Source: Bdellovibrio sp. GT3 (GTDB lineage: Bacteria > Bdellovibrionota > Bdellovibrionia > Bdellovibrionales > Bdellovibrionaceae). Taken from it: 64,000 bases of DNA. The translations under genes and the position numbers were made by a program. The stretch's first letter is position 1; each line of letters starts with the position of its first letter. The DNA lies in the NCBI RefSeq assembly GCF_037996765.1, contig NZ_JBBNAD010000004.1, positions 186,001 through 250,000 on the forward strand, written 5' to 3'. Below are positions 1 to 64,000 of this stretch, piece after piece. Below the pieces are notes generated by a model. It was not told the DNA's origin and ran no database searches. It was given only the letters and a program-made list of their open reading frames with translations.

Positions 1-610
1 GCTTGTCGTAGTTGCTATGCACCTGAACGATTCCTCGATGCAGGACTCCGACAGAGTCGCGCAGATTTTCACCTGGCTTGCCGGTGTAGTCGCGGGATCT
101 GCCGTAACCATAGACGTACAGGGTTTTGCCGCCGTAGTTGGCATTGATGTCTGAATCCATCACCGCCGGCACAAAGCCTGAAGGTGCAGTGCCTTCAAAG
201 ACCGCCATGGCAAAGTCATAGTTGTAAAGGTTGTTGGAGTTGTACAGAGGATGCTTTTTGAAAACTACTCCACGACGGATCAGTGCAGGGCTTCTGGTTC
301 CGAATTGATTCGCGAACACAACCTGAAAACCAACGAAGTTTTTAACGTGTTTCGTGTCAAAGCAGTGAGCGGCGGTAAGTATTGAGCGAGGCCCCACCAG
401 GGCTGCTGAACAGGCGGTGCGAACTGTCCCCTGGGGAGTTAGTAGTTCGATAAACACCAAGCTTTTTGATGCCGGGGTGTTACGAGAAATAACGGGCGTT
501 CCATTGATGACAGCGGAATCCTGGGCGGCCGTAACCGAAGATGTGTGGCCACCTTGGCAAGCAGCCACGGTCGTAAGTGATAACGCAACGAGAAGCAGTC
601 TGTATTTCAT
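1..610 (-). CDS. Trypsin-like serine protease (S1 family), lipoprotein, 3' end cut by window edge
   Basis: Reading the minus strand from the ATG at 610 gives an open frame to the window edge, so only the N-terminal ~203 residues are present. A signal peptide ends in a lipobox (TTVAAC, Cys18), so the protein is probably a lipoprotein of the cell envelope. The chymotrypsin fold is shown by the catalytic His82 in LTAAHC and the Asp132 in YNYDFAMAVF; the catalytic Ser lies beyond the window. By family this is a secreted or envelope endopeptidase; its substrate cannot be inferred. It is divergent from the TrhA-like gene. Family assignment is firm, role unknown. Confidence 0.85.
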   Translation of the reverse strand, partial: MKYRLLLVALSLTTVAACQGGHTSSVTAAQDSAVINGTPVISRNTPASKSLVFIELLTPQGTVRTACSAALVGPRSILTAAHCFDTKHVKNFVGFQVVFANQFGTRSPALIRRGVVFKKHPLYNSNNLYNYDFAMAVFEGTAPSGFVPAVMDSDINANYGGKTLYVYGYGRSRDYTGKPGENLRDSVGVLHRGIVQVHSNYDK

Positions 611-717
611 AGCGCGTATTTATCGAACTCAGAAAACTTGGCAACTAAATTCGAAAATAGACCAGATTGCATTGAAGATCCTTGCGCAGTTTTACTTAAG
701 GGTTTTAAGCTTAGGAT

Positions 718-1353
718 GTGGAACGTCTTTTATCTGTGCAGCACGGTGAAAAATTTAATACTTTTAGCCACTTACTGGGGGCGTTGATCGCCTTTGTGGG
801 AGTGGGTTTCCTGATGCACACGGCCTTCATTCGCCAAGACATGCCGCGCATTATTACATTTACGATATACGGCGTTTCGACCGTTTTAATTTATATTTTG
901 TCGGTACTTTATCATTCTGCCAAAGGCGAGCAAAAGCGCACTTTTCAAAAGCTCGATTACATCGGCATTTATTTTAAAATTGCCGGAAACTATACGCCTT
1001 ACATGATTTTGGCGATCAGTGGTGTCGCTGGGTACTCAGTTCTGTTGGTGGTTTGGGGTTTGGCTTTGCTCGGTATATATCTGGAGGTTTTCAGGAAACC
1101 GAAGGGTGCCACCTTGCGTAATATTTTGTATGTCACAATGAGTGCTTCTGTGATCCCTGTTCTGAGTGACCTCTATCAAGCGGTCTCAATGTGGGGATTC
1201 ACTCTGATCATGGTGGGCTTTTTGGCCTATGTGATTGGTTTCATTTTCTTTTTATTCGATGAAAAAATTAAACATGGCCATGGAATCTGGCACATGTTCG
1301 TGATCACCGGAAGTATGTGTCAGCTGATTTGTCTGCTGATGTTCGTAGCCTAA
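718..1353 (+). CDS. trhA: Hemolysin III / TrhA (PAQR superfamily) inner-membrane protein
   Basis: A 211-residue protein with about seven hydrophobic segments. The family pattern is clear: an N-terminal HGEKFNTFSHLLGA, the segment LYHSAKG, and a C-terminal HGHGIWHMF. These are the conserved His/Ser/Asp positions of the PAQR/hemolysin III family, thought to bind a metal. Members are integral inner-membrane proteins; E. coli TrhA is linked to membrane energetics, and the 'hemolysin' name is historical. The start is GTG at 718; no strong ribosome binding site precedes it. A small GC hairpin at 1409-1423 follows the gene and may end its transcript. Confidence 0.85.
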   Translation: MERLLSVQHGEKFNTFSHLLGALIAFVGVGFLMHTAFIRQDMPRIITFTIYGVSTVLIYILSVLYHSAKGEQKRTFQKLDYIGIYFKIAGNYTPYMILAISGVAGYSVLLVVWGLALLGIYLEVFRKPKGATLRNILYVTMSASVIPVLSDLYQAVSMWGFTLIMVGFLAYVIGFIFFLFDEKIKHGHGIWHMFVITGSMCQLICLLMFVA

Positions 1354-1494
1354 AGGTTTCCGTTTAAAAATACGTAATAAAAATTGGAATTTCTTTTCAG
1401 TGGAATTAGGGCCAGTATGGCCCCGATTTTAGTGGCACGAACTTTGTTATAGGGTTCATTGCGACTTAAAACTCCTATCGAAAGGGAACCACTT

Positions 1495-2472
1495 ATGAAA
1501 ACAAATCACCTGATTCTTGGCGCGGCACTCTTCGCCTCTGTCATGCAAACTTCAACTGTAGCTCACGCGGCTTTCGATAAGGGAGATGTGGGCACAATCA
1601 TCGGTGGTGTTATCGGGGGCGTTGCTGGTTCCGGTTTTGGAAAAGGCAACGGCAAAACGGCGGCAACTATTATCGGTGCAATCGCAGGTTCTGTGATCGG
1701 TAACAAACTTGGTCAAAACATGGAAGACAACGATCGCCGCGCTTATGGCGAGGCTCAACGTCGTTCTCTTGAGGGTAACATCGGTGAGAATTGCGGTTGG
1801 GATGGTGGCCAATATGGTTCTCGTTCCGGCGCGCGTGGATCTTTCAACTCCACTCGCGAAGGTTATAACTCTCGTGGTGAATACTGCCGTGAATATGTCA
1901 GCGTTATTGAAATGCGTGGCCGTTCGGAAAGAACTCAAGGCATTGCCTGCCAAGGTCACAATGGTTCCTGGTCAGAAACTCGCTCTTCAGATGTAAGCTG
2001 GGGCGGTCGCCCTGGTCACGGTCGTCCAGGCCGTGGTGATGGCGGTTACGGACCTCGTCCAAATCCACGCCCTCGTCCACCAATGCCACCTCCACCAAAC
2101 CCAGGTGGTCGCTATGACCGTGCGGAAGTTCAGGTTTCCAGCATCACGCGCCGTACGGGTGGTGAGTGGGTTCGCCTAAGTTTTGCTTACCCTCAAGCTG
2201 TTGATCAGATTGAAGTTCGTACCTTGACGGCGGGTGTTCGTGTTCATGACGCGATTGTCTATACGCAAAGAGGCCAAAGACAATCCCTTTACAGTCTTCA
2301 AGGCCGCGGAACGATGTACGCAGGTCAAAGCGCGGTTTCTGAAAACTTCTACCGCGGTGATCGTGTGACTGCCATTGACGTCCGTTTGGAGTCCATGGGT
2401 GGCTACGCAGACGTCCTTTTGACAGTGTTCTCGTTGGACGGTTACCCGAATATTAACGTATCCCGTTTCTAA
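1495..2472 (+). CDS. Secreted glycine-zipper (2TM-type) protein with proline-rich linker and C-terminal beta domain
   Basis: The start is taken as ATG 1495, which follows GAAAGGGAA and opens a clean signal peptide ending AHA; an upstream in-frame ATG at 1459 has no such support. After the signal come two glycine-zipper helices of the GxxxG type (residues ~25-70), the 2TM family often seen in outer-membrane-associated lipoproteins and channel-like proteins. A Gly/Arg/Pro-rich linker (~170-205) follows, then a C-terminal domain of about 120 residues that looks all-beta. Likely envelope-located and structural. Cys residues at ~100 and in EYCREY could pair. Function is not known. Confidence 0.7.
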   Translation: MKTNHLILGAALFASVMQTSTVAHAAFDKGDVGTIIGGVIGGVAGSGFGKGNGKTAATIIGAIAGSVIGNKLGQNMEDNDRRAYGEAQRRSLEGNIGENCGWDGGQYGSRSGARGSFNSTREGYNSRGEYCREYVSVIEMRGRSERTQGIACQGHNGSWSETRSSDVSWGGRPGHGRPGRGDGGYGPRPNPRPRPPMPPPPNPGGRYDRAEVQVSSITRRTGGEWVRLSFAYPQAVDQIEVRTLTAGVRVHDAIVYTQRGQRQSLYSLQGRGTMYAGQSAVSENFYRGDRVTAIDVRLESMGGYADVLLTVFSLDGYPNINVSRF

Positions 2473-2499
2473 TCCGGGTCTTCCGTTTATAAAGCCATA

Positions 2500-2536
2500 A
2501 AAGCCAGTCGGGACAGGGTGTCTAGACTGGCTTTTT
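2500..2536 (+). terminator. Intrinsic terminator after the glycine-zipper gene
   Basis: Arms AAAGCCAGTC (2500-2509) and GACTGGCTTT (2525-2534) form a 10-bp stem followed by a short T run. It isolates the glycine-zipper gene from gapA, so the gapA promoter must lie between here and 2587. Confidence 0.85.
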
Positions 2537-2586
2537 AGCGTTCAAAAGCACATAGTGAGCTGTTTTTTTAAACAAGGAGCTCATTC

Positions 2587-3594
2587 ATGGCAAAACTTCG
2601 TATTGGTATTAATGGTTTTGGTCGTATCGGTCGCGTTTTCTTCAGAGCCGCGCACGAGCAATTCGACATCGTAGGTATTAACTCTTTGGATAGCATTGAA
2701 GGTAATGCGCATCTTTTGAAATACGACTCTGCTCACGGCACTTTTGCCGGTGACGTTTCTCACGACGGTGAAAACCTGATCGTTAATGGTAAAAAAATCC
2801 ACGTAACAAAATCCCGCAACCCAGCTGAAGTTCCTTGGAAAGCTTGGGGCGTGGACGTTGTTGTTGAGTGCTCTGGCGCATTCAAAAACAAAGAAGACTT
2901 CATGAAGCACATCGAAGGCGGAGCGAAACGCGTATTGGTTTCCGGTCCTGCTGAAAAAGGTGCAGACATCACTATGGTTTACGGTATCAACCACGAATCA
3001 TACGATCCAGCAAAACACCACGTAGTTTCAAATGCATCTTGCACAACAAATTGCCTGGCGCCTCTTGCAAAAGTATTGAATGAAAAATTCGGTATCGAGC
3101 ATGGCACTATGATGACAATCCACTCTTACACAAACGACCAAAAAATCCTGGACGCTCCTCACTCTGATATGCGCCGTGCACGTGCAGCTGCAGTAAGCAT
3201 GATCCCGACAACAACGGGTGCTGCGAAAAACGTAGGTTTGGTATTGCCAGAACTTAAAGGCAAAATCGACGGTATCTCCGTACGCGTTCCAACTCCAAAC
3301 GTGTCTTTGGTGGATTTCACATTCCAAGCTAAAACTGACGTGACTAAAGAAGCGGTTAACGAAGCTTTGACTGCGGCAGCTAACGGCGCTTTGAAAGGCG
3401 TTCTTGCTGTTGAAAAAGAAGAACTTGTATCTGTTGATTTCAACGGCAACAAATTCTCTTCTATCGTAGACCTTGCATCCACTATGACGGTGGGTCCTCG
3501 TATGGTTAAAGTTCTTTCTTGGTACGACAACGAAACTGGTTTCTCTAACCGTATGGTTGACGTTCTTAAGCACATGGCTGCGAAAGGTCTTTAA
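2587..3594 (+). CDS. gapA: Type I glyceraldehyde-3-phosphate dehydrogenase
   Basis: Catalyses oxidative phosphorylation of glyceraldehyde-3-phosphate in glycolysis (reversible). The 335-residue length is normal. The N-terminal Rossmann motif is INGFGRIGR; the catalytic Cys152 lies in ASCTTNC and the base His179 in TIHSYT. The position after Asn32 that is usually Asp in NAD enzymes is Ser33 (INSLDS), and the later loop reads DAPHSD, both reminiscent of NADP-tolerant GAPDHs. Codon use is strongly biased, suggesting high expression. The AAGGAGCT ribosome binding site can partly pair with TGAGCT at 2556-2561. First gene of the gapA-pgk-tpiA operon; pgk starts 3 bases after its stop. Confidence 0.97.
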   Translation: MAKLRIGINGFGRIGRVFFRAAHEQFDIVGINSLDSIEGNAHLLKYDSAHGTFAGDVSHDGENLIVNGKKIHVTKSRNPAEVPWKAWGVDVVVECSGAFKNKEDFMKHIEGGAKRVLVSGPAEKGADITMVYGINHESYDPAKHHVVSNASCTTNCLAPLAKVLNEKFGIEHGTMMTIHSYTNDQKILDAPHSDMRRARAAAVSMIPTTTGAAKNVGLVLPELKGKIDGISVRVPTPNVSLVDFTFQAKTDVTKEAVNEALTAAANGALKGVLAVEKEELVSVDFNGNKFSSIVDLASTMTVGPRMVKVLSWYDNETGFSNRMVDVLKHMAAKGL

Positions 3595-3597
3595 TCA

Positions 3598-4821
3598 ATG
3601 AGCGCAGGTCTTAAAGGCATTAAAACCGTTCGTGATTTCGCGTTGGAAGGCAAAGTTGTCTTCCTTCGCCTGGATCTGAACGTTCCAATGGAAGATGGCA
3701 AGATCACGGATGAAAACCGTATCACGGCTTCACTTCCAACTATCAAGTATTGCATGGAACATGGTGCGAAGATCGTTATGGCTTCTCACTTGGGTCGTCC
3801 AAAAACGAAAGACGATAAAGAGTTCTCTCTGGAGCCTGTTGCAAAACGTCTTCAGGAGCACTTGAATGCGGAAGTGATCTTGGTTGAAGAACCAGATTCT
3901 GATGCTCCAGTTCACTTGTTGCCATCTTTGAAAAAGAATCAATTGATCCTTCTTGAAAACGTACGTTTTGAAGCGGGTGAAACGAAAGACTCTATCGAGT
4001 TCGCACAAAAAATCGCGAACTACGCAGAGATCTACATCAACGACGCGTTTGGTGCCTCTCACAGAGCACATGCGACGATTCATGCGTTGCCGTCGGTGAT
4101 GAAAGAAAAAGGCATTGGTTTCTTGATCGAAAAAGAAATCAACATGCTGGATTCTCTTTTGACGAATCCAAAACGTCCGTACATCGCCGTAATGGGTGGT
4201 GCAAAAGTTTCCGACAAAATGCCGGTTATCGAAAAATTGATGGATATCGTTGACGGTTTTATCATCGGTGGCGCTATGGCTTACACATTCTTGAAAGCTC
4301 AAGGTGTGTCTGTTGGTAACTCTTTGGTTGAGGCTGACAAAGTTCGCTACTGCAAAGAAATGATCGAACGTATCGCGGCTCGCGACAAGACGATCCTTCT
4401 TCCGGTGGATCACGTTGCGACGAAAGCTTTTGGTGATGTGGCGAATGCTCACACGACAAAAGACGTTGTGATTCCAGACGGCGAAATGGCTTTGGATATC
4501 GGTCCACAAACTATCCGCAATTATTCTGCAGCTCTTAAAGAAGCGGGCACTATTTTCTGGAACGGTCCAATGGGCGTTTTCGAAAATCCAGCGTTCTCTA
4601 AGGGGACTTTTGGCGTAGCGAAAGCGATCGCTGAATCCAATGCGACTAAAATCGTTGGTGGTGGTGATTCTGCGGCGGCGGCTGAAATGTCGGGTTATGC
4701 AGATAAGATGACCCACATCTCTACAGGTGGCGGGGCATCCTTGGAATACCTTCAAGGCGACAAACTTCCAGGTTTGGAAGTCCTTCGTACGAAAACTCGC
4801 CCAGCGAGCAATTACGAGTAG
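3598..4821 (+). CDS. pgk: Phosphoglycerate kinase
   Basis: Transfers the acyl phosphate of 1,3-bisphosphoglycerate to ADP, the first ATP-yielding step of glycolysis. At 407 residues it is near the bacterial norm. Visible signatures are RLDLNVPM near the N terminus (substrate site), the HLGRPK segment, GGAKVSDKM at the domain junction, and the nucleotide-site GGGDSAAA near the C terminus. It sits 3 bases downstream of gapA and is evidently co-transcribed, with tpiA following after a hairpin. A 341-codon antisense open frame opposite it is a codon-bias shadow. Confidence 0.97.
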   Translation: MSAGLKGIKTVRDFALEGKVVFLRLDLNVPMEDGKITDENRITASLPTIKYCMEHGAKIVMASHLGRPKTKDDKEFSLEPVAKRLQEHLNAEVILVEEPDSDAPVHLLPSLKKNQLILLENVRFEAGETKDSIEFAQKIANYAEIYINDAFGASHRAHATIHALPSVMKEKGIGFLIEKEINMLDSLLTNPKRPYIAVMGGAKVSDKMPVIEKLMDIVDGFIIGGAMAYTFLKAQGVSVGNSLVEADKVRYCKEMIERIAARDKTILLPVDHVATKAFGDVANAHTTKDVVIPDGEMALDIGPQTIRNYSAALKEAGTIFWNGPMGVFENPAFSKGTFGVAKAIAESNATKIVGGGDSAAAAEMSGYADKMTHISTGGGASLEYLQGDKLPGLEVLRTKTRPASNYE

Positions 4822-4830
4822 TATCTTTGG

Positions 4831-4857
4831 AAGGCTCCATAAAAGGAGCCTTTCTTT
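4831..4857 (+). terminator. Hairpin between pgk and tpiA (terminator or attenuator)
   Basis: AAGGCTCC (4831-4838) pairs with GGAGCCTT (4845-4852) around ATAAAA and is followed by a weak T-rich tract. Because tpiA follows at once with no room for a full promoter, this is more likely a partial terminator that lowers tpiA expression or stabilises the gapA-pgk message. Confidence 0.65.
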
Positions 4858-4869
4858 ATTGAGGTTTTT

Positions 4870-5592
4870 ATGAAAAAGATTTTTGCGGGTAACTGGAAGC
4901 TTTTTAAATCTCCGGCGGAGACTCGTACTTTTTTGAATAAGTTCAAAGAGGTGATGGGTTCTGTGACCGGGGAAGTTGTGTTTTTCCCTTCGGCTATTTC
5001 TTTGGAAGCGGCTTGTGAGGCGGTGAAGGGTTCTGCTATCAAGATTGGTGTGCAGAATGCTTATACTCAGGCTTCTGGTGCTTTCACAGGTGAAAACTCA
5101 GCACAAGTTGTGAAAGAGATCGGTGGAAACTATATTTTGATCGGTCATAGCGAGCGTCGTTCTATCTTTGGTGAGACGGATGCTTTGATCGCTGACAAAG
5201 TGGCCTATGTTCAATCTTTGGGTCTGACTCCGATGTTGTGCATTGGTGAAACTTTGCAGGAGCGCGAGGCGACTCACACGTTCCGTGTGCTGGAAACGCA
5301 ATTGTTGTTGGGTTTGGCTAAAGCTGACAAATCAAAACCGATTGTTGTAGCTTACGAGCCGGTTTGGGCGATTGGCACTGGCAAGGTGGCAACTCCTGAA
5401 CAAGTGGCGGAAACGCACACGGATGTTCACAACATCCTGACTAAAATGGGCTTCACAGCGCCGATCCTTTACGGTGGCAGCGTGAAACCGGATAATGCCG
5501 GTCAACTGATCAAGCAAGCACACGTCAGTGGGTTCTTGGTTGGTGGCGCTTCACTGGAAGTTGATTCCTTCCACAAAATTGCGAGTGTTTAG
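4870..5592 (+). CDS. tpiA: Triosephosphate isomerase
   Basis: Interconverts dihydroxyacetone phosphate and glyceraldehyde-3-phosphate. The 240-residue protein has the expected landmarks of the TIM barrel: GNWKLFK with the catalytic Lys, GHSERR with the catalytic His, YEPVWAIGTGK with the catalytic Glu and the mobile loop, and YGGSVKPDN near the end for phosphate binding. It is the third gene of the glycolytic operon and is followed by a strong terminator. Confidence 0.97.
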   Translation: MKKIFAGNWKLFKSPAETRTFLNKFKEVMGSVTGEVVFFPSAISLEAACEAVKGSAIKIGVQNAYTQASGAFTGENSAQVVKEIGGNYILIGHSERRSIFGETDALIADKVAYVQSLGLTPMLCIGETLQEREATHTFRVLETQLLLGLAKADKSKPIVVAYEPVWAIGTGKVATPEQVAETHTDVHNILTKMGFTAPILYGGSVKPDNAGQLIKQAHVSGFLVGGASLEVDSFHKIASV

Positions 5593-5594
5593 TG

Positions 5595-5625
5595 AAAAGA
5601 GAGCTGATGAAGCTCTCTTTTTTTA
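5595..5625 (+). terminator. Intrinsic terminator of the gapA-pgk-tpiA operon
   Basis: An 11-bp perfect stem (5595-5605 with 5611-5621) with loop GATGA runs into a T tract directly after the tpiA stop. Confidence 0.92.
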
Positions 5626-5657
5626 TTTCTAACGTACAGGAATAAGAAGGACTGTTT

Positions 5658-6677
5658 ATGAACGTATTTCCGATTCTGTTCGGACTTTTCGTTTTCGTTC
5701 AAGCCAATGCCAAGGATGAAAAATCAGTTTTGCTGGCGATCTCCAAGACGGAACACAAGCTTGTGTTCGTCGATTCTGTGTCGCTGAAAGTCCTGGGTAA
5801 AGTTTCGGTCGGGGAGGATCCCCATGAAGTTGTGGTGTCCGATGACGGCAAGACCGCCTACGTTTCAAATACTGGAAGTGGGCTTTTTCATGAGATCAAC
5901 GTCATCGATATTCCCGGAATGAAAGCCATGCCTTCAATAGACACGGGGGCGTTGTTGGGGCCTCATGGAATGACTTTCACCGATGGGAAGTTGTGGTTCA
6001 CCTCTGAAGGTTCTAAATCCGTTGCGCGTATTAATCCGAAAGACGGCAAAGTCGATTGGATTATGGGTATCGGTCAGAATCGCACGCATATGATTCAAGT
6101 TTCTCCTGATGCGAAACAGATTTATGCGACGAACGTGGATTCAGGAACTTTAAGTATCTTGGATAATTTACTTCTCCCTCCGCCGATTCCTCCCATAGGC
6201 AAACCGTTGCCGACCGCGAAGCCGCAGATGGGTTGGTTACAGACGATCATTCCTGCGGGCAAAGGCGCTGAAGGCTTTGATGTATCTCCGGATCGCAAGC
6301 AGATCTGGGTCACCAATGCCCATGATGCCACTGTTTCGATTGTTGAAATCGCCTCTAAGAAAGTTATTAAAGCCGTGGATACCAAAGTGTTGGGTATCAG
6401 CCGCATCAAATTCACTCCTGATGGCAAACGAGTTTTGATCTCCAGCTTAAGAACAGGTGATTTGCTTATCTATGATGTTGCGACTTACAAAGAGATCGGA
6501 AAACTGAATCTGGGTAAAGGAGCGGCCCATATTCTTATAGAAGACTCTGGCAATCGTGCCTTCGTGTCCTGCACGCCGGCGGGTTATATCTCGATCATTG
6601 ATTTAAATAAGATGGAAGTGGTCGGGAAGTTGGATGTTGGACTTCGTCCGGATGGAATGGACTGGGCGCAAATGTGA
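5658..6677 (+). CDS. Secreted YVTN/YncE-like beta-propeller protein
   Basis: A 339-residue protein with a short signal peptide ending VQANA. It contains about seven propeller-like repeats with the pattern seen in YVTN/YncE proteins: GEDPHEVVVSDDGKTAYVSN, LLGPHGMTFTDGKLWF, GAEGFDVSPDRKQIWVTN, GISRIKFTPDGKRVLIS and others. Such proteins fold as periplasmic or surface propellers and usually bind partners, DNA or metal ligands rather than having a well-defined activity. It is a single gene lying after the tpiA terminator. No haem or copper motif is visible. Fold confident, role unknown. Confidence 0.8.
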   Translation: MNVFPILFGLFVFVQANAKDEKSVLLAISKTEHKLVFVDSVSLKVLGKVSVGEDPHEVVVSDDGKTAYVSNTGSGLFHEINVIDIPGMKAMPSIDTGALLGPHGMTFTDGKLWFTSEGSKSVARINPKDGKVDWIMGIGQNRTHMIQVSPDAKQIYATNVDSGTLSILDNLLLPPPIPPIGKPLPTAKPQMGWLQTIIPAGKGAEGFDVSPDRKQIWVTNAHDATVSIVEIASKKVIKAVDTKVLGISRIKFTPDGKRVLISSLRTGDLLIYDVATYKEIGKLNLGKGAAHILIEDSGNRAFVSCTPAGYISIIDLNKMEVVGKLDVGLRPDGMDWAQM

Positions 6678-6791
6678 TTCAGTCTTGAAATTTTCAATTC
6701 GTTATCTCCTAACGAGTAAAATAAATTTGGAGTGGAATCTGTGCTTGGATGGATGTATCAAACTTTTGAAAATTAATAAGACAGGAAAAAT

Positions 6792-7460
6792 ATGAAAAAT
6801 TCATGGCTGGCAAATCCTAAAGTTCAATCTCTTCTGGCAAGTCTTTATAAAGACTCTGCGGATAACGATGCGGCAAACCGCAAGGAAGCCAATGAACTTC
6901 CGGATACAGCAACCTCTGCGGAGTTCTACACAGCTATGCGCAAGGTCTACATGGCGGTGGGTAAGGACTTCGGAAATATGTTGTATGCGCAAGCCCGTGC
7001 GACCAATGCAAAAACGATTGTCGAGTTCGGTACTTCGTTCGGTGTTTCCACAATTTATTTGGCGGCAGCGATCAAAGACAATGGCGGCGGCAAAGTGATC
7101 ACGACGGAATTCCATCCGGAAAAAGCGGCGAAAGCAAAACAGAATCTGACTGAAGCGGGCTTGATCGAATACGTTGAGTTCAGAGTAGGGGATGCATTGC
7201 AAACCTTGAAGCAGGATCAACCACAGAATGTAGATATGCTGTTTCTGGATGGCCCCAAGGGCATGTACATGGATGTTCTTAAGTTGATGCAAGGACAATT
7301 GCGCAGCGGTGGCATTCTTGCCAGCGATAATACAGATCACGATGGTTTGCAGGAGTATCTGGCCTATATCAGAAACACTGAAAACGGTTATATCTCATCG
7401 GCGATGCATACGAAGCGTGGCGACCGATATCCCGCTCATGAAATCAGCGTGAAGATCTAA
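6792..7460 (+). CDS. Class I SAM-dependent methyltransferase (O-methyltransferase type)
   Basis: A 222-residue cytosolic protein. The Rossmann SAM-binding motif I is VEFGTSFGVSTIYLA (~75-90), the acidic end of strand 2 is in ITTEFHPEKA, and the strand-4 motif is DMLFLDGPKGMYMDVL. This pattern matches the COMT-like O-methyltransferases that act on small molecules. ATG 6792 follows AGGAAAAAT. It is monocistronic, ending in a clear terminator shared with the convergent gene at 7493. The substrate cannot be inferred. Confidence 0.85.
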   Translation: MKNSWLANPKVQSLLASLYKDSADNDAANRKEANELPDTATSAEFYTAMRKVYMAVGKDFGNMLYAQARATNAKTIVEFGTSFGVSTIYLAAAIKDNGGGKVITTEFHPEKAAKAKQNLTEAGLIEYVEFRVGDALQTLKQDQPQNVDMLFLDGPKGMYMDVLKLMQGQLRSGGILASDNTDHDGLQEYLAYIRNTENGYISSAMHTKRGDRYPAHEISVKI

Positions 7461-7464
7461 ACTA

Positions 7465-7494
7465 AAAAGGCAGCTTGTGAGCTGCCTTTTTGTT
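7465..7494 (+). terminator. Terminator shared by convergent genes
   Basis: AAAAGGCAGC (7465-7474) pairs with GCTGCCTTTT (7481-7490) around TTGTGA. A/T runs on both sides allow it to act on both strands. Confidence 0.88.
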
Positions 7495-7942
7495 ATCCGT
7501 TTCCTTTGGAGTTTTCTCTAATGGCGTTTTGAATTGATTTCTGTAGATTCGAAGCCTCGGACGATGGAAGGGTCTTGAGTGCTTTTTCAAATCGCGCACG
7601 TTGTTTCACTGCAATGGGTGATACGATTTCAGAAGCATAAACCCAAGGGTCTTTTTTGTTGCTTGCCGAAGCGATTTTAAGAATTTCAGCAAGAAGAAGC
7701 TGATCTTCTGGTGATTCCAAATATGCTTTTACGGCTTCTTCCAGAATCTTGAAGGCCTTGTCCTGTTGTTTTAAGACCGGGTCATTCTCTTTGTCCAAAG
7801 ACTGATACTTATACATGTCAGGTAATGCAGTGATGATTGTTTCGGCCTTCTTCAGGTCAATAAGGGACTGATCCGCTGAAACAGCCACGGCATTGAAAGT
7901 AATAGAAAGCGTTAATATTGCGGTAACCATGAAAGTTTTCAT
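7493..7942 (-). CDS. Small secreted helical protein of unknown function
   Basis: A 149-residue protein. The signal peptide runs to about residue 21 (ITFNAVAVSA) and the rest is predicted mainly helical and rich in Lys, Glu and Ser, with no Cys. ATG 7942 follows AGGATGATTTAATT. It starts 12 bases after the stop of the larger secreted protein at 7955, so the two are likely one transcript and may act together in the periplasm. I do not recognise a family. Confidence 0.75.
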   Translation of the reverse strand: MKTFMVTAILTLSITFNAVAVSADQSLIDLKKAETIITALPDMYKYQSLDKENDPVLKQQDKAFKILEEAVKAYLESPEDQLLLAEILKIASASNKKDPWVYASEIVSPIAVKQRARFEKALKTLPSSEASNLQKSIQNAIRENSKGNG

Positions 7943-7954
7943 AATTAAATCATC

Positions 7955-9115
7955 CTATGGCTTAATCATTACGCCAATAATTCTGTACGGTTTTCCGTTT
8001 GCTTTGAATCTACGTGCTTTAGGGGAGGACAGGAAGCTATTGTCCGACAAAAAGTCGCTGACATAACCGCCGTTGGTTCCCCACTCCGTTTTAATCTGCA
8101 CATCTCCCGCCTGTCTTTTGTCAGAGGTCTCATAGACGAGGACGGCACCCTTCGGAGCATCATCCGGAGATTTAATGATGCCTTTATAGGGTTCATCCAT
8201 CAGGTTGACGAAGCCTTGAGCCTTTAAATCTCTGACTGCGTTCTTGGCAAAACCACCCGGAGGACGACTTTTAACCAAGCCACCTGATTGCAATGCTGTC
8301 TTCACATACGAATAGCACCAACCTGTGGAGTGGGGCTCCTTGTTTCGGACACCGGCTTTGATCGTTTTTGCGACTTTGCTGCTATTTGAATAGTTTGTCA
8401 CTGTGGGAAAGTTTTTCCACTCATGCTCGGTCATTGTGTATTTGCGTTTTTTATAAAGATCAAAGTTTGTTTTTTTGGATTTCGTAGCCGCCGCAATTTC
8501 AGAATTCTCTTTGGGCTTCTTTTTGGCAGCATCATCCAAGGCTTTCGTTGCGATATTCTGCAGGTCATTGCGATTGGTTTCGCTGCTGCCGCAGGTACCG
8601 TTCAATTTACAATTTCCACCCATGCCGGCTTCTGTTTTTGCAGAGTCGGGCATAGCCTCATTGGGATCGACACTTTTATCTTCGTTCGACGGTGGAGAAG
8701 GCTGCGGGTCACCGGACTTGCGGGAGGATTCAGCCAATGCATTTTCAGGGTTTTGCAATTCCATGTCTTCGCCATCGCGGAACTTCAACCATGGATTTTT
8801 CTTGTTGTAGTAAACCCAAACCACGTCACCGACTTTGGTTTTTGATTTGCCTTTGCCAAGTTTGGTAATGCGAACCTGAACGGCGTAGGAGCCAGGAGAG
8901 TTCATGCGCGTCGTGGTAACCACTTCGGCTTTCGATCCCGTGGGGACTGTTGACAGGATATTTCTGGAGGCTTTTGTGAACTCAGGCGAGGAGCGACCGT
9001 TCACTCTGCCGTTGAAAACAAGCTCACGAATGTTGTCAGATTCTTGCGCATGTGCGAAAGCTCCAAGCAACATCAATGATGTCGTAATCAAGAGTGTCTT
9101 AAGTCGTTTAATCAA
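7955..9115 (-). CDS. Secreted protein: N-terminal SH3-like domain plus C-terminal NlpC/CHAP-like domain
   Basis: The start is placed at TTG 9115, seven bases after GAGGGG and opening a signal peptide ending FAHA; the longer frame to 9238 would bury it. Residues ~25-110 (from VFNGRVNGRSSPEF to VWVYY) match the N-terminal domain of the protein at 22427. A Pro/Ser/Lys-rich linker follows. The C-terminal ~150 residues resemble an NlpC/CHAP amidohydrolase: STGWCYSYVKTAL with a candidate nucleophilic Cys, and AGDVQIKTEW then GGYVSDF, where active relatives often have His in place of this Asp. Probably wall-binding; enzyme activity is doubtful. Confidence 0.7.
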   Translation of the reverse strand: MIKRLKTLLITTSLMLLGAFAHAQESDNIRELVFNGRVNGRSSPEFTKASRNILSTVPTGSKAEVVTTTRMNSPGSYAVQVRITKLGKGKSKTKVGDVVWVYYNKKNPWLKFRDGEDMELQNPENALAESSRKSGDPQPSPPSNEDKSVDPNEAMPDSAKTEAGMGGNCKLNGTCGSSETNRNDLQNIATKALDDAAKKKPKENSEIAAATKSKKTNFDLYKKRKYTMTEHEWKNFPTVTNYSNSSKVAKTIKAGVRNKEPHSTGWCYSYVKTALQSGGLVKSRPPGGFAKNAVRDLKAQGFVNLMDEPYKGIIKSPDDAPKGAVLVYETSDKRQAGDVQIKTEWGTNGGYVSDFLSDNSFLSSPKARRFKANGKPYRIIGVMIKP

Positions 9116-9368
9116 ACAATACCCCTCACTGGACTTTTCGGCGAAATGGCCAAAATCATGAGTGCTTTTGAGTATTTCGGCCACTTTCGGGGAGTTTGTG
9201 CGACATAATATTTCTGAGAGAATTTTAGTATTTATCAAAAAAACCCATGATTACAGTACTTTAGCTTCATTTTGAGAATTCCAGGTAAATTCGGGGCTTT
9301 GGAAAGCCTCTTGCCCGAGGTGCTATTTTGGAAGAAAGTAGGTCCACCAACAGGAGTTTCGGTTTCCT

Positions 9369-10574
9369 ATGAAAGTTACTTTTGAAGACATTCAAAAAGC
9401 GCGCGAGCTTATTAAAGATATCATCAGCCCGACTGAGATGAGTCACTCCATCAGTGCGAGCAATCTCCTGAACAGTGAAGTGTATTTCAAATTCGAAAAC
9501 ACTCAGCGTACGGGCAGCTTTAAATTCCGTGGAGCTTTCAATAAAATTTCAAATTTGAGTGCCGAAGAAAAAGCCCGCGGAGTGGTGGCAAGCTCTGCCG
9601 GAAATCACGCGCAAGGTGTGGCGTTGTCGGCAAGGTTGGCGGGCGTGAAGTCCACCATCGTGATGCCAGAGAATTGCTCGATCAGCAAAGCGACGGCGAC
9701 TCGGGCTTACGGTGCGAACGTGATTCTTAAAGGTGAAATCTATGATGAAGCCTACGAACACGCACAGAAGCTTGAAAAAGAACACGGGTATACTTTCGTA
9801 CATCCTTATCAGGACCCATTCGTGATCGCAGGCCAGGGCACAATTGGAATTGAAATTCTGGAGAAAGTTCCAGATCTGGACACCGTGATTATTCCAATCG
9901 GTGGTGGCGGACTTATCAGCGGAGTGGCGCTGGCGGTAAAAACCCTGAATCCTAAAATCCGTGTGATCGGCGTGCAAAGTGATCGTTCGCCGGGAATGGC
10001 CTGTCTTTACAACAAACAAACTCCTGATCAAAAAAAGAAACGGGCGGCAACGATTGCGGATGGTATCGCGATCAAGAATCCGTCACAGATTATTTACGAC
10101 AGCTTTATTTCCAAGTATGTCGATCAGGTGGTGACGGTCAGTGATGACGAAATTGCCGAAGCGATTGTATTCCTGATGGAGCGTGCAAAAACAGTGGCCG
10201 AGGGCTCTGGAGCGGCGGCGATGGCAGCGGCCATGCATGCGGGAATTAATCTGGGCAAGAAGTGCTGTGTGATCATCAGTGGTGGCAACATCGACTTGAA
10301 TATCGTCAGCAAAATCATTGATCGTGGTCAGGCGTTGCGTGGGAAATTGTGTGAACTCTCTGTGATCGTCGACGATTTGCCGGGGAACTTAAGTAATTTG
10401 ACCCAGGTTATTGCGGCAGAAAAAGCCAATGTTCTTGAAGTTCGTCATGACCGTGTATCGCAAGGTTTGTCTTTGCGTGAAACCAGAATTGATTTTGTGT
10501 TGGAGACTTCCAGCATTGAACATGTGGAAAAAATCAAAAAAGCCCTGGAAGCATCCGGAGCTAAAATTATTTAG
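9369..10574 (+). CDS. ilvA: Threonine ammonia-lyase (PLP enzyme with C-terminal ACT domain)
   Basis: Deaminates threonine to 2-oxobutanoate, the entry to isoleucine synthesis or threonine catabolism. The 401-residue protein is a fold type II PLP enzyme: Lys52 in GSFKFRGAF binds PLP, SSAGNHAQGVA binds substrate, and IPIGGGGLISG binds the cofactor phosphate. The last ~75 residues form a single ACT-like domain, the 'short' ACT-bearing form, so allosteric control by amino acids is plausible. Its stop overlaps the convergent solute-binding gene by 8 bases. ATG 9369 follows AGGAGTTTCGG. Confidence 0.93.
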   Translation: MKVTFEDIQKARELIKDIISPTEMSHSISASNLLNSEVYFKFENTQRTGSFKFRGAFNKISNLSAEEKARGVVASSAGNHAQGVALSARLAGVKSTIVMPENCSISKATATRAYGANVILKGEIYDEAYEHAQKLEKEHGYTFVHPYQDPFVIAGQGTIGIEILEKVPDLDTVIIPIGGGGLISGVALAVKTLNPKIRVIGVQSDRSPGMACLYNKQTPDQKKKRAATIADGIAIKNPSQIIYDSFISKYVDQVVTVSDDEIAEAIVFLMERAKTVAEGSGAAAMAAAMHAGINLGKKCCVIISGGNIDLNIVSKIIDRGQALRGKLCELSVIVDDLPGNLSNLTQVIAAEKANVLEVRHDRVSQGLSLRETRIDFVLETSSIEHVEKIKKALEASGAKII

Positions 10575-11358
10575 TTGGATCCGGTGTCGTTGAGTGGGGG
10601 TCCCAATCAGGGACTCCGTATTTCATCAGGATGCGCGCCAATTCACCGTTTTGGCGCATCTCTATCAAGCCCTTGGAAAAAACCTTGGCATATTCTTCCG
10701 ACTTTTTATTGGCCGGGGAAAACGCCATAAACAGCTTTGCATCATTGGCAACTGTGGAGCTGACGGCTTTGTATTCGTCAGGATTTATTTTCATTTCGGC
10801 CAGAACCGTGCGCAGAACCAGCTGATTTTCGATGAAGGCATCCAGACGTTTGCTTTCCATCATTTTCAGAATTTGCTCCAGGGGATGTTCGCCCGATATG
10901 GATACAAAGATTTCCCGATTTTCATTGATGATGCGATCCACATCACCGCCGTAGGCATAACCGTTGATGACCCCAATTTTTTTACCCGTCAGGGAGGAGT
11001 AATCCTTGTAAGTCCAATTGGAGTCTTTTTTGACGAAGAAGAAATCCTGGCCAAGTCCCAGTGTTTTTGTCGGGAAGACAAAATCGGGGCAATCGTTATA
11101 GTTGGCACCCACAACGGCGGTGGCCTTATTTTTACGGGTTTCATTGACCGCACGGGCCCAATTGACCATCGAGAACTTTACTTTGTGGCCGGCTTTTTCA
11201 AAGATTTTGGTGGCGACTTCAACCATATACCCTGGAGCCGAGCTGCTGTCGCAGACGTATGGGCACCATGCATCGGATCGAACTAGAATCGTGTCAGCTT
11301 TCGCCGGCAGCGACTGAATTCCGAAGATGAGTATGATTGCAGACACAAGAGTTTTCAT
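10567..11358 (-). CDS. Periplasmic solute-binding protein, family 3 (amino-acid type)
   Basis: A 263-residue protein with a signal peptide ending LPAKA. The two-lobed family-3 solute-binding fold (amino-acid type) is suggested by GYMVEVATKIFEKAGHKVKF, the hinge-region GKKIGVINGYAYG, and the C-terminal GLIEMRQNGELARILMKYG. It has a Cys pair (WCPYVC) near the N terminus. No permease or ATPase gene adjoins it, so it is an orphan that could feed a distant transporter or act as a sensor. It overlaps ilvA tail-to-tail. Confidence 0.85.
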   Translation of the reverse strand: MKTLVSAIILIFGIQSLPAKADTILVRSDAWCPYVCDSSSAPGYMVEVATKIFEKAGHKVKFSMVNWARAVNETRKNKATAVVGANYNDCPDFVFPTKTLGLGQDFFFVKKDSNWTYKDYSSLTGKKIGVINGYAYGGDVDRIINENREIFVSISGEHPLEQILKMMESKRLDAFIENQLVLRTVLAEMKINPDEYKAVSSTVANDAKLFMAFSPANKKSEEYAKVFSKGLIEMRQNGELARILMKYGVPDWDPHSTTPDPTK

Positions 11359-11625
11359 TTCAAGCCGCCCCTAATTCTTACGGCTGCTTCATTCGTTACC
11401 GTGTCTTTCAACAAGTTACCAATTCAAAATCAGTTATTACTAAGTTGTAACTGCAGCGGGTGGTCGAATTTAAAGAAATTGCTCTATGGATTTCAGAGGA
11501 GAAATAAACTAATTCTAGTGTTCCACGAGATTGTGTGAGATTGCTTTTTTCGAGAGTAATTTAGGTCGCAAAAAGTAGCTCTGTGAAACATAAGATGCTT
11601 AGCGCCCCTAACGGACGCAGTAGTT

Positions 11626-12123
11626 CTAGAAATCGACTTTGCGAACGAAGTGGCATGTGTATCCGCCCGGATTTTTCAGCAAGTAATCCTGATGATACCC
11701 CTCTGCAGACCAAAATGGAGAGGCCTCTTCAACTGTGGTGGCAGCTGGCTTGCCCCAAGCACCGGATTTGTCCACACGGGCAATGACCTTTTCGGCCGTT
11801 TGTTTTTGCTCTTCGGAGGTATAGAAAATCTCGCTGCGATATTGGGTGCCAATGTCGTTACCTTGGCGGTTTTCCGTGGTTGGATCATGGATTTTGAAAA
11901 AATAGAGCAGAAGATTCTCGTAAGACAGTTGATCTGGATTGAATTCAACTTTGACGGATTCAGCATGATTTGTCGTGCCGGTTTTGACTTCGTTGTAGGT
12001 GGCATTTTGGGTGTTGCCACCCATGTAACCCACTTCAGTCTTCATGACCCCAGGCAGTTTGCGTAAAAGGTCCTCCATGCCCCAAAAACAACCACCAGCC
12101 AGGTATGCGATTTCTGATTTCAT
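11626..12123 (-). CDS. msrA: Peptide-methionine (S)-S-oxide reductase
   Basis: Reduces methionine-S-sulfoxide in proteins, repairing oxidative damage. The 165-residue protein has the hallmark GGCFWGMED with the catalytic Cys near residue 12, the following GYMGG, and the conserved NHAESVKVEF and IHDPTT segments. The distal recycling Cys may be in GGYTCHF. ATG 12123 follows AAGGGGGCTCC. It starts 18 bases after the hydantoinase-B-like gene and appears to be the last gene of that operon. No signal peptide, so cytosolic. Confidence 0.95.
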   Translation of the reverse strand: MKSEIAYLAGGCFWGMEDLLRKLPGVMKTEVGYMGGNTQNATYNEVKTGTTNHAESVKVEFNPDQLSYENLLLYFFKIHDPTTENRQGNDIGTQYRSEIFYTSEEQKQTAEKVIARVDKSGAWGKPAATTVEEASPFWSAEGYHQDYLLKNPGGYTCHFVRKVDF

Positions 12124-12141
12124 GGAGCCCCCTTGTTTAAG

Positions 12142-13560
12142 CTATTCGACAATGACCTTTGTTTCCGGTCGGCCGTAGCCACCGCCAGATCCTGAGCAGA
12201 AGCTCACGATCTCGCCTTTTAGAATCTTTTGTTGTCCCAATACAGGCAAGCTCTTTGTTGTGCCTGCGTGTTCAATGGTGACCTCGGAAGGGTCCCCATG
12301 CGAGCAATTTTTTGGCAAGCGAGGGCGATGCAAAGTCATATCTGTCAACCACGCTGCTTGGAGATCTTCCAAGGCCTCGATTTTACAAATCATGCCGCGA
12401 CCACCGTTGAACTTTCCTTTTCCACCGATGGAGTTGCGACGGTCGATACGGTGAATACGCACCGGGAACTGTCTTTCCAAAGTCTCGACCGACAGGGTTT
12501 CAATGTGGGCACTGCGTCCTTCAACTTCAGACGTTGCTCCCTGACCACCACCGATGCTCAGGAAAGTCTGAGTGGACTCATGATTCAGTTGCACCAAAAG
12601 GGGAGTGGTTGAGCTAAGTGATTTTTCATTTTTAGTGTGAATGTATGACAAAGCCAGATCGACAGCCGTTTTCAGTGCCGCCACTCCGCAGGTCATTCCC
12701 TTCAAAGTTGACGCCGGGTACTTGGCCATCAACCAGCAGCCCGCGGGCTTGGTGACTTGTAAAATTGAAAAAGAACCTGTGTTTGCATAGCGATCAAAGC
12801 CGTAGAAATCACTGATGGCTTTAAAACAAGTCCCATAAGCCGCTGACTCTGTCAGGTGCAGGGTTTTGGCAGCCGAAGTGCCCCCGAAATCCATGGCAAC
12901 GCGTCCGTCCTGAATTTCCAGATTCAAGCGCAGCAATTCGCCACTATCCAAAACAACATCAACCCGCGTTTCACCAGAGGCTCTTTCGGAAATCTTTTGC
13001 ACCGCCAGTTTCTTGGACAGATGCAGATAGTCTTCGATCAGTTCGCCGGTGACGGAAATTCCAGTGCCTTCGATTGTGTCATGCAGCTTTTGAGCACTGG
13101 CAATCATGTCTGCGCATTGTACTTTGATCCACTCCGTGAAATTCGCCGGGCATGCAGGGTGAGCACTCATCGCTCCCAGAATCATTTCATTGAGCTGACC
13201 TTTTTGGCGTAAAGGAGTCGGGGGAATTCTGAGGCCTTCTTCTTCGACACTTTTTGCGAACTTGATGTTCTTGTTCAAAGTTCGGCGGTTGACCCAGATC
13301 AGATCTTCGGAAACGGCCATGATAAAAGTGATTTCATCCAGGGTCGTTCCACCGCTGTAAGGATCGTTCAATAGGGCAATATCGCCTTCAGCCAATTTCA
13401 AATACTTTGAAGCGGTGTTGGCAGCCGTCACCAAAGTGCCATAGGAGACCGGGTTGCTTCCACGTACCATGAGTACGTCATTTTCAGTTGTAAGCAGGGC
13501 TGATTCGCCTTGCAGGAAATCAGAAAGCAAAGAATGAAAAAGTTCGATATGGTAAGACAT
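12142..13560 (-). CDS. Hydantoinase B / oxoprolinase-like protein (HyuB family)
   Basis: A 472-residue protein with the HyuB signatures DIALLNDPYSGGTTLDEITF near the N terminus, VAMDFGGTSA in the middle, and SGSGGGYG at the C terminus. HyuB proteins pair with HyuA to hydrolyse cyclic amides (5-oxoproline, hydantoins, acetone-type carboxylases) with ATP. It starts 3 bases after the HyuA-like gene ends. It is shorter than typical HyuB (about 520-600 residues), and its partner is strongly reduced, so the substrate and even the reaction are uncertain. Start ATG 13560. Confidence 0.82.
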   Translation of the reverse strand: MSYHIELFHSLLSDFLQGESALLTTENDVLMVRGSNPVSYGTLVTAANTASKYLKLAEGDIALLNDPYSGGTTLDEITFIMAVSEDLIWVNRRTLNKNIKFAKSVEEEGLRIPPTPLRQKGQLNEMILGAMSAHPACPANFTEWIKVQCADMIASAQKLHDTIEGTGISVTGELIEDYLHLSKKLAVQKISERASGETRVDVVLDSGELLRLNLEIQDGRVAMDFGGTSAAKTLHLTESAAYGTCFKAISDFYGFDRYANTGSFSILQVTKPAGCWLMAKYPASTLKGMTCGVAALKTAVDLALSYIHTKNEKSLSSTTPLLVQLNHESTQTFLSIGGGQGATSEVEGRSAHIETLSVETLERQFPVRIHRIDRRNSIGGKGKFNGGRGMICKIEALEDLQAAWLTDMTLHRPRLPKNCSHGDPSEVTIEHAGTTKSLPVLGQQKILKGEIVSFCSGSGGGYGRPETKVIVE

Positions 13561-13563
13561 AAA

Positions 13564-14916
13564 TTAAACCTTCGCCTTCATGCCCACCGCAACCACGGCG
13601 CGGGCTTCAGCAAAATCCTGATCATCAATAGTGGCATTGCTGTCTTTTTTGAAACCATTTGCAAAAAGCTCAGCCAGGGGGCCTGTGACTTTGATTTTTT
13701 TATTCTGGCGATGCAGAAGGGATTCCATCACGATTTTCTGCATGCCCAGGCTTTGCATTTCTTTGATCACAGTTGAAATTTCAAGATTGCGATCATAACT
13801 GGATTTAACCAGAGTCAGAAGAGCGGTTTTAAATTTTTGAATTCCCGCAGCCACAGTACGATCCTGCAGTCCCTCTGTTTTGGTCAGTTTGGCGTTCTCA
13901 GTCCAAAGATCAATCAGTGTGGGTTTTTGCCCGCGACCGATACTCATTGGGCCGGGTTCCCAACCCTCAATGCTGTTGCTGAAATCAAAGTGTTTGAATG
14001 AGTTCAGTTTTAAACCCATTGTCGGTTGAATCTTCAGTGGACGAATTTGCACACTTTTGATTTCAACTTTGCCCCAAGGACTTTCCCAGGTGTTGCTCCA
14101 CGAGTTGGGAGAGATCAATACAAAGTCCTCAAGTCCCAGATGCAAAACATCCATCTGGGATTTTTGATACTGCAGTCCCAGCGCGCTATAGGAACCAAAT
14201 AGACTGCCCACGCATTTGTGAGTCTCGTCCTGAAAGATTTCACCTTCAGCGCCTACGAAAAATACGCTGGCCTCGGAGACAGCATCTTTCATGCCCTCAA
14301 GAAGATCTTTTTTCAGATCCTGAAACAGGCCGGAGACAGTGGCGTTAAGCGCATTTTTTCTCCAACGAGTGACCTCGTCCTGATTTTCAGTTTTTTCAGG
14401 GATGTAAACTTCGATGCCTTTTGCCTTGAACAACTCAAGCGCCTGCTTTTCATGTGCAGGATTGATGTTCGCATGCAAAAAGTGAAGACAGACCTTTTTG
14501 ATATTCATCAAAAGAATTTTTGCGGCAATGCCTTCAATTTCCTGGTCGTCCAACGGATGCAGAATCTGACCTGAAGCCAGCACTCTTTCGCGGACGGAAA
14601 AATGCAGTTCGGAAGAAGTGAGTGCTGATCCTGAGCAACCGCGAAGTTCAAGCCAGTTTTCAAAACCCTCGGTCGTTACATGTGCAACGGCACCGGAGAG
14701 TTTATAATCCATGAGTTTGTCGGAAATTCTCAGGCTCACGAAAGCTTTGGCAATGCCTTTGTCTTTGTGAGTTGAAAGGAATTGTTGAAGAGAATTCTTT
14801 AAGTTCTCACGGGACAGGTAGGCGCGTTTGGCTGCAACCGTGTTTGATCCATCCAGCAGAATATATTCTGCGAAGGATTCGCCCACACTTACACCTAACA
14901 TGAAACTGTTTTGCAT
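13564..14916 (-). CDS. Reduced hydantoinase A / oxoprolinase-like protein (HyuA family)
   Basis: A 450-residue protein; typical HyuA is about 650-700. Matches to the family include VTTEGFENWLELRG (cf. the HyuA VTT-GFxD segment) and EPGPMSIGRGQKPTLIDLWT (cf. GPGPA-YGRGG-xxTxTDA). The first phosphate-binding loop, normally a GGTFTD-type sequence, reads VSVGESFAEYIL, so ASKHA-type ATP binding looks damaged. It is the first gene of a three-gene operon with HyuB-like and msrA. It may be a non-ATP-using or scaffold subunit. Assignment rests on the C-terminal motifs and the HyuB partner. Confidence 0.68.
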   Translation of the reverse strand: MQNSFMLGVSVGESFAEYILLDGSNTVAAKRAYLSRENLKNSLQQFLSTHKDKGIAKAFVSLRISDKLMDYKLSGAVAHVTTEGFENWLELRGCSGSALTSSELHFSVRERVLASGQILHPLDDQEIEGIAAKILLMNIKKVCLHFLHANINPAHEKQALELFKAKGIEVYIPEKTENQDEVTRWRKNALNATVSGLFQDLKKDLLEGMKDAVSEASVFFVGAEGEIFQDETHKCVGSLFGSYSALGLQYQKSQMDVLHLGLEDFVLISPNSWSNTWESPWGKVEIKSVQIRPLKIQPTMGLKLNSFKHFDFSNSIEGWEPGPMSIGRGQKPTLIDLWTENAKLTKTEGLQDRTVAAGIQKFKTALLTLVKSSYDRNLEISTVIKEMQSLGMQKIVMESLLHRQNKKIKVTGPLAELFANGFKKDSNATIDDQDFAEARAVVAVGMKAKV

Positions 14917-15009
14917 TTTTAAACGCTCTCTATTGAAATCGCACTAGAATGTGTTAAAGCTAGGCGATCAGATATAGCAAAGATATGGCCGTAAGAAAAG
15001 GATTGTTAC

Positions 15010-16152
15010 GTGAAGATTTCTCCAGAAATTCTAAATCTAGTACCCTACAAACCTGGAAAACCGATCTCCGAGACTCAGCGCGAATACGGCTTGAAAACCG
15101 TTTATAAGCTTGCCAGCAATGAAAACCCGCTAGGGCCGAGTCCTAAAGCTATGGATGCCGTTAAAAAAGCACTGGAGCACCAAAATCTTTATCCAGATCC
15201 TTCTCATTATGAGCTTTTACATACAATTTCAAAACAATGGGGTTTCCCGACAAATCAACTTGCAATCGGCAATGGCAGTGATGAGTTGATCGATCTGCTA
15301 ACACGCATTTTCTGTGAGCCGAAGCAGGGGGTTTTGACTTCCGTGGCCGCTTTTAATGCCTATGAAGTGAGTGCCGCAGCGAACAGAGCGGCGATTCGCA
15401 AGGTGCCTTTGACTTCGGGATATCGTTTTGACTTGGAAGCGATTGCTGATTACTTCTTTGCCCATCCCGAACAGGATATCCGTCTGATTTTTGTTTCAAA
15501 TCCGAATAATCCTACAGGAACGTATGCCTCCAAAGCCGAAATCGAATCTTTCCTGGAGCGCGTTGGAAATCGTGATGATGTCATGGTTGTCTTCGACGAG
15601 GCTTATAACGAATTTGTGCGAGCTGAAGACTATGCATCTGCGCAAAATTACATGAGCAAATACAATAACCTGATTGTTTTGCGCACCTTCTCGAAAATAT
15701 ACGGTTTGGCGGGCTTCCGCATTGGGGCGATGATCGCGCCAGCCGCTGTGGTGGAGGTTTTTAACCGTGTGCGCAAGCCGTTCAATGTCAATGATTTAGC
15801 GCAAGTGGCTGCAAATGCGGCCCTGCAAGATAAAGAATTCCTACAACGCTCGCAGCAAATTTGCTGGAAAGGGCTTGATTACTTCTACAAGAAATTAGAA
15901 GAATTAGGCCTGCCGTACATTCATTCCCAAGGTAACTTCGTCATGTTTGACACACTTCGTGACGCGGTTAAAGTCAATGAAGCCTTGCTTCGTCGTGGGA
16001 TCATCATGCGCCCTGTTCTTAATTATGGGTTCAAGACGCATATGCGTTTGAGTGTCGGACTTGATCATGAAAACGAAGCTGCAATTGCGGCTTTGAAAGA
16101 AGTGCTCAAAGAGATTCCTATTTTGGCTGGAACACCGATTCCAACAGTTTAG
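15010..16152 (+). CDS. hisC: Histidinol-phosphate aminotransferase (PLP, class II)
   Basis: Transaminates imidazole acetol-phosphate with glutamate in histidine synthesis; related enzymes also act on aromatic keto acids. 380 residues. Visible features are YKLASNENPLGPSP at the N terminus, SNPNNPTGTY, FDEAYNEF with the PLP-ring Asp, and the PLP Lys229 in RTFSKIYGLAGFRIG. GTG 15010 follows AAGGATTGTTAC. It stands alone with cmk, away from other his genes, a linkage common for the aromatic/HisC-like enzymes; the symbol is therefore probable, not certain. Confidence 0.9.
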   Translation: MKISPEILNLVPYKPGKPISETQREYGLKTVYKLASNENPLGPSPKAMDAVKKALEHQNLYPDPSHYELLHTISKQWGFPTNQLAIGNGSDELIDLLTRIFCEPKQGVLTSVAAFNAYEVSAAANRAAIRKVPLTSGYRFDLEAIADYFFAHPEQDIRLIFVSNPNNPTGTYASKAEIESFLERVGNRDDVMVVFDEAYNEFVRAEDYASAQNYMSKYNNLIVLRTFSKIYGLAGFRIGAMIAPAAVVEVFNRVRKPFNVNDLAQVAANAALQDKEFLQRSQQICWKGLDYFYKKLEELGLPYIHSQGNFVMFDTLRDAVKVNEALLRRGIIMRPVLNYGFKTHMRLSVGLDHENEAAIAALKEVLKEIPILAGTPIPTV

Positions 16153-16193
16153 TTTTCTCGGCATTTTGTGTAGATTGGATTTTTGGAGTGGAA

Positions 16194-16847
16194 ATGGGAT
16201 TAGTAGTAACGATCGATGGACCTGCGGCCTCTGGTAAATCTTCAGTGAGCCGTGAACTTGCCCACCGCCTTGGCTGGAAGTGGGTTTCTACAGGTGCCTT
16301 CTATCGTGGCTTGGCCTATGCCGCTATTCAATTGAATGTGGACCTTGATGACGTGACGGCTTTGGCTGAATTGACTCATAATCCAGTTTGGAACGTGAGC
16401 CTGGAAGCGGATCGCACGCGCGTGTATTTCAAAAATCAAGATGTAACAGACGCGATTGCTCACGAAACCGTTGGTAACTTCGCTTCCAAAGTCAGTCATT
16501 ACCCTGAAGTTCGTAAAGCTTTGTTGGATGCGCAACGCAATTGCAGCAATGGTGAACATGGACTTGTGGCGGAAGGCCGTGATTGCGGAACAGTTGTATT
16601 CCCAACAGCTGAAGCCAAAGTTTATCTGACAGCATCCTCTGAACACAGAGCTGCTCGTCGTGCGACAGAGTTGGGTCTTGATCACGGTGACATGGTAAAA
16701 GCGCAAAAACAACGCGATCACCAGGACTCCACTCGTAAAGCGGCACCTATGTCAGTTCCGACAGGCGCTTTGGAACTTGATTCCACTGAATTGGACCTGC
16801 AACAGGTCGTCGACAAAGTCGAAGCTTTCGTAAAATCTAAAATCTAA
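16194..16847 (+). CDS. cmk: Cytidylate kinase (CMP/dCMP kinase)
   Basis: Phosphorylates CMP and dCMP to the diphosphates. I chose ATG 16194 because GGAG at 16185-16188 lies 5 bases upstream; GTG 16188 would overlap it. The 217-residue product has the P-loop TIDGPAASGKSS, the nucleotide-monophosphate segment WVSTGAFYRGLA, and EGRDCGTVVFP followed by LTASSEHRAARRA, all typical of Cmk. It lies 41 bases after hisC. Its stop codon falls inside the left end of the 99-bp palindrome. Confidence 0.95.
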   Translation: MGLVVTIDGPAASGKSSVSRELAHRLGWKWVSTGAFYRGLAYAAIQLNVDLDDVTALAELTHNPVWNVSLEADRTRVYFKNQDVTDAIAHETVGNFASKVSHYPEVRKALLDAQRNCSNGEHGLVAEGRDCGTVVFPTAEAKVYLTASSEHRAARRATELGLDHGDMVKAQKQRDHQDSTRKAAPMSVPTGALELDSTELDLQQVVDKVEAFVKSKI

Positions 16848-16942
16848 CGCAGGCAAATTGCTTTCTCCTGCGTTGCTTCTCGTCGGCATACAGGAGTATG
16901 CCTTCTCGTCGCGCCTGGGATAAAACAATTTTCCAGCGTTAG
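16844..16942. repeat. 99-bp imperfect palindrome between convergent genes
   Basis: The outer ends read CTAACGC(A/T)GG on both strands, followed by matched AAATTG-type and CCTGCG/CCAGG-type blocks, and the centre is a perfect GGCATAC-AGGA-GTATGCC hairpin (16885-16902). A TTCTCGTCG block occurs in direct orientation on both sides of the centre. Each end carries the stop codon of a flanking gene (cmk on plus, the 605-residue gene on minus). It resembles a REP/BIME-like or miniature repeat and could act as a bidirectional terminator. Confidence 0.7.
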
Positions 16943-18756
16943 TTATTTTGAGATTGCATGCGCTGCTTGGTTTCAAGCAGCAGGGCCAGTCTTAGGTTCG
17001 CGCGATAGATATCCTCGAAGCGGCTTTGTGGGCTTTCTTGAATATCGCGCAAGTTTTGTTCTTCCATTTTAAAATAGGCATCCATGGCCAGACGAAGTGA
17101 TTCTTTCATTTCTGGATCCTTGGTATTCAATGTTTCTTCAAAAATTCCCAGCTGGCCGGTTTTTGATTCCTTCTGGAATTCCTCGCGGATTTCAGACTCC
17201 CAAAGTTTGAAGTAGTCCAGCGTTTCATCATCCCAGTACTGCACATCCTTGCCGTAACGAGCCTCAAGATAACCGCGTTGAGCTGCAGAGAAACCGATGA
17301 AAGACCAATAAACCCGCGTCTCCATCATGTTGATATAAAGATTGCGCCACAGGTGGTTTTTGTTTTCCGATGATTTTGCCACGCGAACCTGCAGAAGTTC
17401 CTGAACCAGAGGTTGCTGCGACTGGTTTTCTGCTCCGATCGTCTTTAGTGAGCCCAGATAGAACATGACCTGGCTTGGTGACGGATCAATGATTCCAGGG
17501 ATGTCGGTTTGTGCCTGTCCTTTCAAAGCTTTTACCACCATCGAAGCACAATCCAACGCCAGCGTGTAATTGCGATAGCGTTTCCCGGTTTGCATTTCCA
17601 AGTAGCGTTTCAATTTATTTTTTTGTGCCTGACCGAGCTTCAATCGCGCCGTCTGCATAACTCGCTCGGTTTTATCCAAGCCTGTCCATGCAATACTTTT
17701 TTGCAAAATAGTCTGCTCAGGTGTTTGACCTTGAGTCAGTCCTTCCTGAATTACATCGGCAAGCACATATTCGCGCGTGGTTTTAACCGTCATATGTGTT
17801 TGACCATAAGAATAGACCAAGCCGTCCATTTCAATGGCCATGTGTGGGAAGGGAACTGTTTCGTTATAGATTCGCACTTCGTCAGAGGCCAATTGGAACT
17901 TGGAATCATTCAGGAATTTTCCGGATTCAACCGTGGCGCTTGGGTCATTGAGTTGTTCGTACCAGTTGTAAGCTTCAATTAAGGAAACTGCGATGATCGC
18001 ATTCAATGCATAATCAGCGACACGACGGATTTTAACCCAAGTGCGATGCTCATTTAAAAAGTCCTGACGCTCCTTAAAGATATTCTCGGCCTTGTATTTT
18101 TTTAGAGTCGTTACTTCTTCGGCAGTGGGACGGTATTTGGGATCGCGCCAAAGTTTTTTAAAGATCTTTTGCGTTGGAGTCAGACCACCCGGCAAGTCAA
18201 TACCATGAGGGATCAGTAGCATGTATTTCAAAGGGCCATTGTACAGGGATTGCGTCAGGCGCAGGCCTTTTTCTTTCGCAGTCGGTGCCGTGAAGAAGTC
18301 CGGGGTCCCGCCACGAGTTGCAGAGTATTGGGCATATTGTTGCAAAAGACGAATCGGAGCTTCCATGGCAGCTTGATAGTAAAGCACTCCTTCGAACATT
18401 TTCATTTTGCGCGGGGAGGAAGTCATGAACGCAAGTTCATCAGTCGTCAAACGCTGTTTGTTTGAGCCGATACCGGAAATCATTTTCTTGGTGATCTCAG
18501 TAAAACGTTTGTCAGCAATCGGGGAGGAATTGTCCTTAGCCTCGGCCGCAAAAAGCTTATTATAAGTATACAGCGCTGACAGATGTTGAAGTGCCGTGGT
18601 GTTCTTCATGACAGCCAGCTTTTTATTCAAATAACTGTCGTAAGTTTCTGTGACCGTTTTTTCTGAAGAGAAAACCGATGAGCACGTCAGGGCCTGAGCG
18701 TGGGCCGCCCAAGGTACCAGTGCTATCATCATGATTTTAAGCAATAAGTGCTTCAT
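16939..18756 (-). CDS. Large secreted protein with a possible permuted NlpC/P60-like (DUF4105-type) core
   Basis: A 605-residue protein with a signal peptide ending AAHAQA. Most of it is helical and charged. Around residues ~300-415 there is a His-first, Cys-later arrangement: FPHMAIEMDGLVYSYGQTH, then RYRNYTLALDCASMVVKAL, like circularly permuted NlpC/P60 or DUF4105 proteases. Whether it is active is not known. It follows the 373-residue secreted protein after a strong terminator, so it is probably only partly co-expressed with it. ATG 18756 follows GAAGAGAGAAT. No confident function. Confidence 0.65.
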   Translation of the reverse strand: MKHLLLKIMMIALVPWAAHAQALTCSSVFSSEKTVTETYDSYLNKKLAVMKNTTALQHLSALYTYNKLFAAEAKDNSSPIADKRFTEITKKMISGIGSNKQRLTTDELAFMTSSPRKMKMFEGVLYYQAAMEAPIRLLQQYAQYSATRGGTPDFFTAPTAKEKGLRLTQSLYNGPLKYMLLIPHGIDLPGGLTPTQKIFKKLWRDPKYRPTAEEVTTLKKYKAENIFKERQDFLNEHRTWVKIRRVADYALNAIIAVSLIEAYNWYEQLNDPSATVESGKFLNDSKFQLASDEVRIYNETVPFPHMAIEMDGLVYSYGQTHMTVKTTREYVLADVIQEGLTQGQTPEQTILQKSIAWTGLDKTERVMQTARLKLGQAQKNKLKRYLEMQTGKRYRNYTLALDCASMVVKALKGQAQTDIPGIIDPSPSQVMFYLGSLKTIGAENQSQQPLVQELLQVRVAKSSENKNHLWRNLYINMMETRVYWSFIGFSAAQRGYLEARYGKDVQYWDDETLDYFKLWESEIREEFQKESKTGQLGIFEETLNTKDPEMKESLRLAMDAYFKMEEQNLRDIQESPQSRFEDIYRANLRLALLLETKQRMQSQNN

Positions 18757-18769
18757 ATTCTCTCTTCAC

Positions 18770-18803
18770 AAAAAACTGGAGGAGCCCCGAGAGGCTCCTC
18801 CAG
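18770..18803 (-). terminator. Strong terminator after the 373-residue secreted protein gene
   Basis: An 11-bp perfect stem, CTGGAGGAGCC (18776-18786) with GGCTCCTCCAG (18793-18803), is followed on the minus strand by a T run (18770-18775). Confidence 0.9.
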
Positions 18804-18808
18804 AGTTA

Positions 18809-19930
18809 TTACTTCTTAAGATTGAAACCGATCAAAGCCAATTTCGCGGAAACAGAACCCAGCATGCGCTCGATTTCTGTTCTTACTTGAGGGTCTCTAA
18901 CGTTGTTTGAAGTCAACTGAGACTCAAGCAAAGCCGCCAATTGCAAAGCCATTTCTGTATTTTGGATTGCCAACTCTTTCGTGTTCGCATCAACTTGCTC
19001 GGAAGACGTCAAACCTTTGATAAGGTTGCGTACTTTCAATGCCGCTGTCGTCGCGTTGCGATCAACGATGTTTTTATCGGCCATCAACTTGATCACATCA
19101 AGATTGTACAGGCTGCTGTCTTCGCTGAATTTGTTTGCAACCGCCTGGCGGATGATGTCGTCATAGATAGCGATCTTAAGTTGTGATTGCTGGTCCGCAT
19201 TCAAGCTGAAGATTTCAGAAAGACCGCGTACTTCCGCGTCGATGCGGGAGCGGATTACTTTGTCCTGGCCTAGGATGCTGCGCACTTGCGACATGGACAT
19301 AGCTTCCTTGGAGTCATTCATCATAAAGAAGAATGAACCTGCCGCACTGGCTGAAGCAGATGAAGTACCTGAAGAAAGCATTGTGTGCTTGTTGATAAGC
19401 AATTTAATAACCGGCTCGATGATGCGCTCATAAGTAAACTCCATGGATTTGCCCGAGCTTTCCACGGATTGTTCGAGTACTTTATCAAGGCCGGTAGCGA
19501 TCGAGAATTTATCAAGACCTTCAATAGAAAGTTTACCCATGGTTTGAATAGAGCGCAGAACCATCGTCAATGGCACCAATACGAATTCAACTTTTTTAAC
19601 GGATTCCACTCCTAGATATCCAGCACCGATGGTCACGCTGGAAGTTGGAACTCCACCCAGATAAGCGGTACGCAAGTAAGTGTACTTTTTAGCTACAGCA
19701 GCATCAACAGCAACCAATTTGCCAGCGCTGCTTTCAACTTTAGTTGTCGCGATGATCAAAGATAGCAAAGTCGCTGTGGATTGATCCAATGCGATTTCTG
19801 AGGCTGTTGATTTTTTTACGGCTACGCTGCCAGTGATGGAAGCGTCTTCCATTGGGCTGCGTGCAGAAGCAAATGCGGGTGCAACCAAAGTCATTGCCGT
19901 CAATACAGATACTGCCTTTTTAGATTTCAT
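18809..19930 (-). CDS. Secreted 373-residue protein of unknown function
   Basis: The start is set at ATG 19930, which opens the signal peptide MKSKKAVSVL ending FASA; the frame runs open to 20032 but that part encodes no signal. The mature protein is rich in Ser, Ala, Leu and Lys and looks largely helical, with no Cys. I do not recognise a family. It has a structured leader that can pair with the GAGAGAGA ribosome binding site (19934-19998), and a strong terminator, so it seems a highly controlled single gene. Confidence 0.7.
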   Translation of the reverse strand: MKSKKAVSVLTAMTLVAPAFASARSPMEDASITGSVAVKKSTASEIALDQSTATLLSLIIATTKVESSAGKLVAVDAAVAKKYTYLRTAYLGGVPTSSVTIGAGYLGVESVKKVEFVLVPLTMVLRSIQTMGKLSIEGLDKFSIATGLDKVLEQSVESSGKSMEFTYERIIEPVIKLLINKHTMLSSGTSSASASAAGSFFFMMNDSKEAMSMSQVRSILGQDKVIRSRIDAEVRGLSEIFSLNADQQSQLKIAIYDDIIRQAVANKFSEDSSLYNLDVIKLMADKNIVDRNATTAALKVRNLIKGLTSSEQVDANTKELAIQNTEMALQLAALLESQLTSNNVRDPQVRTEIERMLGSVSAKLALIGFNLKK

Positions 19931-19933
19931 GGG

Positions 19934-19998
19934 TCTCTCTCTTTCGTAAATCAGCGTCTCGTTTTGAGACGCGTTGTTAATTGGTTTCACGAGAGAGA
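19934..19998 (-). promoter_or_regulatory. Leader structure that can sequester the ribosome binding site
   Basis: On the minus-strand message, UCUCUCUC (19991-19998) can pair with the GAGAGAGA ribosome binding site (19934-19941), enclosing a perfect GCGUCUC/GAGACGC hairpin (19954-19960 with 19966-19972). This arrangement suggests translational control. It is a sequence-based inference; no folding calculation was run. Confidence 0.5.
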
Positions 19999-20125
19999 TT
20001 GAATGCAAATGAGTTTCCAGTGTGGGATGCAATGGATAGTGTATAAACCCAAAAGGGGTGTTTAAGGCCCGCGTAGTTCCCTAAAAGTGGCACTATGGTT
20101 ATCTAATTGTAACCGAGCGAAATGA

Positions 20126-20962
20126 CTAGAATTTGAGGGACTGTTTGATTCCTTCAATGACCAGCTTTTCTGCCGGATTCCTGCCGAATTCAGGGCGATA
20201 AACCAGACAGATTTCATCGGAGTAGGAGGGGAGATCTGCAACGGGTTTCAGTTTGAATCCGGATGCCGAGACTGCGCGTGAAGGAATAACTCCCAAACCC
20301 AGGTTTTCATTTACCATGCTGCAGATCAATTCCAAGCTGTCCGTTTGAATGACCTTACCTGGCTTGCTTTTCCATTTTTTAAAGATGGACTGAGTCTGAA
20401 ATAGTTCCGTATTTGCAATGACGGTATCTTTGTCGACAGCGCCTTTACCCTGCCAGACAGTAACAGTGTCGGTTGCGAGCTTTTGAATTACCAGGTCTGG
20501 ATTGGGGACAGGATTGATAACGATACCAACATCGATGGTGCCACGTTGAATTCCCAGTTGAATGTTTCTGGATAGGTCATGTCGCAGCTCCACGCGATAG
20601 TCCGGAGCTGCAGAGCGAATATGGCGCAGAGCTTTCGGGATCGTATACTGAGCCACCGTAGTGTGACAGCCGATGGTGATGCTTCGACCCGCAAAAAGGG
20701 CTTTGTCACTATCGGGGAATTCAAGTTCAGTCAGAGTGCGCAAAAGGATTTGAGCTTTGCCCAGGAAGACTCGTCCACTGGCGGTCAGCTCAATGCCGGT
20801 TCGCGAACGATAAAACAATATGGTTCCGGCGTCAGTCTCCAGACGTTTCAGACTTTCTGATAAAGCCGGCTGGCTGATTTCCAGTTTGGTGGATGCCTCC
20901 ACAATTGTTCTGCAACTGCTGGTGGCTACAAAGTTCTCGATATCGCGGATTCTGTATTTCAT
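20126..20962 (-). CDS. LysR-family transcriptional regulator
   Basis: A 278-residue protein. The N-terminal winged helix-turn-helix is clear: IENFVATSSCRTIVEASTKL, then SQPALSESLKRLE with the recognition helix. The remainder is a periplasmic-binding-like effector domain (~90-278). LysR proteins usually act as tetramers and often control a divergent neighbour; here that is the secreted protein at 21052, across an AT-rich 89-base gap. The inducer is unknown. Start ATG 20962. Confidence 0.9.
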   Translation of the reverse strand: MKYRIRDIENFVATSSCRTIVEASTKLEISQPALSESLKRLETDAGTILFYRSRTGIELTASGRVFLGKAQILLRTLTELEFPDSDKALFAGRSITIGCHTTVAQYTIPKALRHIRSAAPDYRVELRHDLSRNIQLGIQRGTIDVGIVINPVPNPDLVIQKLATDTVTVWQGKGAVDKDTVIANTELFQTQSIFKKWKSKPGKVIQTDSLELICSMVNENLGLGVIPSRAVSASGFKLKPVADLPSYSDEICLVYRPEFGRNPAEKLVIEGIKQSLKF

Positions 20963-21051
20963 AAGTATTTACCTATTGAAAGTATAGTTATTATCATATT
21001 TTACATATATTCCAAAACGAAATATCTCTACATGCAGGAAAAGGGGAATTT

Positions 21052-21462
21052 ATGAAACAAGTTATTGGAATGTTATTGATGGTGTTCGCTACGTCTTCAG
21101 CTCATGCGCTCTCGATTAAAGAGACCAAATGCACAGGCGGTAATGGTTATGGTTTGCATCTGGTGCGCGGTGAACGGGATACGATGCGTGGGTTCATGCA
21201 AGATGCTTACAACTCCGCAGAAATTATCTGCGAGCAGGGTGGCTGGGGTTCTTTAACTTATCAGGGTCCGATGAAATGCATTGGACTTTGGCAATCGGCC
21301 TATGATTCAGACGGGCAGCCCACTAAGCGTATTGCAGAGATCACCATGCGCATGGGGGTAAATCTTCCGGATGCTACAGCCACTTATGTAAGGAACTGGG
21401 ACGAACGCAATCCTGATACGATCGTTACTAAAGTACTTTCTTGCGAGGTAGAGATATACTAA
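21052..21462 (+). CDS. Small secreted protein, divergent from LysR
   Basis: A 136-residue protein with a signal peptide ending SAHA. The mature part has four Cys (KCTGG, IICEQ, KCIGL, SCEVE), suggesting disulfide bonds in the periplasm or outside. ATG 21052 follows AGGAAAAGGGG. No family is recognised. Because it is divergent from the LysR gene, it is a plausible regulon target. Confidence 0.75.
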   Translation: MKQVIGMLLMVFATSSAHALSIKETKCTGGNGYGLHLVRGERDTMRGFMQDAYNSAEIICEQGGWGSLTYQGPMKCIGLWQSAYDSDGQPTKRIAEITMRMGVNLPDATATYVRNWDERNPDTIVTKVLSCEVEIY

Positions 21463-21605
21463 GTCTGCTTAGGCGGAAATAGGCCCGGCCCTGTCATTTC
21501 TTCAAAGCAGAAACGCGAATCCCTGTTCCTTTGGAATAGGTAAGACTTGAGGGGCGGTCCGGTCTTTGTACCTCTGGTGGCATTTGGTTGTCCCGGAGGT
21601 CTTTT

Positions 21606-22004
21606 GTGATCAAAGTTTTTGCAGTGTCTGGTTTGATTTTTCTAAGCTCGTTCGCCCATGCTCAAAAAGAGGTGGTGGTGACTTGTCAGGGATCATTGAA
21701 TCCGAGCATGAAGCCGCAGGAAAAATATTCGGTGGTTTTGAATGACGTGGGTGATGTGGTCCTTGAAGGGCAAGACGCGAAATCTTCACAGATCTATGTC
21801 AGAGTGGATTCTATTAGAGATATCAAGCGTAATGATGATTTTGGTTTGAACCTGGAAAGTACCAAGCGTCAGATGGGAATGGTATTGTCCCGCCAATCGA
21901 TTGATATCGACTATAGAACGGGAAAAGGCCTGGCCCAAGATTCGTTGAATTTCAACGGTGGGTCCAAGCCTCGTTCAATTTACCTGGCTTCGTGCGCGCG
22001 CTAA
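21606..22004 (+). CDS. Small secreted beta-rich protein of unknown function
   Basis: I chose GTG 21606 because CGGAGGT lies just upstream and it opens a signal peptide ending FAHA; the frame extends to a TTG at 21588 that would include the ribosome binding site as coding. The 132-residue product looks mostly beta and has two Cys (TCQG near the N terminus, SCAR at the end). Its stop is immediately followed, on the other strand, by the stop of the gene at 22005. Function unknown. Confidence 0.72.
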   Translation: MIKVFAVSGLIFLSSFAHAQKEVVVTCQGSLNPSMKPQEKYSVVLNDVGDVVLEGQDAKSSQIYVRVDSIRDIKRNDDFGLNLESTKRQMGMVLSRQSIDIDYRTGKGLAQDSLNFNGGSKPRSIYLASCAR

Positions 22005-22442
22005 CTATTTAGTCTTGTAAACGCATGTACCCAGATCACGGTTGTCTTTTTTGTAAGTGACCGTGATTTCTTTAGCTTTGATTTTTACGATCGTCGTTGA
22101 ATCTGATCTCACCTGACCTTGGCAGATTTCCTTATCCACACGGGTCAACACTGTAGAAGACGAATCGTCCATACGAGTGTTGCTCTGAGTGAATTCGCAA
22201 TTGTCATCCAGATCCGACTGCATTTTGATATCTTCATTTTTCAAAGGCAGAATATCAGTGCCGACAGTCAATGTTTTCAACTTCAGATCTCGCTTCGCAA
22301 TTTCAAAGTCGTTGCAGATGTCTTCATCACCGCTGGTCATTTTATAGGTGCCCAAAGTCAAATCAGGAATCGATTGGGCTTGCGCCACACCTGAAAATGC
22401 GATCATGGAAAAGCAAATAAGAGTTATTACTTTTGAAAACAT
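22005..22442 (-). CDS. Small secreted Cys-containing protein of unknown function
   Basis: A 145-residue protein with a signal peptide ending AQAQ. Four Cys in the mature part (DICND, NCEFT, ICQGQ, TCVYK) and a beta-rich pattern suggest a small disulfide-bonded barrel or sandwich, possibly lipocalin-like, but I cannot confirm this. Its start overlaps the end of the upstream gene at 22427 by 16 bases, so the two are translationally linked. It likely acts with that wall-active-looking protein. Confidence 0.7.
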   Translation of the reverse strand: MFSKVITLICFSMIAFSGVAQAQSIPDLTLGTYKMTSGDEDICNDFEIAKRDLKLKTLTVGTDILPLKNEDIKMQSDLDDNCEFTQSNTRMDDSSSTVLTRVDKEICQGQVRSDSTTIVKIKAKEITVTYKKDNRDLGTCVYKTK

Positions 22443-23560
22443 AGTGCGAACCTTTCCATGTGCGGAAGCATTTGACGTTTAACGCGATGACCACGTGTCG
22501 GGCCCCAGTATTTGTTTCCGGTTGTGGCTGTACTTCCACGAGCCAGCTGCGTGTCTTTCATTATCTCAATAGCACACTTGGCTTGTCCAGCGGCTGTTTT
22601 CACATTGGCACACTCCGGCCCCCGGCTGGCGCGAATGATCGGGCTCAGTTCGACTGTCCAGATCCCTAAACCATCTGTTGGATTCAGGCGTTTTCTATTG
22701 CCATTTCTATCGGTGTAGAACTGACCGTGTCTTAATCCTGGGTTACAAGTCGAAGATTCTTCCTGACCCAATGAAGTCCAAAACCAATTCCAGGCTTTCA
22801 GTTTGTTTTCCGTACTAAGATTATTGAATCGTGGACACAATCCACCCAGAGCATTGCTTTTCAAGTAGTATTGGCTGTTTCTGGCGTCCGCCATTGTCGA
22901 CATCATGTATTGACCCAACTGATTCGGGCTGCCTTGGGAGTTCATAAGTAGATTTTGACATTGGCTGGTCATGCCACGGGATTTTTTACCAGAAACTCTT
23001 TTCTTTAGAATAACGGCACGTTTGCCTGATTGGGTCGAAGGCTTTGAGCAGTTCACGCAGGAATCATTTGCAACCTTGGTGGCATTCGATCTGTTGATAG
23101 CTTCAATGGCTTCTTTGTTAGCTTGGTCTTTTTTGTTTTTAAAGTCAGGATCTTCAATCGCCGGCTTTTCTTTTTCAACTTTCGCGGCTTTTGCCTGAGT
23201 TGATGTTTTGGTTTTCTTGCCTGAATTCCAATCTGAAGGCATTTCTTCGTATAAAGACAGATCTGAATCACCATCGCGATGGTAGACCCACATCTCGTCA
23301 CCTTGATTGCGACCATTCATGACTTTGATTTTAATTCCAAAACTGCCGGAGCGAAGTTTTTTGGTTTCAAGTACTTGTCCACGAGTGCCGCGGGAAAGTG
23401 TCGTCATAACGTTGCGGTCACTGCTTGAAAAAGAAGCTGATGAACGCCCATTAAGCATTCCATTCAACTCAACATATTCTTCAGTGCCGGTAAAACCCGC
23501 CAACAAAGAAATGCTCAAGGTGCCTATCAATATTCTGGTTGTTAACTTCTTTAGTTCCAT
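22427..23560 (-). CDS. Secreted protein: N-terminal SH3-like domain plus transglycosylase-like C-terminal domain
   Basis: A 377-residue protein with a signal sequence near residues 1-25. Residues ~30-95 (ELNGMLNGRSSASFSSSDRN to DEMWVYH) match the N-terminal domain of the protein at 7955. A Lys/Ser-rich linker and a CVNC pair follow. The C-terminal ~170 residues resemble a lytic-transglycosylase or lysozyme fold: WTSLGQEESSTCNPG with a candidate catalytic Glu, then DGLGIWTVELSP. Several Cys could form disulfides. Probably acts on peptidoglycan, by inference from these motifs. Confidence 0.7.
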   Translation of the reverse strand: MELKKLTTRILIGTLSISLLAGFTGTEEYVELNGMLNGRSSASFSSSDRNVMTTLSRGTRGQVLETKKLRSGSFGIKIKVMNGRNQGDEMWVYHRDGDSDLSLYEEMPSDWNSGKKTKTSTQAKAAKVEKEKPAIEDPDFKNKKDQANKEAIEAINRSNATKVANDSCVNCSKPSTQSGKRAVILKKRVSGKKSRGMTSQCQNLLMNSQGSPNQLGQYMMSTMADARNSQYYLKSNALGGLCPRFNNLSTENKLKAWNWFWTSLGQEESSTCNPGLRHGQFYTDRNGNRKRLNPTDGLGIWTVELSPIIRASRGPECANVKTAAGQAKCAIEIMKDTQLARGSTATTGNKYWGPTRGHRVKRQMLPHMERFALCFQK

Positions 23561-23714
23561 GAAGTCAGGTAGTGCAAGGATCAGGCACGCCTGGCATCAT
23601 GAAACTTCCAAGTATTTACATTAAGTTACTGGATTCCGCCCGAATTCCATGAGTATCAGAATGAGGCGAAATCGCAGTTTTGTCACCGGGCTGTCAACAG
23701 ACTGAACAGGGGCA

Positions 23715-24605
23715 TCAGTGATGCTTAAGGCTCTGTTCCTCGCTTAAGCGGCCCAGGTTTCGTCCAGCCATCACTTCAGATGGACTGCCCAGGAATTCCA
23801 ATAGGTCGGAATTAAAGCGCTCTGGCTGCGTTTGCGCCAGCCCGTGATCGGCTCCGTCATAGACCTTAAGAGTCGCGTTCGGAATTAGCTTCACCGCCTC
23901 AATGGCAGAGGCGCCGATCGGCACAATCTGATCGTCGCTACCATGAATCAGTAAAGTGGGAACATCGATTTTCTTGATGTCGTCGGAATAGTCCACTTCT
24001 GAAAACTGCTCGATGCAGTCCCACTGAGCCTTGATTCCACCCATCATGCCCTGCAGCCAGAAGGAATCACACAGTCCTTGGGATGTTTTATTCATCATGC
24101 GGTTGAAGCCGTAAAACTTTTTCGACAAATCCTGATAGAACTGCGACCGATTGTCGGCGACTCCCTGGCGAATATCATCGAAGACCTCTTTGGGAAGGCC
24201 GCCGGGATTCTGGGGCGTCTTCAGCATCAGGGGAGGAACGGCTCCGACCAAAACAGCCTTCGCAACACGGGTTGTGCCATGGCGGCCAAGATATCGAGCC
24301 ACTTCACCTCCACCTGTGGAATGACCGACCAGGATAAGATCGTGCAAATCCAATTCATCAATGAGTTCTGCCAGATCGTCGGCGTACTGATCCATATGGT
24401 TGCCTTCCCAAGTTTGGCTGGATCTTCCGTGACCACGACGGTCGTGGGCTATCACACGATAACCTTCATGAAGCAGAGCCAGCATCTGTGACTCCCAGGC
24501 ATCCGAAGTGAGTGGCCAACCGTGAGAAAACAGTACGGGCTGCCCTTGGCCCCAGTCTTTGTAAAAGATCTTTGTACCATCGGAGACAGTAAAGAATGAA
24601 CTCAT
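23715..24605 (-). CDS. Alpha/beta hydrolase (non-haem haloperoxidase / esterase type)
   Basis: A 296-residue cytosolic protein. The nucleophile elbow is GHSTGGG with Ser96; the oxyanion-region [10 protein letters not shown], the DRRGHGRS segment, the acid near GSDDQIVP and the His in GADHGLAQ complete the catalytic set. This arrangement is typical of the non-haem chloroperoxidase/esterase branch. These enzymes often act as general esterases or perhydrolases. It is monocistronic, with no clear partner gene. Confidence 0.88.
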
Positions 24606-24731
24606 GTGGGTTTCCTTTCAGATAATCCGTTTTTGCTTTACAGATTAAAGCTAACATTCAGTGATGCCGGCGAGGGACGGAATTGCTGTCTGCATGAGAA
24701 AATGCAGATGCTCATACTGTAGGGTGACATG

Positions 24732-25241
24732 TTATGAGTTGCTGGCAGCTTGTTTCTCGGCGAAAGATCGCAGGGTGTAAGTCAAAAAGAATGCCGTGGT
24801 TATCGTTACCAACTTGATGAAAATTTCAAAGATCTGTTGGAATACTGGCAGATTCATCCAGTACATCTCACTCAGTATCAGCACCGTGATGCACAGTAAA
24901 AAGTTTCCGATGACGATCCAGTTGATGAGTCGTACGGAAAACACCAAGGGCACAAGCGCCACCACGGTCAAAGTGATATTTGCATTCTTTGTTGTCGCTG
25001 CAAAACTGGTTGTCAGAGTTACACCGAACAGCATCAGGAGGCATTGGATGATGACGGCGGGGGCGTTGCGGTGCTCTTCGCGAAACATGCGGGCTCCCAG
25101 CATTCCCAAGAAGGCGATCACAGCCAAGGTAAAAATATTTGGCCTGGAGATATCAAAGGCCAAATAAAATATGCAAAAAGCCAGGCAGGCAATCCAGATG
25201 CACGTCAGTAAATATCGGGCCATCGTGTTTCGATCGGTCAT
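24732..25241 (-). CDS. Inner-membrane protein of unknown function, coupled to toroid protein gene
   Basis: A 169-residue protein with about five hydrophobic segments (~10-28, 32-48, 60-85, 90-130, 140-158). Its ATG (25239-25241) directly abuts the stop of the upstream toroid gene (25242-25244), an arrangement that favours coupled translation. The two products may form an envelope complex. No family recognised. Confidence 0.7.
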   Translation of the reverse strand: MTDRNTMARYLLTCIWIACLAFCIFYLAFDISRPNIFTLAVIAFLGMLGARMFREEHRNAPAVIIQCLLMLFGVTLTTSFAATTKNANITLTVVALVPLVFSVRLINWIVIGNFLLCITVLILSEMYWMNLPVFQQIFEIFIKLVTITTAFFLTYTLRSFAEKQAASNS

Positions 25242-26531
25242 TTAAAACCTCTCCGCCAGAAGCAAGGCTTTGATTGCAGTGGCAGTGGTATAAGCCGAGG
25301 AACGCCACACGACCGGATATCGCGCCACAAAGGTCGCCGCAAAATAAACTTCCCCTGGCCAATAGACAAAATCATGCCGGTCACGCGCACTCATGCCTGC
25401 CAGATATTTGGCACCATTGCGTACCGCCTGACGGTGGCGGGGATTTTCCGGGTCACCCAATTGCGCCAGGGCACTAAGAGCCCACGCGGTGGATTGAATG
25501 CGATCGGGACGGGTGAGGTATTTATTTTTCCATCCGCCATTGCGTTTTTGTTTTTTTAGAATGAAGGCGACGATGGCATCACGTGATGGCTCTAGGCAGC
25601 TGCCACCCTTATCAATAATTTCAGCCATTGAGTAAGGCAGGATGTAGCGACTGGGATAGTACATGCCACAAAAGAAAAAGTCTTTTTGCAGGGCCATGCG
25701 ATTAAGGTGGCGGCAGGCGGCTTTGTATCCCGGGCCCTCGGTGTTTTTGGTCAGAGTCAGCAATTTCAAAACATTGGCATTCACGACGCAATCAACGTCA
25801 TTGCGATTGAAGGGGACGCGAGTGCCGTTGTGGGGCTTTGAAAAAAGATTGCGTGGCATCTTGGGATCGTCTTCATTCCAAAGCCACGTCAAAAAGGCTC
25901 CCGTGTTTTTTTGTCCCTGACCGGCATTATAAACGTGCGCTTTGCGATCCACATCACGGGCCAGCGAAAAGGAACGAAGCACGGAGGCGGGCAAATCCTG
26001 ATGGCTGTTTTCTCCGTGTTCAATTTTATTTAGATACTGCATTGTCGCGTAGGAGACAGAGGTGGTGTCAGCATCCGGTGGAATATTCGCAAAGCCTTTG
26101 AAGCGCGGAGCGAGATACATGTAGCGCGGCTGTCGCACTTGAACTCCGCGATAAGTTGTCGGTGGATAAAAATTAAAAAGTTCTTTCCAGTAGAAGTTGT
26201 TGAAGCCCTCCACGGTCTTTCGGATCATCGGTGGAATATTTTCGTGCTCGGGGGCCAGGAAATAAATCTCCGCCAAAACATTGGCGACAGAAGCTGCGAC
26301 AAATGCGGTGGGTTCGTCATAGGGGTGATTGAACTTACCCACGCCCACGGCACTGGGCAGATAGGAAGTGACTCTCGCCACCCACTGGCCCGGGTCATAG
26401 CCTTCTTTCCCGGTGGTTTGATAGTGCTCGATAAAGCGCAGCCCCGAGGAAATATGGCCCCGATATTGGGGTCCTGCGAAACAAAGTGAACTGGTGGAAA
26501 CCACGAACAAAAGAATGAAAACTGTTTTCAC
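25242..26531 (-). CDS. Secreted alpha/alpha-toroid (prenyltransferase/squalene-cyclase-repeat) protein
   Basis: A 429-residue protein with a signal peptide ending LCFAG. Helical repeats resemble terpene-cyclase/prenyltransferase toroids: RNGGWKNKYL, STAWALSALAQLG, and RSSAYTTATAIKALLLAERF. No DxDD or terpenoid-cyclase catalytic motif is seen, and it is secreted, so it is likely a carbohydrate-, lipid- or protein-binding toroid rather than a cyclase. It is followed without gap by a small membrane protein. Function is inference only. Confidence 0.7.
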   Translation of the reverse strand: MKTVFILLFVVSTSSLCFAGPQYRGHISSGLRFIEHYQTTGKEGYDPGQWVARVTSYLPSAVGVGKFNHPYDEPTAFVAASVANVLAEIYFLAPEHENIPPMIRKTVEGFNNFYWKELFNFYPPTTYRGVQVRQPRYMYLAPRFKGFANIPPDADTTSVSYATMQYLNKIEHGENSHQDLPASVLRSFSLARDVDRKAHVYNAGQGQKNTGAFLTWLWNEDDPKMPRNLFSKPHNGTRVPFNRNDVDCVVNANVLKLLTLTKNTEGPGYKAACRHLNRMALQKDFFFCGMYYPSRYILPYSMAEIIDKGGSCLEPSRDAIVAFILKKQKRNGGWKNKYLTRPDRIQSTAWALSALAQLGDPENPRHRQAVRNGAKYLAGMSARDRHDFVYWPGEVYFAATFVARYPVVWRSSAYTTATAIKALLLAERF

Positions 26532-26763
26532 TTTGCCTCCCTAGCTCTCAGATCAAATATGTTCGAGTTCAGCAGGGAAATTGGGGGATCGGCAAGAGGC
26601 CCTGTTAGCTTACATTTAGACACCTTTTGAAAAGGCTAACGAGTCGCGTAAAACCTTTGACTTCCGCCCCCTTAGCTCGCTAAACCATTGGTTCGCCAAA
26701 GGCGAAGAAAGGTACGGGTAAGGTCCTCGAGGCTTTACTACGTGGAGGTATTTAAAAAACGAT

Positions 26764-28566
26764 ATGACAAAACAACTTAACAAGGCTGAACTTGAAAAAC
26801 AGAAAGTGCTAGCTTTCTTGGATGCAGAAGATTCTAAAGTCGCTGCTAATCCTGGCATCTACGGTGCTAAAAAATCTGAAAAAGGCGAATTCGATTCTCT
26901 ATTCGAAGCGTCCATGAAAGAGCAAGATTTCAAAGTCGGCGACGTTGTTACTGGTACAGTAGTGGAAGTTCAATCTGACTACGTTCTAGTGGACATCAAC
27001 TACAAGTCTGAAGGTTTGATCGCTATCAATGAATTCCGTATTGTTGACGGTGTTCGTGAAGTGAAAGCTGGAGACAAAGTAGAAGTTCTTATCGACCGTA
27101 TCGAAAACGAAAACGGTATGATCGTTCTTTCTAAAGATAAAGCAGACATGCTACGTGCATGGACTGATATCTCTAAAGCAGCAGAAAACGAAGAAGTTAT
27201 CGAAGGTACTGTTGTTGCTAAAGTTAAAGGCGGCTTGAGCGTTGATATCGGCGTTAAAGCATTCTTGCCTGGATCTCAAATCGATCTACGTCCGGTTCGC
27301 AACATGGACGTTTACTTGGGCAAAAAGTTCAAATTCAAAGTTATCAAATTCAACAAAAAGCGTGGCAACATCGTTCTTTCCCGCCGTGCGCTTCTTGAAG
27401 AAGAACGCGACAGCTTGCGTTCTCAAACTCTTGACACTATGGCAGAAGGTTCTGTTGTTACTGGTATCGTTAAAAATATCACTGACTACGGTGCGTTCAT
27501 TGACCTTGGTGGCATGGACGGATTGTTGCACATCACAGACATGTCTTGGGGCCGTGTAAAACACCCTTCTGAAATGTTGAATGTTGGCGACGAAATCCAA
27601 GTTAAAGTTCTTAAGTATGACAAAGAAAAAGAACGCGTATCTTTGGGCATGAAACAGTTGCACAACGATCCTTGGGAATCTGTTAAAGCTTCTTACCCAG
27701 CAGGCACTAAGCTTAAAGGTAAAGTTGTTTCATTGGCAGAATACGGTGCATTCATTGAACTTGGCGAAGGCATTGAAGGCCTAATCCACGTTTCTGAAAT
27801 GTCTTGGACTAAACGTGTAAAACACCCTTCTCAAATCGTTAACGTTGGTGACGAAGTAGAAGTAGTAGTTCTTGAAGTTGACACTGAAAACCGCCGCATT
27901 TCTTTGGGCATGAAACAGCTTCAACAAAATCCTTGGATTGAACTTAAAGAGTCTTACGCTCCAGGTACAATCATCGAAGGTGAAGTTAAATCTGTTACTG
28001 ACTTCGGTATCTTCATCGGCATCGAAGAAGGTATTGACGGCCTAGTTCACATCTCTGACTTCTCTTGGACTAAACGTGTAAATCACCCAAGCGAAATGTT
28101 CGCTAAAGGTGCTAAAGTACGCGCAGTTGTTCTAGGTGTAGACATCGAGAACGAAAGATTCTCTTTGGGTATCAAACAACTTGAGTCTGACCCTTGGTCA
28201 AACATCGAGAACAAATACGCTATCGGTACACAACACGACGTTAAAGTAACTAAAACAGCTGATTTTGGTGCTTTCGTTGAGCTTGAGTCTGATATCGAAG
28301 GTTTGATCCACATTTCTGAACTTACAACAGACAAAATTTCAACTGTTGAAGACTTCATTAAACCGGGTCAATCTGTAAAAGCTGAAGTTATCTCTATCGA
28401 CAAAGACGCTCGTAAGATCGGTTTGTCTGCAAAACTAGTTAAACTTCGTGAGTCAAAAGCTGACGTTGATGACTATGTTAAGAAAGCAACAGCAACTTCT
28501 AAATCAACTTTCGGTGACTTGTTCGCTGACCAGTTGAAAAACATGAAGACTGACGGCAAGCAGTAA
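26764..28566 (+). CDS. rpsA: 30S ribosomal protein S1
   Basis: An essential RNA-binding protein that helps load mRNA on the 30S subunit. The 600-residue product is slightly longer than E. coli S1 and contains six S1 (OB-fold) repeats; the middle ones repeat the GAFIDLGGMDGLLHITDMSW-type signature (ITDYGAF, LAEYGAF, VTDFGIF) with near-identical DNA. Codon use is strongly biased for high expression. GGAGG at 26741-26745 is far (about 18 bases) from ATG 26764, in keeping with the weak ribosome binding sites of autoregulated rpsA leaders. The 232-base leader contains short hairpins (e.g. TTCGCC/GGCGAA at 26692-26706). Confidence 0.97.
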   Translation: MTKQLNKAELEKQKVLAFLDAEDSKVAANPGIYGAKKSEKGEFDSLFEASMKEQDFKVGDVVTGTVVEVQSDYVLVDINYKSEGLIAINEFRIVDGVREVKAGDKVEVLIDRIENENGMIVLSKDKADMLRAWTDISKAAENEEVIEGTVVAKVKGGLSVDIGVKAFLPGSQIDLRPVRNMDVYLGKKFKFKVIKFNKKRGNIVLSRRALLEEERDSLRSQTLDTMAEGSVVTGIVKNITDYGAFIDLGGMDGLLHITDMSWGRVKHPSEMLNVGDEIQVKVLKYDKEKERVSLGMKQLHNDPWESVKASYPAGTKLKGKVVSLAEYGAFIELGEGIEGLIHVSEMSWTKRVKHPSQIVNVGDEVEVVVLEVDTENRRISLGMKQLQQNPWIELKESYAPGTIIEGEVKSVTDFGIFIGIEEGIDGLVHISDFSWTKRVNHPSEMFAKGAKVRAVVLGVDIENERFSLGIKQLESDPWSNIENKYAIGTQHDVKVTKTADFGAFVELESDIEGLIHISELTTDKISTVEDFIKPGQSVKAEVISIDKDARKIGLSAKLVKLRESKADVDDYVKKATATSKSTFGDLFADQLKNMKTDGKQ

Positions 28567-28574
28567 GATTGGTT

Positions 28575-28667
28575 ACTCCGACGCAAGTCGGAGTGCAAAT
28601 CAGACGCCCAGCGTAATTGACTGAAATGTCTAAAAAGGGGAGCCTAACAAGGTTCCCCTTTTTTTAT
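28575..28667 (+). terminator. Two hairpins and terminator after rpsA
   Basis: A perfect 8-bp hairpin ACTCCGAC/GTCGGAGT (28575-28594) is followed by a ~14-bp stem (28632-28645 with 28650-28663, including one G-T pair) running into a T tract. The second is a classic terminator isolating rpsA from sppA. Confidence 0.88.
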
Positions 28668-28687
28668 TTTCAGCAGGAGTCAGCAGC

Positions 28688-29683
28688 GTGGCGCAGAAGA
28701 ATGGTTTCTTCAAAAAACTTATCATTATCATCCTAGTATTTATCGGTATCGGTGCTTTGCTCAAAGCAGGCTCTGGCTTCTTCGGCGAACAAGAGAAAAC
28801 TCTTTCAGCGAAAAACACGATCCTGCATCTTGAGATGAATGGCGTGATCCTGAACGGGAAACGCTTCCTGAAAAACCTGAAAAAATATGCTGACGACAAC
28901 CGCGTGAAAGCGGTGGTGATTAACATCAACTCACCGGGCGGATCAGTTGGTCCATCACAAGAAATCTATCATGAGATCAAAAAAGTTCGCGATGAATTGA
29001 AAAAACCAGTGGTTTGCGTGACGACGGGAGTGATGGCTTCAGGTGCTTATTACTCGGCTGTGGCCTGCGATAAAATTGTGGTCGCTCCGGGTGCCTTGGT
29101 AGGCTCCATCGGGGTGATCATGGAGTTCGCAAATCTTGAAAAGCTTTATGACTGGGCCAAGGTGTCCCGCTACTCCATCACTTCCGGAAAGTTCAAAGAC
29201 TCCGGAGCAGAGTACCGCCCTATGCGTGAAGACGAAAGAACTCTGTTCCAAAGCATGATCAATGAAGTGTACGCCCAGTTTAAAGGGACCGTTGCTAAAG
29301 AACGCAACCTGAAAGACGACGTTGTGTCAGAATATGCAGACGGTCGCGTGTTCACCGGTGCAACGGCAGTGAAGGTGGGCTTTGCGGATCAGGAAGGTTT
29401 CTTTGACGACGCTGTGAAGCTGGCGGCAGACCTGGCTAAGCTTGGTAAAGACTATGACGTCTTTGAAGTGCCGAAGAAAAAAATGAACATCTTTGATTTT
29501 GGTGGCCGAGATGACGAGGACGACTTGAACTCCCTGGCGGAGTTTGCCGATGTTCTTAAAGGCAAAGCGGCAGTTGCGGCTGGGATCACTCCGGGCGTGA
29601 ATATGGAAAGCGCTGTTAAATACCTTCTGCGCTCTCAGTACTTGAATCAGCCATTGTACATGATGCCAGGTTACTGGGAGTAA
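28688..29683 (+). CDS. sppA: Signal peptide peptidase SppA, short (single-domain) form
   Basis: Degrades cleaved signal peptides in the inner membrane, with the active site on the periplasmic face. The 331-residue protein has an N-terminal membrane anchor (~8-25) and one protease domain. NSPGGSVGPS shows the substrate site, Ser118 in TGVMASGAYY is the nucleophile, and Lys170 in SGKFKDSG is the likely general base. GTG 28688 follows CAGGAGT. It is the first of three close genes (sppA, HIT, rhomboid), a set that suggests a membrane-proteolysis unit. Confidence 0.92.
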   Translation: MAQKNGFFKKLIIIILVFIGIGALLKAGSGFFGEQEKTLSAKNTILHLEMNGVILNGKRFLKNLKKYADDNRVKAVVININSPGGSVGPSQEIYHEIKKVRDELKKPVVCVTTGVMASGAYYSAVACDKIVVAPGALVGSIGVIMEFANLEKLYDWAKVSRYSITSGKFKDSGAEYRPMREDERTLFQSMINEVYAQFKGTVAKERNLKDDVVSEYADGRVFTGATAVKVGFADQEGFFDDAVKLAADLAKLGKDYDVFEVPKKKMNIFDFGGRDDEDDLNSLAEFADVLKGKAAVAAGITPGVNMESAVKYLLRSQYLNQPLYMMPGYWE

Positions 29684-29686
29684 TTG

Positions 29687-30301
29687 ATGGCCAAAAAGAA
29701 AACAGTAAAAAAATCATCCACTAAGAAGACGACTCCGAAAAAGTCGTCTTCAAAAGTTTCTGGCGGTACCGTCAAGGCGACAATTTGTATTAATCATGAA
29801 ATCTGGCCGATGGAGCGTGATGTTTTGTTCCGTCCGGATCGCATGAAATACGTTCGTAAGCTGATCAAACCGGAAGGCTGTGTCTTTTGTAACGCTGCCA
29901 AAAACGGTGTCTCCTTTGACAGTTTGTGTGTCTACAAAACCAAGCACTCCATGGTTGTTCTGAACAAGTTTCCTTATAACAGTGGACATGTTCTGGTTTT
30001 GCCACGACGACACTGCGGAGATTTATTGAAACTCAGCGATGCTGAATATACTGACCTGCAGGAGACCATCCGTGTGACGATGGCCGCGATCAACTCTATT
30101 TATGAACCAGGCGGAATCAACCTTGGTTTGAATCATGGAGCTGTGGCCGGGGCGGGAATTCCCGAGCATCTTCACTACCATATGATTCCGCGGTGGTCCG
30201 GGGACCTTAACTTCTTCCCATTGATTGCTGAGACCAAGGTCTTGGTTGAAAGTCTGGAGCAGACCTATGAGAAGTTTTTGGAGTATTTTAAAAAGATATG
30301 A
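29687..30301 (+). CDS. HIT-family nucleotide hydrolase/transferase with Lys-rich N terminus
   Basis: The start is taken as ATG 29687, three bases after the sppA stop; a TTG directly before is less likely. The 204-residue product opens with a Lys/Ser/Thr-rich tail of about 30 residues that may bind nucleic acid. The HIT core includes CVFCNAAK (possible metal Cys pair), NKFPYNSGHVLVLPRRH, and the triad HLHYHMIPRW. Relatives hydrolyse or phosphorolyse dinucleoside polyphosphates such as Ap4A. Its stop overlaps the start of the rhomboid gene by 4 bases. Confidence 0.88.
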   Translation: MAKKKTVKKSSTKKTTPKKSSSKVSGGTVKATICINHEIWPMERDVLFRPDRMKYVRKLIKPEGCVFCNAAKNGVSFDSLCVYKTKHSMVVLNKFPYNSGHVLVLPRRHCGDLLKLSDAEYTDLQETIRVTMAAINSIYEPGGINLGLNHGAVAGAGIPEHLHYHMIPRWSGDLNFFPLIAETKVLVESLEQTYEKFLEYFKKI

Positions 30302-31047
30302 ATAGAGGCGTAAGTTTTCAAACAGCACCGCTAACTCCTGCAGTGAAGTGGTTGTTGATCATCAATGTGGCGATCTGGTTCCTTCTGCAAGTAATGGTGG
30401 AGGGATTCGCTAAGATTCCAGTCACTTCTTATCTTTCCCTGGTGCCGGGCAAAGTTCTTTTTAATTTCGAGATCTGGCAGTTGTTCACGTACATGTTCGT
30501 GCACTCCATGCAGGTCACGCACATCCTCTTCAACATGTTGATGCTTTGGTTCTTTGGAGCCGAGCTTGAACAGCGCTGGGGCACGAAGTTCTTCCTGACC
30601 TATTACTTCTCCTCCGGCGTGGGTGCTGCGATCATCTACTGCGTGGGTGTTTGGGGTTACGCTTTGGCGACGGGCTCAGAGACGGGCTTGATTGTTCCAG
30701 TGGTTGGGGCCTCAGGGGCTATTTTTGGTCTGTTGCTGGCTCAGGGGATTATCTTTGGCGAGCGCATTGTTTATTTCTTTATGCTCTTCCCGATGAAGAA
30801 TAAATGGTTTGTGGCTTTGATGGGGGCGGTTCAATTTGCCTCCATGATGACTTCAAGCGTTACGGGCGGTGAAGTGGCTTATTTGGCCCATTTGGGCGGA
30901 ATTGTGGCTGGTTTTATCACCCTTCAGGTAAAAGCCTGGTTTACAAGGCAGGATTTTAAGAAAAAGGCCAAGAATAAGGGCCGAAATCTGCGTCTGGTCG
31001 TCGATAACGAGAAGAAGTCGGACAAACCACCAAAATATTGGAACTAA
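30298..31047 (+). CDS. Rhomboid-family intramembrane serine protease
   Basis: A 249-residue integral membrane protein with about six to seven transmembrane segments. The catalytic dyad is visible: Ser139 in VVGASGAIFG and His198 in YLAHLGGIVAG. The substrate-binding loop includes WGTKFF, and the N-terminal helix-2 HILFNMLMLWFFG segment is present. It cleaves membrane-anchored substrates within the bilayer; the substrate here is unknown. The start overlaps the HIT gene stop as ATGA, so translation is coupled. A Lys-rich cytosolic tail follows. Confidence 0.92.
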   Translation: MNRGVSFQTAPLTPAVKWLLIINVAIWFLLQVMVEGFAKIPVTSYLSLVPGKVLFNFEIWQLFTYMFVHSMQVTHILFNMLMLWFFGAELEQRWGTKFFLTYYFSSGVGAAIIYCVGVWGYALATGSETGLIVPVVGASGAIFGLLLAQGIIFGERIVYFFMLFPMKNKWFVALMGAVQFASMMTSSVTGGEVAYLAHLGGIVAGFITLQVKAWFTRQDFKKKAKNKGRNLRLVVDNEKKSDKPPKYWN

Positions 31048-31049
31048 TC

Positions 31050-31077
31050 AAAGGGCCTCAAAAGGGCCCTTAGTTTT
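31050..31077 (+). terminator. Terminator after the sppA-HIT-rhomboid operon
   Basis: AAGGGCC (31051-31057) pairs with GGCCCTT (31065-31071) and is followed by AGTTTTT. Confidence 0.8.
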
Positions 31078-31090
31078 TGGGGCGGAGCAC

Positions 31091-31119
31091 TGGACATTCC
31101 CCCGGTATTTCGCTATAAA
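31091..31119 (+). promoter_or_regulatory. Near-consensus sigma70 promoter for the 61-residue protein
   Basis: TGGACA (31091-31096) and TATAAA (31114-31119) are separated by exactly 17 bases, close to the housekeeping consensus. It lies about 34 bases ahead of the ATG at 31153. Confidence 0.7.
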
Positions 31120-31152
31120 TTAGGGCGATTTATATTATTTAAAGGAGCACGC

Positions 31153-31338
31153 ATGTCTTTGGCTGAAGCTAACAAGAATCTAAAATGGGACACTAGAATG
31201 ACTGAAACTAAAATCAATTCTGGTGAGCTTAAAAAAGAAGAAATGCAAAAGCACCTTGAGCAGCTTCCAGATCTTGCTCACAACGTTGAGAAATTCACTA
31301 TCGATGGTAAGTCTTCTTCTTCTGAAGAGTCTCACTAG
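31153..31338 (+). CDS. 61-residue charged small protein with its own promoter and terminator
   Basis: A small, hydrophilic, helical-looking protein rich in Lys and Glu with a Ser/Glu C-terminal tail and no signal peptide or Cys. AAAGGAGC precedes ATG 31153 and codon use is typical of highly expressed genes. It has a strong promoter and a strong terminator around it, so it is an independently expressed small gene, perhaps abundant. No family recognised. Confidence 0.75.
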   Translation: MSLAEANKNLKWDTRMTETKINSGELKKEEMQKHLEQLPDLAHNVEKFTIDGKSSSSEESH

Positions 31339-31381
31339 TTTTTCTATCACGCCGGAGCTTTAGCGAAGGCGGACAGTATTG

Positions 31382-31412
31382 AAAAAGCAGCCTCAGTGGC
31401 TGCTTTTTTTAT
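31382..31412. terminator. Bidirectional terminator
   Basis: AAAAAGCAGCC (31382-31392) pairs with GGCTGCTTTTT (31398-31408) around TCAGT. It serves the small protein on plus and the unknown gene at 31415 on minus. Confidence 0.9.
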
Positions 31413-31414
31413 TT

Positions 31415-32350
31415 CTAGATTCCGAAGTATTCAAAAACTTTGATGGCGATTTGGAATTCTGATTCCATATCCAGCGGGTCGGCTGCCATGTTCAATGGCT
31501 CGCCCTTGACGGGTTTGTGGATCTTCGCAAGCTTCGTTTGGGCTTCCTTCCAATAACGTTCCTGCCATTGGGGATTCGTCACCCGAGTGAAGAGCTCGTT
31601 GATTTCCAGACTGCGTTCGGTCGCATCCTTGTTCATTTTCTTTTGTCCGGGGAAGACGTAATCAACAACTTTGACGATGTCTTCAGGGTTCACAAGTTCC
31701 AGCGTGCAATAAGTCGCGCACACCATGGCCAGCAAATACTTGCGATAAGTTGCCAGATCTTTTTTGTGATACGAATGCTCGCCACCGGAACGGTAGATAA
31801 CTTTTAAGTCTTCAAAAATCGGGGAGTGCTTAGCCCCCAGTTCGTCGCCCAAGGCTAAATCCAAAACAACGACCAAGCTTTCCGCAAAATTTAAATATCT
31901 GCGAAACGCGGTGGCGTCCTTCGGTGCCGGGGGCAGAAGTCGCCATAGCACGCGGTGATTTTGCTCGTGATACAAAGAGATCTCGTTAAAGCGTCCCAGG
32001 GCTTCCAGTTCTTTTTCCGGATCGGCCAGTTCATGGGAGTGATCCTTAAACCACAATAGCTCTGACCACGAGGGCGAGTACTGAATCACATCCGCAAACA
32101 GATCCTGGGCGCTTAAAGATCGCATGGTTGAACAAACTTTCGCTTCGAAGATTCCACCCAGCTCCAGATACATTTCGCGACTGGCGCGATACAGGGAGCT
32201 GGTATGCAAAAGCTGCCCATCAAGCGGGTATTCAGAGAGTACTAATTTGTCATGCTTCTTGGAAACCGGCAGGTTCGCCAGTTGATTTAAATCTTCCAGA
32301 AAATACTGAACGTCGGACTTCTGCGCAGCAGGGGACGACTTTTTCGCCAT
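31415..32350 (-). CDS. Cytosolic protein of unknown function (311 residues)
   Basis: A 311-residue protein with no signal peptide or membrane segment, rich in Leu, Glu and Lys, and probably mostly helical. There is a short Lys/Ala N terminus. It starts 21 bases after the L,D-transpeptidase gene ends, so they are likely co-transcribed, but a functional link is only a guess. I recognise no domain or motif. Confidence 0.7.
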   Translation of the reverse strand: MAKKSSPAAQKSDVQYFLEDLNQLANLPVSKKHDKLVLSEYPLDGQLLHTSSLYRASREMYLELGGIFEAKVCSTMRSLSAQDLFADVIQYSPSWSELLWFKDHSHELADPEKELEALGRFNEISLYHEQNHRVLWRLLPPAPKDATAFRRYLNFAESLVVVLDLALGDELGAKHSPIFEDLKVIYRSGGEHSYHKKDLATYRKYLLAMVCATYCTLELVNPEDIVKVVDYVFPGQKKMNKDATERSLEINELFTRVTNPQWQERYWKEAQTKLAKIHKPVKGEPLNMAADPLDMESEFQIAIKVFEYFGI

Positions 32351-32371
32351 TTGTTATCGTCCCTTATTTTG

Positions 32372-33382
32372 CTATTGAGTCTGCTGAATGTTGCCAGCTT
32401 GCGCTGTCATGGAGTTTTCGCGAGCAATAGCTGACGAAACAGCTTTTTGGCTGAACGGAGCCCACTCTTCACGAATGATTTTATAAGTGTCACCGGATTT
32501 TACCGCGTAGATCGTCTTCACACCGTAATCGATGTGCTTGTCGGATTCATAGCGCTGCAAAGTCTTAACCAGCAATTGGTCATTGTGTTGAACAATGTAA
32601 GGTTGGGAAAGGTGAACTTTGATGAATTCGTATTGTTTTTTCAAATTGGCTTTATGGGTTTTCCAGCCGGCAAAATCAAAACCTGGAGCTTTGAATTCCT
32701 TGTCATAGAAGCTCATGTACTTGTCGATATCCTGAGCTTCCCAGGATTGGCGCCAGCCTTCCACGAAAGTGTTCAAAGCCATGCGACGTTTTTCGTGTTC
32801 ATCTTTGGAAACGTAGCTGACCTGATCAAAGATAAGGATAGGTGTTTCGTTCAGTTTGATATAGTCGGCCAGTTTTTTGATCACTTCATTACGAACCACG
32901 ACGCAACCACGGGAGCCGCGGGTCAATGGAACCGTGTCGGGGATGGCGTGCAACCAGATGCCAGAACCTGTTTTGTTTTCGCGCTTGTCGAAAAGATTCG
33001 GGTAGTTGGTTGTAAAAGCCAAAGCACCATATAAGTTGAACGGAATTTCAGGTTGAGTCAGACGCTTTTGCAGGAAGTAAATACCTTCTGGCGTCTTTTT
33101 ATCATCGCGTTTGGTTTTGTTGCCACCAGCGGCGCCGATGTCGGCAGGGAACTCATCCACTTTTTTGATTTGTTCGCCATTGCGTTCAAATACGGAGAGT
33201 TTGCGTTTTTCCTTATCTACCAGGAAAACGAATTTAGAAAAGGCATCTGTCTCGGAGATTTGTAGCAGCGGTGCCGGCAACAAATCGTTCGCCCCAAATT
33301 GAGACGGTGCAGAAGATACAGATTCCGCCTTTACAGGCAAACAAGCTAAAATAATAAGACTGACCGAGAGTAAACTTCTCAT
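32372..33382 (-). CDS. L,D-transpeptidase (YkuD family) with C-terminal NTF2-like domain
   Basis: Periplasmic enzyme that cross-links or exchanges peptidoglycan stems at meso-diaminopimelate. The 336-residue protein has a signal peptide ending PVKA and a YkuD domain at ~50-180; the active site reads WLHAIPDT then RGSRGCVVV, with His145 and Cys160. The remaining ~130 residues look like an NTF2/SnoaL-type cone (EGWRQSWEAQDIDKYMSFY), which in other L,D-transpeptidases may bind substrate. In predatory relatives such enzymes modify prey or self walls; which applies here is unknown. Confidence 0.9.
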   Translation of the reverse strand: MRSLLSVSLIILACLPVKAESVSSAPSQFGANDLLPAPLLQISETDAFSKFVFLVDKEKRKLSVFERNGEQIKKVDEFPADIGAAGGNKTKRDDKKTPEGIYFLQKRLTQPEIPFNLYGALAFTTNYPNLFDKRENKTGSGIWLHAIPDTVPLTRGSRGCVVVRNEVIKKLADYIKLNETPILIFDQVSYVSKDEHEKRRMALNTFVEGWRQSWEAQDIDKYMSFYDKEFKAPGFDFAGWKTHKANLKKQYEFIKVHLSQPYIVQHNDQLLVKTLQRYESDKHIDYGVKTIYAVKSGDTYKIIREEWAPFSQKAVSSAIARENSMTAQAGNIQQTQ

Positions 33383-33492
33383 AATACATTATTTCGGAAG
33401 ACTCGTGATTTTTGTCAAGCCTCAGAATCAAAATGTCTAAAGGTTAGACGAAAAGTATGAATTTCCCTTGGAAAATTTGAGTCTATTCCCGT

Positions 33493-33519
33493 TAAGACCT
33501 AGGACTGAAGCACCGATAG
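33493..33519 (+). promoter_or_regulatory. Sigma28 (FliA)-like promoter of fliL
   Basis: TAAGACCT (33493-33500), 11-base spacer, ACCGATAG (33512-33519) matches the flagellar sigma28 pattern TAAAGTTT-N11-GCCGATAA in spacing and most bases. It lies about 24 bases ahead of the ATG at 33543. Confidence 0.6.
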
Positions 33520-33542
33520 TTCCCTTGAAGTGAGAGGTTTAC

Positions 33543-34052
33543 ATGGCACAGAGTCAAGAGGGACAGGCAGCAGCAAAGCCCAAAAATTCCGGTATGATCC
33601 TGCAGATAGCTTTTGCAGTCCTTAATTTGGCGGTCATGGGGGGCGGGGCCTATATGGTTTACGCCGCGACAATCGGATGGGAATCGCCATCTATTGGTGA
33701 GGAAACGGCGCAAAGGGAACTGGCGTCAGTGGAAACGACTGAATTGGCCCCAATGGTTTATACCATGGACAAATTCACCGTTAATTTAAATGGTGAGCCG
33801 AAAAGAACCATCCGCCTTGAGGTCAATTTGCAGATGCTGGGCAAAGACGGTTTTGAAGAGGTCATGGAACCAGAGAACCGCGCCAAAGCCCGCGATAAAA
33901 TCGTGCGTATCCTAAACGATGAAGGCTTCAATAACCTTGAAAGCATTCAAGGGAAGCTTTTCCTTAAAGATAAAATTGCGATGGAAGTTAACAGCATTCT
34001 TCATCGCGGCGTTGTGAAAGACGTCTTCTTCTCTGACTTCGTCGTTCAATAG
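33543..34052 (+). CDS. fliL: Flagellar basal-body-associated protein FliL
   Basis: FliL sits in the inner membrane around the flagellar motor and supports stator function. The 169-residue protein has one membrane segment (~20-42) and a periplasmic domain with the family pattern MDKFTVNLNGEPKRTIRLEV and LNDEGFNNLESIQGKLFLKD. ATG 33543 follows GTGAGAGG. It stands outside any flagellar operon here, preceded by a sigma28-like promoter. Some motile bacteria carry more than one FliL; this may be a paralogue. Confidence 0.85.
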   Translation: MAQSQEGQAAAKPKNSGMILQIAFAVLNLAVMGGGAYMVYAATIGWESPSIGEETAQRELASVETTELAPMVYTMDKFTVNLNGEPKRTIRLEVNLQMLGKDGFEEVMEPENRAKARDKIVRILNDEGFNNLESIQGKLFLKDKIAMEVNSILHRGVVKDVFFSDFVVQ

Positions 34053-34203
34053 TTTTAAACTGCCAAATAGCACACAAAGGTCTGGCCCTCTTGGCGAAGG
34101 TCGGGCTTTGTCTTAAGTCTTAAATATCCTCAAATCATTGTCATCTTGTCCTCGGAGCACCAAACTTACATCTATAGAAATTACTCCAAGGAAAGAAGCA
34201 ACT

Positions 34204-35622
34204 ATGAAACGGATTTCTAATTTGCTTGTCGCAATGACATGCATTTTCGTGACTTCAGCCCAAGCCGTCGAACCGACTCCAAATAAAAGTCTTAATCCCA
34301 ATCCCGAGGTCATTGGCGCCATCAAAGGATGGGCAAATACCGGTGCATTGAAACTCAGCCTGCCGGTTACGAAGTTTCAGTTGAAAAATGGGTTGACGGT
34401 GCTGTTGGTCGAAGACCATACCGTGCCGATGGTCAGCTATCACACTTGGTACCGTGTTGGATCCCGTGACGAAACTCCGGGAGTGACGGGCGCGGCTCAC
34501 ATGCTTGAACATATGATGTTCAAGGGTGCGAAGAAATACGACGGCAAAGCGTTTGATCGTATTTTTCATGAGAACGGTATTTCCAATAATGCTTTCACGA
34601 CAAATGACTACACCGGTTTTTACCAGAATCTTCCTAGTGACAAGCTGGAACTGGTTATGGATATGGAAGTCGACCGCATGAGTGCGCTGGCTTTGAAGCC
34701 AGAGGACTTAAAAAGCGAAAAAGAAGTTGTGAAAGAAGAGCGTCGCTGGCGCATTGATAACAACCCAATGGGTGTGGTCCGTGAGACCATGATGGGCACT
34801 GTTTTTAAAACCAGTCCTTATCGTTGGCCGGTGATCGGTTATATGAAAGATATCGAGCAGTATGACTCTGACAAGCTGCGATTTTTCTATAGCACATTCT
34901 ACGTCCCGAATAATGCCGTCTTGGTACTGGTCGGGGATTTTGACACTGCAAAAACAAAATCTTTGATCGAAAAATACTATGGCGCGCTGGAGTCCCGTCC
35001 GCTTCCAAGAAGAGAATATCCAAAGGAAAGAACTCAATCTGTTCAACAAAACGCGGTGATCCGTCGTGATGTGCAAAATGATTCATTCATCATTGCCTTC
35101 CAAAGCCCGAAGCAAAGTGATCCTGATATGTTTGCCTTGGACCTGGCGGCAAATATTCTGGGCAATGGGTCTTCTTCCAGATTGTACAAGCGCCTGGTTT
35201 ATCAAAAACAGGTGGCGACCTCCACGTACGCCTTTAACTATGCCCTGCAGGACGCGGGTGTCTATGCGACGGGTGTGATGATGAAGCCGGGGATCAGTCA
35301 TAAAGAGACCTTGGATGTGGTTTACAATGAGATCTGGAAACTAAGAAATCAAAAAGTCACAGATGCAGAGCTGGCGAAAGCCAAAACTCAGGTGATCAAG
35401 GATCTGGTCGACAGTTTGAAAACCATGGACGGCAAGGCGCGCGCTTTGGCGGTTAACGAGATTCAAACGGGAACTTACGAAAATCTGTTCAATGATGTTG
35501 AAAAGTATCAGGCGGTGACTGCTGATGACATCAAACGTGTCAGTGAAAAGTACACCAATCAAACTCAACGCTCCATCATCGTGCTGGAACCTAAAGTGAA
35601 ACAAGGAGCTGCAAATGAATAA
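34204..35622 (+). CDS. Secreted M16 zinc metalloprotease, catalytic partner
   Basis: The start is ATG 34204, opening a signal peptide that ends AQAVE; an upstream in-frame ATG at 34138 lies in non-coding-like sequence. AAGGAAAG precedes it. The inverted zinc motif HMLEH (His99, Glu102, His103) and the downstream Glu in EVVKEERRW mark an active M16 subunit of 472 residues. The second M16 domain has GNGSSSRLYKRLV. It overlaps the next gene by 8 bases. M16 pairs degrade peptides or process precursors in the envelope. Confidence 0.93.
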   Translation: MKRISNLLVAMTCIFVTSAQAVEPTPNKSLNPNPEVIGAIKGWANTGALKLSLPVTKFQLKNGLTVLLVEDHTVPMVSYHTWYRVGSRDETPGVTGAAHMLEHMMFKGAKKYDGKAFDRIFHENGISNNAFTTNDYTGFYQNLPSDKLELVMDMEVDRMSALALKPEDLKSEKEVVKEERRWRIDNNPMGVVRETMMGTVFKTSPYRWPVIGYMKDIEQYDSDKLRFFYSTFYVPNNAVLVLVGDFDTAKTKSLIEKYYGALESRPLPRREYPKERTQSVQQNAVIRRDVQNDSFIIAFQSPKQSDPDMFALDLAANILGNGSSSRLYKRLVYQKQVATSTYAFNYALQDAGVYATGVMMKPGISHKETLDVVYNEIWKLRNQKVTDAELAKAKTQVIKDLVDSLKTMDGKARALAVNEIQTGTYENLFNDVEKYQAVTADDIKRVSEKYTNQTQRSIIVLEPKVKQGAANE

Positions 35623-37036
35623 GCTTATTCAACATCTGACCTTGCCGGTTGTCTGTGTGGCGCTGGCTTCCTGTGCTGGAAAAAGCTCCAAGCAGGATCA
35701 CCCTGTGCCGGCGGGTTACACGGCTGGTAAAAGTGCCGGCACCTTTAAGTTGATGCCTTATAAAGAAGTTGTTCTCGAGAATGGTTTAAAGATTATCTAT
35801 GTTCGCGACAACAGTTTGCCGCGTATCAGTCTGACGACTTTGATCAAAACCGGGAATATGCAGGAGCCCAAGGATCTGGCGGGTTTGAACGCCATCACTG
35901 CATATCTTCTGGAGCAGGGGACGCAATCCCGTGATGCGATGAAAATCGCAGATGAGTTTGGTCAGATGGGGACCGCTGTTGATGTGAATCCTGGCTATGA
36001 CACAACAACCGTTTATGCGGACGCCTTGATCAACGATGCTTCAGCACTTTTACAGGTGTATTCAGACATTCTGATGAATCCCTCTTTCAAGGACGGGGAA
36101 ATCAACAGAATGCGTTCGCAATTGGTTGCCAGCCTGAAAAAGAAAATCGACCATCCATCGGCTTTCGCAGACGAGCAAATGGATCAATTCCTATACGGCG
36201 AACACCCCTATGGTCGTGATTCCAATGGCACACTGACGGGCCTGCAAACTTTGCGCAAGCAGGACATCATTCGTCACTATCTGACATACTTCCGTCCGAA
36301 CAACGCAACTATGGCGGTTGTTGGGAAGTTTGATGCAGCCTTTGAAAAAGAATTTCAGGATACGATGGGTAAGTGGACGAAAAGAACCATCCCGGAGGCA
36401 GAAGTTACAAAAGCACCAGCTATTGAAAGCCTGCAGGTTAAATTGGTTGTGAAAAAAGGTTTGCAGCAGACTCAGATTCGCGTTTCGCAATTGGGTATTG
36501 CCAGAACCGACAAGGACTTTATCCCGCTTCGTATGGTGAATGAGTCTTTGGGGGGGAGTTTCGGAAGTCGTCTAAATCAAAAAGTACGTGATGATCTGGG
36601 ACTGACATACTCCATTTACTCTGGGTTCGATGCTCGTAAAGATCGTGGCAGTTTCGATATTTCCACTTTCACCAAGAACGAAACCGCAGCCAAAGCACTG
36701 GATGAGACTTTGAAAGTTGTAAAAGACTTTGTGGAAAATGGTGCGACGGAGCAGGAGGCTGCAGCAGCTCGCAATCAATTGGTGGGACAGTTCCCAAGAG
36801 CGATTGAAACATCAGATCGCCTGGCCTATAACCTGTTGGTTTTGGATTACTATGGTATCTCTTATGATTATCTGACTGATTACGTTTCCAACGTGAAGAA
36901 GATTAAACAGAAAGATGCCAATGCGACGATCAAAAAGCACTTGAGCCCGGTGAATTTTAAAGTCGTGGTTTACGGGAATGATTCAATCATTTCGCAGTTT
37001 AAGGACTATAAACCGGAAATCGTCAGAGTCCGCTAG
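35615..37036 (+). CDS. M16 protease-like lipoprotein, non-catalytic partner
   Basis: A 473-residue protein with a lipobox ALASC, so it is probably lipid-anchored in the outer or inner membrane. The M16 fold is clear (LENGLKIIYVRDNSLPRISL, GGSFGSRLNQKVRDDLGLTY) but the HxxEH zinc site is absent: the equivalent segment reads LNAITAYLLEQG. The Arg/Tyr-type sequence GSRLNQKVRDDLGLTYS is the signature of the substrate-holding half. With the preceding gene it forms a typical active/inactive heterodimer. Confidence 0.9.
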   Translation: MNKLIQHLTLPVVCVALASCAGKSSKQDHPVPAGYTAGKSAGTFKLMPYKEVVLENGLKIIYVRDNSLPRISLTTLIKTGNMQEPKDLAGLNAITAYLLEQGTQSRDAMKIADEFGQMGTAVDVNPGYDTTTVYADALINDASALLQVYSDILMNPSFKDGEINRMRSQLVASLKKKIDHPSAFADEQMDQFLYGEHPYGRDSNGTLTGLQTLRKQDIIRHYLTYFRPNNATMAVVGKFDAAFEKEFQDTMGKWTKRTIPEAEVTKAPAIESLQVKLVVKKGLQQTQIRVSQLGIARTDKDFIPLRMVNESLGGSFGSRLNQKVRDDLGLTYSIYSGFDARKDRGSFDISTFTKNETAAKALDETLKVVKDFVENGATEQEAAAARNQLVGQFPRAIETSDRLAYNLLVLDYYGISYDYLTDYVSNVKKIKQKDANATIKKHLSPVNFKVVVYGNDSIISQFKDYKPEIVRVR

Positions 37037-37056
37037 TACCAAAAAAGATAGTTCTA

Positions 37057-37093
37057 AAATCAGCCGGGTTCTTCACTCGGCTGATTTTTTTTA
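37057..37093 (+). terminator. Terminator after the M16 pair, overlapping DUF3750 coding end
   Basis: AAATCAGCCG (37057-37066) pairs with CGGCTGATTT (37078-37087) and runs into T's. The hairpin also encodes the last residues and stop of the convergent DUF3750 gene. Confidence 0.85.
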
Positions 37094-37845
37094 GAGACTT
37101 CGCTTGAGTCATTTGAAAATATGGGTGTGTCACTCATTCCCACTCTTCCGATAAAAGGAAGTTTTAAAGCCGGGCGCGCGAAGTCGATTCCGAAACTCAT
37201 GCCCAAAAAATTCAATTCAATTCCCTCGGCCAATCCGATACTGGCTCCAAGCATGCCAAAAATCGAAAGCTGTACTCCGGTGCCTGATTCAGTGATCCCT
37301 ACCGGCTGACCCTTGCCAATCCAGTCCTTGCCGACCGCATGGGGCGGTAGATCCGTATAAATGCCAGGCGTGTTTCTCATGACGTAGGAAACAAAAGTGT
37401 TGCTGTTGGGGCCGGGGTAGATGCGGTAAGACTGTGGATAGGGATAACTTTCGATGGATTTCACCAAGTGCGGAATCATTTCTTCAGCGGCAGCGCCTCG
37501 GACATCCAAATGCAGTGTCGGGTCGTTGCCGAACCACTTTTGATCCGGCTGGCGCTGTGTTTGGCGAATGACCGGGAGACCGCGATTGGCGTAGTAACCG
37601 ATCACCTCAACAACATTCCAATCTGGTGCGTTTGCATTTTTATAAGCGATCCATGAGTGAACGGCTAAGTTGCCTTTCCATCCATAGGTACGTGCGGAAT
37701 AGATCTGAACGATGGCGCGGGGTTCTTGTTGGGGAGTTGGTGCGATTCCAACAGAGCTGCGATCTGCAGTTCTCCAGTCGTTGGCTGTGGCGGAAGATGA
37801 GGCGATTAAGAATAGACCCAACAGGGTGATGGCTTTGATCTTCAT
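37060..37845 (-). CDS. DUF3750 family secreted protein
   Basis: The start is set at ATG 37845 with signal peptide MKIKAITLLGL ending TATA; the longer frame begins with a GTG in the terminator of the upstream gene and is rejected. The 261-residue product matches the DUF3750 pattern as I know it: QIYSARTYGWKGNLAVHSWIAYK, then YYANRGLPVIR, and PGPNSNTFVSYV. The family is of unknown function. Conserved His, Ser and Asn suggest an enzymatic fold, but this is inference. Confidence 0.8.
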   Translation of the reverse strand: MKIKAITLLGLFLIASSSATANDWRTADRSSVGIAPTPQQEPRAIVQIYSARTYGWKGNLAVHSWIAYKNANAPDWNVVEVIGYYANRGLPVIRQTQRQPDQKWFGNDPTLHLDVRGAAAEEMIPHLVKSIESYPYPQSYRIYPGPNSNTFVSYVMRNTPGIYTDLPPHAVGKDWIGKGQPVGITESGTGVQLSIFGMLGASIGLAEGIELNFLGMSFGIDFARPALKLPFIGRVGMSDTPIFSNDSSEVSKKNQPSEEPG

Positions 37846-37870
37846 ACAGATAAGAGTATCTGAAAAGAAA

Positions 37871-37900
37871 CAAAAAAGGGGTGTGAAAATCACACCCCTT
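37871..37900 (-). terminator. Terminator of the membrane-anchored secreted protein gene
   Basis: AAGGGGTGTG (37876-37885) pairs with CACACCCCTT (37891-37900); on the minus strand it is followed by a run of six T's. Confidence 0.9.
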
Positions 37901-37920
37901 AAGGAAAATAACGATTTCTC

Positions 37921-38640
37921 TTATTTGCGCTTGTTCTTTTTCGCACGCAGGAAAATAAAGGCGCCCAAAGCAGCTAGCAAAAGGGCACCGAATAACAACA
38001 GCCCCTTGTTGGATTTGCCGGTTTTAGGACCGTCTTGGTACATATCCTCAGGCATGGCTCCTTGGATGCCTTCGCCAAATGTGCCACCACCAGGACGCAA
38101 CGGACCCAATTCAGGTTTAGCCAAAAGATTTTTAGAGGCGATCACGCGCAAACTCATGACAGCTTTGAAAAAGTCAGAGCTGTACTTTGTGTAGTATTGT
38201 TTGTGAGCAGAGAAAGTAACCAGAATGGCAATCTTGTCTTTGATCGTTGCAACGTAACGAGTGAAGTAGTTCGGTACTTCCGAGTTCATGTGCAAGGCGT
38301 CGACCCAGATTTGATCGTTTATGGTTTCTTTTTTGCTTTTATAAACCACTTTGGAAGTCAGAGAACCGCCGCCTTTAGTGACGATTGAAATTGGTGAGTC
38401 CAAATGTGTCTGGTAAAGCGGGTAGGTATCTGTCGGTCCCACCTCTTTAGCAGTCAGAATAATGATAGCTTCTTTGGATTCTTTGTTCTGTTCGCTTCGG
38501 CAAACCCATTCGGTTTGTTCAAGATTGCATTTCCAGGTTTCTGGAAGCTCAAAAGAAATGTAGGCGTTGCGGAAGACTTTTGCATTGGCGCTAAAACTGA
38601 GTAGAATAATTGCGAGCGGCGCTAACAAACGTAACATCAT
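37921..38640 (-). CDS. Periplasmic protein with C-terminal membrane anchor, unknown function
   Basis: The start is ATG 38640, after CTGGAGGAATCAAC; the longer frame to 38682 adds residues with no signal. The 239-residue product has a signal peptide ending SANA, a ~150-residue domain with two close Cys (WKCNLEQTEWVCRSE), a Gly/Pro-rich linker, and a C-terminal membrane helix followed by a Lys-rich tail. It is divergent from a LysR gene with a 78-base gap, so it may be that regulator's target. Confidence 0.75.
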   Translation of the reverse strand: MMLRLLAPLAIILLSFSANAKVFRNAYISFELPETWKCNLEQTEWVCRSEQNKESKEAIIILTAKEVGPTDTYPLYQTHLDSPISIVTKGGGSLTSKVVYKSKKETINDQIWVDALHMNSEVPNYFTRYVATIKDKIAILVTFSAHKQYYTKYSSDFFKAVMSLRVIASKNLLAKPELGPLRPGGGTFGEGIQGAMPEDMYQDGPKTGKSNKGLLLFGALLLAALGAFIFLRAKKNKRK

Positions 38641-38718
38641 GTTGATTCCTCCAGATGCAGACGATTGTAAGTATAATAACAAAAACCGCCCGGATCAAAT
38701 CGCAAAGGAGAAATTCTC

Positions 38719-39618
38719 GTGAAGAACCTATACCAGCTGACAACCTTTGTGACTGTCATCAGCGAGGGCAGCATGACTGCCGCTGCCGATAAGCTTTATT
38801 TGACTCAACCTGCAGTCAGTCAGCAGATCCGCAATCTGGAGGAAGATCTAGGTGTGGAGCTTTTGGTTCGAGGCGTTCGCCAGATCAAGGCAACACCTCA
38901 GGGTGAAGTCTTGTTTGATTATGCCAAAAAGATCATTCATTTGACCCAGCAGGCGGAAATCGCCATTAAGTCCATCGGAAATCAAATGAAAGGACAATTG
39001 CGAATTGGGACGCTGAACTCGATTGGTCTGCATTTAATGAGTCCGATTGTGGGCAGGCTTATGCGCCACAATCCGGATTTGTCTCTTAAAATCGACTATG
39101 AATCCGGCGAGGACCTGATCAAGAATTTTAAAAAGTCCTTATATGATGTGATCATTCTGCCGGAAACCAAGTTGGAGTTTTCAGAAGACATGGAAGGCTG
39201 CGAACAAAAGTTCCTGGTAAAGGAAGAGATGTGGCTGGTAGGGTCCAGTAAAGACGAGAAAATGCCTCAGCAGATCACATCCAAGGATTTGAATGCGTTT
39301 CCGGTGGTGGACTTCACTCAGGAGTTCCCGCGCTTTAATCGCATCCTTAAGGAAAAGATGGACGCCTCCCAGGCTCATGCCATTTTCGAATCAGCGAATG
39401 TGGGAACATTGAAACGTGTGATCGAAGCGGGACTGGGTTGGGGTTTTCTGCCAGCTCATTCCGTGAAAAAACAGGTTCGCTCCGGGCGCTTGAATCGCGT
39501 TTACGTTAAGGATCTTTCGTACGAAATGGATCTGACGTTCTATTATAAAAAGAACTCCACCAACAAGCCTTTGGTCGAGATCTTCTATTCGACTTTGGCA
39601 GGGCAGGAAAAAGCCTAG
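38719..39618 (+). CDS. LysR-family transcriptional regulator
   Basis: A 299-residue DNA-binding regulator. The winged helix-turn-helix is clear (TTFVTVISEGSMTAAADKLY, SQQIRNLEEDLG) and the effector domain follows from ~90. GTG 38719 follows CAAAGGAGA. The divergent membrane-anchored secreted protein is the most likely target. Ligand unknown. Confidence 0.9.
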   Translation: MKNLYQLTTFVTVISEGSMTAAADKLYLTQPAVSQQIRNLEEDLGVELLVRGVRQIKATPQGEVLFDYAKKIIHLTQQAEIAIKSIGNQMKGQLRIGTLNSIGLHLMSPIVGRLMRHNPDLSLKIDYESGEDLIKNFKKSLYDVIILPETKLEFSEDMEGCEQKFLVKEEMWLVGSSKDEKMPQQITSKDLNAFPVVDFTQEFPRFNRILKEKMDASQAHAIFESANVGTLKRVIEAGLGWGFLPAHSVKKQVRSGRLNRVYVKDLSYEMDLTFYYKKNSTNKPLVEIFYSTLAGQEKA

Positions 39619-39633
39619 CCCTTGGTTCGTCTA

Positions 39634-39695
39634 TAAAAACTGTCACATTTTTCCGAAAAGTACATTGACGCAAGTTTAGTAACTTTTTCGGAAAA
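39634..39695 (+). promoter_or_regulatory. Sigma28-like promoter and inverted repeat ahead of the chemoreceptor
   Basis: TAAAAACT (39634-39641), 10-base spacer, TCCGAAAA (39652-39659) fits a flagellar/chemotaxis sigma28 promoter. The promoter's downstream half lies in an inverted repeat (TTTTCCGAAAAGT at 39649-39661 with ACTTTTTCGGAAAA at 39682-39695), which could bind a regulator or form a leader hairpin. Confidence 0.5.
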
Positions 39696-39703
39696 GGTGC
39701 TTT

Positions 39704-41539
39704 GTGAAAGTTAAACCGTCCATACAAATTAAGATGTCAGTGCCAATCATCTTCATCGCCATTCTCGTATTCGCGGCGATGAACTTCCTTGTTGCACGAA
39801 ACAGCTTGAAGACAGCTGAAAAGCAGGCTGTGGATGAAACTACGGCGATTGCCAAGGCCTATGCCAATGAAATGCGCCTTCAGGCGGAAGCGGGTTTGGG
39901 GACAGCGCGGATTCTGGCGCAGCACCTAAAATCCAATCGAATGAATCAACATGTCGAGAGAACCCCTGTTGAACACACCTTTAAAAGCATTCTTGAAAGC
40001 AATAAAAGTTTGATTGGTGTTTGGACTGCATGGGAACCGAATGCCTGGGATGGACAGGATGCCAAGTTTGCCAATACACCTGGTTATGATAGCACGGGTC
40101 GCTTTATTCCATACCTAAGTTACGCCGAAGGCAAAGCAGTTCTGACGCCGTTATTGGATTATGAAAAACAGGGAGCAGGGGACTATTATCTTGTGCCCAA
40201 AGCCCGTGGTAAGGAAACCATGGTGGATCCTTATCTTTATCCGGTGGATGGTCAGCAGGTATTGATGACTTCAGCGGTGGCGCCGATTTTTGTGGATGGT
40301 AAATTTGTGGGTGCGGCGGGAGTCGACCTGCCATTGAAGTCATTGCAGGAAGAAGCTTCTCACATCAAACCATTTGAATCATCAGTTGCATTCTTGGTGA
40401 CGGACAAAGGGCACTTTGCTGCGCATCCGGATTCCAAAATGATCACTCAGAATGCGAAGTTTGCAGTAGATGATGAAAAATTCAAAGCGGCTTTCACCAA
40501 AGGTGAAGGCCTGGTTGTGAGTGGGATGGATCCTGAGCTGAAGGAAGATTTCTTGTACGTGGTCACGCCGGTGCCAATGGGTTTGACCGAGACCTCCTGG
40601 TCCTTGGTGGTCAGAACTCCACTTAAAGATGTCATGGCTGATGCCCGTTCCATGGTGATGACTCAAATTATCATCGCAATTGCCGGGACTTTGATTCTTC
40701 TTGTAGCAGTTCAATTTATTGCAATCTACATTTCCAAATCCGTCAGTCGTATCACAGATCGCCTGTCGGCATCCGGCGACAATGTAAGTACAGCCATTGA
40801 ACAGCTTTCGTTGGCAGGTCAAAGTCTGTCCCAATCGGCAAGTGAGTCGGCAGCTTCTTTGGAAGAGACTGTCGCGGCCTTGGAGGAAATGAGCTCCATG
40901 GTGCGCATGAATTCCGAAAATGCAAAACAGGCGGCGACGTTGTCGTCGCAGTCTTCGGAGTCAGCGCATAAGGGTGAGGTCGAGATGGAGGCGTTGATCC
41001 AATCAATGACTGAAATCGCGAAATCCAGCAAAGAGATCGAAGAGATCATCAACGTTATCGATGATATTGCATTCCAAACCAATCTGCTGGCGCTGAATGC
41101 TGCCGTCGAGGCGGCAAGAGCCGGAGAGCAGGGGAAAGGTTTTGCGGTCGTTGCAGAAGCCGTTCGTGCATTGGCAGCAAGGTCTGCAGTTGCAGCAAAA
41201 GATATCAACACACTGATTAAAACCAGCGTGACCAAAGTTGAAAACGGCGCTCAGCAAGCTCATCGTTCTGGTGAGGTTTTAAAAGGCATCGTTATTTCAG
41301 TTAAAAAGGTTTCTGATTTGAATCTTGAGATCTCGACTGCGAGCGAAGAGCAGGCGACGGGGATTCAACAGATTTCAAAGGCCATGAATCAACTGGATGC
41401 TTCGGTGCAGTCCAATGCGGCTTCTTCAGAGGAGATTGCCGGGACTTCCACGGATATTAGCCATCAGGCGAACGATATGAAGTCCGCCACGGTGGATATG
41501 AATGTCTTTGTTCATGGTGAAGATAAGCGCGCGGCTTAA
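39704..41539 (+). CDS. Methyl-accepting chemotaxis protein with Cache sensor domain
   Basis: A 611-residue inner-membrane chemoreceptor. An N-terminal transmembrane segment (~10-28) is followed by a periplasmic double-Cache-like domain (~35-310; GAAGVDLPLKSLQEEA, FLVTDKGHFAAHPDS), a second transmembrane segment, and a cytoplasmic signalling domain with the conserved hairpin IDDIAFQTNLLALNAAVEAA. No obvious C-terminal CheR pentapeptide is visible. GTG 39704 follows AAAAGGTGC. The sigma28-like promoter fits its role in chemotaxis. Ligand unknown. Confidence 0.93.
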   Translation: MKVKPSIQIKMSVPIIFIAILVFAAMNFLVARNSLKTAEKQAVDETTAIAKAYANEMRLQAEAGLGTARILAQHLKSNRMNQHVERTPVEHTFKSILESNKSLIGVWTAWEPNAWDGQDAKFANTPGYDSTGRFIPYLSYAEGKAVLTPLLDYEKQGAGDYYLVPKARGKETMVDPYLYPVDGQQVLMTSAVAPIFVDGKFVGAAGVDLPLKSLQEEASHIKPFESSVAFLVTDKGHFAAHPDSKMITQNAKFAVDDEKFKAAFTKGEGLVVSGMDPELKEDFLYVVTPVPMGLTETSWSLVVRTPLKDVMADARSMVMTQIIIAIAGTLILLVAVQFIAIYISKSVSRITDRLSASGDNVSTAIEQLSLAGQSLSQSASESAASLEETVAALEEMSSMVRMNSENAKQAATLSSQSSESAHKGEVEMEALIQSMTEIAKSSKEIEEIINVIDDIAFQTNLLALNAAVEAARAGEQGKGFAVVAEAVRALAARSAVAAKDINTLIKTSVTKVENGAQQAHRSGEVLKGIVISVKKVSDLNLEISTASEEQATGIQQISKAMNQLDASVQSNAASSEEIAGTSTDISHQANDMKSATVDMNVFVHGEDKRAA

Positions 41540-41571
41540 TGCGAAAATAGAGAATCGAAAAAGAAAAATTT

Positions 41572-41604
41572 AGAGCGAGGGGTGGTCTCCTCGCTCTTTT
41601 TATT
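41572..41604 (+). terminator. Terminator after the chemoreceptor
   Basis: AGAGCGAGG (41572-41580) pairs with CCTCGCTCT (41589-41597) and is followed by TTTTATTT. Confidence 0.85.
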
Positions 41605-41607
41605 TGT

Positions 41608-42120
41608 TTAGTTGGTTGGTTCAGGTTCTGGGGCTGGAGTGCCTTCTGTAATGGATTCCAAAGCCAAGGTGGTTTTTGTTCCCGCAGTAACATCTGTCAC
41701 TTCGTGCTTGATCACACCAAATGGAACGTCGCCCATCCATGTTTTAATGATACGTCCGTCATCAGCAGTCACCGTTGTGCGGCAGGCTTGATAGGTGCCG
41801 GTTGTAACCGCGACTTCCTCCATTGTGCCTCCCATCATCGCACAATTCGTCATGGTGTGCTGCCAGGCATCCGGCGACCATAGACAGGACTTCATGATTT
41901 CTTCGGTGGTGGTTTCATCACCTTTCGTGGTGTCCACTTTGACGGTCCATTTGTGGGATGTTAAATCAAATTTTGTGACTTCTTTGGTGACGGACATGTC
42001 GGTTTTTGAACCGTCCAGTTTTTCCTCGGCGCCTTTCCACATTACTTTGTCTCCGACCGTTGGATAAGCCATGGCGAAGCTTGATGTCAGCAGCACGGCT
42101 GCCAGTACTTTGGAAAACAT
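41608..42120 (-). CDS. Small secreted protein of unknown function
   Basis: A 170-residue protein with a signal peptide ending AMAYP and two mature Cys plus a third near the TYQACRT segment. The C terminus is a Pro/Glu repeat (TPAPEPEPTN). It looks beta-rich. The ribosome binding site AGGAG lies in the loop of a 6-bp AATGAC/GTCATT hairpin directly before the ATG. No family recognised. Confidence 0.72.
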   Translation of the reverse strand: MFSKVLAAVLLTSSFAMAYPTVGDKVMWKGAEEKLDGSKTDMSVTKEVTKFDLTSHKWTVKVDTTKGDETTTEEIMKSCLWSPDAWQHTMTNCAMMGGTMEEVAVTTGTYQACRTTVTADDGRIIKTWMGDVPFGVIKHEVTDVTAGTKTTLALESITEGTPAPEPEPTN

Positions 42121-42137
42121 AATGACCTCCTGTCATT
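42121..42137 (-). promoter_or_regulatory. Ribosome binding site displayed in a hairpin loop
   Basis: On the minus-strand message AAUGAC-AGGAG-GUCAUU sits immediately ahead of the AUG at 42120, so the binding site is looped out by a 6-bp stem. Confidence 0.45.
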
Positions 42138-42355
42138 GGGTTGGTTGAACAAAACGGTCCCAGCATCGCATGAAGGCTTTTTCTTTTCTTTATGTATTCT
42201 GAAGGTGAGGTGTTAAGTCATTGTACACCCTTGAAAAAACTACCCAAGACTGCCGTTTCCTCCAGCTCAGAAGCTGTGAATCCGCACTGAAGTGGCCATG
42301 AATTTGCAAAAGATAAGTCCTGCAAATATCCCTCATTTACAGAACGGAGGTCGTG

Positions 42356-43864
42356 ATGAAGTTAAAGTTTTATTTAATAGCAGCAATGATGACCTTCGTA
42401 AGCACTGCTTTTTCCGCGCGCAACATGAAGGACTCTGAAGGCGTCTATCGTCGCCGTACCGAACCTCAGCAAATCACCATTCTTGATAGTGGCATTGCCT
42501 CACTAAAAAAACGCCTGGATATGATCGAAGGCGCAAAGCGTTCGATTGAAATGGAATACTTCATTTACAGCATCGATACAGCCGGTCGTTTGATCACGGA
42601 TGCTTTGATTCGTAAAGCGCGCCAAGGTGTAAAAATCCGGGTGATTGTGGATACTTCACTTCCGATCTTTGAATTGAACAAATACTACGCGTCTGTTTTG
42701 AAAGAGGCGGGGATTGAAGTTCACTACTACAACCCGGCCGTTTTAGTGCGGGTGGTAACCGTTCAGTTTCGCAGCCATCGCAAAACATTGATCGTGGATG
42801 GTATCGAAGGAATCACCGGTGGTCGCAATATCGCCGATGAATATTTTGATCTAAGCCGCGAGTACAACTTTTTGGATACCGACATCGTGGTTAAGGGTTC
42901 CATCGTTCAGGACATGTTGAAAAGCTTCGAGGAATTCTGGAATGCGGAGCTGACTGAAAATGCCCCGGTGGTCACTGCACCTCGGCCCTCTGACTTTCCG
43001 AATTTAAGTGATGATTATCAAAATGACCCGTGGGCCTTGCAGGACAAGGACGCACGTATTAGCTTAAGTCGTTTTAAGGGTGAAGTTTCCAGATATAAAG
43101 AAGGCACGGCAAAAGCCAAGGCTTTCACCGTGCTGACTCCTGAAGATTACAAAGTGCGACGTCATGTTGATACATTGGGTGCGCAGCTTTTGGCAAAGGA
43201 AACCACGGCGATTTGCAATGACACTCTTTTTGCTGCTGACTTCCCAGGTATGGGCGAGAAAACCCGCGTGCTGCGCAAGCAGCTGGCTTTGGAAGCGAGT
43301 CTGGCGACAAAGAATGTCTTTATCGAGTCACCGTACTTTGTCGTTAAGAAAGAAATTTCGACTATTCTTGATGATTTGATTCGTCGTAAAGTTCAAATCA
43401 ATGTGGTGTCGAACAGTCTTTATTCCACGGATGCTTTTTATACCCAGGCGGTGTTTGATACCCGCATTCGCCGTTGGACTGAATTGGGAGTGAATGTTTG
43501 GATGCACAAAGGAAGGATTAATCCTTCTGTGTATCCGGTACTTCCAGAAGTGCGCGGTTCGCGTTGGGGGACTCACTCCAAGCGTGCGGTGATCGATGAA
43601 AAGACGATCATGGTAGGCACCTTTAACATGGATCCGCGCTCCACCAACATCAATGCCGAAATGGCTTTGATCTGTCGTGATAATCCGAAGCTCGCAAAAG
43701 CCCTGCAGGAAAATATCCAGCAGCACATCGATGGCGCCGCGAAACTCAATCGTTATGGATTGCGTGAAGACGGACGTCCGATGCACGAAAACGTACCGCT
43801 ATCCAAGAAGGTTCTGTTTTGGATGACGCTGCCTTTGGCGAATGTTTTGGATTTCTTGCTGTAA
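42356..43864 (+). CDS. Phospholipase D / cardiolipin synthase-family protein
   Basis: The start is ATG 42356, eight bases after GGAGGT; the GTG just before is less suited. The 502-residue product has a short hydrophobic N terminus (signal or anchor) and both HKD motifs: FRSHRKTLIVDG with GGRNIADEYFD, and THSKRAVIDEKTIMVGTFNMD. The PLD fold covers cardiolipin synthases and secreted phospholipases or nucleases; the arrangement most resembles the YmdC/ClsC branch. Its secreted or membrane location suggests phospholipid metabolism. Confidence 0.87.
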   Translation: MKLKFYLIAAMMTFVSTAFSARNMKDSEGVYRRRTEPQQITILDSGIASLKKRLDMIEGAKRSIEMEYFIYSIDTAGRLITDALIRKARQGVKIRVIVDTSLPIFELNKYYASVLKEAGIEVHYYNPAVLVRVVTVQFRSHRKTLIVDGIEGITGGRNIADEYFDLSREYNFLDTDIVVKGSIVQDMLKSFEEFWNAELTENAPVVTAPRPSDFPNLSDDYQNDPWALQDKDARISLSRFKGEVSRYKEGTAKAKAFTVLTPEDYKVRRHVDTLGAQLLAKETTAICNDTLFAADFPGMGEKTRVLRKQLALEASLATKNVFIESPYFVVKKEISTILDDLIRRKVQINVVSNSLYSTDAFYTQAVFDTRIRRWTELGVNVWMHKGRINPSVYPVLPEVRGSRWGTHSKRAVIDEKTIMVGTFNMDPRSTNINAEMALICRDNPKLAKALQENIQQHIDGAAKLNRYGLREDGRPMHENVPLSKKVLFWMTLPLANVLDFLL

Positions 43865-43868
43865 AAAA

Positions 43869-44714
43869 CTAAAAAATCACGCTATCCGGAAGCCCCAGGC
43901 GGGCAGCGATAATACGCACGATTTCACTCGCAGTTTCTTCCAAGGCACGCTCAGTCACGTTGAACACGGGCCAGCGGCGGTTTTGCTTGAAGATCTTTTC
44001 CGCGAATTCAATTTCTTTGGCGATGTGGGACATGGAAGCGTATTGGCCGCCGGTGTCCTGACCGAATTTTTCCAAACGGCTTTTGCGGATTCTTTGCAGG
44101 GAATCCATATCAATGATCAATCCCACCACTCGGCGCTGATCGACTTTGAATAGTTCTTCCGGAAGAGGGGCGTCCAAGACCAACGGAACGTTGGCGACCT
44201 TCCAGCCTTTGTGACTTAGGAAAATCGACAGGGGAGTTTTGCTGGTTCTGGAAATACCCACAAGAACGATGTCAGCTTTATCAAGCTCAGCAAAAGTTTT
44301 TCCGTCGTCGTGTTTAACGGTGTACTCAATTGCTTCAATGCGCTTGAAATAACGTTCATCAACCGCACGCAGGGCGCCCACATGGGATTCAGAGTGCTCA
44401 CCAAAAAAAGTATCCAGTGTGCTCAGCAAAGGTCCGAGCAAGTCGAAATGTGGAATACCCTTGCCGGAAGCGTGTTCGCGGATCTTGTTGCGCAGGCTGG
44501 GGCTGGCAACGGTGTAAGCCAGCATTCCGCGGCGTTCGAAACATTCTTCGATCACTGCCTCGGCTTGTGCTTCAGTGCGCACATTTTTACTGCGGATAAT
44601 GTTGATGTCTTTGGTGGAGTACTGAACCAAAGCAGCACGAATCATCGTGGCTGCTGTTTCACCGGTACTGTCTGAGAGAATATAGATGGTGTAGGTTTTG
44701 GCTTCAGGACTCAT
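43869..44714 (-). CDS. ppsR: Bifunctional kinase-pyrophosphorylase controlling PEP synthase or PPDK (DUF299)
   Basis: Uses ADP to phosphorylate and Pi to dephosphorylate a Thr of phosphoenolpyruvate synthase or pyruvate phosphate dikinase, so it controls gluconeogenic flux. Motifs are SDSTGETAATMI at the N terminus and the P-loop-like GISRTSKTPLS in the middle. I start it at ATG 44714 (281 residues); a TTG at 44729 inside the previous gene is an alternative. Its start lies 4 bases downstream of the previous stop. Last gene of the nrdR-nusB operon. Confidence 0.88.
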   Translation of the reverse strand: MSPEAKTYTIYILSDSTGETAATMIRAALVQYSTKDINIIRSKNVRTEAQAEAVIEECFERRGMLAYTVASPSLRNKIREHASGKGIPHFDLLGPLLSTLDTFFGEHSESHVGALRAVDERYFKRIEAIEYTVKHDDGKTFAELDKADIVLVGISRTSKTPLSIFLSHKGWKVANVPLVLDAPLPEELFKVDQRRVVGLIIDMDSLQRIRKSRLEKFGQDTGGQYASMSHIAKEIEFAEKIFKQNRRWPVFNVTERALEETASEIVRIIAARLGLPDSVIF

Positions 44715-44718
44715 GGGC

Positions 44719-45276
44719 TTAGTCCGCAAATCCGTTGATCAAGGAGCGACGAACATTGTCGGTGTGGTTTTGCAACCAGATGTCCGGCAGCTCAGAGAAC
44801 AAAATAAATGAAAAGTCAGGAGTCACTTTGATCAACAGGCACGTCGTTTTGTTTTCAGGGTCCAGATGTTGCAAATTTGTCTTACGCAAAATCGCAGCGG
44901 CATCTGTTTTAAGCCACGTCATCAAGCTGGCGTTGGGCAAAGAGATCGAGGATTTGGAGTTGTTTTTGAAAAGTTCAGAAACGCCTTTGTTAAAAAAAGC
45001 CTGTGCTTTCCAGTTGCCATCGTGATTTTCCAAAAGGATGCCGGCTTGAAACAACATCGCCAGGCGAGAGAACACCACGATCGAGCGATCAATGTGATCC
45101 TCTGGCAAGCCTTGGGAAAGACCGCGCACCAGTGCTTCGTCACGGGAAGATTCGAATTCAGTTTGAATGCGTTCGCGCTCTTCAGATTGCGGATCGAAAT
45201 CATTTTCTAAAAATGATTGAAGGCGTTTTTGAAAAGTGGAGATTTTAGAGACCAAAGCTTGTGATAGACGTTCCAT
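44719..45276 (-). CDS. Cytosolic protein of unknown function (185 residues)
   Basis: A 185-residue protein, mostly helical, with no signal peptide and single Cys near the C terminus. An N-terminal amphipathic helix (~1-30) looks coiled-coil-like. It sits between the unknown gene at 45319 and ppsR in the nrdR-nusB operon. No motif recognised. Confidence 0.68.
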   Translation of the reverse strand: MERLSQALVSKISTFQKRLQSFLENDFDPQSEERERIQTEFESSRDEALVRGLSQGLPEDHIDRSIVVFSRLAMLFQAGILLENHDGNWKAQAFFNKGVSELFKNNSKSSISLPNASLMTWLKTDAAAILRKTNLQHLDPENKTTCLLIKVTPDFSFILFSELPDIWLQNHTDNVRRSLINGFAD

Positions 45277-45318
45277 GATGCAATCCTCTTCACTTCATTG
45301 TGAAGTAAGATGCTTGGA

Positions 45319-45771
45319 TTAATCAAGTACGACAGTTAAATCCTGGAAGGATTGAAGTTTGCTCCAGGCTTGCTGAAAGTTCCCGGTACTTTGTCCAGGT
45401 GGCAAAAACACACGCAGAGTGGGCTGTTGCAGGCCACTCCATACTTGGGAGATTGATTCGCACCAGGATCCCAGGTTGTCATCCCAAGGAACGACAACAA
45501 CCCATCTGTTTGGCAGCAGGGACTCGGTGGCGATCATCATCGGCGCGGAGTTCGCGACCGGACGATAGAATTTCTGCATCTCAGTTTCTTTGATCACTTC
45601 GTTCAGAAAGACCGGAACGTTGGCCGAGTTGTGGCGTGAGGATTTGCACAGCTGGAAATTCAAATACCAATCCAGCTTGCCAGTCCATTGTGATTTCCCA
45701 AGTTGCGGAACCACCCACAGATCAGATCCGGGGTTTAGAGCACCAGCCTGGGAAAGCACATTCAAAGCCAT
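45319..45771 (-). CDS. Cytosolic protein of unknown function (150 residues)
   Basis: A 150-residue protein with no signal peptide, rich in Trp and Pro, mixed alpha/beta. Its ATG overlaps the nusB stop by one base (TAATG), so translation is coupled to nusB. I recognise no family. Confidence 0.68.
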   Translation of the reverse strand: MALNVLSQAGALNPGSDLWVVPQLGKSQWTGKLDWYLNFQLCKSSRHNSANVPVFLNEVIKETEMQKFYRPVANSAPMMIATESLLPNRWVVVVPWDDNLGSWCESISQVWSGLQQPTLRVFLPPGQSTGNFQQAWSKLQSFQDLTVVLD

Positions 45772-46178
45772 TAGTGTACCTTGCTCACTTGATCTAGAAG
45801 TCCATTTACGAAACTTGCGGAATCAGATGTGCCGTATTTTTTGGCGATTTCAACTGCTTCATTGATAGCGATGTTTTCTTTGATCGGGTCAGCAGCGAAT
45901 TTCATCTCCCAAACCGCGATACGCAAAATATTGCGATCGATGGTCGCCATGCGCTCCACTTTCCAGTGGGCACTGGACGCCTGGATTTTGGAATCCACAG
46001 CGGCTTTGTTATCCTGAACGCCTTTGATCAAAAGCTCGGCATAGGAAGTCGTCTCGGAGTCATAAGACTCTTCGAATACATCCATGAACGTGCGCATGCT
46101 AATTTGCGGCGTGAATTCAGTTTGGAACAGGATTTGGAGTGCGAGCTCCCGGGCTTGGCGTCTTGCTGTCAGTTTCAT
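45771..46178 (-). CDS. nusB: Transcription antitermination factor NusB
   Basis: NusB with NusE binds boxA RNA in rRNA transcription antitermination. The start is ATG 46178, giving 135 residues with the expected N-terminal TARRQARELALQILFQTEF and C-terminal NEAVEIAKKYGTSDSASFVNGLLD. A TTG at 46205 is less likely. The first ~20 codons overlap the 3' end of nrdR by 62 bases in another frame, an unusually long overlap. It follows nrdR and precedes an unknown gene with a 1-base overlap. Confidence 0.93.
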   Translation of the reverse strand: MKLTARRQARELALQILFQTEFTPQISMRTFMDVFEESYDSETTSYAELLIKGVQDNKAAVDSKIQASSAHWKVERMATIDRNILRIAVWEMKFAADPIKENIAINEAVEIAKKYGTSDSASFVNGLLDQVSKVH

Positions 46179-46701
46179 GATTTGGCTTTTTCTCGCTTTC
46201 GACAAAATTCATCGCTGTAAGGCTTAATTGTGGATTACTTGCATCGACAAAATCAAGCAGTTCAGCGTCCTCAAGAGTCTCAACAAATTCCTGGACGTCT
46301 TTAAAGGTACGATAAACACTCGCGAAACGAACATAAGCCACGTCATCAAGCTGTTTCAGTTCCGCCATCACTTTTTTGCCCAGCAGGCGAGAGCTCACTT
46401 CGGATTCGCCACGATTGACAATCCAAGCAGCAATTCGCTCTACCACGGCATCAATTTGCGCGACACTGACAGGACGTTTTTGGGTCGCAGCTGACAAACC
46501 CTTCAGGATTTTTTCTTTGCTGAATGGCTCGCGGCGACCGTCTTTTTTAATGATGTATGGGAGGGCGATCATGATGGTTTCAACTGTCGAAAAACGAGCT
46601 TTGCACTCAAGGCATTCGCGACGGCGACGGATGCTGCCATCTTTCTGCACTCGCGTATCTAAAACTCTGTCATCGGCATGGCCACAAAATGGGCATTTCA
46701 T
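46117..46701 (-). CDS. nrdR: Transcriptional repressor NrdR with extended C terminus
   Basis: NrdR represses ribonucleotide reductase genes in response to ATP/dATP. The zinc ribbon (Cys3, Cys6, Cys30, Cys33) and the ATP-cone domain with IIKKDGRREPFSKEKIL are intact. At 194 residues it is about 40 longer than usual; the tail is Pro/Ser/Thr/Asn-rich and coding overlaps nusB. The tail is probably disordered. It is the first gene of the operon and is divergent from the barrel gene at 46872. Confidence 0.93.
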   Translation of the reverse strand: MKCPFCGHADDRVLDTRVQKDGSIRRRRECLECKARFSTVETIMIALPYIIKKDGRREPFSKEKILKGLSAATQKRPVSVAQIDAVVERIAAWIVNRGESEVSSRLLGKKVMAELKQLDDVAYVRFASVYRTFKDVQEFVETLEDAELLDFVDASNPQLSLTAMNFVESEKKPNHETDSKTPSPGARTPNPVPN

Positions 46702-46871
46702 AGTCTTTGGTCCCGTCCCAAAAGGTTAGCCGGAGATTAGGGAGGGACCCTCTGGGAGTCAATGGCTCGGGATGAATGACCTGTTGCATCAATTTATACT
46801 GCAATGAGTTCCGTCACAGTCCAAAATTTGGCTATGATATTGGGTAAGTACGTGGACCACGTGAGGTGACA

Positions 46872-47513
46872 ATGAAGAACGTTTTAATGCTTATTTTGCC
46901 CCTGTTTTTGGGAGCGTCCTATGCTTCAGCACAACAACCTGTCGTAGGCCGAGACGCAGCGGCGAAATATTTTCAAAAAGACAGTCAGGACGACACCACT
47001 TATGTGGGGGGCGGAAGTCAGAGCAACAACGGCCCTTCTGATCATTATCTGGCTCTTCACTATGGGCGCTATATGGCATCGCAATCTTATGACTGGGGAA
47101 AAAACGGTCAGGAAGACAACGTCGGTAAGAACAGCTTCGGTGTCACCTACCGTGTCGGGGAGTGGTACAACTCCATGGATCTGGCGTTGCGCATGGAATA
47201 CAACGACTATGAGGTCGGTGGCGAAAATCCCAGCAAAATTTCATTCTTGCCTGTGATCATGTTCCCGGATGCCAGCTCACGTTTTCCTCTTTATTTCGGA
47301 GCGGGTGCGGGTTTGGGTATTTTCATGAAGCAAACCAACTCTAAATCAATGCTCACATTGGACTATCAACTGATTGCCGGTGCACGCTTTTTCAATGTGT
47401 TTGAAAGTACTGGATTCTTCATTGAGGCTGGGTTAAGAAATTCCCTGTTTTTGCTCACTTCAGGGCAGCTTAATGGAACCTTTTTAGCCGCTGGCTTGGT
47501 ATTTACGTTTTGA
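46872..47513 (+). CDS. Outer-membrane beta-barrel-like protein
   Basis: Start ATG 46872 after GTGAGGTGAC. The 213-residue product has a signal peptide ending ASAQ, a low-hydrophobicity Gly/Tyr-rich segment, and alternating strands ending in Phe (LAAGLVFTF), as in small outer-membrane barrels. A palindrome ACGTGG-A-CCACGT (46850-46862) covers the region just ahead of the ribosome binding site and could be an operator. Its stop overlaps the next gene's TTG start by 4 bases. Confidence 0.75.
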   Translation: MKNVLMLILPLFLGASYASAQQPVVGRDAAAKYFQKDSQDDTTYVGGGSQSNNGPSDHYLALHYGRYMASQSYDWGKNGQEDNVGKNSFGVTYRVGEWYNSMDLALRMEYNDYEVGGENPSKISFLPVIMFPDASSRFPLYFGAGAGLGIFMKQTNSKSMLTLDYQLIAGARFFNVFESTGFFIEAGLRNSLFLLTSGQLNGTFLAAGLVFTF

Positions 47514-48703
47514 AAATTCACAGACATCTCGCAGAGGCAGTTGTTAACGGTTTGGAAGAAATCTTCGACCAGAACAAATATGCCGACAAAGTAATTCAGT
47601 ACAATCTTAAGGGCCACTCCAAGTGGGGTTCCCGTGATCGCAAATTTTTCGCCGAAACTGTTTATGAAGTCGTGCGTTGGTACCGCTTGCTGGAGTTCAT
47701 GGGCCAAAGCGGCGACATGTGGCGCATCGTGGGTATCCAGTGGTTGCGTATGGGTTTCGATCTTCCACCAGATTGGGAAGAGTTCGAAGGACTGAATTAC
47801 GATTTCATCAAAGCCCGCGAAAAAGAAGCCCAGGACAGATTCCCGGTCGCACAATCCATTCCAGATTGGATGGATGCTCGCGGTCGTCAGGAATTGGGCG
47901 ATGTTTGGGAAAAAGTGGTTAAAGCGCTGAATAAGCCCGCGGAAGTTTTCATGCGCGTAAATGCCTTGAAATTCACTCCCGACCAAGTGATCGAGGAACT
48001 TAAAAAAGCCGACATCGAAGCTTTGAAAGTGTCCCCGGAATTGCCTTATGCTTTGAAATTAAAAGAACGTCGCAATGTCTTTATCACCGAAGCTTTCCGC
48101 AAGGGAATGTTCGAGGTGCAGGACGCGGCTTCACAAATGGTTGTGCCGATGCTTGACGTGCAACCCGGTCAGCGTGTGGTGGATGCCTGCGCAGGTGCCG
48201 GTGGCAAATCCTTGCACATCGCTTCGCTTATGAAAAACAAGGGCCGCATTATCTCTATGGATATCCACGAGTGGAAATTGCAAGAGTTGAAAGTGCGTGC
48301 GCGCCGTAACAGCGTCGACATCATTGAAACTCGAGTGATTGATTCCAGCAAAGTGATCAAACGTCTGCATGAAGAAGCAGACCGCGTGTTGTTGGATGTG
48401 CCTTGTTCAGGAATGGGCGTGCTTCGCCGCAATCCTGATTCCAAATGGAAATTGACGGAAGACGAAATCGCACGTCTGCAAACCCTGCAGTACGAGCTAT
48501 TAACGTCGTATTCTAAAATGACCAAAAAAGGCGGCAAGATGGTTTACGCCACTTGCAGTTTGTTCCCATCAGAAAACGAAAAGCAAATCGCTCGCTTCAT
48601 GAGTGAACACGGTAACGAGTGGACATTGGAAAAAGAGATGCACCTTCGTCCAGACCGTGAAGGCTTTGACGGCTTCTATGGCGCTCTTCTGATTCGCAAG
48701 TAA
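47510..48703 (+). CDS. RsmB/NOP-family RNA (cytosine-5) methyltransferase
   Basis: A 397-residue SAM-dependent enzyme. A NusB-like N-terminal domain (ISLAEAVVNGL-type helices) precedes the methyltransferase core: VVDACAGAGGKSLHIASLM (motif I), LLDVPCSGMGV with the catalytic-site Cys of motif IV, and YATCSLFPSENE with the nucleophilic Cys of motif VI. It probably methylates rRNA C5. Start TTG 47510 overlaps the preceding stop as TTGA. The exact target (C967, C1407 or other) cannot be told. Confidence 0.9.
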   Translation: MKIHRHLAEAVVNGLEEIFDQNKYADKVIQYNLKGHSKWGSRDRKFFAETVYEVVRWYRLLEFMGQSGDMWRIVGIQWLRMGFDLPPDWEEFEGLNYDFIKAREKEAQDRFPVAQSIPDWMDARGRQELGDVWEKVVKALNKPAEVFMRVNALKFTPDQVIEELKKADIEALKVSPELPYALKLKERRNVFITEAFRKGMFEVQDAASQMVVPMLDVQPGQRVVDACAGAGGKSLHIASLMKNKGRIISMDIHEWKLQELKVRARRNSVDIIETRVIDSSKVIKRLHEEADRVLLDVPCSGMGVLRRNPDSKWKLTEDEIARLQTLQYELLTSYSKMTKKGGKMVYATCSLFPSENEKQIARFMSEHGNEWTLEKEMHLRPDREGFDGFYGALLIRK

Positions 48704-48720
48704 TTACTTTGGGATAATGA

Positions 48721-48781
48721 ACTGGACTTCCTCTGTCACTGGACCTCGAGGAAGTTCAGTAAGTACTTCGGAATACCGAAG
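48721..48781 (+). promoter_or_regulatory. Two tandem hairpins ahead of the 191-residue barrel protein
   Basis: A 13-bp arm pair (48721-48733 with 48748-48760, one G-T pair) is followed closely by CTTCGG-AATA-CCGAAG (48766-48781). No T run follows either, so they are leader structures rather than a plain terminator. Confidence 0.5.
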
Positions 48782-48789
48782 AGTCTCAT

Positions 48790-49365
48790 ATGAAAACGTT
48801 TGCGGTACTTATTTTGACAATTCTTTTACCAATGTTGGCGAGTGCTAACATCATCGCAGAATTTTCTGGTACCTATTTAACTGAGAATCTTGGCTCCACA
48901 GATGTAAAAGAAAACTCCAGCAAATACTTCTACAACGTGGCTGGCTACCTCACAGTGAAAAAGAAACTGTATGCGGGGTGGAGTTACCTGGGGATTTCCA
49001 TGACTGGAAAATCTGACGCCTCCGGGAGTGATCAAAACAGTTCCTACGTCACTGCAGACACCGGTCCGGTGATTAAGTATTACCTCGATAAAAGGCAGAT
49101 CTACTCAGTGACAGCCGCTTACAACATTCTGTCGCGTGCGACCTTTAAGAATGTTGTCTCCGATGATTCAGAATCCTGGACAGGGACAAGTTTTTGGGTG
49201 GCTTTTGGCTTGATGCCTGAAATAAAAAATGGATTGCATATTGGTGTGTCCATTAATTACTACAGCGCCAGTTATACAAAGAAAACCGTCGATGGTACCG
49301 AGACCTCAGAGTCGAATACCAAGTCGTGGTTGTTTCCGTCGCTGACGATTTCCAAAGAGTGGTAG
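48790..49365 (+). CDS. Small outer-membrane beta-barrel protein
   Basis: A 191-residue protein with a signal peptide ending LASA. The mature part has alternating Tyr/Ser/Gly-rich beta strands and ends with Trp (LTISKEW), typical of 8-strand outer-membrane barrels. It has its own leader with two hairpins. Barrel assignment is by pattern; channel or adhesin role is unknown. Confidence 0.78.
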   Translation: MKTFAVLILTILLPMLASANIIAEFSGTYLTENLGSTDVKENSSKYFYNVAGYLTVKKKLYAGWSYLGISMTGKSDASGSDQNSSYVTADTGPVIKYYLDKRQIYSVTAAYNILSRATFKNVVSDDSESWTGTSFWVAFGLMPEIKNGLHIGVSINYYSASYTKKTVDGTETSESNTKSWLFPSLTISKEW

Positions 49366-49378
49366 TTCTGAATTTTCC

Positions 49379-50146
49379 TTAGAAGAAAATTTTAATTCCG
49401 GATCTGATTCCTGTGCGATCGGTGATGGACTCGATCGTCGAAGCAGGTGCCGTGAGCTTCTGGCTTTCCTGATACCAGGCGCCGAAGATCCGCAAGGCTT
49501 TGAAGTCTATGAATACTCCCGCCTCTGTGTAAGCCTCTTTCACGTCACCCATTTGGTCATTCGTGGCCGGCATGAAGTAGCGATACTTCAAATCCATTCC
49601 GAAATACTTTGTCAGGTACAGTTGCAAAGCTGCCTGTCCAAATTGTTGTGATAGCTTTGTGGCTGCCGCTCCCTTGATATCCCGCGTGCGCATTCCGTAG
49701 CTAAGAGTGAGCCCGGTGTTTTGCAAAGAGTTACCCAGAATTCGCAGATTGAACATGCCGGAAAGATCTGAATAATCTTCGGCGGCATTGTTAATGTATT
49801 CGCCTCCAAGACCCACGAACTGCGCATAGGCCGCAAGCTCCCCGGAAAAAGTCGTGTGGCTGGAGTCAGCAAGGCTGCCATCTTGGGCGTGTTTGTCGTA
49901 GGACATATAACTTCCGCCCAGCATGAACTCGTAGGGAGAGGGGCTGTTCATGGACAGCCACTGATCCATCATCTTGTTTTTCTCTTTAATGGCGAGCCAG
50001 TCGGAAAGGGACCAACGGCCCTTTTCGCGGTCGGCGGCGCGTTTGGTCCAATCGAAGCCGCTGCTCCATTTGGAAGCCGTTTGGGCCTGGGAATGAAGGC
50101 CAAAGGATATAATGCATAACAGAAGTAAAAATGAAAATCTGGACAT
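49379..50146 (-). CDS. Secreted outer-membrane-type protein of unknown function
   Basis: I start it at ATG 50146, which opens a signal peptide ending HSQAQ; the frame runs up to 50242 but lacks a start with a ribosome binding site. The 255-residue product has a Lys/Arg-rich N-terminal part and a Gly/Tyr-rich C-terminal part that looks like a beta-barrel ending in Phe (KIFF). It is divergent from lgt, over an intergenic with three TGAGAC repeats. Confidence 0.68.
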   Translation of the reverse strand: MSRFSFLLLLCIISFGLHSQAQTASKWSSGFDWTKRAADREKGRWSLSDWLAIKEKNKMMDQWLSMNSPSPYEFMLGGSYMSYDKHAQDGSLADSSHTTFSGELAAYAQFVGLGGEYINNAAEDYSDLSGMFNLRILGNSLQNTGLTLSYGMRTRDIKGAAATKLSQQFGQAALQLYLTKYFGMDLKYRYFMPATNDQMGDVKEAYTEAGVFIDFKALRIFGAWYQESQKLTAPASTIESITDRTGIRSGIKIFF

Positions 50147-50194
50147 GCATACATTTTCTCGCTTTATTAGGGCGTAGTCTAAAATTTTCCCTGT

Positions 50195-50241
50195 TGAGAC
50201 ACAGGATGAGACAACAATATGAGACGTAAAAAACCGTCTCA
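50195..50241. promoter_or_regulatory. TGAGAC repeat cluster between lgt and the divergent secreted protein
   Basis: Three direct TGAGAC copies (50195, 50207, 50220) are spaced 12-13 bases apart. The last one, TGAGACG, is the left arm of a perfect 7-bp inverted repeat with CGTCTCA at 50235-50241. Confidence 0.45.
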
Positions 50242-50255
50242 AAGAAGGATGAACA

Positions 50256-51314
50256 GTGGTTCACGATTTAGATCCCTTTGCTTTAAGAATTTCTGGTGAC
50301 TTTGGTGTGCGTTGGTATGGCCTGTCTTACATGATGGGTTTCATTTGTGCCTATTTGTTAATCAAATGGTTGGCACAACGTCAGCGCTCGGGGCTGAATG
50401 CCCAAATGGTAGGCGATTTCATCACATATACCGCGATTGGTACATTGGTGGGAGGTCGTCTTGGGTACGTGTTCTTCTACGGTCCTGACCTTCTGTGGAA
50501 ATTCAAGTCTTCCTTCCCTTTCTGGGGAGTGTTGGCAGTGAATGAGGGCGGCATGGCGAGTCACGGCGGTATCATCGGTATCGTGATTGCCTGCTTGTTG
50601 TACGCACGCAAGTATTCTGTGAATGCGACGTACCTGTTTGACCTGGTCGCCGTTGTGGGTCCATTGGGGGTCTTCTTTGGTCGTATCGCAAATTTCATCA
50701 ATGGTGAATTGGTGGGGCGTCCTTGTGATCCTTCATACCCGTTGGCGGTGAAGTTTCCTCAAGACATCGAGATGTGGCCTTCCCAGGATTTCTCTCGCCT
50801 TAATGACCTGACCACAGTGGTGGATAAAATTGGCGTCAGTCGTGAAACTTGGTTGGAGCTTTTGGGTAAATTCCATATGGACCAAGCCGCTCGTGAACAG
50901 GTTTATGGCACTCTCCACAATGTTGTGTTGTCCATTCAGGATGGCAATGCGGCGGCGAAAGCTGCGATTGAACCATTTTTGACTCCGCGCTATCCGTCAC
51001 AGTTGTTTGCGGCAGTGGGCGAGGGTTTGTTCCTGTTTATCGTGCTTTTCTTCTTGTGGAGAAAACCGCGCAAACCAGGCTTTATCGCTTCCACATTCAT
51101 CGTGCTTTATGCATTGGTAAGAATTGCTGATGAACACTTCCGTATGCCAGATGCACAAATCGGCTTCCAATGGTTGGGTCTGACTCGTGGTCAATGGCTG
51201 AGCGTTGTGATGCTGGCTGTGGGCTTCTTGTTGATGTTCGTATGGAGTCGTTCGGGTTCGTTGAAGATCCCGGGTTGGGGCCGCGGTCATTCGATTCGTT
51301 TGAACAGAAAATAG
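50256..51314 (+). CDS. lgt: Prolipoprotein diacylglyceryl transferase with an insertion
   Basis: Attaches diacylglycerol to the lipobox Cys of prolipoproteins in the inner membrane. Conserved residues are visible: His103 in ASHGG, Arg143 in GRIANFINGEL. The protein has 352 residues; the family is commonly about 260-300. The extra length is largely a 50-60-residue segment (~175-240) between VGRPCDPSYP and RYPSQLF. Start GTG 50256 follows AAGGATGAACA. A strong terminator with a TTCG loop follows. Confidence 0.93.
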   Translation: MVHDLDPFALRISGDFGVRWYGLSYMMGFICAYLLIKWLAQRQRSGLNAQMVGDFITYTAIGTLVGGRLGYVFFYGPDLLWKFKSSFPFWGVLAVNEGGMASHGGIIGIVIACLLYARKYSVNATYLFDLVAVVGPLGVFFGRIANFINGELVGRPCDPSYPLAVKFPQDIEMWPSQDFSRLNDLTTVVDKIGVSRETWLELLGKFHMDQAAREQVYGTLHNVVLSIQDGNAAAKAAIEPFLTPRYPSQLFAAVGEGLFLFIVLFFLWRKPRKPGFIASTFIVLYALVRIADEHFRMPDAQIGFQWLGLTRGQWLSVVMLAVGFLLMFVWSRSGSLKIPGWGRGHSIRLNRK

Positions 51315-51348
51315 TTCCAGACGAATCAATAATTGAAATGAATTTCCA

Positions 51349-51378
51349 GGGCGAGTTTTCGAACTCGCCCTTTTTTTT
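51349..51378 (+). terminator. Terminator after lgt with TTCG loop
   Basis: GGGCGAGTT (51349-51357) pairs with AACTCGCCC (51362-51370), tetraloop TTCG, followed by eight T's. Confidence 0.93.
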
Positions 51379-51442
51379 GCCCGAATTTCGGCTGGTTTTT
51401 TAGCACTGGATTCTTAAATCAAAGTTTAAATTTCCCCTGTTT

Positions 51443-51498
51443 TTGCACAGATACCATTGGGAATTGTATATATTTACAATGTAACAACAATGTGGTAT
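51443..51498 (+). promoter_or_regulatory. brnTA promoter with overlapping dyads
   Basis: TTGCAC (51443-51448) and the TGTATA/GTATAT region near 51466 form a plausible promoter. Over it lies the dyad ATTGTA-tatatt-TACAAT (51463-51480), and a looser pair ATACCATTG / CAATGTGGTAT (51451-51459 with 51488-51498). By analogy with BrnTA autoregulation, this is the likely antitoxin operator. Confidence 0.55.
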
Positions 51499-51499
51499 T

Positions 51500-51793
51500 A
51501 TGGATTATGTAGAATTTGAGTGGGACGATGCCAAGGCTGCGTCCAACTATCGGAAACATGGCGTTCGATTTTCTGAAGCAGTGACGATATGGAAAGACGA
51601 GTCGGCCATTGAAGTGGCTGATTTGGATCATTCCACCCATGAAGAGCGTTGGGTTCGTATTGGCCTTTCTGTCGACATCAGAGTGATTGTCGTAGTTTAT
51701 ACGGAAAGATTTTTGGGATTTAAAGTAAGAGTGATTTCAGCTCGAAAAGCCACTGCTGTTGAAGTTGAGCAATATATGGTGAGAAAGATATGA
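51500..51793 (+). CDS. brnT: BrnT-family toxin (RelE-fold endoribonuclease)
   Basis: A 97-residue toxin of the BrnT family, matching the pattern EFEWDDAKAASNYRKHGVRFSEA and HEERWVRIGLSVDIRVIVVVY with a C-terminal ISARKAT. In the known family BrnT cleaves RNA and halts translation; BrnA neutralises it. Its stop overlaps the brnA start as ATGA, so the pair is coupled. The toxin is upstream of the antitoxin, as in the known brnTA order. The gene appears intact. Confidence 0.9.
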   Translation: MDYVEFEWDDAKAASNYRKHGVRFSEAVTIWKDESAIEVADLDHSTHEERWVRIGLSVDIRVIVVVYTERFLGFKVRVISARKATAVEVEQYMVRKI

Positions 51794-52029
51794 AGAAAGA
51801 ATACGATTTTACTAAGGCAAAGCGGGTTAAAAAAAGTAAAGATCTGAAAGTCTTGAAGACTTTCCGGTTGGATCCTGAGGTACTACTTTGGCTTGAGTCC
51901 GAGGGTGAAAAGCAAGGCATGGGATATCAGACTTTTTTAAATTGGTACTTGTTGAAAGTGATCAATCAGCAGGAAAGCATTGAAGACAGATTGCGTAAGC
52001 TTGAGCAGGCATTGTTTAAAAAAATTTGA
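51790..52029 (+). CDS. brnA: BrnA-family antitoxin (ribbon-helix-helix)
   Basis: A 79-residue protein. The N-terminal Lys-rich part binds the toxin in this family, and LKVLKTFRLDPEVLLWLESE then GMGYQTFLNWYLLKVI forms a ribbon-helix-helix DNA-binding domain. It likely represses its own operon at the dyad over the promoter. Start ATG 51790 overlaps brnT. Confidence 0.88.
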   Translation: MKKEYDFTKAKRVKKSKDLKVLKTFRLDPEVLLWLESEGEKQGMGYQTFLNWYLLKVINQQESIEDRLRKLEQALFKKI

Positions 52030-52036
52030 TGGTTTT

Positions 52037-52064
52037 ACAGGAACCCCTCAGGGGATTCCTGTTT
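52037..52064 (+). terminator. Weak hairpin between brnA and hisS
   Basis: ACAGGAA-CCCC (52037-52047) pairs with GGGG-TTCCTGT (52051-52054, 52056-52062) with one bulged A and a short T tail. A possible terminator of brnTA. Confidence 0.5.
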
Positions 52065-52075
52065 GAAGCTTTCAG

Positions 52076-53326
52076 TTATATTTTGAAATCGAAAGTGGCG
52101 ATGTCTGATCTTGAGATTGTTTGTTGCTCGCCGGTTACAAAGTTTTTCACAGTGACCGTGCCGCTGGAAACCTCGTTTCCTCCCAAAATCAAAGCGTAAT
52201 GCGCTCCCTTGTTATTGGCCTTTTGCATTTTCTTGCCCATTTTACCTGACAAAAAGTTTTCGACCTTGATTCCACGGGAACGGATTTCGTGGGCAAGCTT
52301 TACGCTTTCATCTTCACCAGCATCGTCGGCGCCAATCACTGCAACCAGGACTTCTTTGGCAATTGCCAATTCCTTAGGAGTTAGATCGGCCAAACGATCA
52401 ATACCTGCGGCCCAGCCAACTCCTGGAGTTTTGGGGCCACCCATCATTTCGATCAGGCCATCATAACGGCCTCCAGCGAGTACGGTTCCTTGCGCGCCTA
52501 GTTTCGAAGTCGTGAATTCAAAAACAGTGTGACAGTAGTAGTCCAAGCCGCGCACAAGGTGATTGTTCACTTTGAATGGAATTCCCAATTTTTCGATTCC
52601 TGCCAAAACCTTTTTGAAGAAAGATCGCGAACTTTCATTGAGGTATTGTTCTAGTTTTGGAGCATCAGCATTAAGCTTCTTGTCGCCTTCGTCCTTGGAA
52701 TCCAAAATGCGCAGAGGATTCTTCTCCAGACGATTTTTGGAGTCAGTTGACAGTTGTGATTCGTTGGATTTGAAGTAAGCCACCAAGGCGTCGCGATAAG
52801 CAGCGCGGCTTTCTGCGTCACCCAAGGTATTGATCTCAAGGGTGCAATCCGCGGAAATTCCGATTTGCTGCAATAAGTCCCAAGCCATGGCAATGCACTC
52901 CACATCTGCGTGAGGAGTGTCATAACCTAGACACTCTGCGCCCAATTGGAAGAATTGGCGGTAACGGCCTTTTTGCGGTCTCTCATAACGAAACATGGGG
53001 CCAGAATAATAAAACTTCAGGGGAAGATTTTGGCTCATGCCTTCTGAAATAAAAGCCCTCGCCACGCCGGCAGTTCCTTCGGGACGCAGGGTAAGGCTCT
53101 CTCCACCGCGATCTGTAAAGTCATAAGTCTCTTTACTGACAACGTCCGAGGTTTCGCCCAAAGTGCGATGAAAGACTTCAGAAAATTCGAAAATAGGCGT
53201 TTCTATTTCGCCAAAACCGTAAAGTTTTGCTTTTTGATAGGCTGATTCTTCGACAAAACGGAAGACATTGCTGTCTTCAGGAAGCAGATCGCGCGTGCCC
53301 CGCACTCTTTGGATTTTTTCGCTCAT
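52076..53326 (-). CDS. hisS: Histidyl-tRNA synthetase
   Basis: Charges tRNA-His. The 416-residue length is typical. Class II motifs are visible: [12 protein letters not shown], motif 2 in [15 protein letters not shown] and [18 protein letters not shown], the histidine-site [13 protein letters not shown], and motif 3 near [12 protein letters not shown]. The C-terminal anticodon domain follows. Monocistronic, convergent with brnA. Confidence 0.97.
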
Positions 53327-53426
53327 ATTTTAGGCCCTCATAGTATCGCGGTTTTTTGTTATATCAGCCCATTTTCAGTCACGCAAAGCTATTGCAATTA
53401 AGGGGTTCGAGGGCTTTAATTAAGTA

Positions 53427-53873
53427 ATGAAGAAATGGCTTATCCCGGGAATCCTTATCTTAGCCGTCATCGTCGCTGTCGCAGGTTATCAAATACTGGG
53501 TGGTGGACCGAGTATTTCTGGCGAAACTGTAAATTGGCGCCAATTGGGCGAGCTGGATTATATCACCGGAAATGCGCCACCAGAGCTTAAAGCCCTGGAT
53601 AATCAACCCGTGAAACTTCCAGGCTTTATGGTGCCCCTTGAGGACGAACAACGTCAGGTTGTGGAGTTTCTTTTGGTGCCCAGTCCGCAGGCGTGCATTC
53701 ACGTTCCAGCTCCACCGCCGAATCAGATGGTTTATGTCAAAATGAAAAAGGGTGTGCCGGCAATGCAGGGCCCAATTTGGGTGTATGGCACTTTGAAACT
53801 CGTAACCAAGCAGTCAATGTATGGTGACGCATCCTTCGAAATAACAGGTGAGGCGATTGAGCCTTACAAATAG
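53427..53873 (+). CDS. DUF3299 periplasmic protein (ZrgD-like)
   Basis: A 148-residue protein with an N-terminal membrane anchor or signal (~4-22) and a DUF3299-type domain: LPGFMVPLEDEQ, FLLVPSPQACIHVPAPPPNQMVYV. It heads an operon with DUF2796, ABC ATPase and permease genes, the same set as Vibrio cholerae zrg (zinc-regulated uptake). It likely supports the transporter in the periplasm. The role is inferred from that cluster only. Confidence 0.82.
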   Translation: MKKWLIPGILILAVIVAVAGYQILGGGPSISGETVNWRQLGELDYITGNAPPELKALDNQPVKLPGFMVPLEDEQRQVVEFLLVPSPQACIHVPAPPPNQMVYVKMKKGVPAMQGPIWVYGTLKLVTKQSMYGDASFEITGEAIEPYK

Positions 53874-53881
53874 GAGGTAAC

Positions 53882-54361
53882 ATGTTCAAGGCACTTTTTA
53901 TTTCTGTATTTTCTTTGGCCGCAGTTGAATCGATGGCACATGCACATGGTGTGGCCACAGTAGACGTTGCGTTCGATGGCAAGAATGGAAGAATCCAGCT
54001 CCATGCGCCGGCATCCAGCATCTATGGCTTTGAGTACGAAGCCAAGTCAGTCAAAGATAAAGCCAATAAAGAAGCGGGGCTGAAGAAGTTTAATGATAAA
54101 GTGAATGACTTGTTTCAGTTTGCAGCCGACAACAAGTGTGAAGTAAAAATGGACTATAACGAAGTCGTGCAAAAGGAAAAGCATGCGGACGTAAATGCCA
54201 TTTACAATGTCACTTGTGAAGTGGCGCCGGCAGGAACGTCTGTGACTTTGGGAGTTCAGGATGTGTTCAAACGAGTGAAGGCTGTGAAGGTCAATGTCAT
54301 CTCCGGCGATACCCAGAAGTCCCAGGAAGTTAAGAAAAGCGGAGAAAAGGTTGAGCTCTAG
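53882..54361 (+). CDS. DUF2796 protein (ZrgA-like), short form without His-rich tract
   Basis: A 159-residue periplasmic protein with a signal peptide ending MAHA. The DUF2796 start pattern AHGVATVDVAFDG and the ASSIYGFEYEA segment are present. In V. cholerae ZrgA and related proteins a His-rich tract follows; here there is a short Lys/Glu-rich segment instead, so zinc capacity may be lower. It lies 8 bases after the DUF3299 gene, with the ABC ATPase start inside its end. Confidence 0.82.
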   Translation: MFKALFISVFSLAAVESMAHAHGVATVDVAFDGKNGRIQLHAPASSIYGFEYEAKSVKDKANKEAGLKKFNDKVNDLFQFAADNKCEVKMDYNEVVQKEKHADVNAIYNVTCEVAPAGTSVTLGVQDVFKRVKAVKVNVISGDTQKSQEVKKSGEKVEL

Positions 54362-55043
54362 TGAATCATTGATTGAAATTCAGAATCTGGAATACTCCTA
54401 TGCCGGGGATAATAAGCCGACATTGGTGATTCCAGAGTTTTCCGTACGAAAAGGCGAGGAGCTGTTTTTGTATGGACCTAGTGGCACCGGGAAAACAACG
54501 CTTTTGGAATGCTTGGCAGGGGTTCTGCCTTTATCCAAGGGAAGTGTGAAAATCCTGGGTCGTGACCTGGCTCAAATGAGTTCTGCACAGCGAGATGCAT
54601 TTCGCGCTGAACACATGGGTTATGTCTTTCAGAGTTTCAATTTGATTCCTTATTTGTCTGTCATTGAAAACATCGAGTTGCCTTTGCATCTAAGTCCCGT
54701 ACGCAAAGCCCGCTTGGGCAGTGTGGACACCGATATGGTGATCCGTGCTTTGTGCGGAAACTTGGGAATCGGTGATTTGCTGGATAAAAAAGTGACTGAG
54801 TTGAGTGTCGGACAGCAGCAGCGTGTGGCTGTCGCGCGGGCCTTGTTGGGGAAGCCTGATTTGTTATTGGCCGATGAGCCAACGTCAGCATTGGATGCTG
54901 ACCACCGCGAGAAATTTTTGAAGCTGCTTTTTGATTTGTCAGAACTTTATGGCACGACCGTGGTCTTTGTTTCCCATGATCGTGGCATTGAAAACCTATT
55001 TACCCGTTCCGTGTCGCTGGAATCAATTAACAGGACAACATGA
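54351..55043 (+). CDS. ABC transporter ATP-binding protein (ZrgB-like)
   Basis: I place the start at TTG 54351, six bases after GGAG, which gives 230 residues and begins SSSESLIEIQ. The open frame reaches 54294, but that part lies inside the previous gene. Walker A GPSGTGKTT (~42-50), signature LSVGQQQRVA, and Walker B LLLADEPTSALD are intact. It is of the MacB/LolD type that pairs with FtsX-like permeases. It overlaps the permease by 4 bases. Confidence 0.88.
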   Translation: MSSSESLIEIQNLEYSYAGDNKPTLVIPEFSVRKGEELFLYGPSGTGKTTLLECLAGVLPLSKGSVKILGRDLAQMSSAQRDAFRAEHMGYVFQSFNLIPYLSVIENIELPLHLSPVRKARLGSVDTDMVIRALCGNLGIGDLLDKKVTELSVGQQQRVAVARALLGKPDLLLADEPTSALDADHREKFLKLLFDLSELYGTTVVFVSHDRGIENLFTRSVSLESINRTT

Positions 55044-56308
55044 TGATCTTCTTGAACCTGGCTATTAAATCTTTAAAAAATCGCGCTTTTGCGACGACGT
55101 TGACAGTGCTTTCAATCGCACTCAGCGTTGCATTGTTTTTGTCGGTGGAGCGTGCACAACGGGCCGCTGAAGAAGGCTTCACGCAAACGATTTCCAAAAC
55201 AGATTTGATCGTCGGTGCGCGCAGTGGTCCATTGCAGTTGATTCTTTACACTGTGTTCAATATAGGGACGCCGACACAAAATGTGTCCTTTGAGGCTTAT
55301 CAGGATTTGCAAAAACATCCGGCGGTGGCCTGGACAATTCCTTATTCATTGGGCGACAGTCATCGCGGGTTCCGCGTGGTTGGTACCACTTCTGATTTTT
55401 TCAAACATTATCATTTCCGCGGTGACCAAAAGGTGTCCTTGCAATCTGGAACAGAAGTGCAGGGATTGTGGGATGTCGTAGTTGGTTCCGAAGTCGCACA
55501 TCAGTTGGGCTACCAACTGGGTGACAGCATCGTTATTGCGCACGGAGTGACCAAGGGTGAGGGCATTGTCCATCACGATCACCGACCTTTTAAAATTACG
55601 GGCATCATGGCTCCGACGGGGACACCGTTGGATCGTGCAGTGTATATCAGCCTCGAAGGAATGGAAGCCCTGCACATGGACTGGCAAGATGGTGCTATGC
55701 CTGTTGCCGGCAAGGAAACACCGACTTCGCAAATCAAAAAAGAAAATATCAAGATCGATAACATCACGTCTTTCTTTATTGGCACAAAATCACGTATCGA
55801 AACACTGAAGCTGCAACGTGAAATCAATGAATACACGAAGGAGCCATTGCTGGCGATCATTCCTGGGGCGACCTTGAGTGAGCTATGGCATAGCCTTTCT
55901 TATGTGGAAAATGTTCTGCGCATTATCTCCTGGATGGTGTTGGCTGTGGGTTTCATGGGAATGCTGATTGCCTTGACCACCACACTGAACGAGCGTCGTC
56001 GTGAAATGGCGATTCTGCGCGCAGTGGGGGCAACACCGGGCCAGATCGTTGGCTTGTTGGTGTTTGAATCGGCAGTTTTGACAGTGGTCGGTGTTATAAC
56101 CGGTGTGATTCTTTCTTTGCTACTGACGTATTCTTTGAAACCGTGGTTGCAAAACAGTTTTGGTTTGTACCTGGAAGGTTCGGCGATTACGTCGAAGGAA
56201 TTTGTCTATATATTTGTGGCGATCTTTGTCGGTGTGTTGATTGGGTTGATTCCCGCTCTTCGTGCTCAAAAGCAGGCTTTAAAAGACGGACTGAGCGTTC
56301 GCGTCTAA
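55040..56308 (+). CDS. ABC transporter permease of the FtsX/MacB type (ZrgC-like)
   Basis: A 422-residue inner-membrane protein. One N-terminal membrane helix (~15-35), a large periplasmic domain (~40-280), then three C-terminal helices (~290-420) define the FtsX/MacB topology. ERRREMAILRAVGATPGQI marks the coupling region to the ATPase. Start ATG 55040 overlaps the ATPase stop. Context with DUF2796/DUF3299 suggests zinc import or a metal-related task, although this topology is common in lipoprotein or peptide export. Confidence 0.87.
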   Translation: MMIFLNLAIKSLKNRAFATTLTVLSIALSVALFLSVERAQRAAEEGFTQTISKTDLIVGARSGPLQLILYTVFNIGTPTQNVSFEAYQDLQKHPAVAWTIPYSLGDSHRGFRVVGTTSDFFKHYHFRGDQKVSLQSGTEVQGLWDVVVGSEVAHQLGYQLGDSIVIAHGVTKGEGIVHHDHRPFKITGIMAPTGTPLDRAVYISLEGMEALHMDWQDGAMPVAGKETPTSQIKKENIKIDNITSFFIGTKSRIETLKLQREINEYTKEPLLAIIPGATLSELWHSLSYVENVLRIISWMVLAVGFMGMLIALTTTLNERRREMAILRAVGATPGQIVGLLVFESAVLTVVGVITGVILSLLLTYSLKPWLQNSFGLYLEGSAITSKEFVYIFVAIFVGVLIGLIPALRAQKQALKDGLSVRV

Positions 56309-56313
56309 ATTCC

Positions 56314-56331
56314 CTGACACTTCCCTGACAT
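56314..56331 (+). promoter_or_regulatory. Pho box (PhoB-type direct repeat) ahead of pstS
   Basis: CTGACAC (56314-56320) and CTGACAT (56325-56331) are direct 7-base repeats starting 11 bases apart, with a 4-base spacer, the exact geometry of PhoB sites. It lies about 80 bases ahead of the gene. Confidence 0.7.
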
Positions 56332-56409
56332 AATCTTAACGGGGAAGTGATTCATCTAAGGCTGGGACTTTGTTAGTTTTCTGATATCCAAGATATCGGA
56401 GGATATAAA

Positions 56410-57402
56410 ATGAAGTTCTTTATCGCCAGCGCTTTGGTTCTTAGCGCATTTGCCGCAAAAGCGGAATCCCTAGTGAAAATTGATGGTTCAAGCACTGTGT
56501 TTCCAGTGACAGAAGCTGTTTCAGAAGAATTCCAAGCATCAACGAAAGGTGCTATTCGTGTGACGGTGGGTGTTTCCGGCACAGGTGGCGGTTTCAAAAA
56601 ATTCTGCCGTGGCGAAACGGACATCCAAAATGCGTCACGCCCGATCACTAAAGAAGAAATGAAAGCCTGCCGCGATTCCAAAGTGACTTACTACGAGTTA
56701 CCAATTGCCTTCGATGCCATCGCGATCGTTGTGAATCCAAAAAATGACTGGGTGAAAGAAATCACAGCAGCAGAACTTAAAAAAATGTGGGAGCCGGAAG
56801 CTCAAGGCAAAATCATGACTTGGAAACAAGTGAACTCGAAATGGCCTGACGAAAAGCTATCCCTGTTCGGTGCTTCCACTGACAACGGTACATTTGACTA
56901 CTTCACTGAAGCTATCGTCGAGAAATCAAAATCCTCTCGCGGTGACTACACAGCGTCTGTTGACCACAACACGCGCGTAACAGGTGTGAATGGTGCAAAA
57001 GGTGGTTTGGGTTACCTTCCGTTTGCTTACTACCTGACTAACAAGGACAAATTGAAACTTTTGGGAGTTGTGGGCGGTCCTAAAGCTCCATCTAAAAAAG
57101 CAGTTTTGCCGACAGAAAAAACTGTGATGTCAGGGGAGTACAATCCGTTGTCTCGTCCGATCTTCATCTACGTTTCTCAGGAAGCAATGGCTTCCAAGCC
57201 GCATGTTAAACAATACGTGGATTTCTATTTGAACAATGCCGCTGAAATGGCAAAACAAGTTCAATACATCCCACTTCCAGCGAACGCTTATAAAATGGCG
57301 AAAGAGCATGTGGAGAAAAAGAAAACGGGCTCCGTTTTCAAAGGCGAAGCGCACGTGGGTTTGACGATTGAACAGATTCTAAAAAAAGAAGCGGCTCTAT
57401 AG
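56410..57402 (+). CDS. pstS: Phosphate-binding periplasmic protein PstS
   Basis: A 330-residue protein with a signal peptide ending FAAKA. It has the phosphate-binding pattern [14 protein letters not shown], the [25 protein letters not shown] region, and [11 protein letters not shown]. It captures phosphate for the PstABC transporter under PhoB control. No pstC/A/B follows, as the next gene on plus does not exist here; it is an orphan or second copy. A GC hairpin follows. Confidence 0.93.
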
Positions 57403-57429
57403 GCCGCTTGCATTGTTAATAGTCCCTCT

Positions 57430-57469
57430 ATGAGCGGCAGTCCCCAATGGGCTCCGCTCATTTCTTTTT
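57430..57469 (+). terminator. Terminator after pstS, convergent with cyclase operon
   Basis: ATGAGCGG (57430-57437) pairs with CCGCTCAT (57454-57461), followed by TTCTTTTT. Confidence 0.8.
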
Positions 57470-57473
57470 GGGG

Positions 57474-59285
57474 CTAAGCTGCTTTGACTTTTACTTTGTC
57501 GGCGGATTCCGCCTCGTAGTCAGAGTACGGAGTTTTCACCTCGACATACTTGTCGCCAGCCTTGTAGGCGCGCACCTTGTACATCTTAATGGCTTCAGAA
57601 CGGCCTTTGACTTCGGCAGCACCGGCCAATTCCACTTTAAAATCGTCGCCGACTTTATCGATCACCGTATCAGTCACCAGCAAGTCTGCACCGAAGGCTT
57701 TTGTGGAAGCCTCAATACGTGAAGCTGTATTTACGGTATTACCGATAACTGTGTACTCCATACGCTCGTCCGAACCGATGGTTCCGGAAATCGCGGTACC
57801 AGCATGAAGGCCCATACCGATATTAATCGCGGGTTGTCCACGCTCGATACGTTTTTCATTTAGTTTCTCCAGGGATCTGCGCATTTCCAGGCACGCACGA
57901 AGTGCATTGTGGGCATCGCGAGGCGTGGTTTTAGGTGCGCCCCAAACGGCCATGATCGCGTCACCGATGAATTTATCCACGACGCCACCATGGGAATTGA
58001 TAATACCCACCATAACGCCAAAGTATTCATTCAGCATTTCCACGACTTCTTCCGGAGAACGTTTTTCCGAAAACGCGGTGAATCCACGGATGTCCGAGAA
58101 GAAAACCACCACCTCTTTGGATTGACCGCCGACACCGATGTCTTTGCCGATCAAGTCCTCGGTTACTGCCGAACCGTGGAACTTGGAGAAAAGGTTTTTT
58201 ACTTTATCGCGCTCTTTAAGACCCTCGGTCATGTGATCGAAGGCCACCGCCAAATCGCCGACTTCGTCGTGGGATTTGACCTGGTCACGGGCTTTCACAT
58301 CGAAATTACCCTTGGAAACCAAGTTGATCAGACCCGCCAATTTTTCAATAGGGGAGGTCAGTGTCATAGAGAAAAGGAAGATAAAGAAGATCGCCAAAGA
58401 AATGGCGGAACCAGCGACAAATATCGAACGGCGTTTTACTTCGTTTGATACTTCCAGGATCGCGGCTTCAGAAGTTTGCGAAATCACCATCGGACCATAG
58501 GAAGTTTTGACGGAGGCGCCAAAATAGTTGGAGCGTGACTCCGGATCCACAAACTTCGTTTGATACTGTGGCGATCTGGTATTCATGGCTTTGGAGACAA
58601 ACGGATTTGTCACCATGGACATGCGTGACACGGCTCTTTGCTCATCTTTATGGGCAAGAACTTCACCTTGGCGGTCCAGAAGGAACTGTGTGCGCTCTGA
58701 CAAATCAGTGAAAGGTTTTTGTAAAGGAGCCAACATCACATCTGCCAATACCACGTGGGTGATTTTACCCTGATCATCTTTGACCAAAGGAATACCAATA
58801 GTGACCATCGCCGGTGCATTCGGGTAAGAAGCGTTTTTGATTTCAATGGAACCTTCGGCAACGTTGCGCACTGGGAATTTTTGCCAAGCGCGAACGTTCA
58901 CAAAATAAGCAGGAGTTAACAGGAATGGCTTAAGAACATCCTCTTTTACCTTGCTGACCACTGTTTCGACTGAAGAACCATTTAGTTTCAACACTTCCAG
59001 TGCGACAAAGTTTTTGTCTTTGGTGAAATTGAAATCCAGGTCTTCTGCGGCCGCTTCACCTTTCATTAACAATGAACCGTTGGTGCGCGTCTTATCAACC
59101 AGGGAGGCGATAATGTTGTCGACCTCTTTGGCTTTCGCCGAAGCAGATTCCAGGTTGGCGATATCGACCTGTTCTGCAGATTTCTTTTCGAAGTAATTCG
59201 AAGAGATAAATGTGATGGCTCCTGTTGAAGCCACCAGAATCAGGATCGTTACCGTGATGAGTTTGGTTGAGATGGGTATTCTCAT
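57474..59285 (-). CDS. Adenylate cyclase (class III) with Cache-type periplasmic sensor and HAMP
   Basis: I place the start at ATG 59285, which overlaps the previous stop as TAATG; an in-frame ATG at 59297 is possible. The 603-residue protein has an N-terminal membrane helix, a periplasmic sensor that looks Cache-like (~35-285), a second helix, a HAMP-type linker (SPIEKLAGLINLVSKGNFDV), then a class III catalytic domain: metal Asp in FFSDIRGFTAF and DKFIGDAIMAVWG, with Lys for adenine, and NTVNTASRIE with the transition-state Asn/Arg. All catalytic residues look intact. Third gene of a coupled operon. Confidence 0.9.
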   Translation of the reverse strand: MRIPISTKLITVTILILVASTGAITFISSNYFEKKSAEQVDIANLESASAKAKEVDNIIASLVDKTRTNGSLLMKGEAAAEDLDFNFTKDKNFVALEVLKLNGSSVETVVSKVKEDVLKPFLLTPAYFVNVRAWQKFPVRNVAEGSIEIKNASYPNAPAMVTIGIPLVKDDQGKITHVVLADVMLAPLQKPFTDLSERTQFLLDRQGEVLAHKDEQRAVSRMSMVTNPFVSKAMNTRSPQYQTKFVDPESRSNYFGASVKTSYGPMVISQTSEAAILEVSNEVKRRSIFVAGSAISLAIFFIFLFSMTLTSPIEKLAGLINLVSKGNFDVKARDQVKSHDEVGDLAVAFDHMTEGLKERDKVKNLFSKFHGSAVTEDLIGKDIGVGGQSKEVVVFFSDIRGFTAFSEKRSPEEVVEMLNEYFGVMVGIINSHGGVVDKFIGDAIMAVWGAPKTTPRDAHNALRACLEMRRSLEKLNEKRIERGQPAINIGMGLHAGTAISGTIGSDERMEYTVIGNTVNTASRIEASTKAFGADLLVTDTVIDKVGDDFKVELAGAAEVKGRSEAIKMYKVRAYKAGDKYVEVKTPYSDYEAESADKVKVKAA

Positions 59286-60907
59286 TAGAAACTCCATTCC
59301 GCGAAGAAGTTGATATAGTTACCGACAACCACAGATTCATTCACGTCTCCGTCCAATGCGAAATTGGTGGAGGAGGGAACAGCTTTATAGGACATGCGAT
59401 CTTCGCGGCGGGCATAGCCTACAAGTCCTGTAAATTTACTGTTGAATCTGTAACTGCCTAAAATTCCAAATTGGGTCGAAATACTCGGATCGATATCCTG
59501 ATTGTTCGGAGTGGATACCTTCATCACCGAGGCATATACATGGGCATTCAGTTGAATGCCGAATTTTGGGGTCAATGAGTACCAGTACTCAATACCACCA
59601 TGCGGTCCGATGGCGCTGATGATTTGATTTTCAGAGGTACCGGTGAATGGATCACCGATAGTTTCCGGAATCTCTTTATAGAATCCACCCATCTGATAGC
59701 GGATTTCACCACGGTCTCCCACCGGCATTTTGTAGACAGCATTGGCTTCGGCAGCTGCGAAAGTGCGGATTTCACCGTTAATTGTAAAGCCACTTAAGTC
59801 GACGATGGTTAAAAAGCCCCATGGTGACTTGCGCGCATTCCAGCCCAGGCCCAAACGACCTGTGCCTCCGAAGGCATCATATGCAACCATCGAGTTTTTT
59901 TCCGGATTGGAGCCCGAAAATTTCATGTCGGTGATAAGATAACTTGCAATACCATACCAGCCGCTGGTTTTTTCGATCGATTGACGAACCAGTGCCGTGT
60001 ACTCAGCTGCTGCCGAACGATCCCCTTCGCGCACATCGAAGGCGATCTTGGAGGATTGCGAAGTCGGGCGCAGATTGGATTTGCCTTTTAGGATGACCTG
60101 ATACTTTCCGCCTTCCCAGGAAGAATCAAAAGGGAGGGAGTCTTCAGTGTAGTTTTCATATGTTTTTACAACTTCCCATTTTTTAGTCGCAGGATTTGCA
60201 CGAGCCACGATCACTTCATAGCCAGTGATATTTTCGGGACGGGACCATTTCACTTCCCGGACAAATTGGGACTCTGGCTTGGAAATAGTTGGCGGAGCCA
60301 CGGCTTTGCCCAGAAGGGTAAAGGGAGCCACAGTCGTCGCATCGCTGGAAATGCCTTCAGAACTTCTTGCGGTGACTTTCCATGTATAAGGACTTGCGAC
60401 AGGCAAAGTCGCTTTGAAGCGCGGTTCTTTCACTGTCTCTGTGATTTTTGTTTTGCCGTCTTCGGAATTTAATTCAAACGTATATTCGTCAGCGCCACCA
60501 ACAGCATCCCACTTGAATTCGACATCTGTTTTCTCGTCATCATTCGATGCCAATTGGGCCTGCGGAGCAGGGGACTTCAAGTTGACATTATCCAGGCCGA
60601 CATTGAACTCGCTTGGTGGTGACCAGTCACCAGGAACACCACGATAGTCGCGGGCGCGCAATTTCATCATGTACATGCCAGGAGTCAAACGGCCATTCCA
60701 GACAGCATCCGTGGTTTTGAAGCTGAAGGTTTTTGGTTTGCCTTTGTCGTCTTCTTTTTTCACTTGAGTCAGTTCGATGTCATAAGCTTTCGCGCCGTCA
60801 ATTTGTTCCCATTCGAAGTTGACCAGGCGACGATAGGGCTCGGCCTTGGCGACAACTGCGCTGAAAAGGAAAATTGGTAGTAGAACGGCGGCGAAGTTTA
60901 TTTTCAT
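59285..60907 (-). CDS. Secreted protein: Ig/FN3-like repeats followed by outer-membrane barrel-like domain
   Basis: A 540-residue protein with a signal peptide ending VVAKA. Residues ~25-290 contain three Ig/FN3-like repeats (VNFEWEQIDGAKAYDIEL, VEFKWDAVGGADEYTFEL, VKWSRPENITGYEVIVA). The rest (~310-540) alternates as beta strands and ends in Phe (INFFAEWSF), typical of an outer-membrane barrel. It may therefore extend periplasmic FN3 domains from the barrel. Its ATG overlaps the FecR gene stop as TGATG; its stop overlaps the cyclase start. Confidence 0.75.
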   Translation of the reverse strand: MKINFAAVLLPIFLFSAVVAKAEPYRRLVNFEWEQIDGAKAYDIELTQVKKEDDKGKPKTFSFKTTDAVWNGRLTPGMYMMKLRARDYRGVPGDWSPPSEFNVGLDNVNLKSPAPQAQLASNDDEKTDVEFKWDAVGGADEYTFELNSEDGKTKITETVKEPRFKATLPVASPYTWKVTARSSEGISSDATTVAPFTLLGKAVAPPTISKPESQFVREVKWSRPENITGYEVIVARANPATKKWEVVKTYENYTEDSLPFDSSWEGGKYQVILKGKSNLRPTSQSSKIAFDVREGDRSAAAEYTALVRQSIEKTSGWYGIASYLITDMKFSGSNPEKNSMVAYDAFGGTGRLGLGWNARKSPWGFLTIVDLSGFTINGEIRTFAAAEANAVYKMPVGDRGEIRYQMGGFYKEIPETIGDPFTGTSENQIISAIGPHGGIEYWYSLTPKFGIQLNAHVYASVMKVSTPNNQDIDPSISTQFGILGSYRFNSKFTGLVGYARREDRMSYKAVPSSTNFALDGDVNESVVVGNYINFFAEWSF

Positions 60908-62775
60908 CAGTTTACTTTAATCTTCTTCAAAGTCGGTGCTTTTAAGTTTGATTTATCCGGTACGACCAGTTTACGAGCCGTGCCTGTTTCGCTGGTGCGA
61001 CCGTGAGTGTCCTGTGCGGAGATCATCAATTCATACTCACCTGGTAATAGGTTGCGAATCGTTGTTGAAGTATTTTTGTATTTCGTGCGTTTCAGTTCCT
61101 TGCCATCTTTTTTGATCACAAGTTCATAATCAACGGCACCGTCAATATTGTCCCAGGTCAAATTGGAGCGTCCGTCCATTGAAGCTTGCAATGGTCCTTC
61201 AGCCGGAATGAAATTTGGCGATTTCAAAATCGGCATTGGCGCCACTGTGACAGCTTGGGAAGTTCCCAATCCAACAACGTCACCATTTTGGTCAACGGCC
61301 TCGATGGAAGCAATATAGCGTCCTGGTTTTGGAACCGGAGCTGAAAATTTATTCTCTTTAACCTCAACAACCGGTGCATTTTCTGGTGATTGAGCGGCGT
61401 CATGCAGACGCACACGGTACGCGCTGACATTTTTCAGATTTGTAGAGCCCCAGGTGAAATCCACTTTTGGCGAGTTCACGAAGTACTGAGTCAGTTGAGT
61501 TTCCGGCATTGTGAAAGCCAACGGCTGAACCTCAGGTTTCGGAGGAGGGGCTGCCGCCGCAGCAGTGGCCTCTTTCAGCATGTCTGTGAACTTCACTGTA
61601 AACTTCTGCATTTTTCCAAGCACGGGTTTGTCCGAGTCATTGAAATAGGAAGTCATGCGCCAGTAGTAAGTGCCCTCTTTCAAACCCGCCAATGTAAAGC
61701 TGTCTTCAGCAGAGAAGGACTTGGTCGTGACCGGCTGAGTAAGGCCCGCATCGGACCATACTTGCAGGGTCATCTGACGAGTGTCATCGCTTTTTTGCCA
61801 CTTAAAGGTCATATCAAATGGATCTTTATTTGCCGGGATCTCGACGTCGGCTGTCGGGAAGACAACGGTTGGAGCATAGCGGGCTTGGATCTCTGTTCTG
61901 TAAATAGGAGACTCACCCATCACTTCACCCGTTGCAGACGTTGCGACGAGTTTCCAAAAGTGTCGGCCAAATGGCAGGGACGCAGTCAAGGAACTGTCGC
62001 CTGCAGTGGCGATTGCATAAACTTTCAAATTACGACGGTTTGAACCTGTCCATAAAGAGACTTGCGCGTCTGCCGGAAAGCCAGTCCATTTAAATGGAAT
62101 CGGTTGCAGATCGTCGGCATTCATTGCCACAGGTTTGTTTAAACTTGGAGCAAGAATTTTCACCAGATTCTTATCGAACTGCAAACCCGTGGCACCCAAG
62201 GCACCCACGCTTCCAGTTGAGATCTCTGTGTTCTTGCCATCTTTGGATTTTACAGAAGCCTTACCTTCAAGGACTTGGACATCGACGGAGTTGCCAGCGC
62301 CTTTGGAAAGAGAGGCGGAAGCCTGACTCAAATCGACTTTACCATTGGCGGAGTTCAATACCAACCCAGGAGCATTGGCATCACCAGCACCGGCTTTGGC
62401 ATTGACGAAAAGACTACCTTCCATCAAATCAAGGGCGATTTCACCCTGGGATTTTTTAATAACGATCAGTGATTCGGGTTCCAAATCCAAATAGCGGTCA
62501 GAATCAGTAAATTGAATTCGCACTTCGCCTCGGTCAGAGGTACGAATGGCTTCGCCATCATAAAGAGGTTCGCCGGTGTTCACCAATTGCCACAATAGAC
62601 GTGTGGCTTGTCGACGTTGGATGTCATCGACGACCTTTCCAACATATGCCAGTGGCTTTTCATTGCTATGAGATTTTTGTAGCGTGTCAGTGGTTTGATA
62701 CCAAACCCAAGTCAGCGCAAAAACAGATGATGAGCTGATTGCAGCTATCGCGAGTCTCTTCCATTGATTTTTCAT
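60907..62775 (-). CDS. FecR-domain protein with repeated Ig/FN3-like domains
   Basis: I place the start at ATG 62775, which follows GAGGAGGAAACAG; the frame to 62790 only adds MRRKQ. The 622-residue product has an N-terminal membrane helix (~8-25), a FecR domain (~35-135; WQLVNTGEPLYDGEAIRTSD, IQFTDSDRYLDLEPESLIVI) and then at least four Ig/FN3-like domains with FKW, TFKWQKSD and LTWDNIDGAVDYEL patterns. FecR domains typically sense or transmit envelope signals. First gene of the operon with barrel and cyclase. Confidence 0.8.
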   Translation of the reverse strand: MKNQWKRLAIAAISSSSVFALTWVWYQTTDTLQKSHSNEKPLAYVGKVVDDIQRRQATRLLWQLVNTGEPLYDGEAIRTSDRGEVRIQFTDSDRYLDLEPESLIVIKKSQGEIALDLMEGSLFVNAKAGAGDANAPGLVLNSANGKVDLSQASASLSKGAGNSVDVQVLEGKASVKSKDGKNTEISTGSVGALGATGLQFDKNLVKILAPSLNKPVAMNADDLQPIPFKWTGFPADAQVSLWTGSNRRNLKVYAIATAGDSSLTASLPFGRHFWKLVATSATGEVMGESPIYRTEIQARYAPTVVFPTADVEIPANKDPFDMTFKWQKSDDTRQMTLQVWSDAGLTQPVTTKSFSAEDSFTLAGLKEGTYYWRMTSYFNDSDKPVLGKMQKFTVKFTDMLKEATAAAAAPPPKPEVQPLAFTMPETQLTQYFVNSPKVDFTWGSTNLKNVSAYRVRLHDAAQSPENAPVVEVKENKFSAPVPKPGRYIASIEAVDQNGDVVGLGTSQAVTVAPMPILKSPNFIPAEGPLQASMDGRSNLTWDNIDGAVDYELVIKKDGKELKRTKYKNTSTTIRNLLPGEYELMISAQDTHGRTSETGTARKLVVPDKSNLKAPTLKKIKVN

Positions 62776-62873
62776 CTGTTTCCTCCTCATCCTTTTTTCG
62801 GAAAATTTCTCGATTTTTTGTAGGGGGCCAAAAGACTTGGATTGTGACTGGAAAATGGTCTAGTATATTGCAC

Positions 62874-63350
62874 ATGGATCATAAAAAGAACTACATCACC
62901 CCTGAAGGTCTGGCCAAACTCCGCGAAGAGTATCAAACACTGATGCATGGAGAGCGTCCCAAGATTGTTGAAATTGTTCAGTGGGCAGCGAGCAATGGCG
63001 ATCGCTCGGAAAATGCAGACTATCAGTATGGTAAAAAGCGCCTGCGCGAAATTGACCGTCGCGTGCATTTTCTGACGAAAAGAATTGAGGATGCGGAAGT
63101 AGTGGATCCCAAACTTATGAAAGGGGAAACCGTTCTCTTTAGCGCGACTGTTACTTTGATGACGGAAGACGGCGGTGAATTGGTTTACCAAATCGTAGGT
63201 GAGGATGAGTTTGATCCTAAAGTCGGCAAGATTTCCTGGAAATCGCCCGTGGCAAAATCATTGCTCGGGAAAAAATTAGGGGATGAAGTGAAACTGATGA
63301 AGCCTTCTGGAGACGAATTTGTGACCATTGAAGGTGTGGAGTACAAATAG
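62874..63350 (+). CDS. greB: Transcription elongation factor GreB
   Basis: Rescues backtracked RNA polymerase by stimulating transcript cleavage. The start is ATG 62874 (MDHKKNYITPEGLAKL); the upstream open frame to 62739 is antisense to the FecR gene start. The 158-residue product has the coiled-coil tip with acidic residues NGDRSENADYQYGKKRLREI, the GreB signature, and an FKBP-like C-terminal domain. Divergent from the FecR operon. Ribosome binding site weak. Confidence 0.93.
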   Translation: MDHKKNYITPEGLAKLREEYQTLMHGERPKIVEIVQWAASNGDRSENADYQYGKKRLREIDRRVHFLTKRIEDAEVVDPKLMKGETVLFSATVTLMTEDGGELVYQIVGEDEFDPKVGKISWKSPVAKSLLGKKLGDEVKLMKPSGDEFVTIEGVEYK

Positions 63351-63452
63351 CCTTCATTTTTGTGTCTCAGCAAATGAACATGAGCCTTTGTTTGTTTGGC
63401 GATGAATTTTTTTGTCATCCTTTTTAAACCGAAGACGTGTACAATTTTGACT

Positions 63453-64000
63453 ATGCAGAAGTTAGAGTTACGCGCATGTGAAGCGCCTTTCTGGGCCCAG
63501 AGTGGCCACGCACAAACTTTGTGGGCGCATTTTTTAAAATCTCCCATTCTTGAAGATCAAGGTCTCAGCTTTGAGATAAGTCTTCCGGATGGGGATCAAC
63601 TCTTTTGTTATTATTATCCTGGGCGTACCGACACTGTTATCAGCTTGTATCATGGCCTTTCCGGAGACATGCACGCAGACTACATGCAAAGAACGGCGAT
63701 TCTTTGCCGGCAAATGGGGCACACCGTAGTATTGGTGAATCATCGCGGAGCGGGCCCTGGGATTTCAGCAGCTCGACATCCCTACCATTCGGGCCGTGCA
63801 GAGGATGTGTCTGAAGTTGTTAAAGCTCTTCGTCAGAAATTTCCCAAGAAAAAGCAAATTGCCGTGGGCTATTCCATGAGTGGTTGTATTGTGCTGTGCC
63901 TGGGAGGCGGTTTTCGCGGTGAACATAAGCCCGATGGAATCATCACGGTCAATGCTCCGCTAAATTTGGGTCGTGGTGCACGCACTTTGGGAAGTGGCTT
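63453..64000 (+). CDS. YheT-like alpha/beta hydrolase, 3' end cut by window edge
   Basis: An open frame from ATG 63453 runs off the window (about 182 residues seen). The YheT-type pattern is clear: FWAQSGHAQTLWAHF at the N terminus, SLYHGLSGDMHADYMQRTA, VNHRGAG, and the nucleophile elbow VGYSMSGCI. The catalytic Asp and His lie beyond the edge. Members of this family are probable esterases or lipid hydrolases of unknown substrate; no signal peptide, so cytosolic. Confidence 0.88.
   Translation, partial: MQKLELRACEAPFWAQSGHAQTLWAHFLKSPILEDQGLSFEISLPDGDQLFCYYYPGRTDTVISLYHGLSGDMHADYMQRTAILCRQMGHTVVLVNHRGAGPGISAARHPYHSGRAEDVSEVVKALRQKFPKKKQIAVGYSMSGCIVLCLGGGFRGEHKPDGIITVNAPLNLGRGARTLGSG

Follow-up and report, generated by a model that had tools for sequence, protein, structure and literature searches.

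A stable leader predicted to close the ribosome binding site of a probably secreted accessory protein in Bdellovibrio

The window analysed here, a 64,000-nucleotide stretch of the Bdellovibrio sp. GT3 genome, carries on its minus strand a gene encoding a 373-residue protein (P0001, 18809..19930) whose leader can pair with its own ribosome binding site. The question raised by this locus was whether the pairing hides that site and, if so, whether it acts like a translational switch or an RNA thermometer, as the original prediction had suggested. The 373-residue reading frame was correct. The first 23 residues of P0001 resembled a signal peptide by eye, and the protein is probably secreted. It matched no Pfam family at E-values up to 1, and its one NCBIfam match lay far below the cut-off (19 bits compared to 432). 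The adjacent gene on the same strand (16939..18756), which encodes 605 residues, also had a signal-peptide-like N-terminus by eye and no Pfam family. Single-sequence structure predictions for both proteins were useless (pLDDT of 37.6 for P0001 and 35.0 for the 605-residue protein).

On the message strand, the 5' arm UCUCUCUC (19998-19991) was complementary to GAGAGAGA (19941-19934), which spans a weak, GAG-type ribosome binding site and is separated only by CCC from the AUG at 19930. The two outer tracts enclose a perfect 7-bp inner hairpin, GCGUCUC-AAAAC-GAGACGC (19954..19972), which folded alone to -12.1 kcal/mol; the three elements all lie within the last 70 nt upstream of the AUG. The 8-bp outer stem around this hairpin was confirmed at the coordinates originally given for it, although the outer helix also has an overlooked second register, in which UCUCU-C-UCGUGAA and UUUACGA-A-AGAGA form 12 pairs around one mismatch. 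This second register was the minimum free energy (MFE) structure when 121 nt were folded; in a 72-nt fold the 8-bp register (-23.3 kcal/mol) and a near form of the second register (-23.1 kcal/mol) were almost equal in energy. The ribosome binding site was paired in the most stable fold of the leader and was closed in all of the 12 best suboptimal folds. Taken with the 121-nt fold and the opening costs given below, these results supported, as a prediction, the proposal that the leader hides the site. The site itself was weak, since its best duplex with the anti-Shine-Dalgarno (SD) sequence had an energy of -4.6 kcal/mol compared to a mean of -6.0 kcal/mol over 385 gene starts, and 118 of these starts, P0001 included, had a site that was as weak or weaker.

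These 385 starts came from 464 kb of the same genome, made up of the window and 400 kb from a single contig (C4), and were called by a crude script that found 392 genes, of which seven were dropped because they had short upstream sequence. The script placed the P0001 start wrongly at 19564, which was reset manually to 19930, and other starts in the sample may also be wrong. When the region from -75 to +3 was folded, the P0001 leader ranked sixth of the 385 starts by z-score (-5.25, 60 shuffles each). By plain MFE it ranked 30th; for the 121-nt stretch the z-score was -3.03 and one of 200 shuffles folded equally well. Opening positions -17 to -4 would cost 12.0 kcal/mol, compared to a mean of 7.0 kcal/mol, which placed P0001 at rank 32. 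The closure was therefore not extreme, with 31 other starts as tight or tighter, and when the AUG was included (-17 to +3) P0001 fell to rank 58, so that 57 other starts were closed as tightly or more; both ranks count against a brake on translation. The nested motif, a perfect hairpin of at least 7 bp within 8-bp arms, had one occurrence in the real window, and 11 of 60 shuffled windows contained it one or more times. The motif alone is therefore not rare in 64 kb; it is its location on a start site that is notable. Also against a brake, the purine-rich P0001 site found an arm of at least 8 bp in the upstream regions of 5 of 384 other genes. The pairing in the P0001 leader is real and unusual, but not unique.

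Arms of at least 8 bp that pair with the ribosome binding site were found at 13 of the 385 starts (16 in a second script with a different arm definition). In swapped controls, in which each ribosome binding site was given the upstream sequence of another gene, the mean was 5.6 and the maximum 12, and none of 200 replicates reached 13. For arms of at least 9 bp the excess was weak (three starts compared to 1.3 in the swaps, a number reached by 29 of 200 replicates). Upstream terminators and wrong starts could explain part of the excess of arms of at least 8 bp in this sample (L074-L093 and the window). Several other sampled starts had a site-closing arm around an inner hairpin. At one of them, a gene that we take to be pfpI/DJ-1-like (L075, 14701-15306, minus strand), the GGAGGAAG ribosome binding site pairs with the upstream CUUCCUCC around such a hairpin. 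Relatives of this gene were present in 17 other genomes of the genus, and 15 of their leaders were read (L111 and L113 excluded). The outer stem, of 8 to 11 bp, was kept in three species with 91-93% protein identity (L100, L101 and L102) and was absent from the other 12 leaders, at least two of which (L107 and L116) use different sequences to close the site. Over 15 pairs in the four close sequences, 96.6% of cells could pair and one pair was changed on both sides, a level of covariation that was equalled by 133 of 500 shuffles; the retention of this stem with one double change is suggestive only. For a gene that is presumably proB-like, the stem of its own-genome leader did not appear in any of three further leaders that were read (L121 excluded). 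Two of the proB-like loci, L118 and L120 (genomes G018 and G016), had a near-perfect long hairpin immediately before the start (-52.3 and -45.8 kcal/mol in 88 nt), which was absent from the GT3 leader.

Homologues of P0001 were few and distant. A single-sequence search at an E-value of 0.001 gave no match in any of the 65 further genomes from its family; among 290 relatives at the same threshold, the only matches besides P0001 itself were in G140 (29% identity, E = 4.4e-31) and G199 (E = 3.9e-4). The only other genome of the genus found to carry a homologue was G012, in which a very diverged copy was located by synteny. Profile support was modest, with hhalign probabilities of 74 for G012 and 84 for G199. 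A four-row profile (A1) recovered the same four loci, and no others, from 368 genomes of the phylum; all four sequences sit inside this profile and their scores are not an independent test. No match was found among phage records, nor when P0001 was used as the query against genome contigs; a two-row profile found one locus in these contigs, titled 'MAG: Oligoflexia bacterium' (L098), the leader of which reads identically to that of the G140 locus. The P0001-type stem was absent from the leaders of the G012, G140 and G199 homologues, and closer homologues were not found. Against a brake, the G140 and G012 leaders were open (3.9 and 3.1 kcal/mol, respectively), with an upstream complement to the ribosome binding site of 7 nt in G140 and only 4 nt in G012. 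The G199 leader was closed (12.2 kcal/mol) by a different stem. Judged from these leaders, the P0001 stem is not conserved at this distance.

The gene and its partner lie in a segment (16848..20135) that was absent from a close relative, G018, where 49 nt separate the matching flanks. In that genome a LysR-type gene and a gene that we take to be cmk-like are 49 nt apart, compared to 3288 nt in the window; G013 and G016, in which the LysR-type DNA was unmatched as well, also lacked the module. From this comparison of flanks, the leader, P0001 and the partner gene are accessory DNA, by gain here or by loss in the relatives, so that the leader either arrived with the module or arose within it. 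The gene order of the window was found again in G012, where a relative of the 605-residue gene (31% identity) begins 8 nt beyond the P0001 relative; the G140 homologue had no neighbour of this type among the open reading frames listed. A palindromic element of about 100 nt (16840-16945, z = -4.66) was observed at the left edge of the segment; it was single-copy in its own genome, and ten diverged matches, either full or partial, were found in G013, G015, G016, G018 and G023.

The possibility that the dyad in the leader came from a repeat or a mobile element was considered and rejected. The inner hairpin occurred once in its own genome with up to two mismatches, and a 226-nt leader query returned three matches there at E-values up to 10, including itself and one at 2.45, none of them a significant second match. 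In the other 23 genomes of the genus the best match to this query had an E-value of 0.005 (G023). The hairpin core GTCTCAAAACGAGAC gave 18 matches with up to two mismatches across the genus, that of the window included, in 13 of 24 genomes (five of the matches being in G023), compared to three for a reversed control. By eye, some of these loci seemed to lie in the coding regions of related genes (L008 with L011, and L020 with L022) and others resembled terminators (L006 and L009). The recurrence was therefore read as no shared element, although this does not account for the enrichment.

Within the module, the 52-nt gap between P0001 and the 605-residue gene contained a strong hairpin resembling an intrinsic terminator, with a 12-bp stem followed by T6 (18770..18803, minus strand). 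The strong terminator that had been attributed to P0001 is thus present, but since it separates the two genes of the module it does not follow that P0001 expression is tightly set by it; it may instead lower expression of the second gene. Upstream, about 195 nt separate the P0001 start from the end of the LysR-type gene (20126), which lies on the same strand. No sigma-70-like site was found at the scan threshold between 18700 and 20200. For the FliA-type pattern TTAAG-N16-CCGATA (as given in an excerpt of PMC3627812), no site with three or fewer mismatches was found in the leader, and 140 matches were found across the window compared to 125 expected. Among the 12 best weak promoter-like pairs, the top score was just 7 out of 12, and five of them would give a transcript that starts downstream of the 5' arm, a further point against a brake.

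Folding at 14 temperatures bore directly on the suggestion of an RNA thermometer, in which the leader would open on warming. The ribosome binding site does lie within a stem, and the modelled AUG opened gradually, with a mean unpaired probability of 0.03 at 4°C, 0.18 at 37°C and 0.56 at 60°C. Against this, GAGAGAGA stayed 76-83% paired (mean unpaired probability of 0.17-0.24) throughout 4-60°C in the energy model, and the thermometer was unsupported; we regard it as scarcely credible. A true translational switch, in which a protein, small RNA or metabolite opens the closed stem, is unlikely, yet a good deal less so. The closed state was stable, the ribosome binding site was weak and the genome has other SD-closing leaders, one of them, the pfpI-like leader, kept in three relatives. 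For the RNA without ligand or protein, the best fold that left the SD sequence free was about 8 kcal/mol worse than the best closed fold (-15.2 compared to -23.3 kcal/mol); given this gap and the closed best folds, no two-state switch was visible in the RNA alone. Nor was there an Rfam match between 18700 and 20300 at E-values up to 1, in agreement with the original statement that no known family matches; nor did any family match the window at gathering thresholds, and no known aptamer was found. With no open fold of comparable energy, no Rfam match and no close homologue found in which the pairing could be followed, a switch was not demonstrated. The P0001 leader was untreated in the excerpts of the Bdellovibrio publications among the matches listed for transcription start sites, RNA-seq, riboswitches and RNA thermometers.

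The main competitor to a constant brake is that the pairing is a by-product: a CU repeat would pair fortuitously with a purine-rich ribosome binding site, and no effect on translation would have been selected. The number of starts with an arm of at least 8 bp, the appearance of the nested motif in shuffled windows and the lack of the stem in distant homologues are consistent with this explanation; the z-score rank of the whole leader, the pairs beyond the CU repeat that are added by the second register and the lower number of arms in the swapped controls argue against it, and we consider it possible but clearly less probable than a brake. A role of the stem and its inner hairpin chiefly in shielding the 5' end of the transcript, or as an RNase III substrate, is improbable, because the stem extends into the ribosome binding site, which a pure stabiliser does not need, even though such a stable inner hairpin within a long stem would suit either role. 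More doubtful still is that the dyad acts at the DNA level, as the operator of a regulator. The long inverted repeat before the start codon, with a LysR-type gene upstream on the same strand, could be read in this way, but the hairpin core occurs only once in the genome when up to two mismatches are allowed, the leader lacks a significant second match there, and neither gene of the inserted segment belongs to a Pfam family by which a regulator could be recognised.

A constant brake was ranked as the most likely reading of the leader, with a by-product possible and a thermometer least likely; that a fixed stem lowers translation of P0001, the first gene of the accessory two-gene module, has about an even chance of being correct. 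In its favour are a pairing stronger than in shuffles, the z-score rank and opening cost of the leader, the closed best folds, the over-representation of SD-closing arms of at least 8 bp in this genome sample and the pfpI-like leader kept in three close species. Under a constant brake, transcription would start upstream of 19998 and the leader would fold into a long imperfect stem around the tight inner hairpin, covering the weak GAG-type site. Because the 5' arm is made earlier, the site would be closed once it is transcribed, and translation of P0001 would be kept low. Relief of the brake, if there is any, would have to come from a protein, from a small RNA or from translating ribosomes. A real brake would show how expression of an accessory module, probably a secreted one, is kept low. 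We also entertain, as a long shot, a broader proposal in which the genus has a loose class of ribosome-site-closing leaders that are opened by some factor, perhaps tied to the life cycle, with P0001 as one target and its partner gene set lower still by the terminator within the module. For genus-wide translational control, the excess of arms in this genome and the pfpI-like leader are better targets than the P0001 locus.

Three known types of leader provide a comparison. Translational riboswitches have a leader that is able to close the ribosome binding site, as the P0001 leader can, but the latter had no aptamer family that was found and no competing open fold. In RNA thermometers of the ROSE and fourU types the ribosome binding site is held in a stem, which is also true of P0001; in contrast, the modelled P0001 ribosome-site stem showed no melting range within 4-60°C, and no Rfam family matched. 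Static stem-loops that sequester the SD sequence are known in 5' leaders, for example at the MS2 coat start. As in such stem-loops, the P0001 ribosome binding site and an upstream complement form a stem beside the AUG; the P0001 leader differs in that its loop contains a further hairpin of 7 bp, and its effect on translation is a predicted one.
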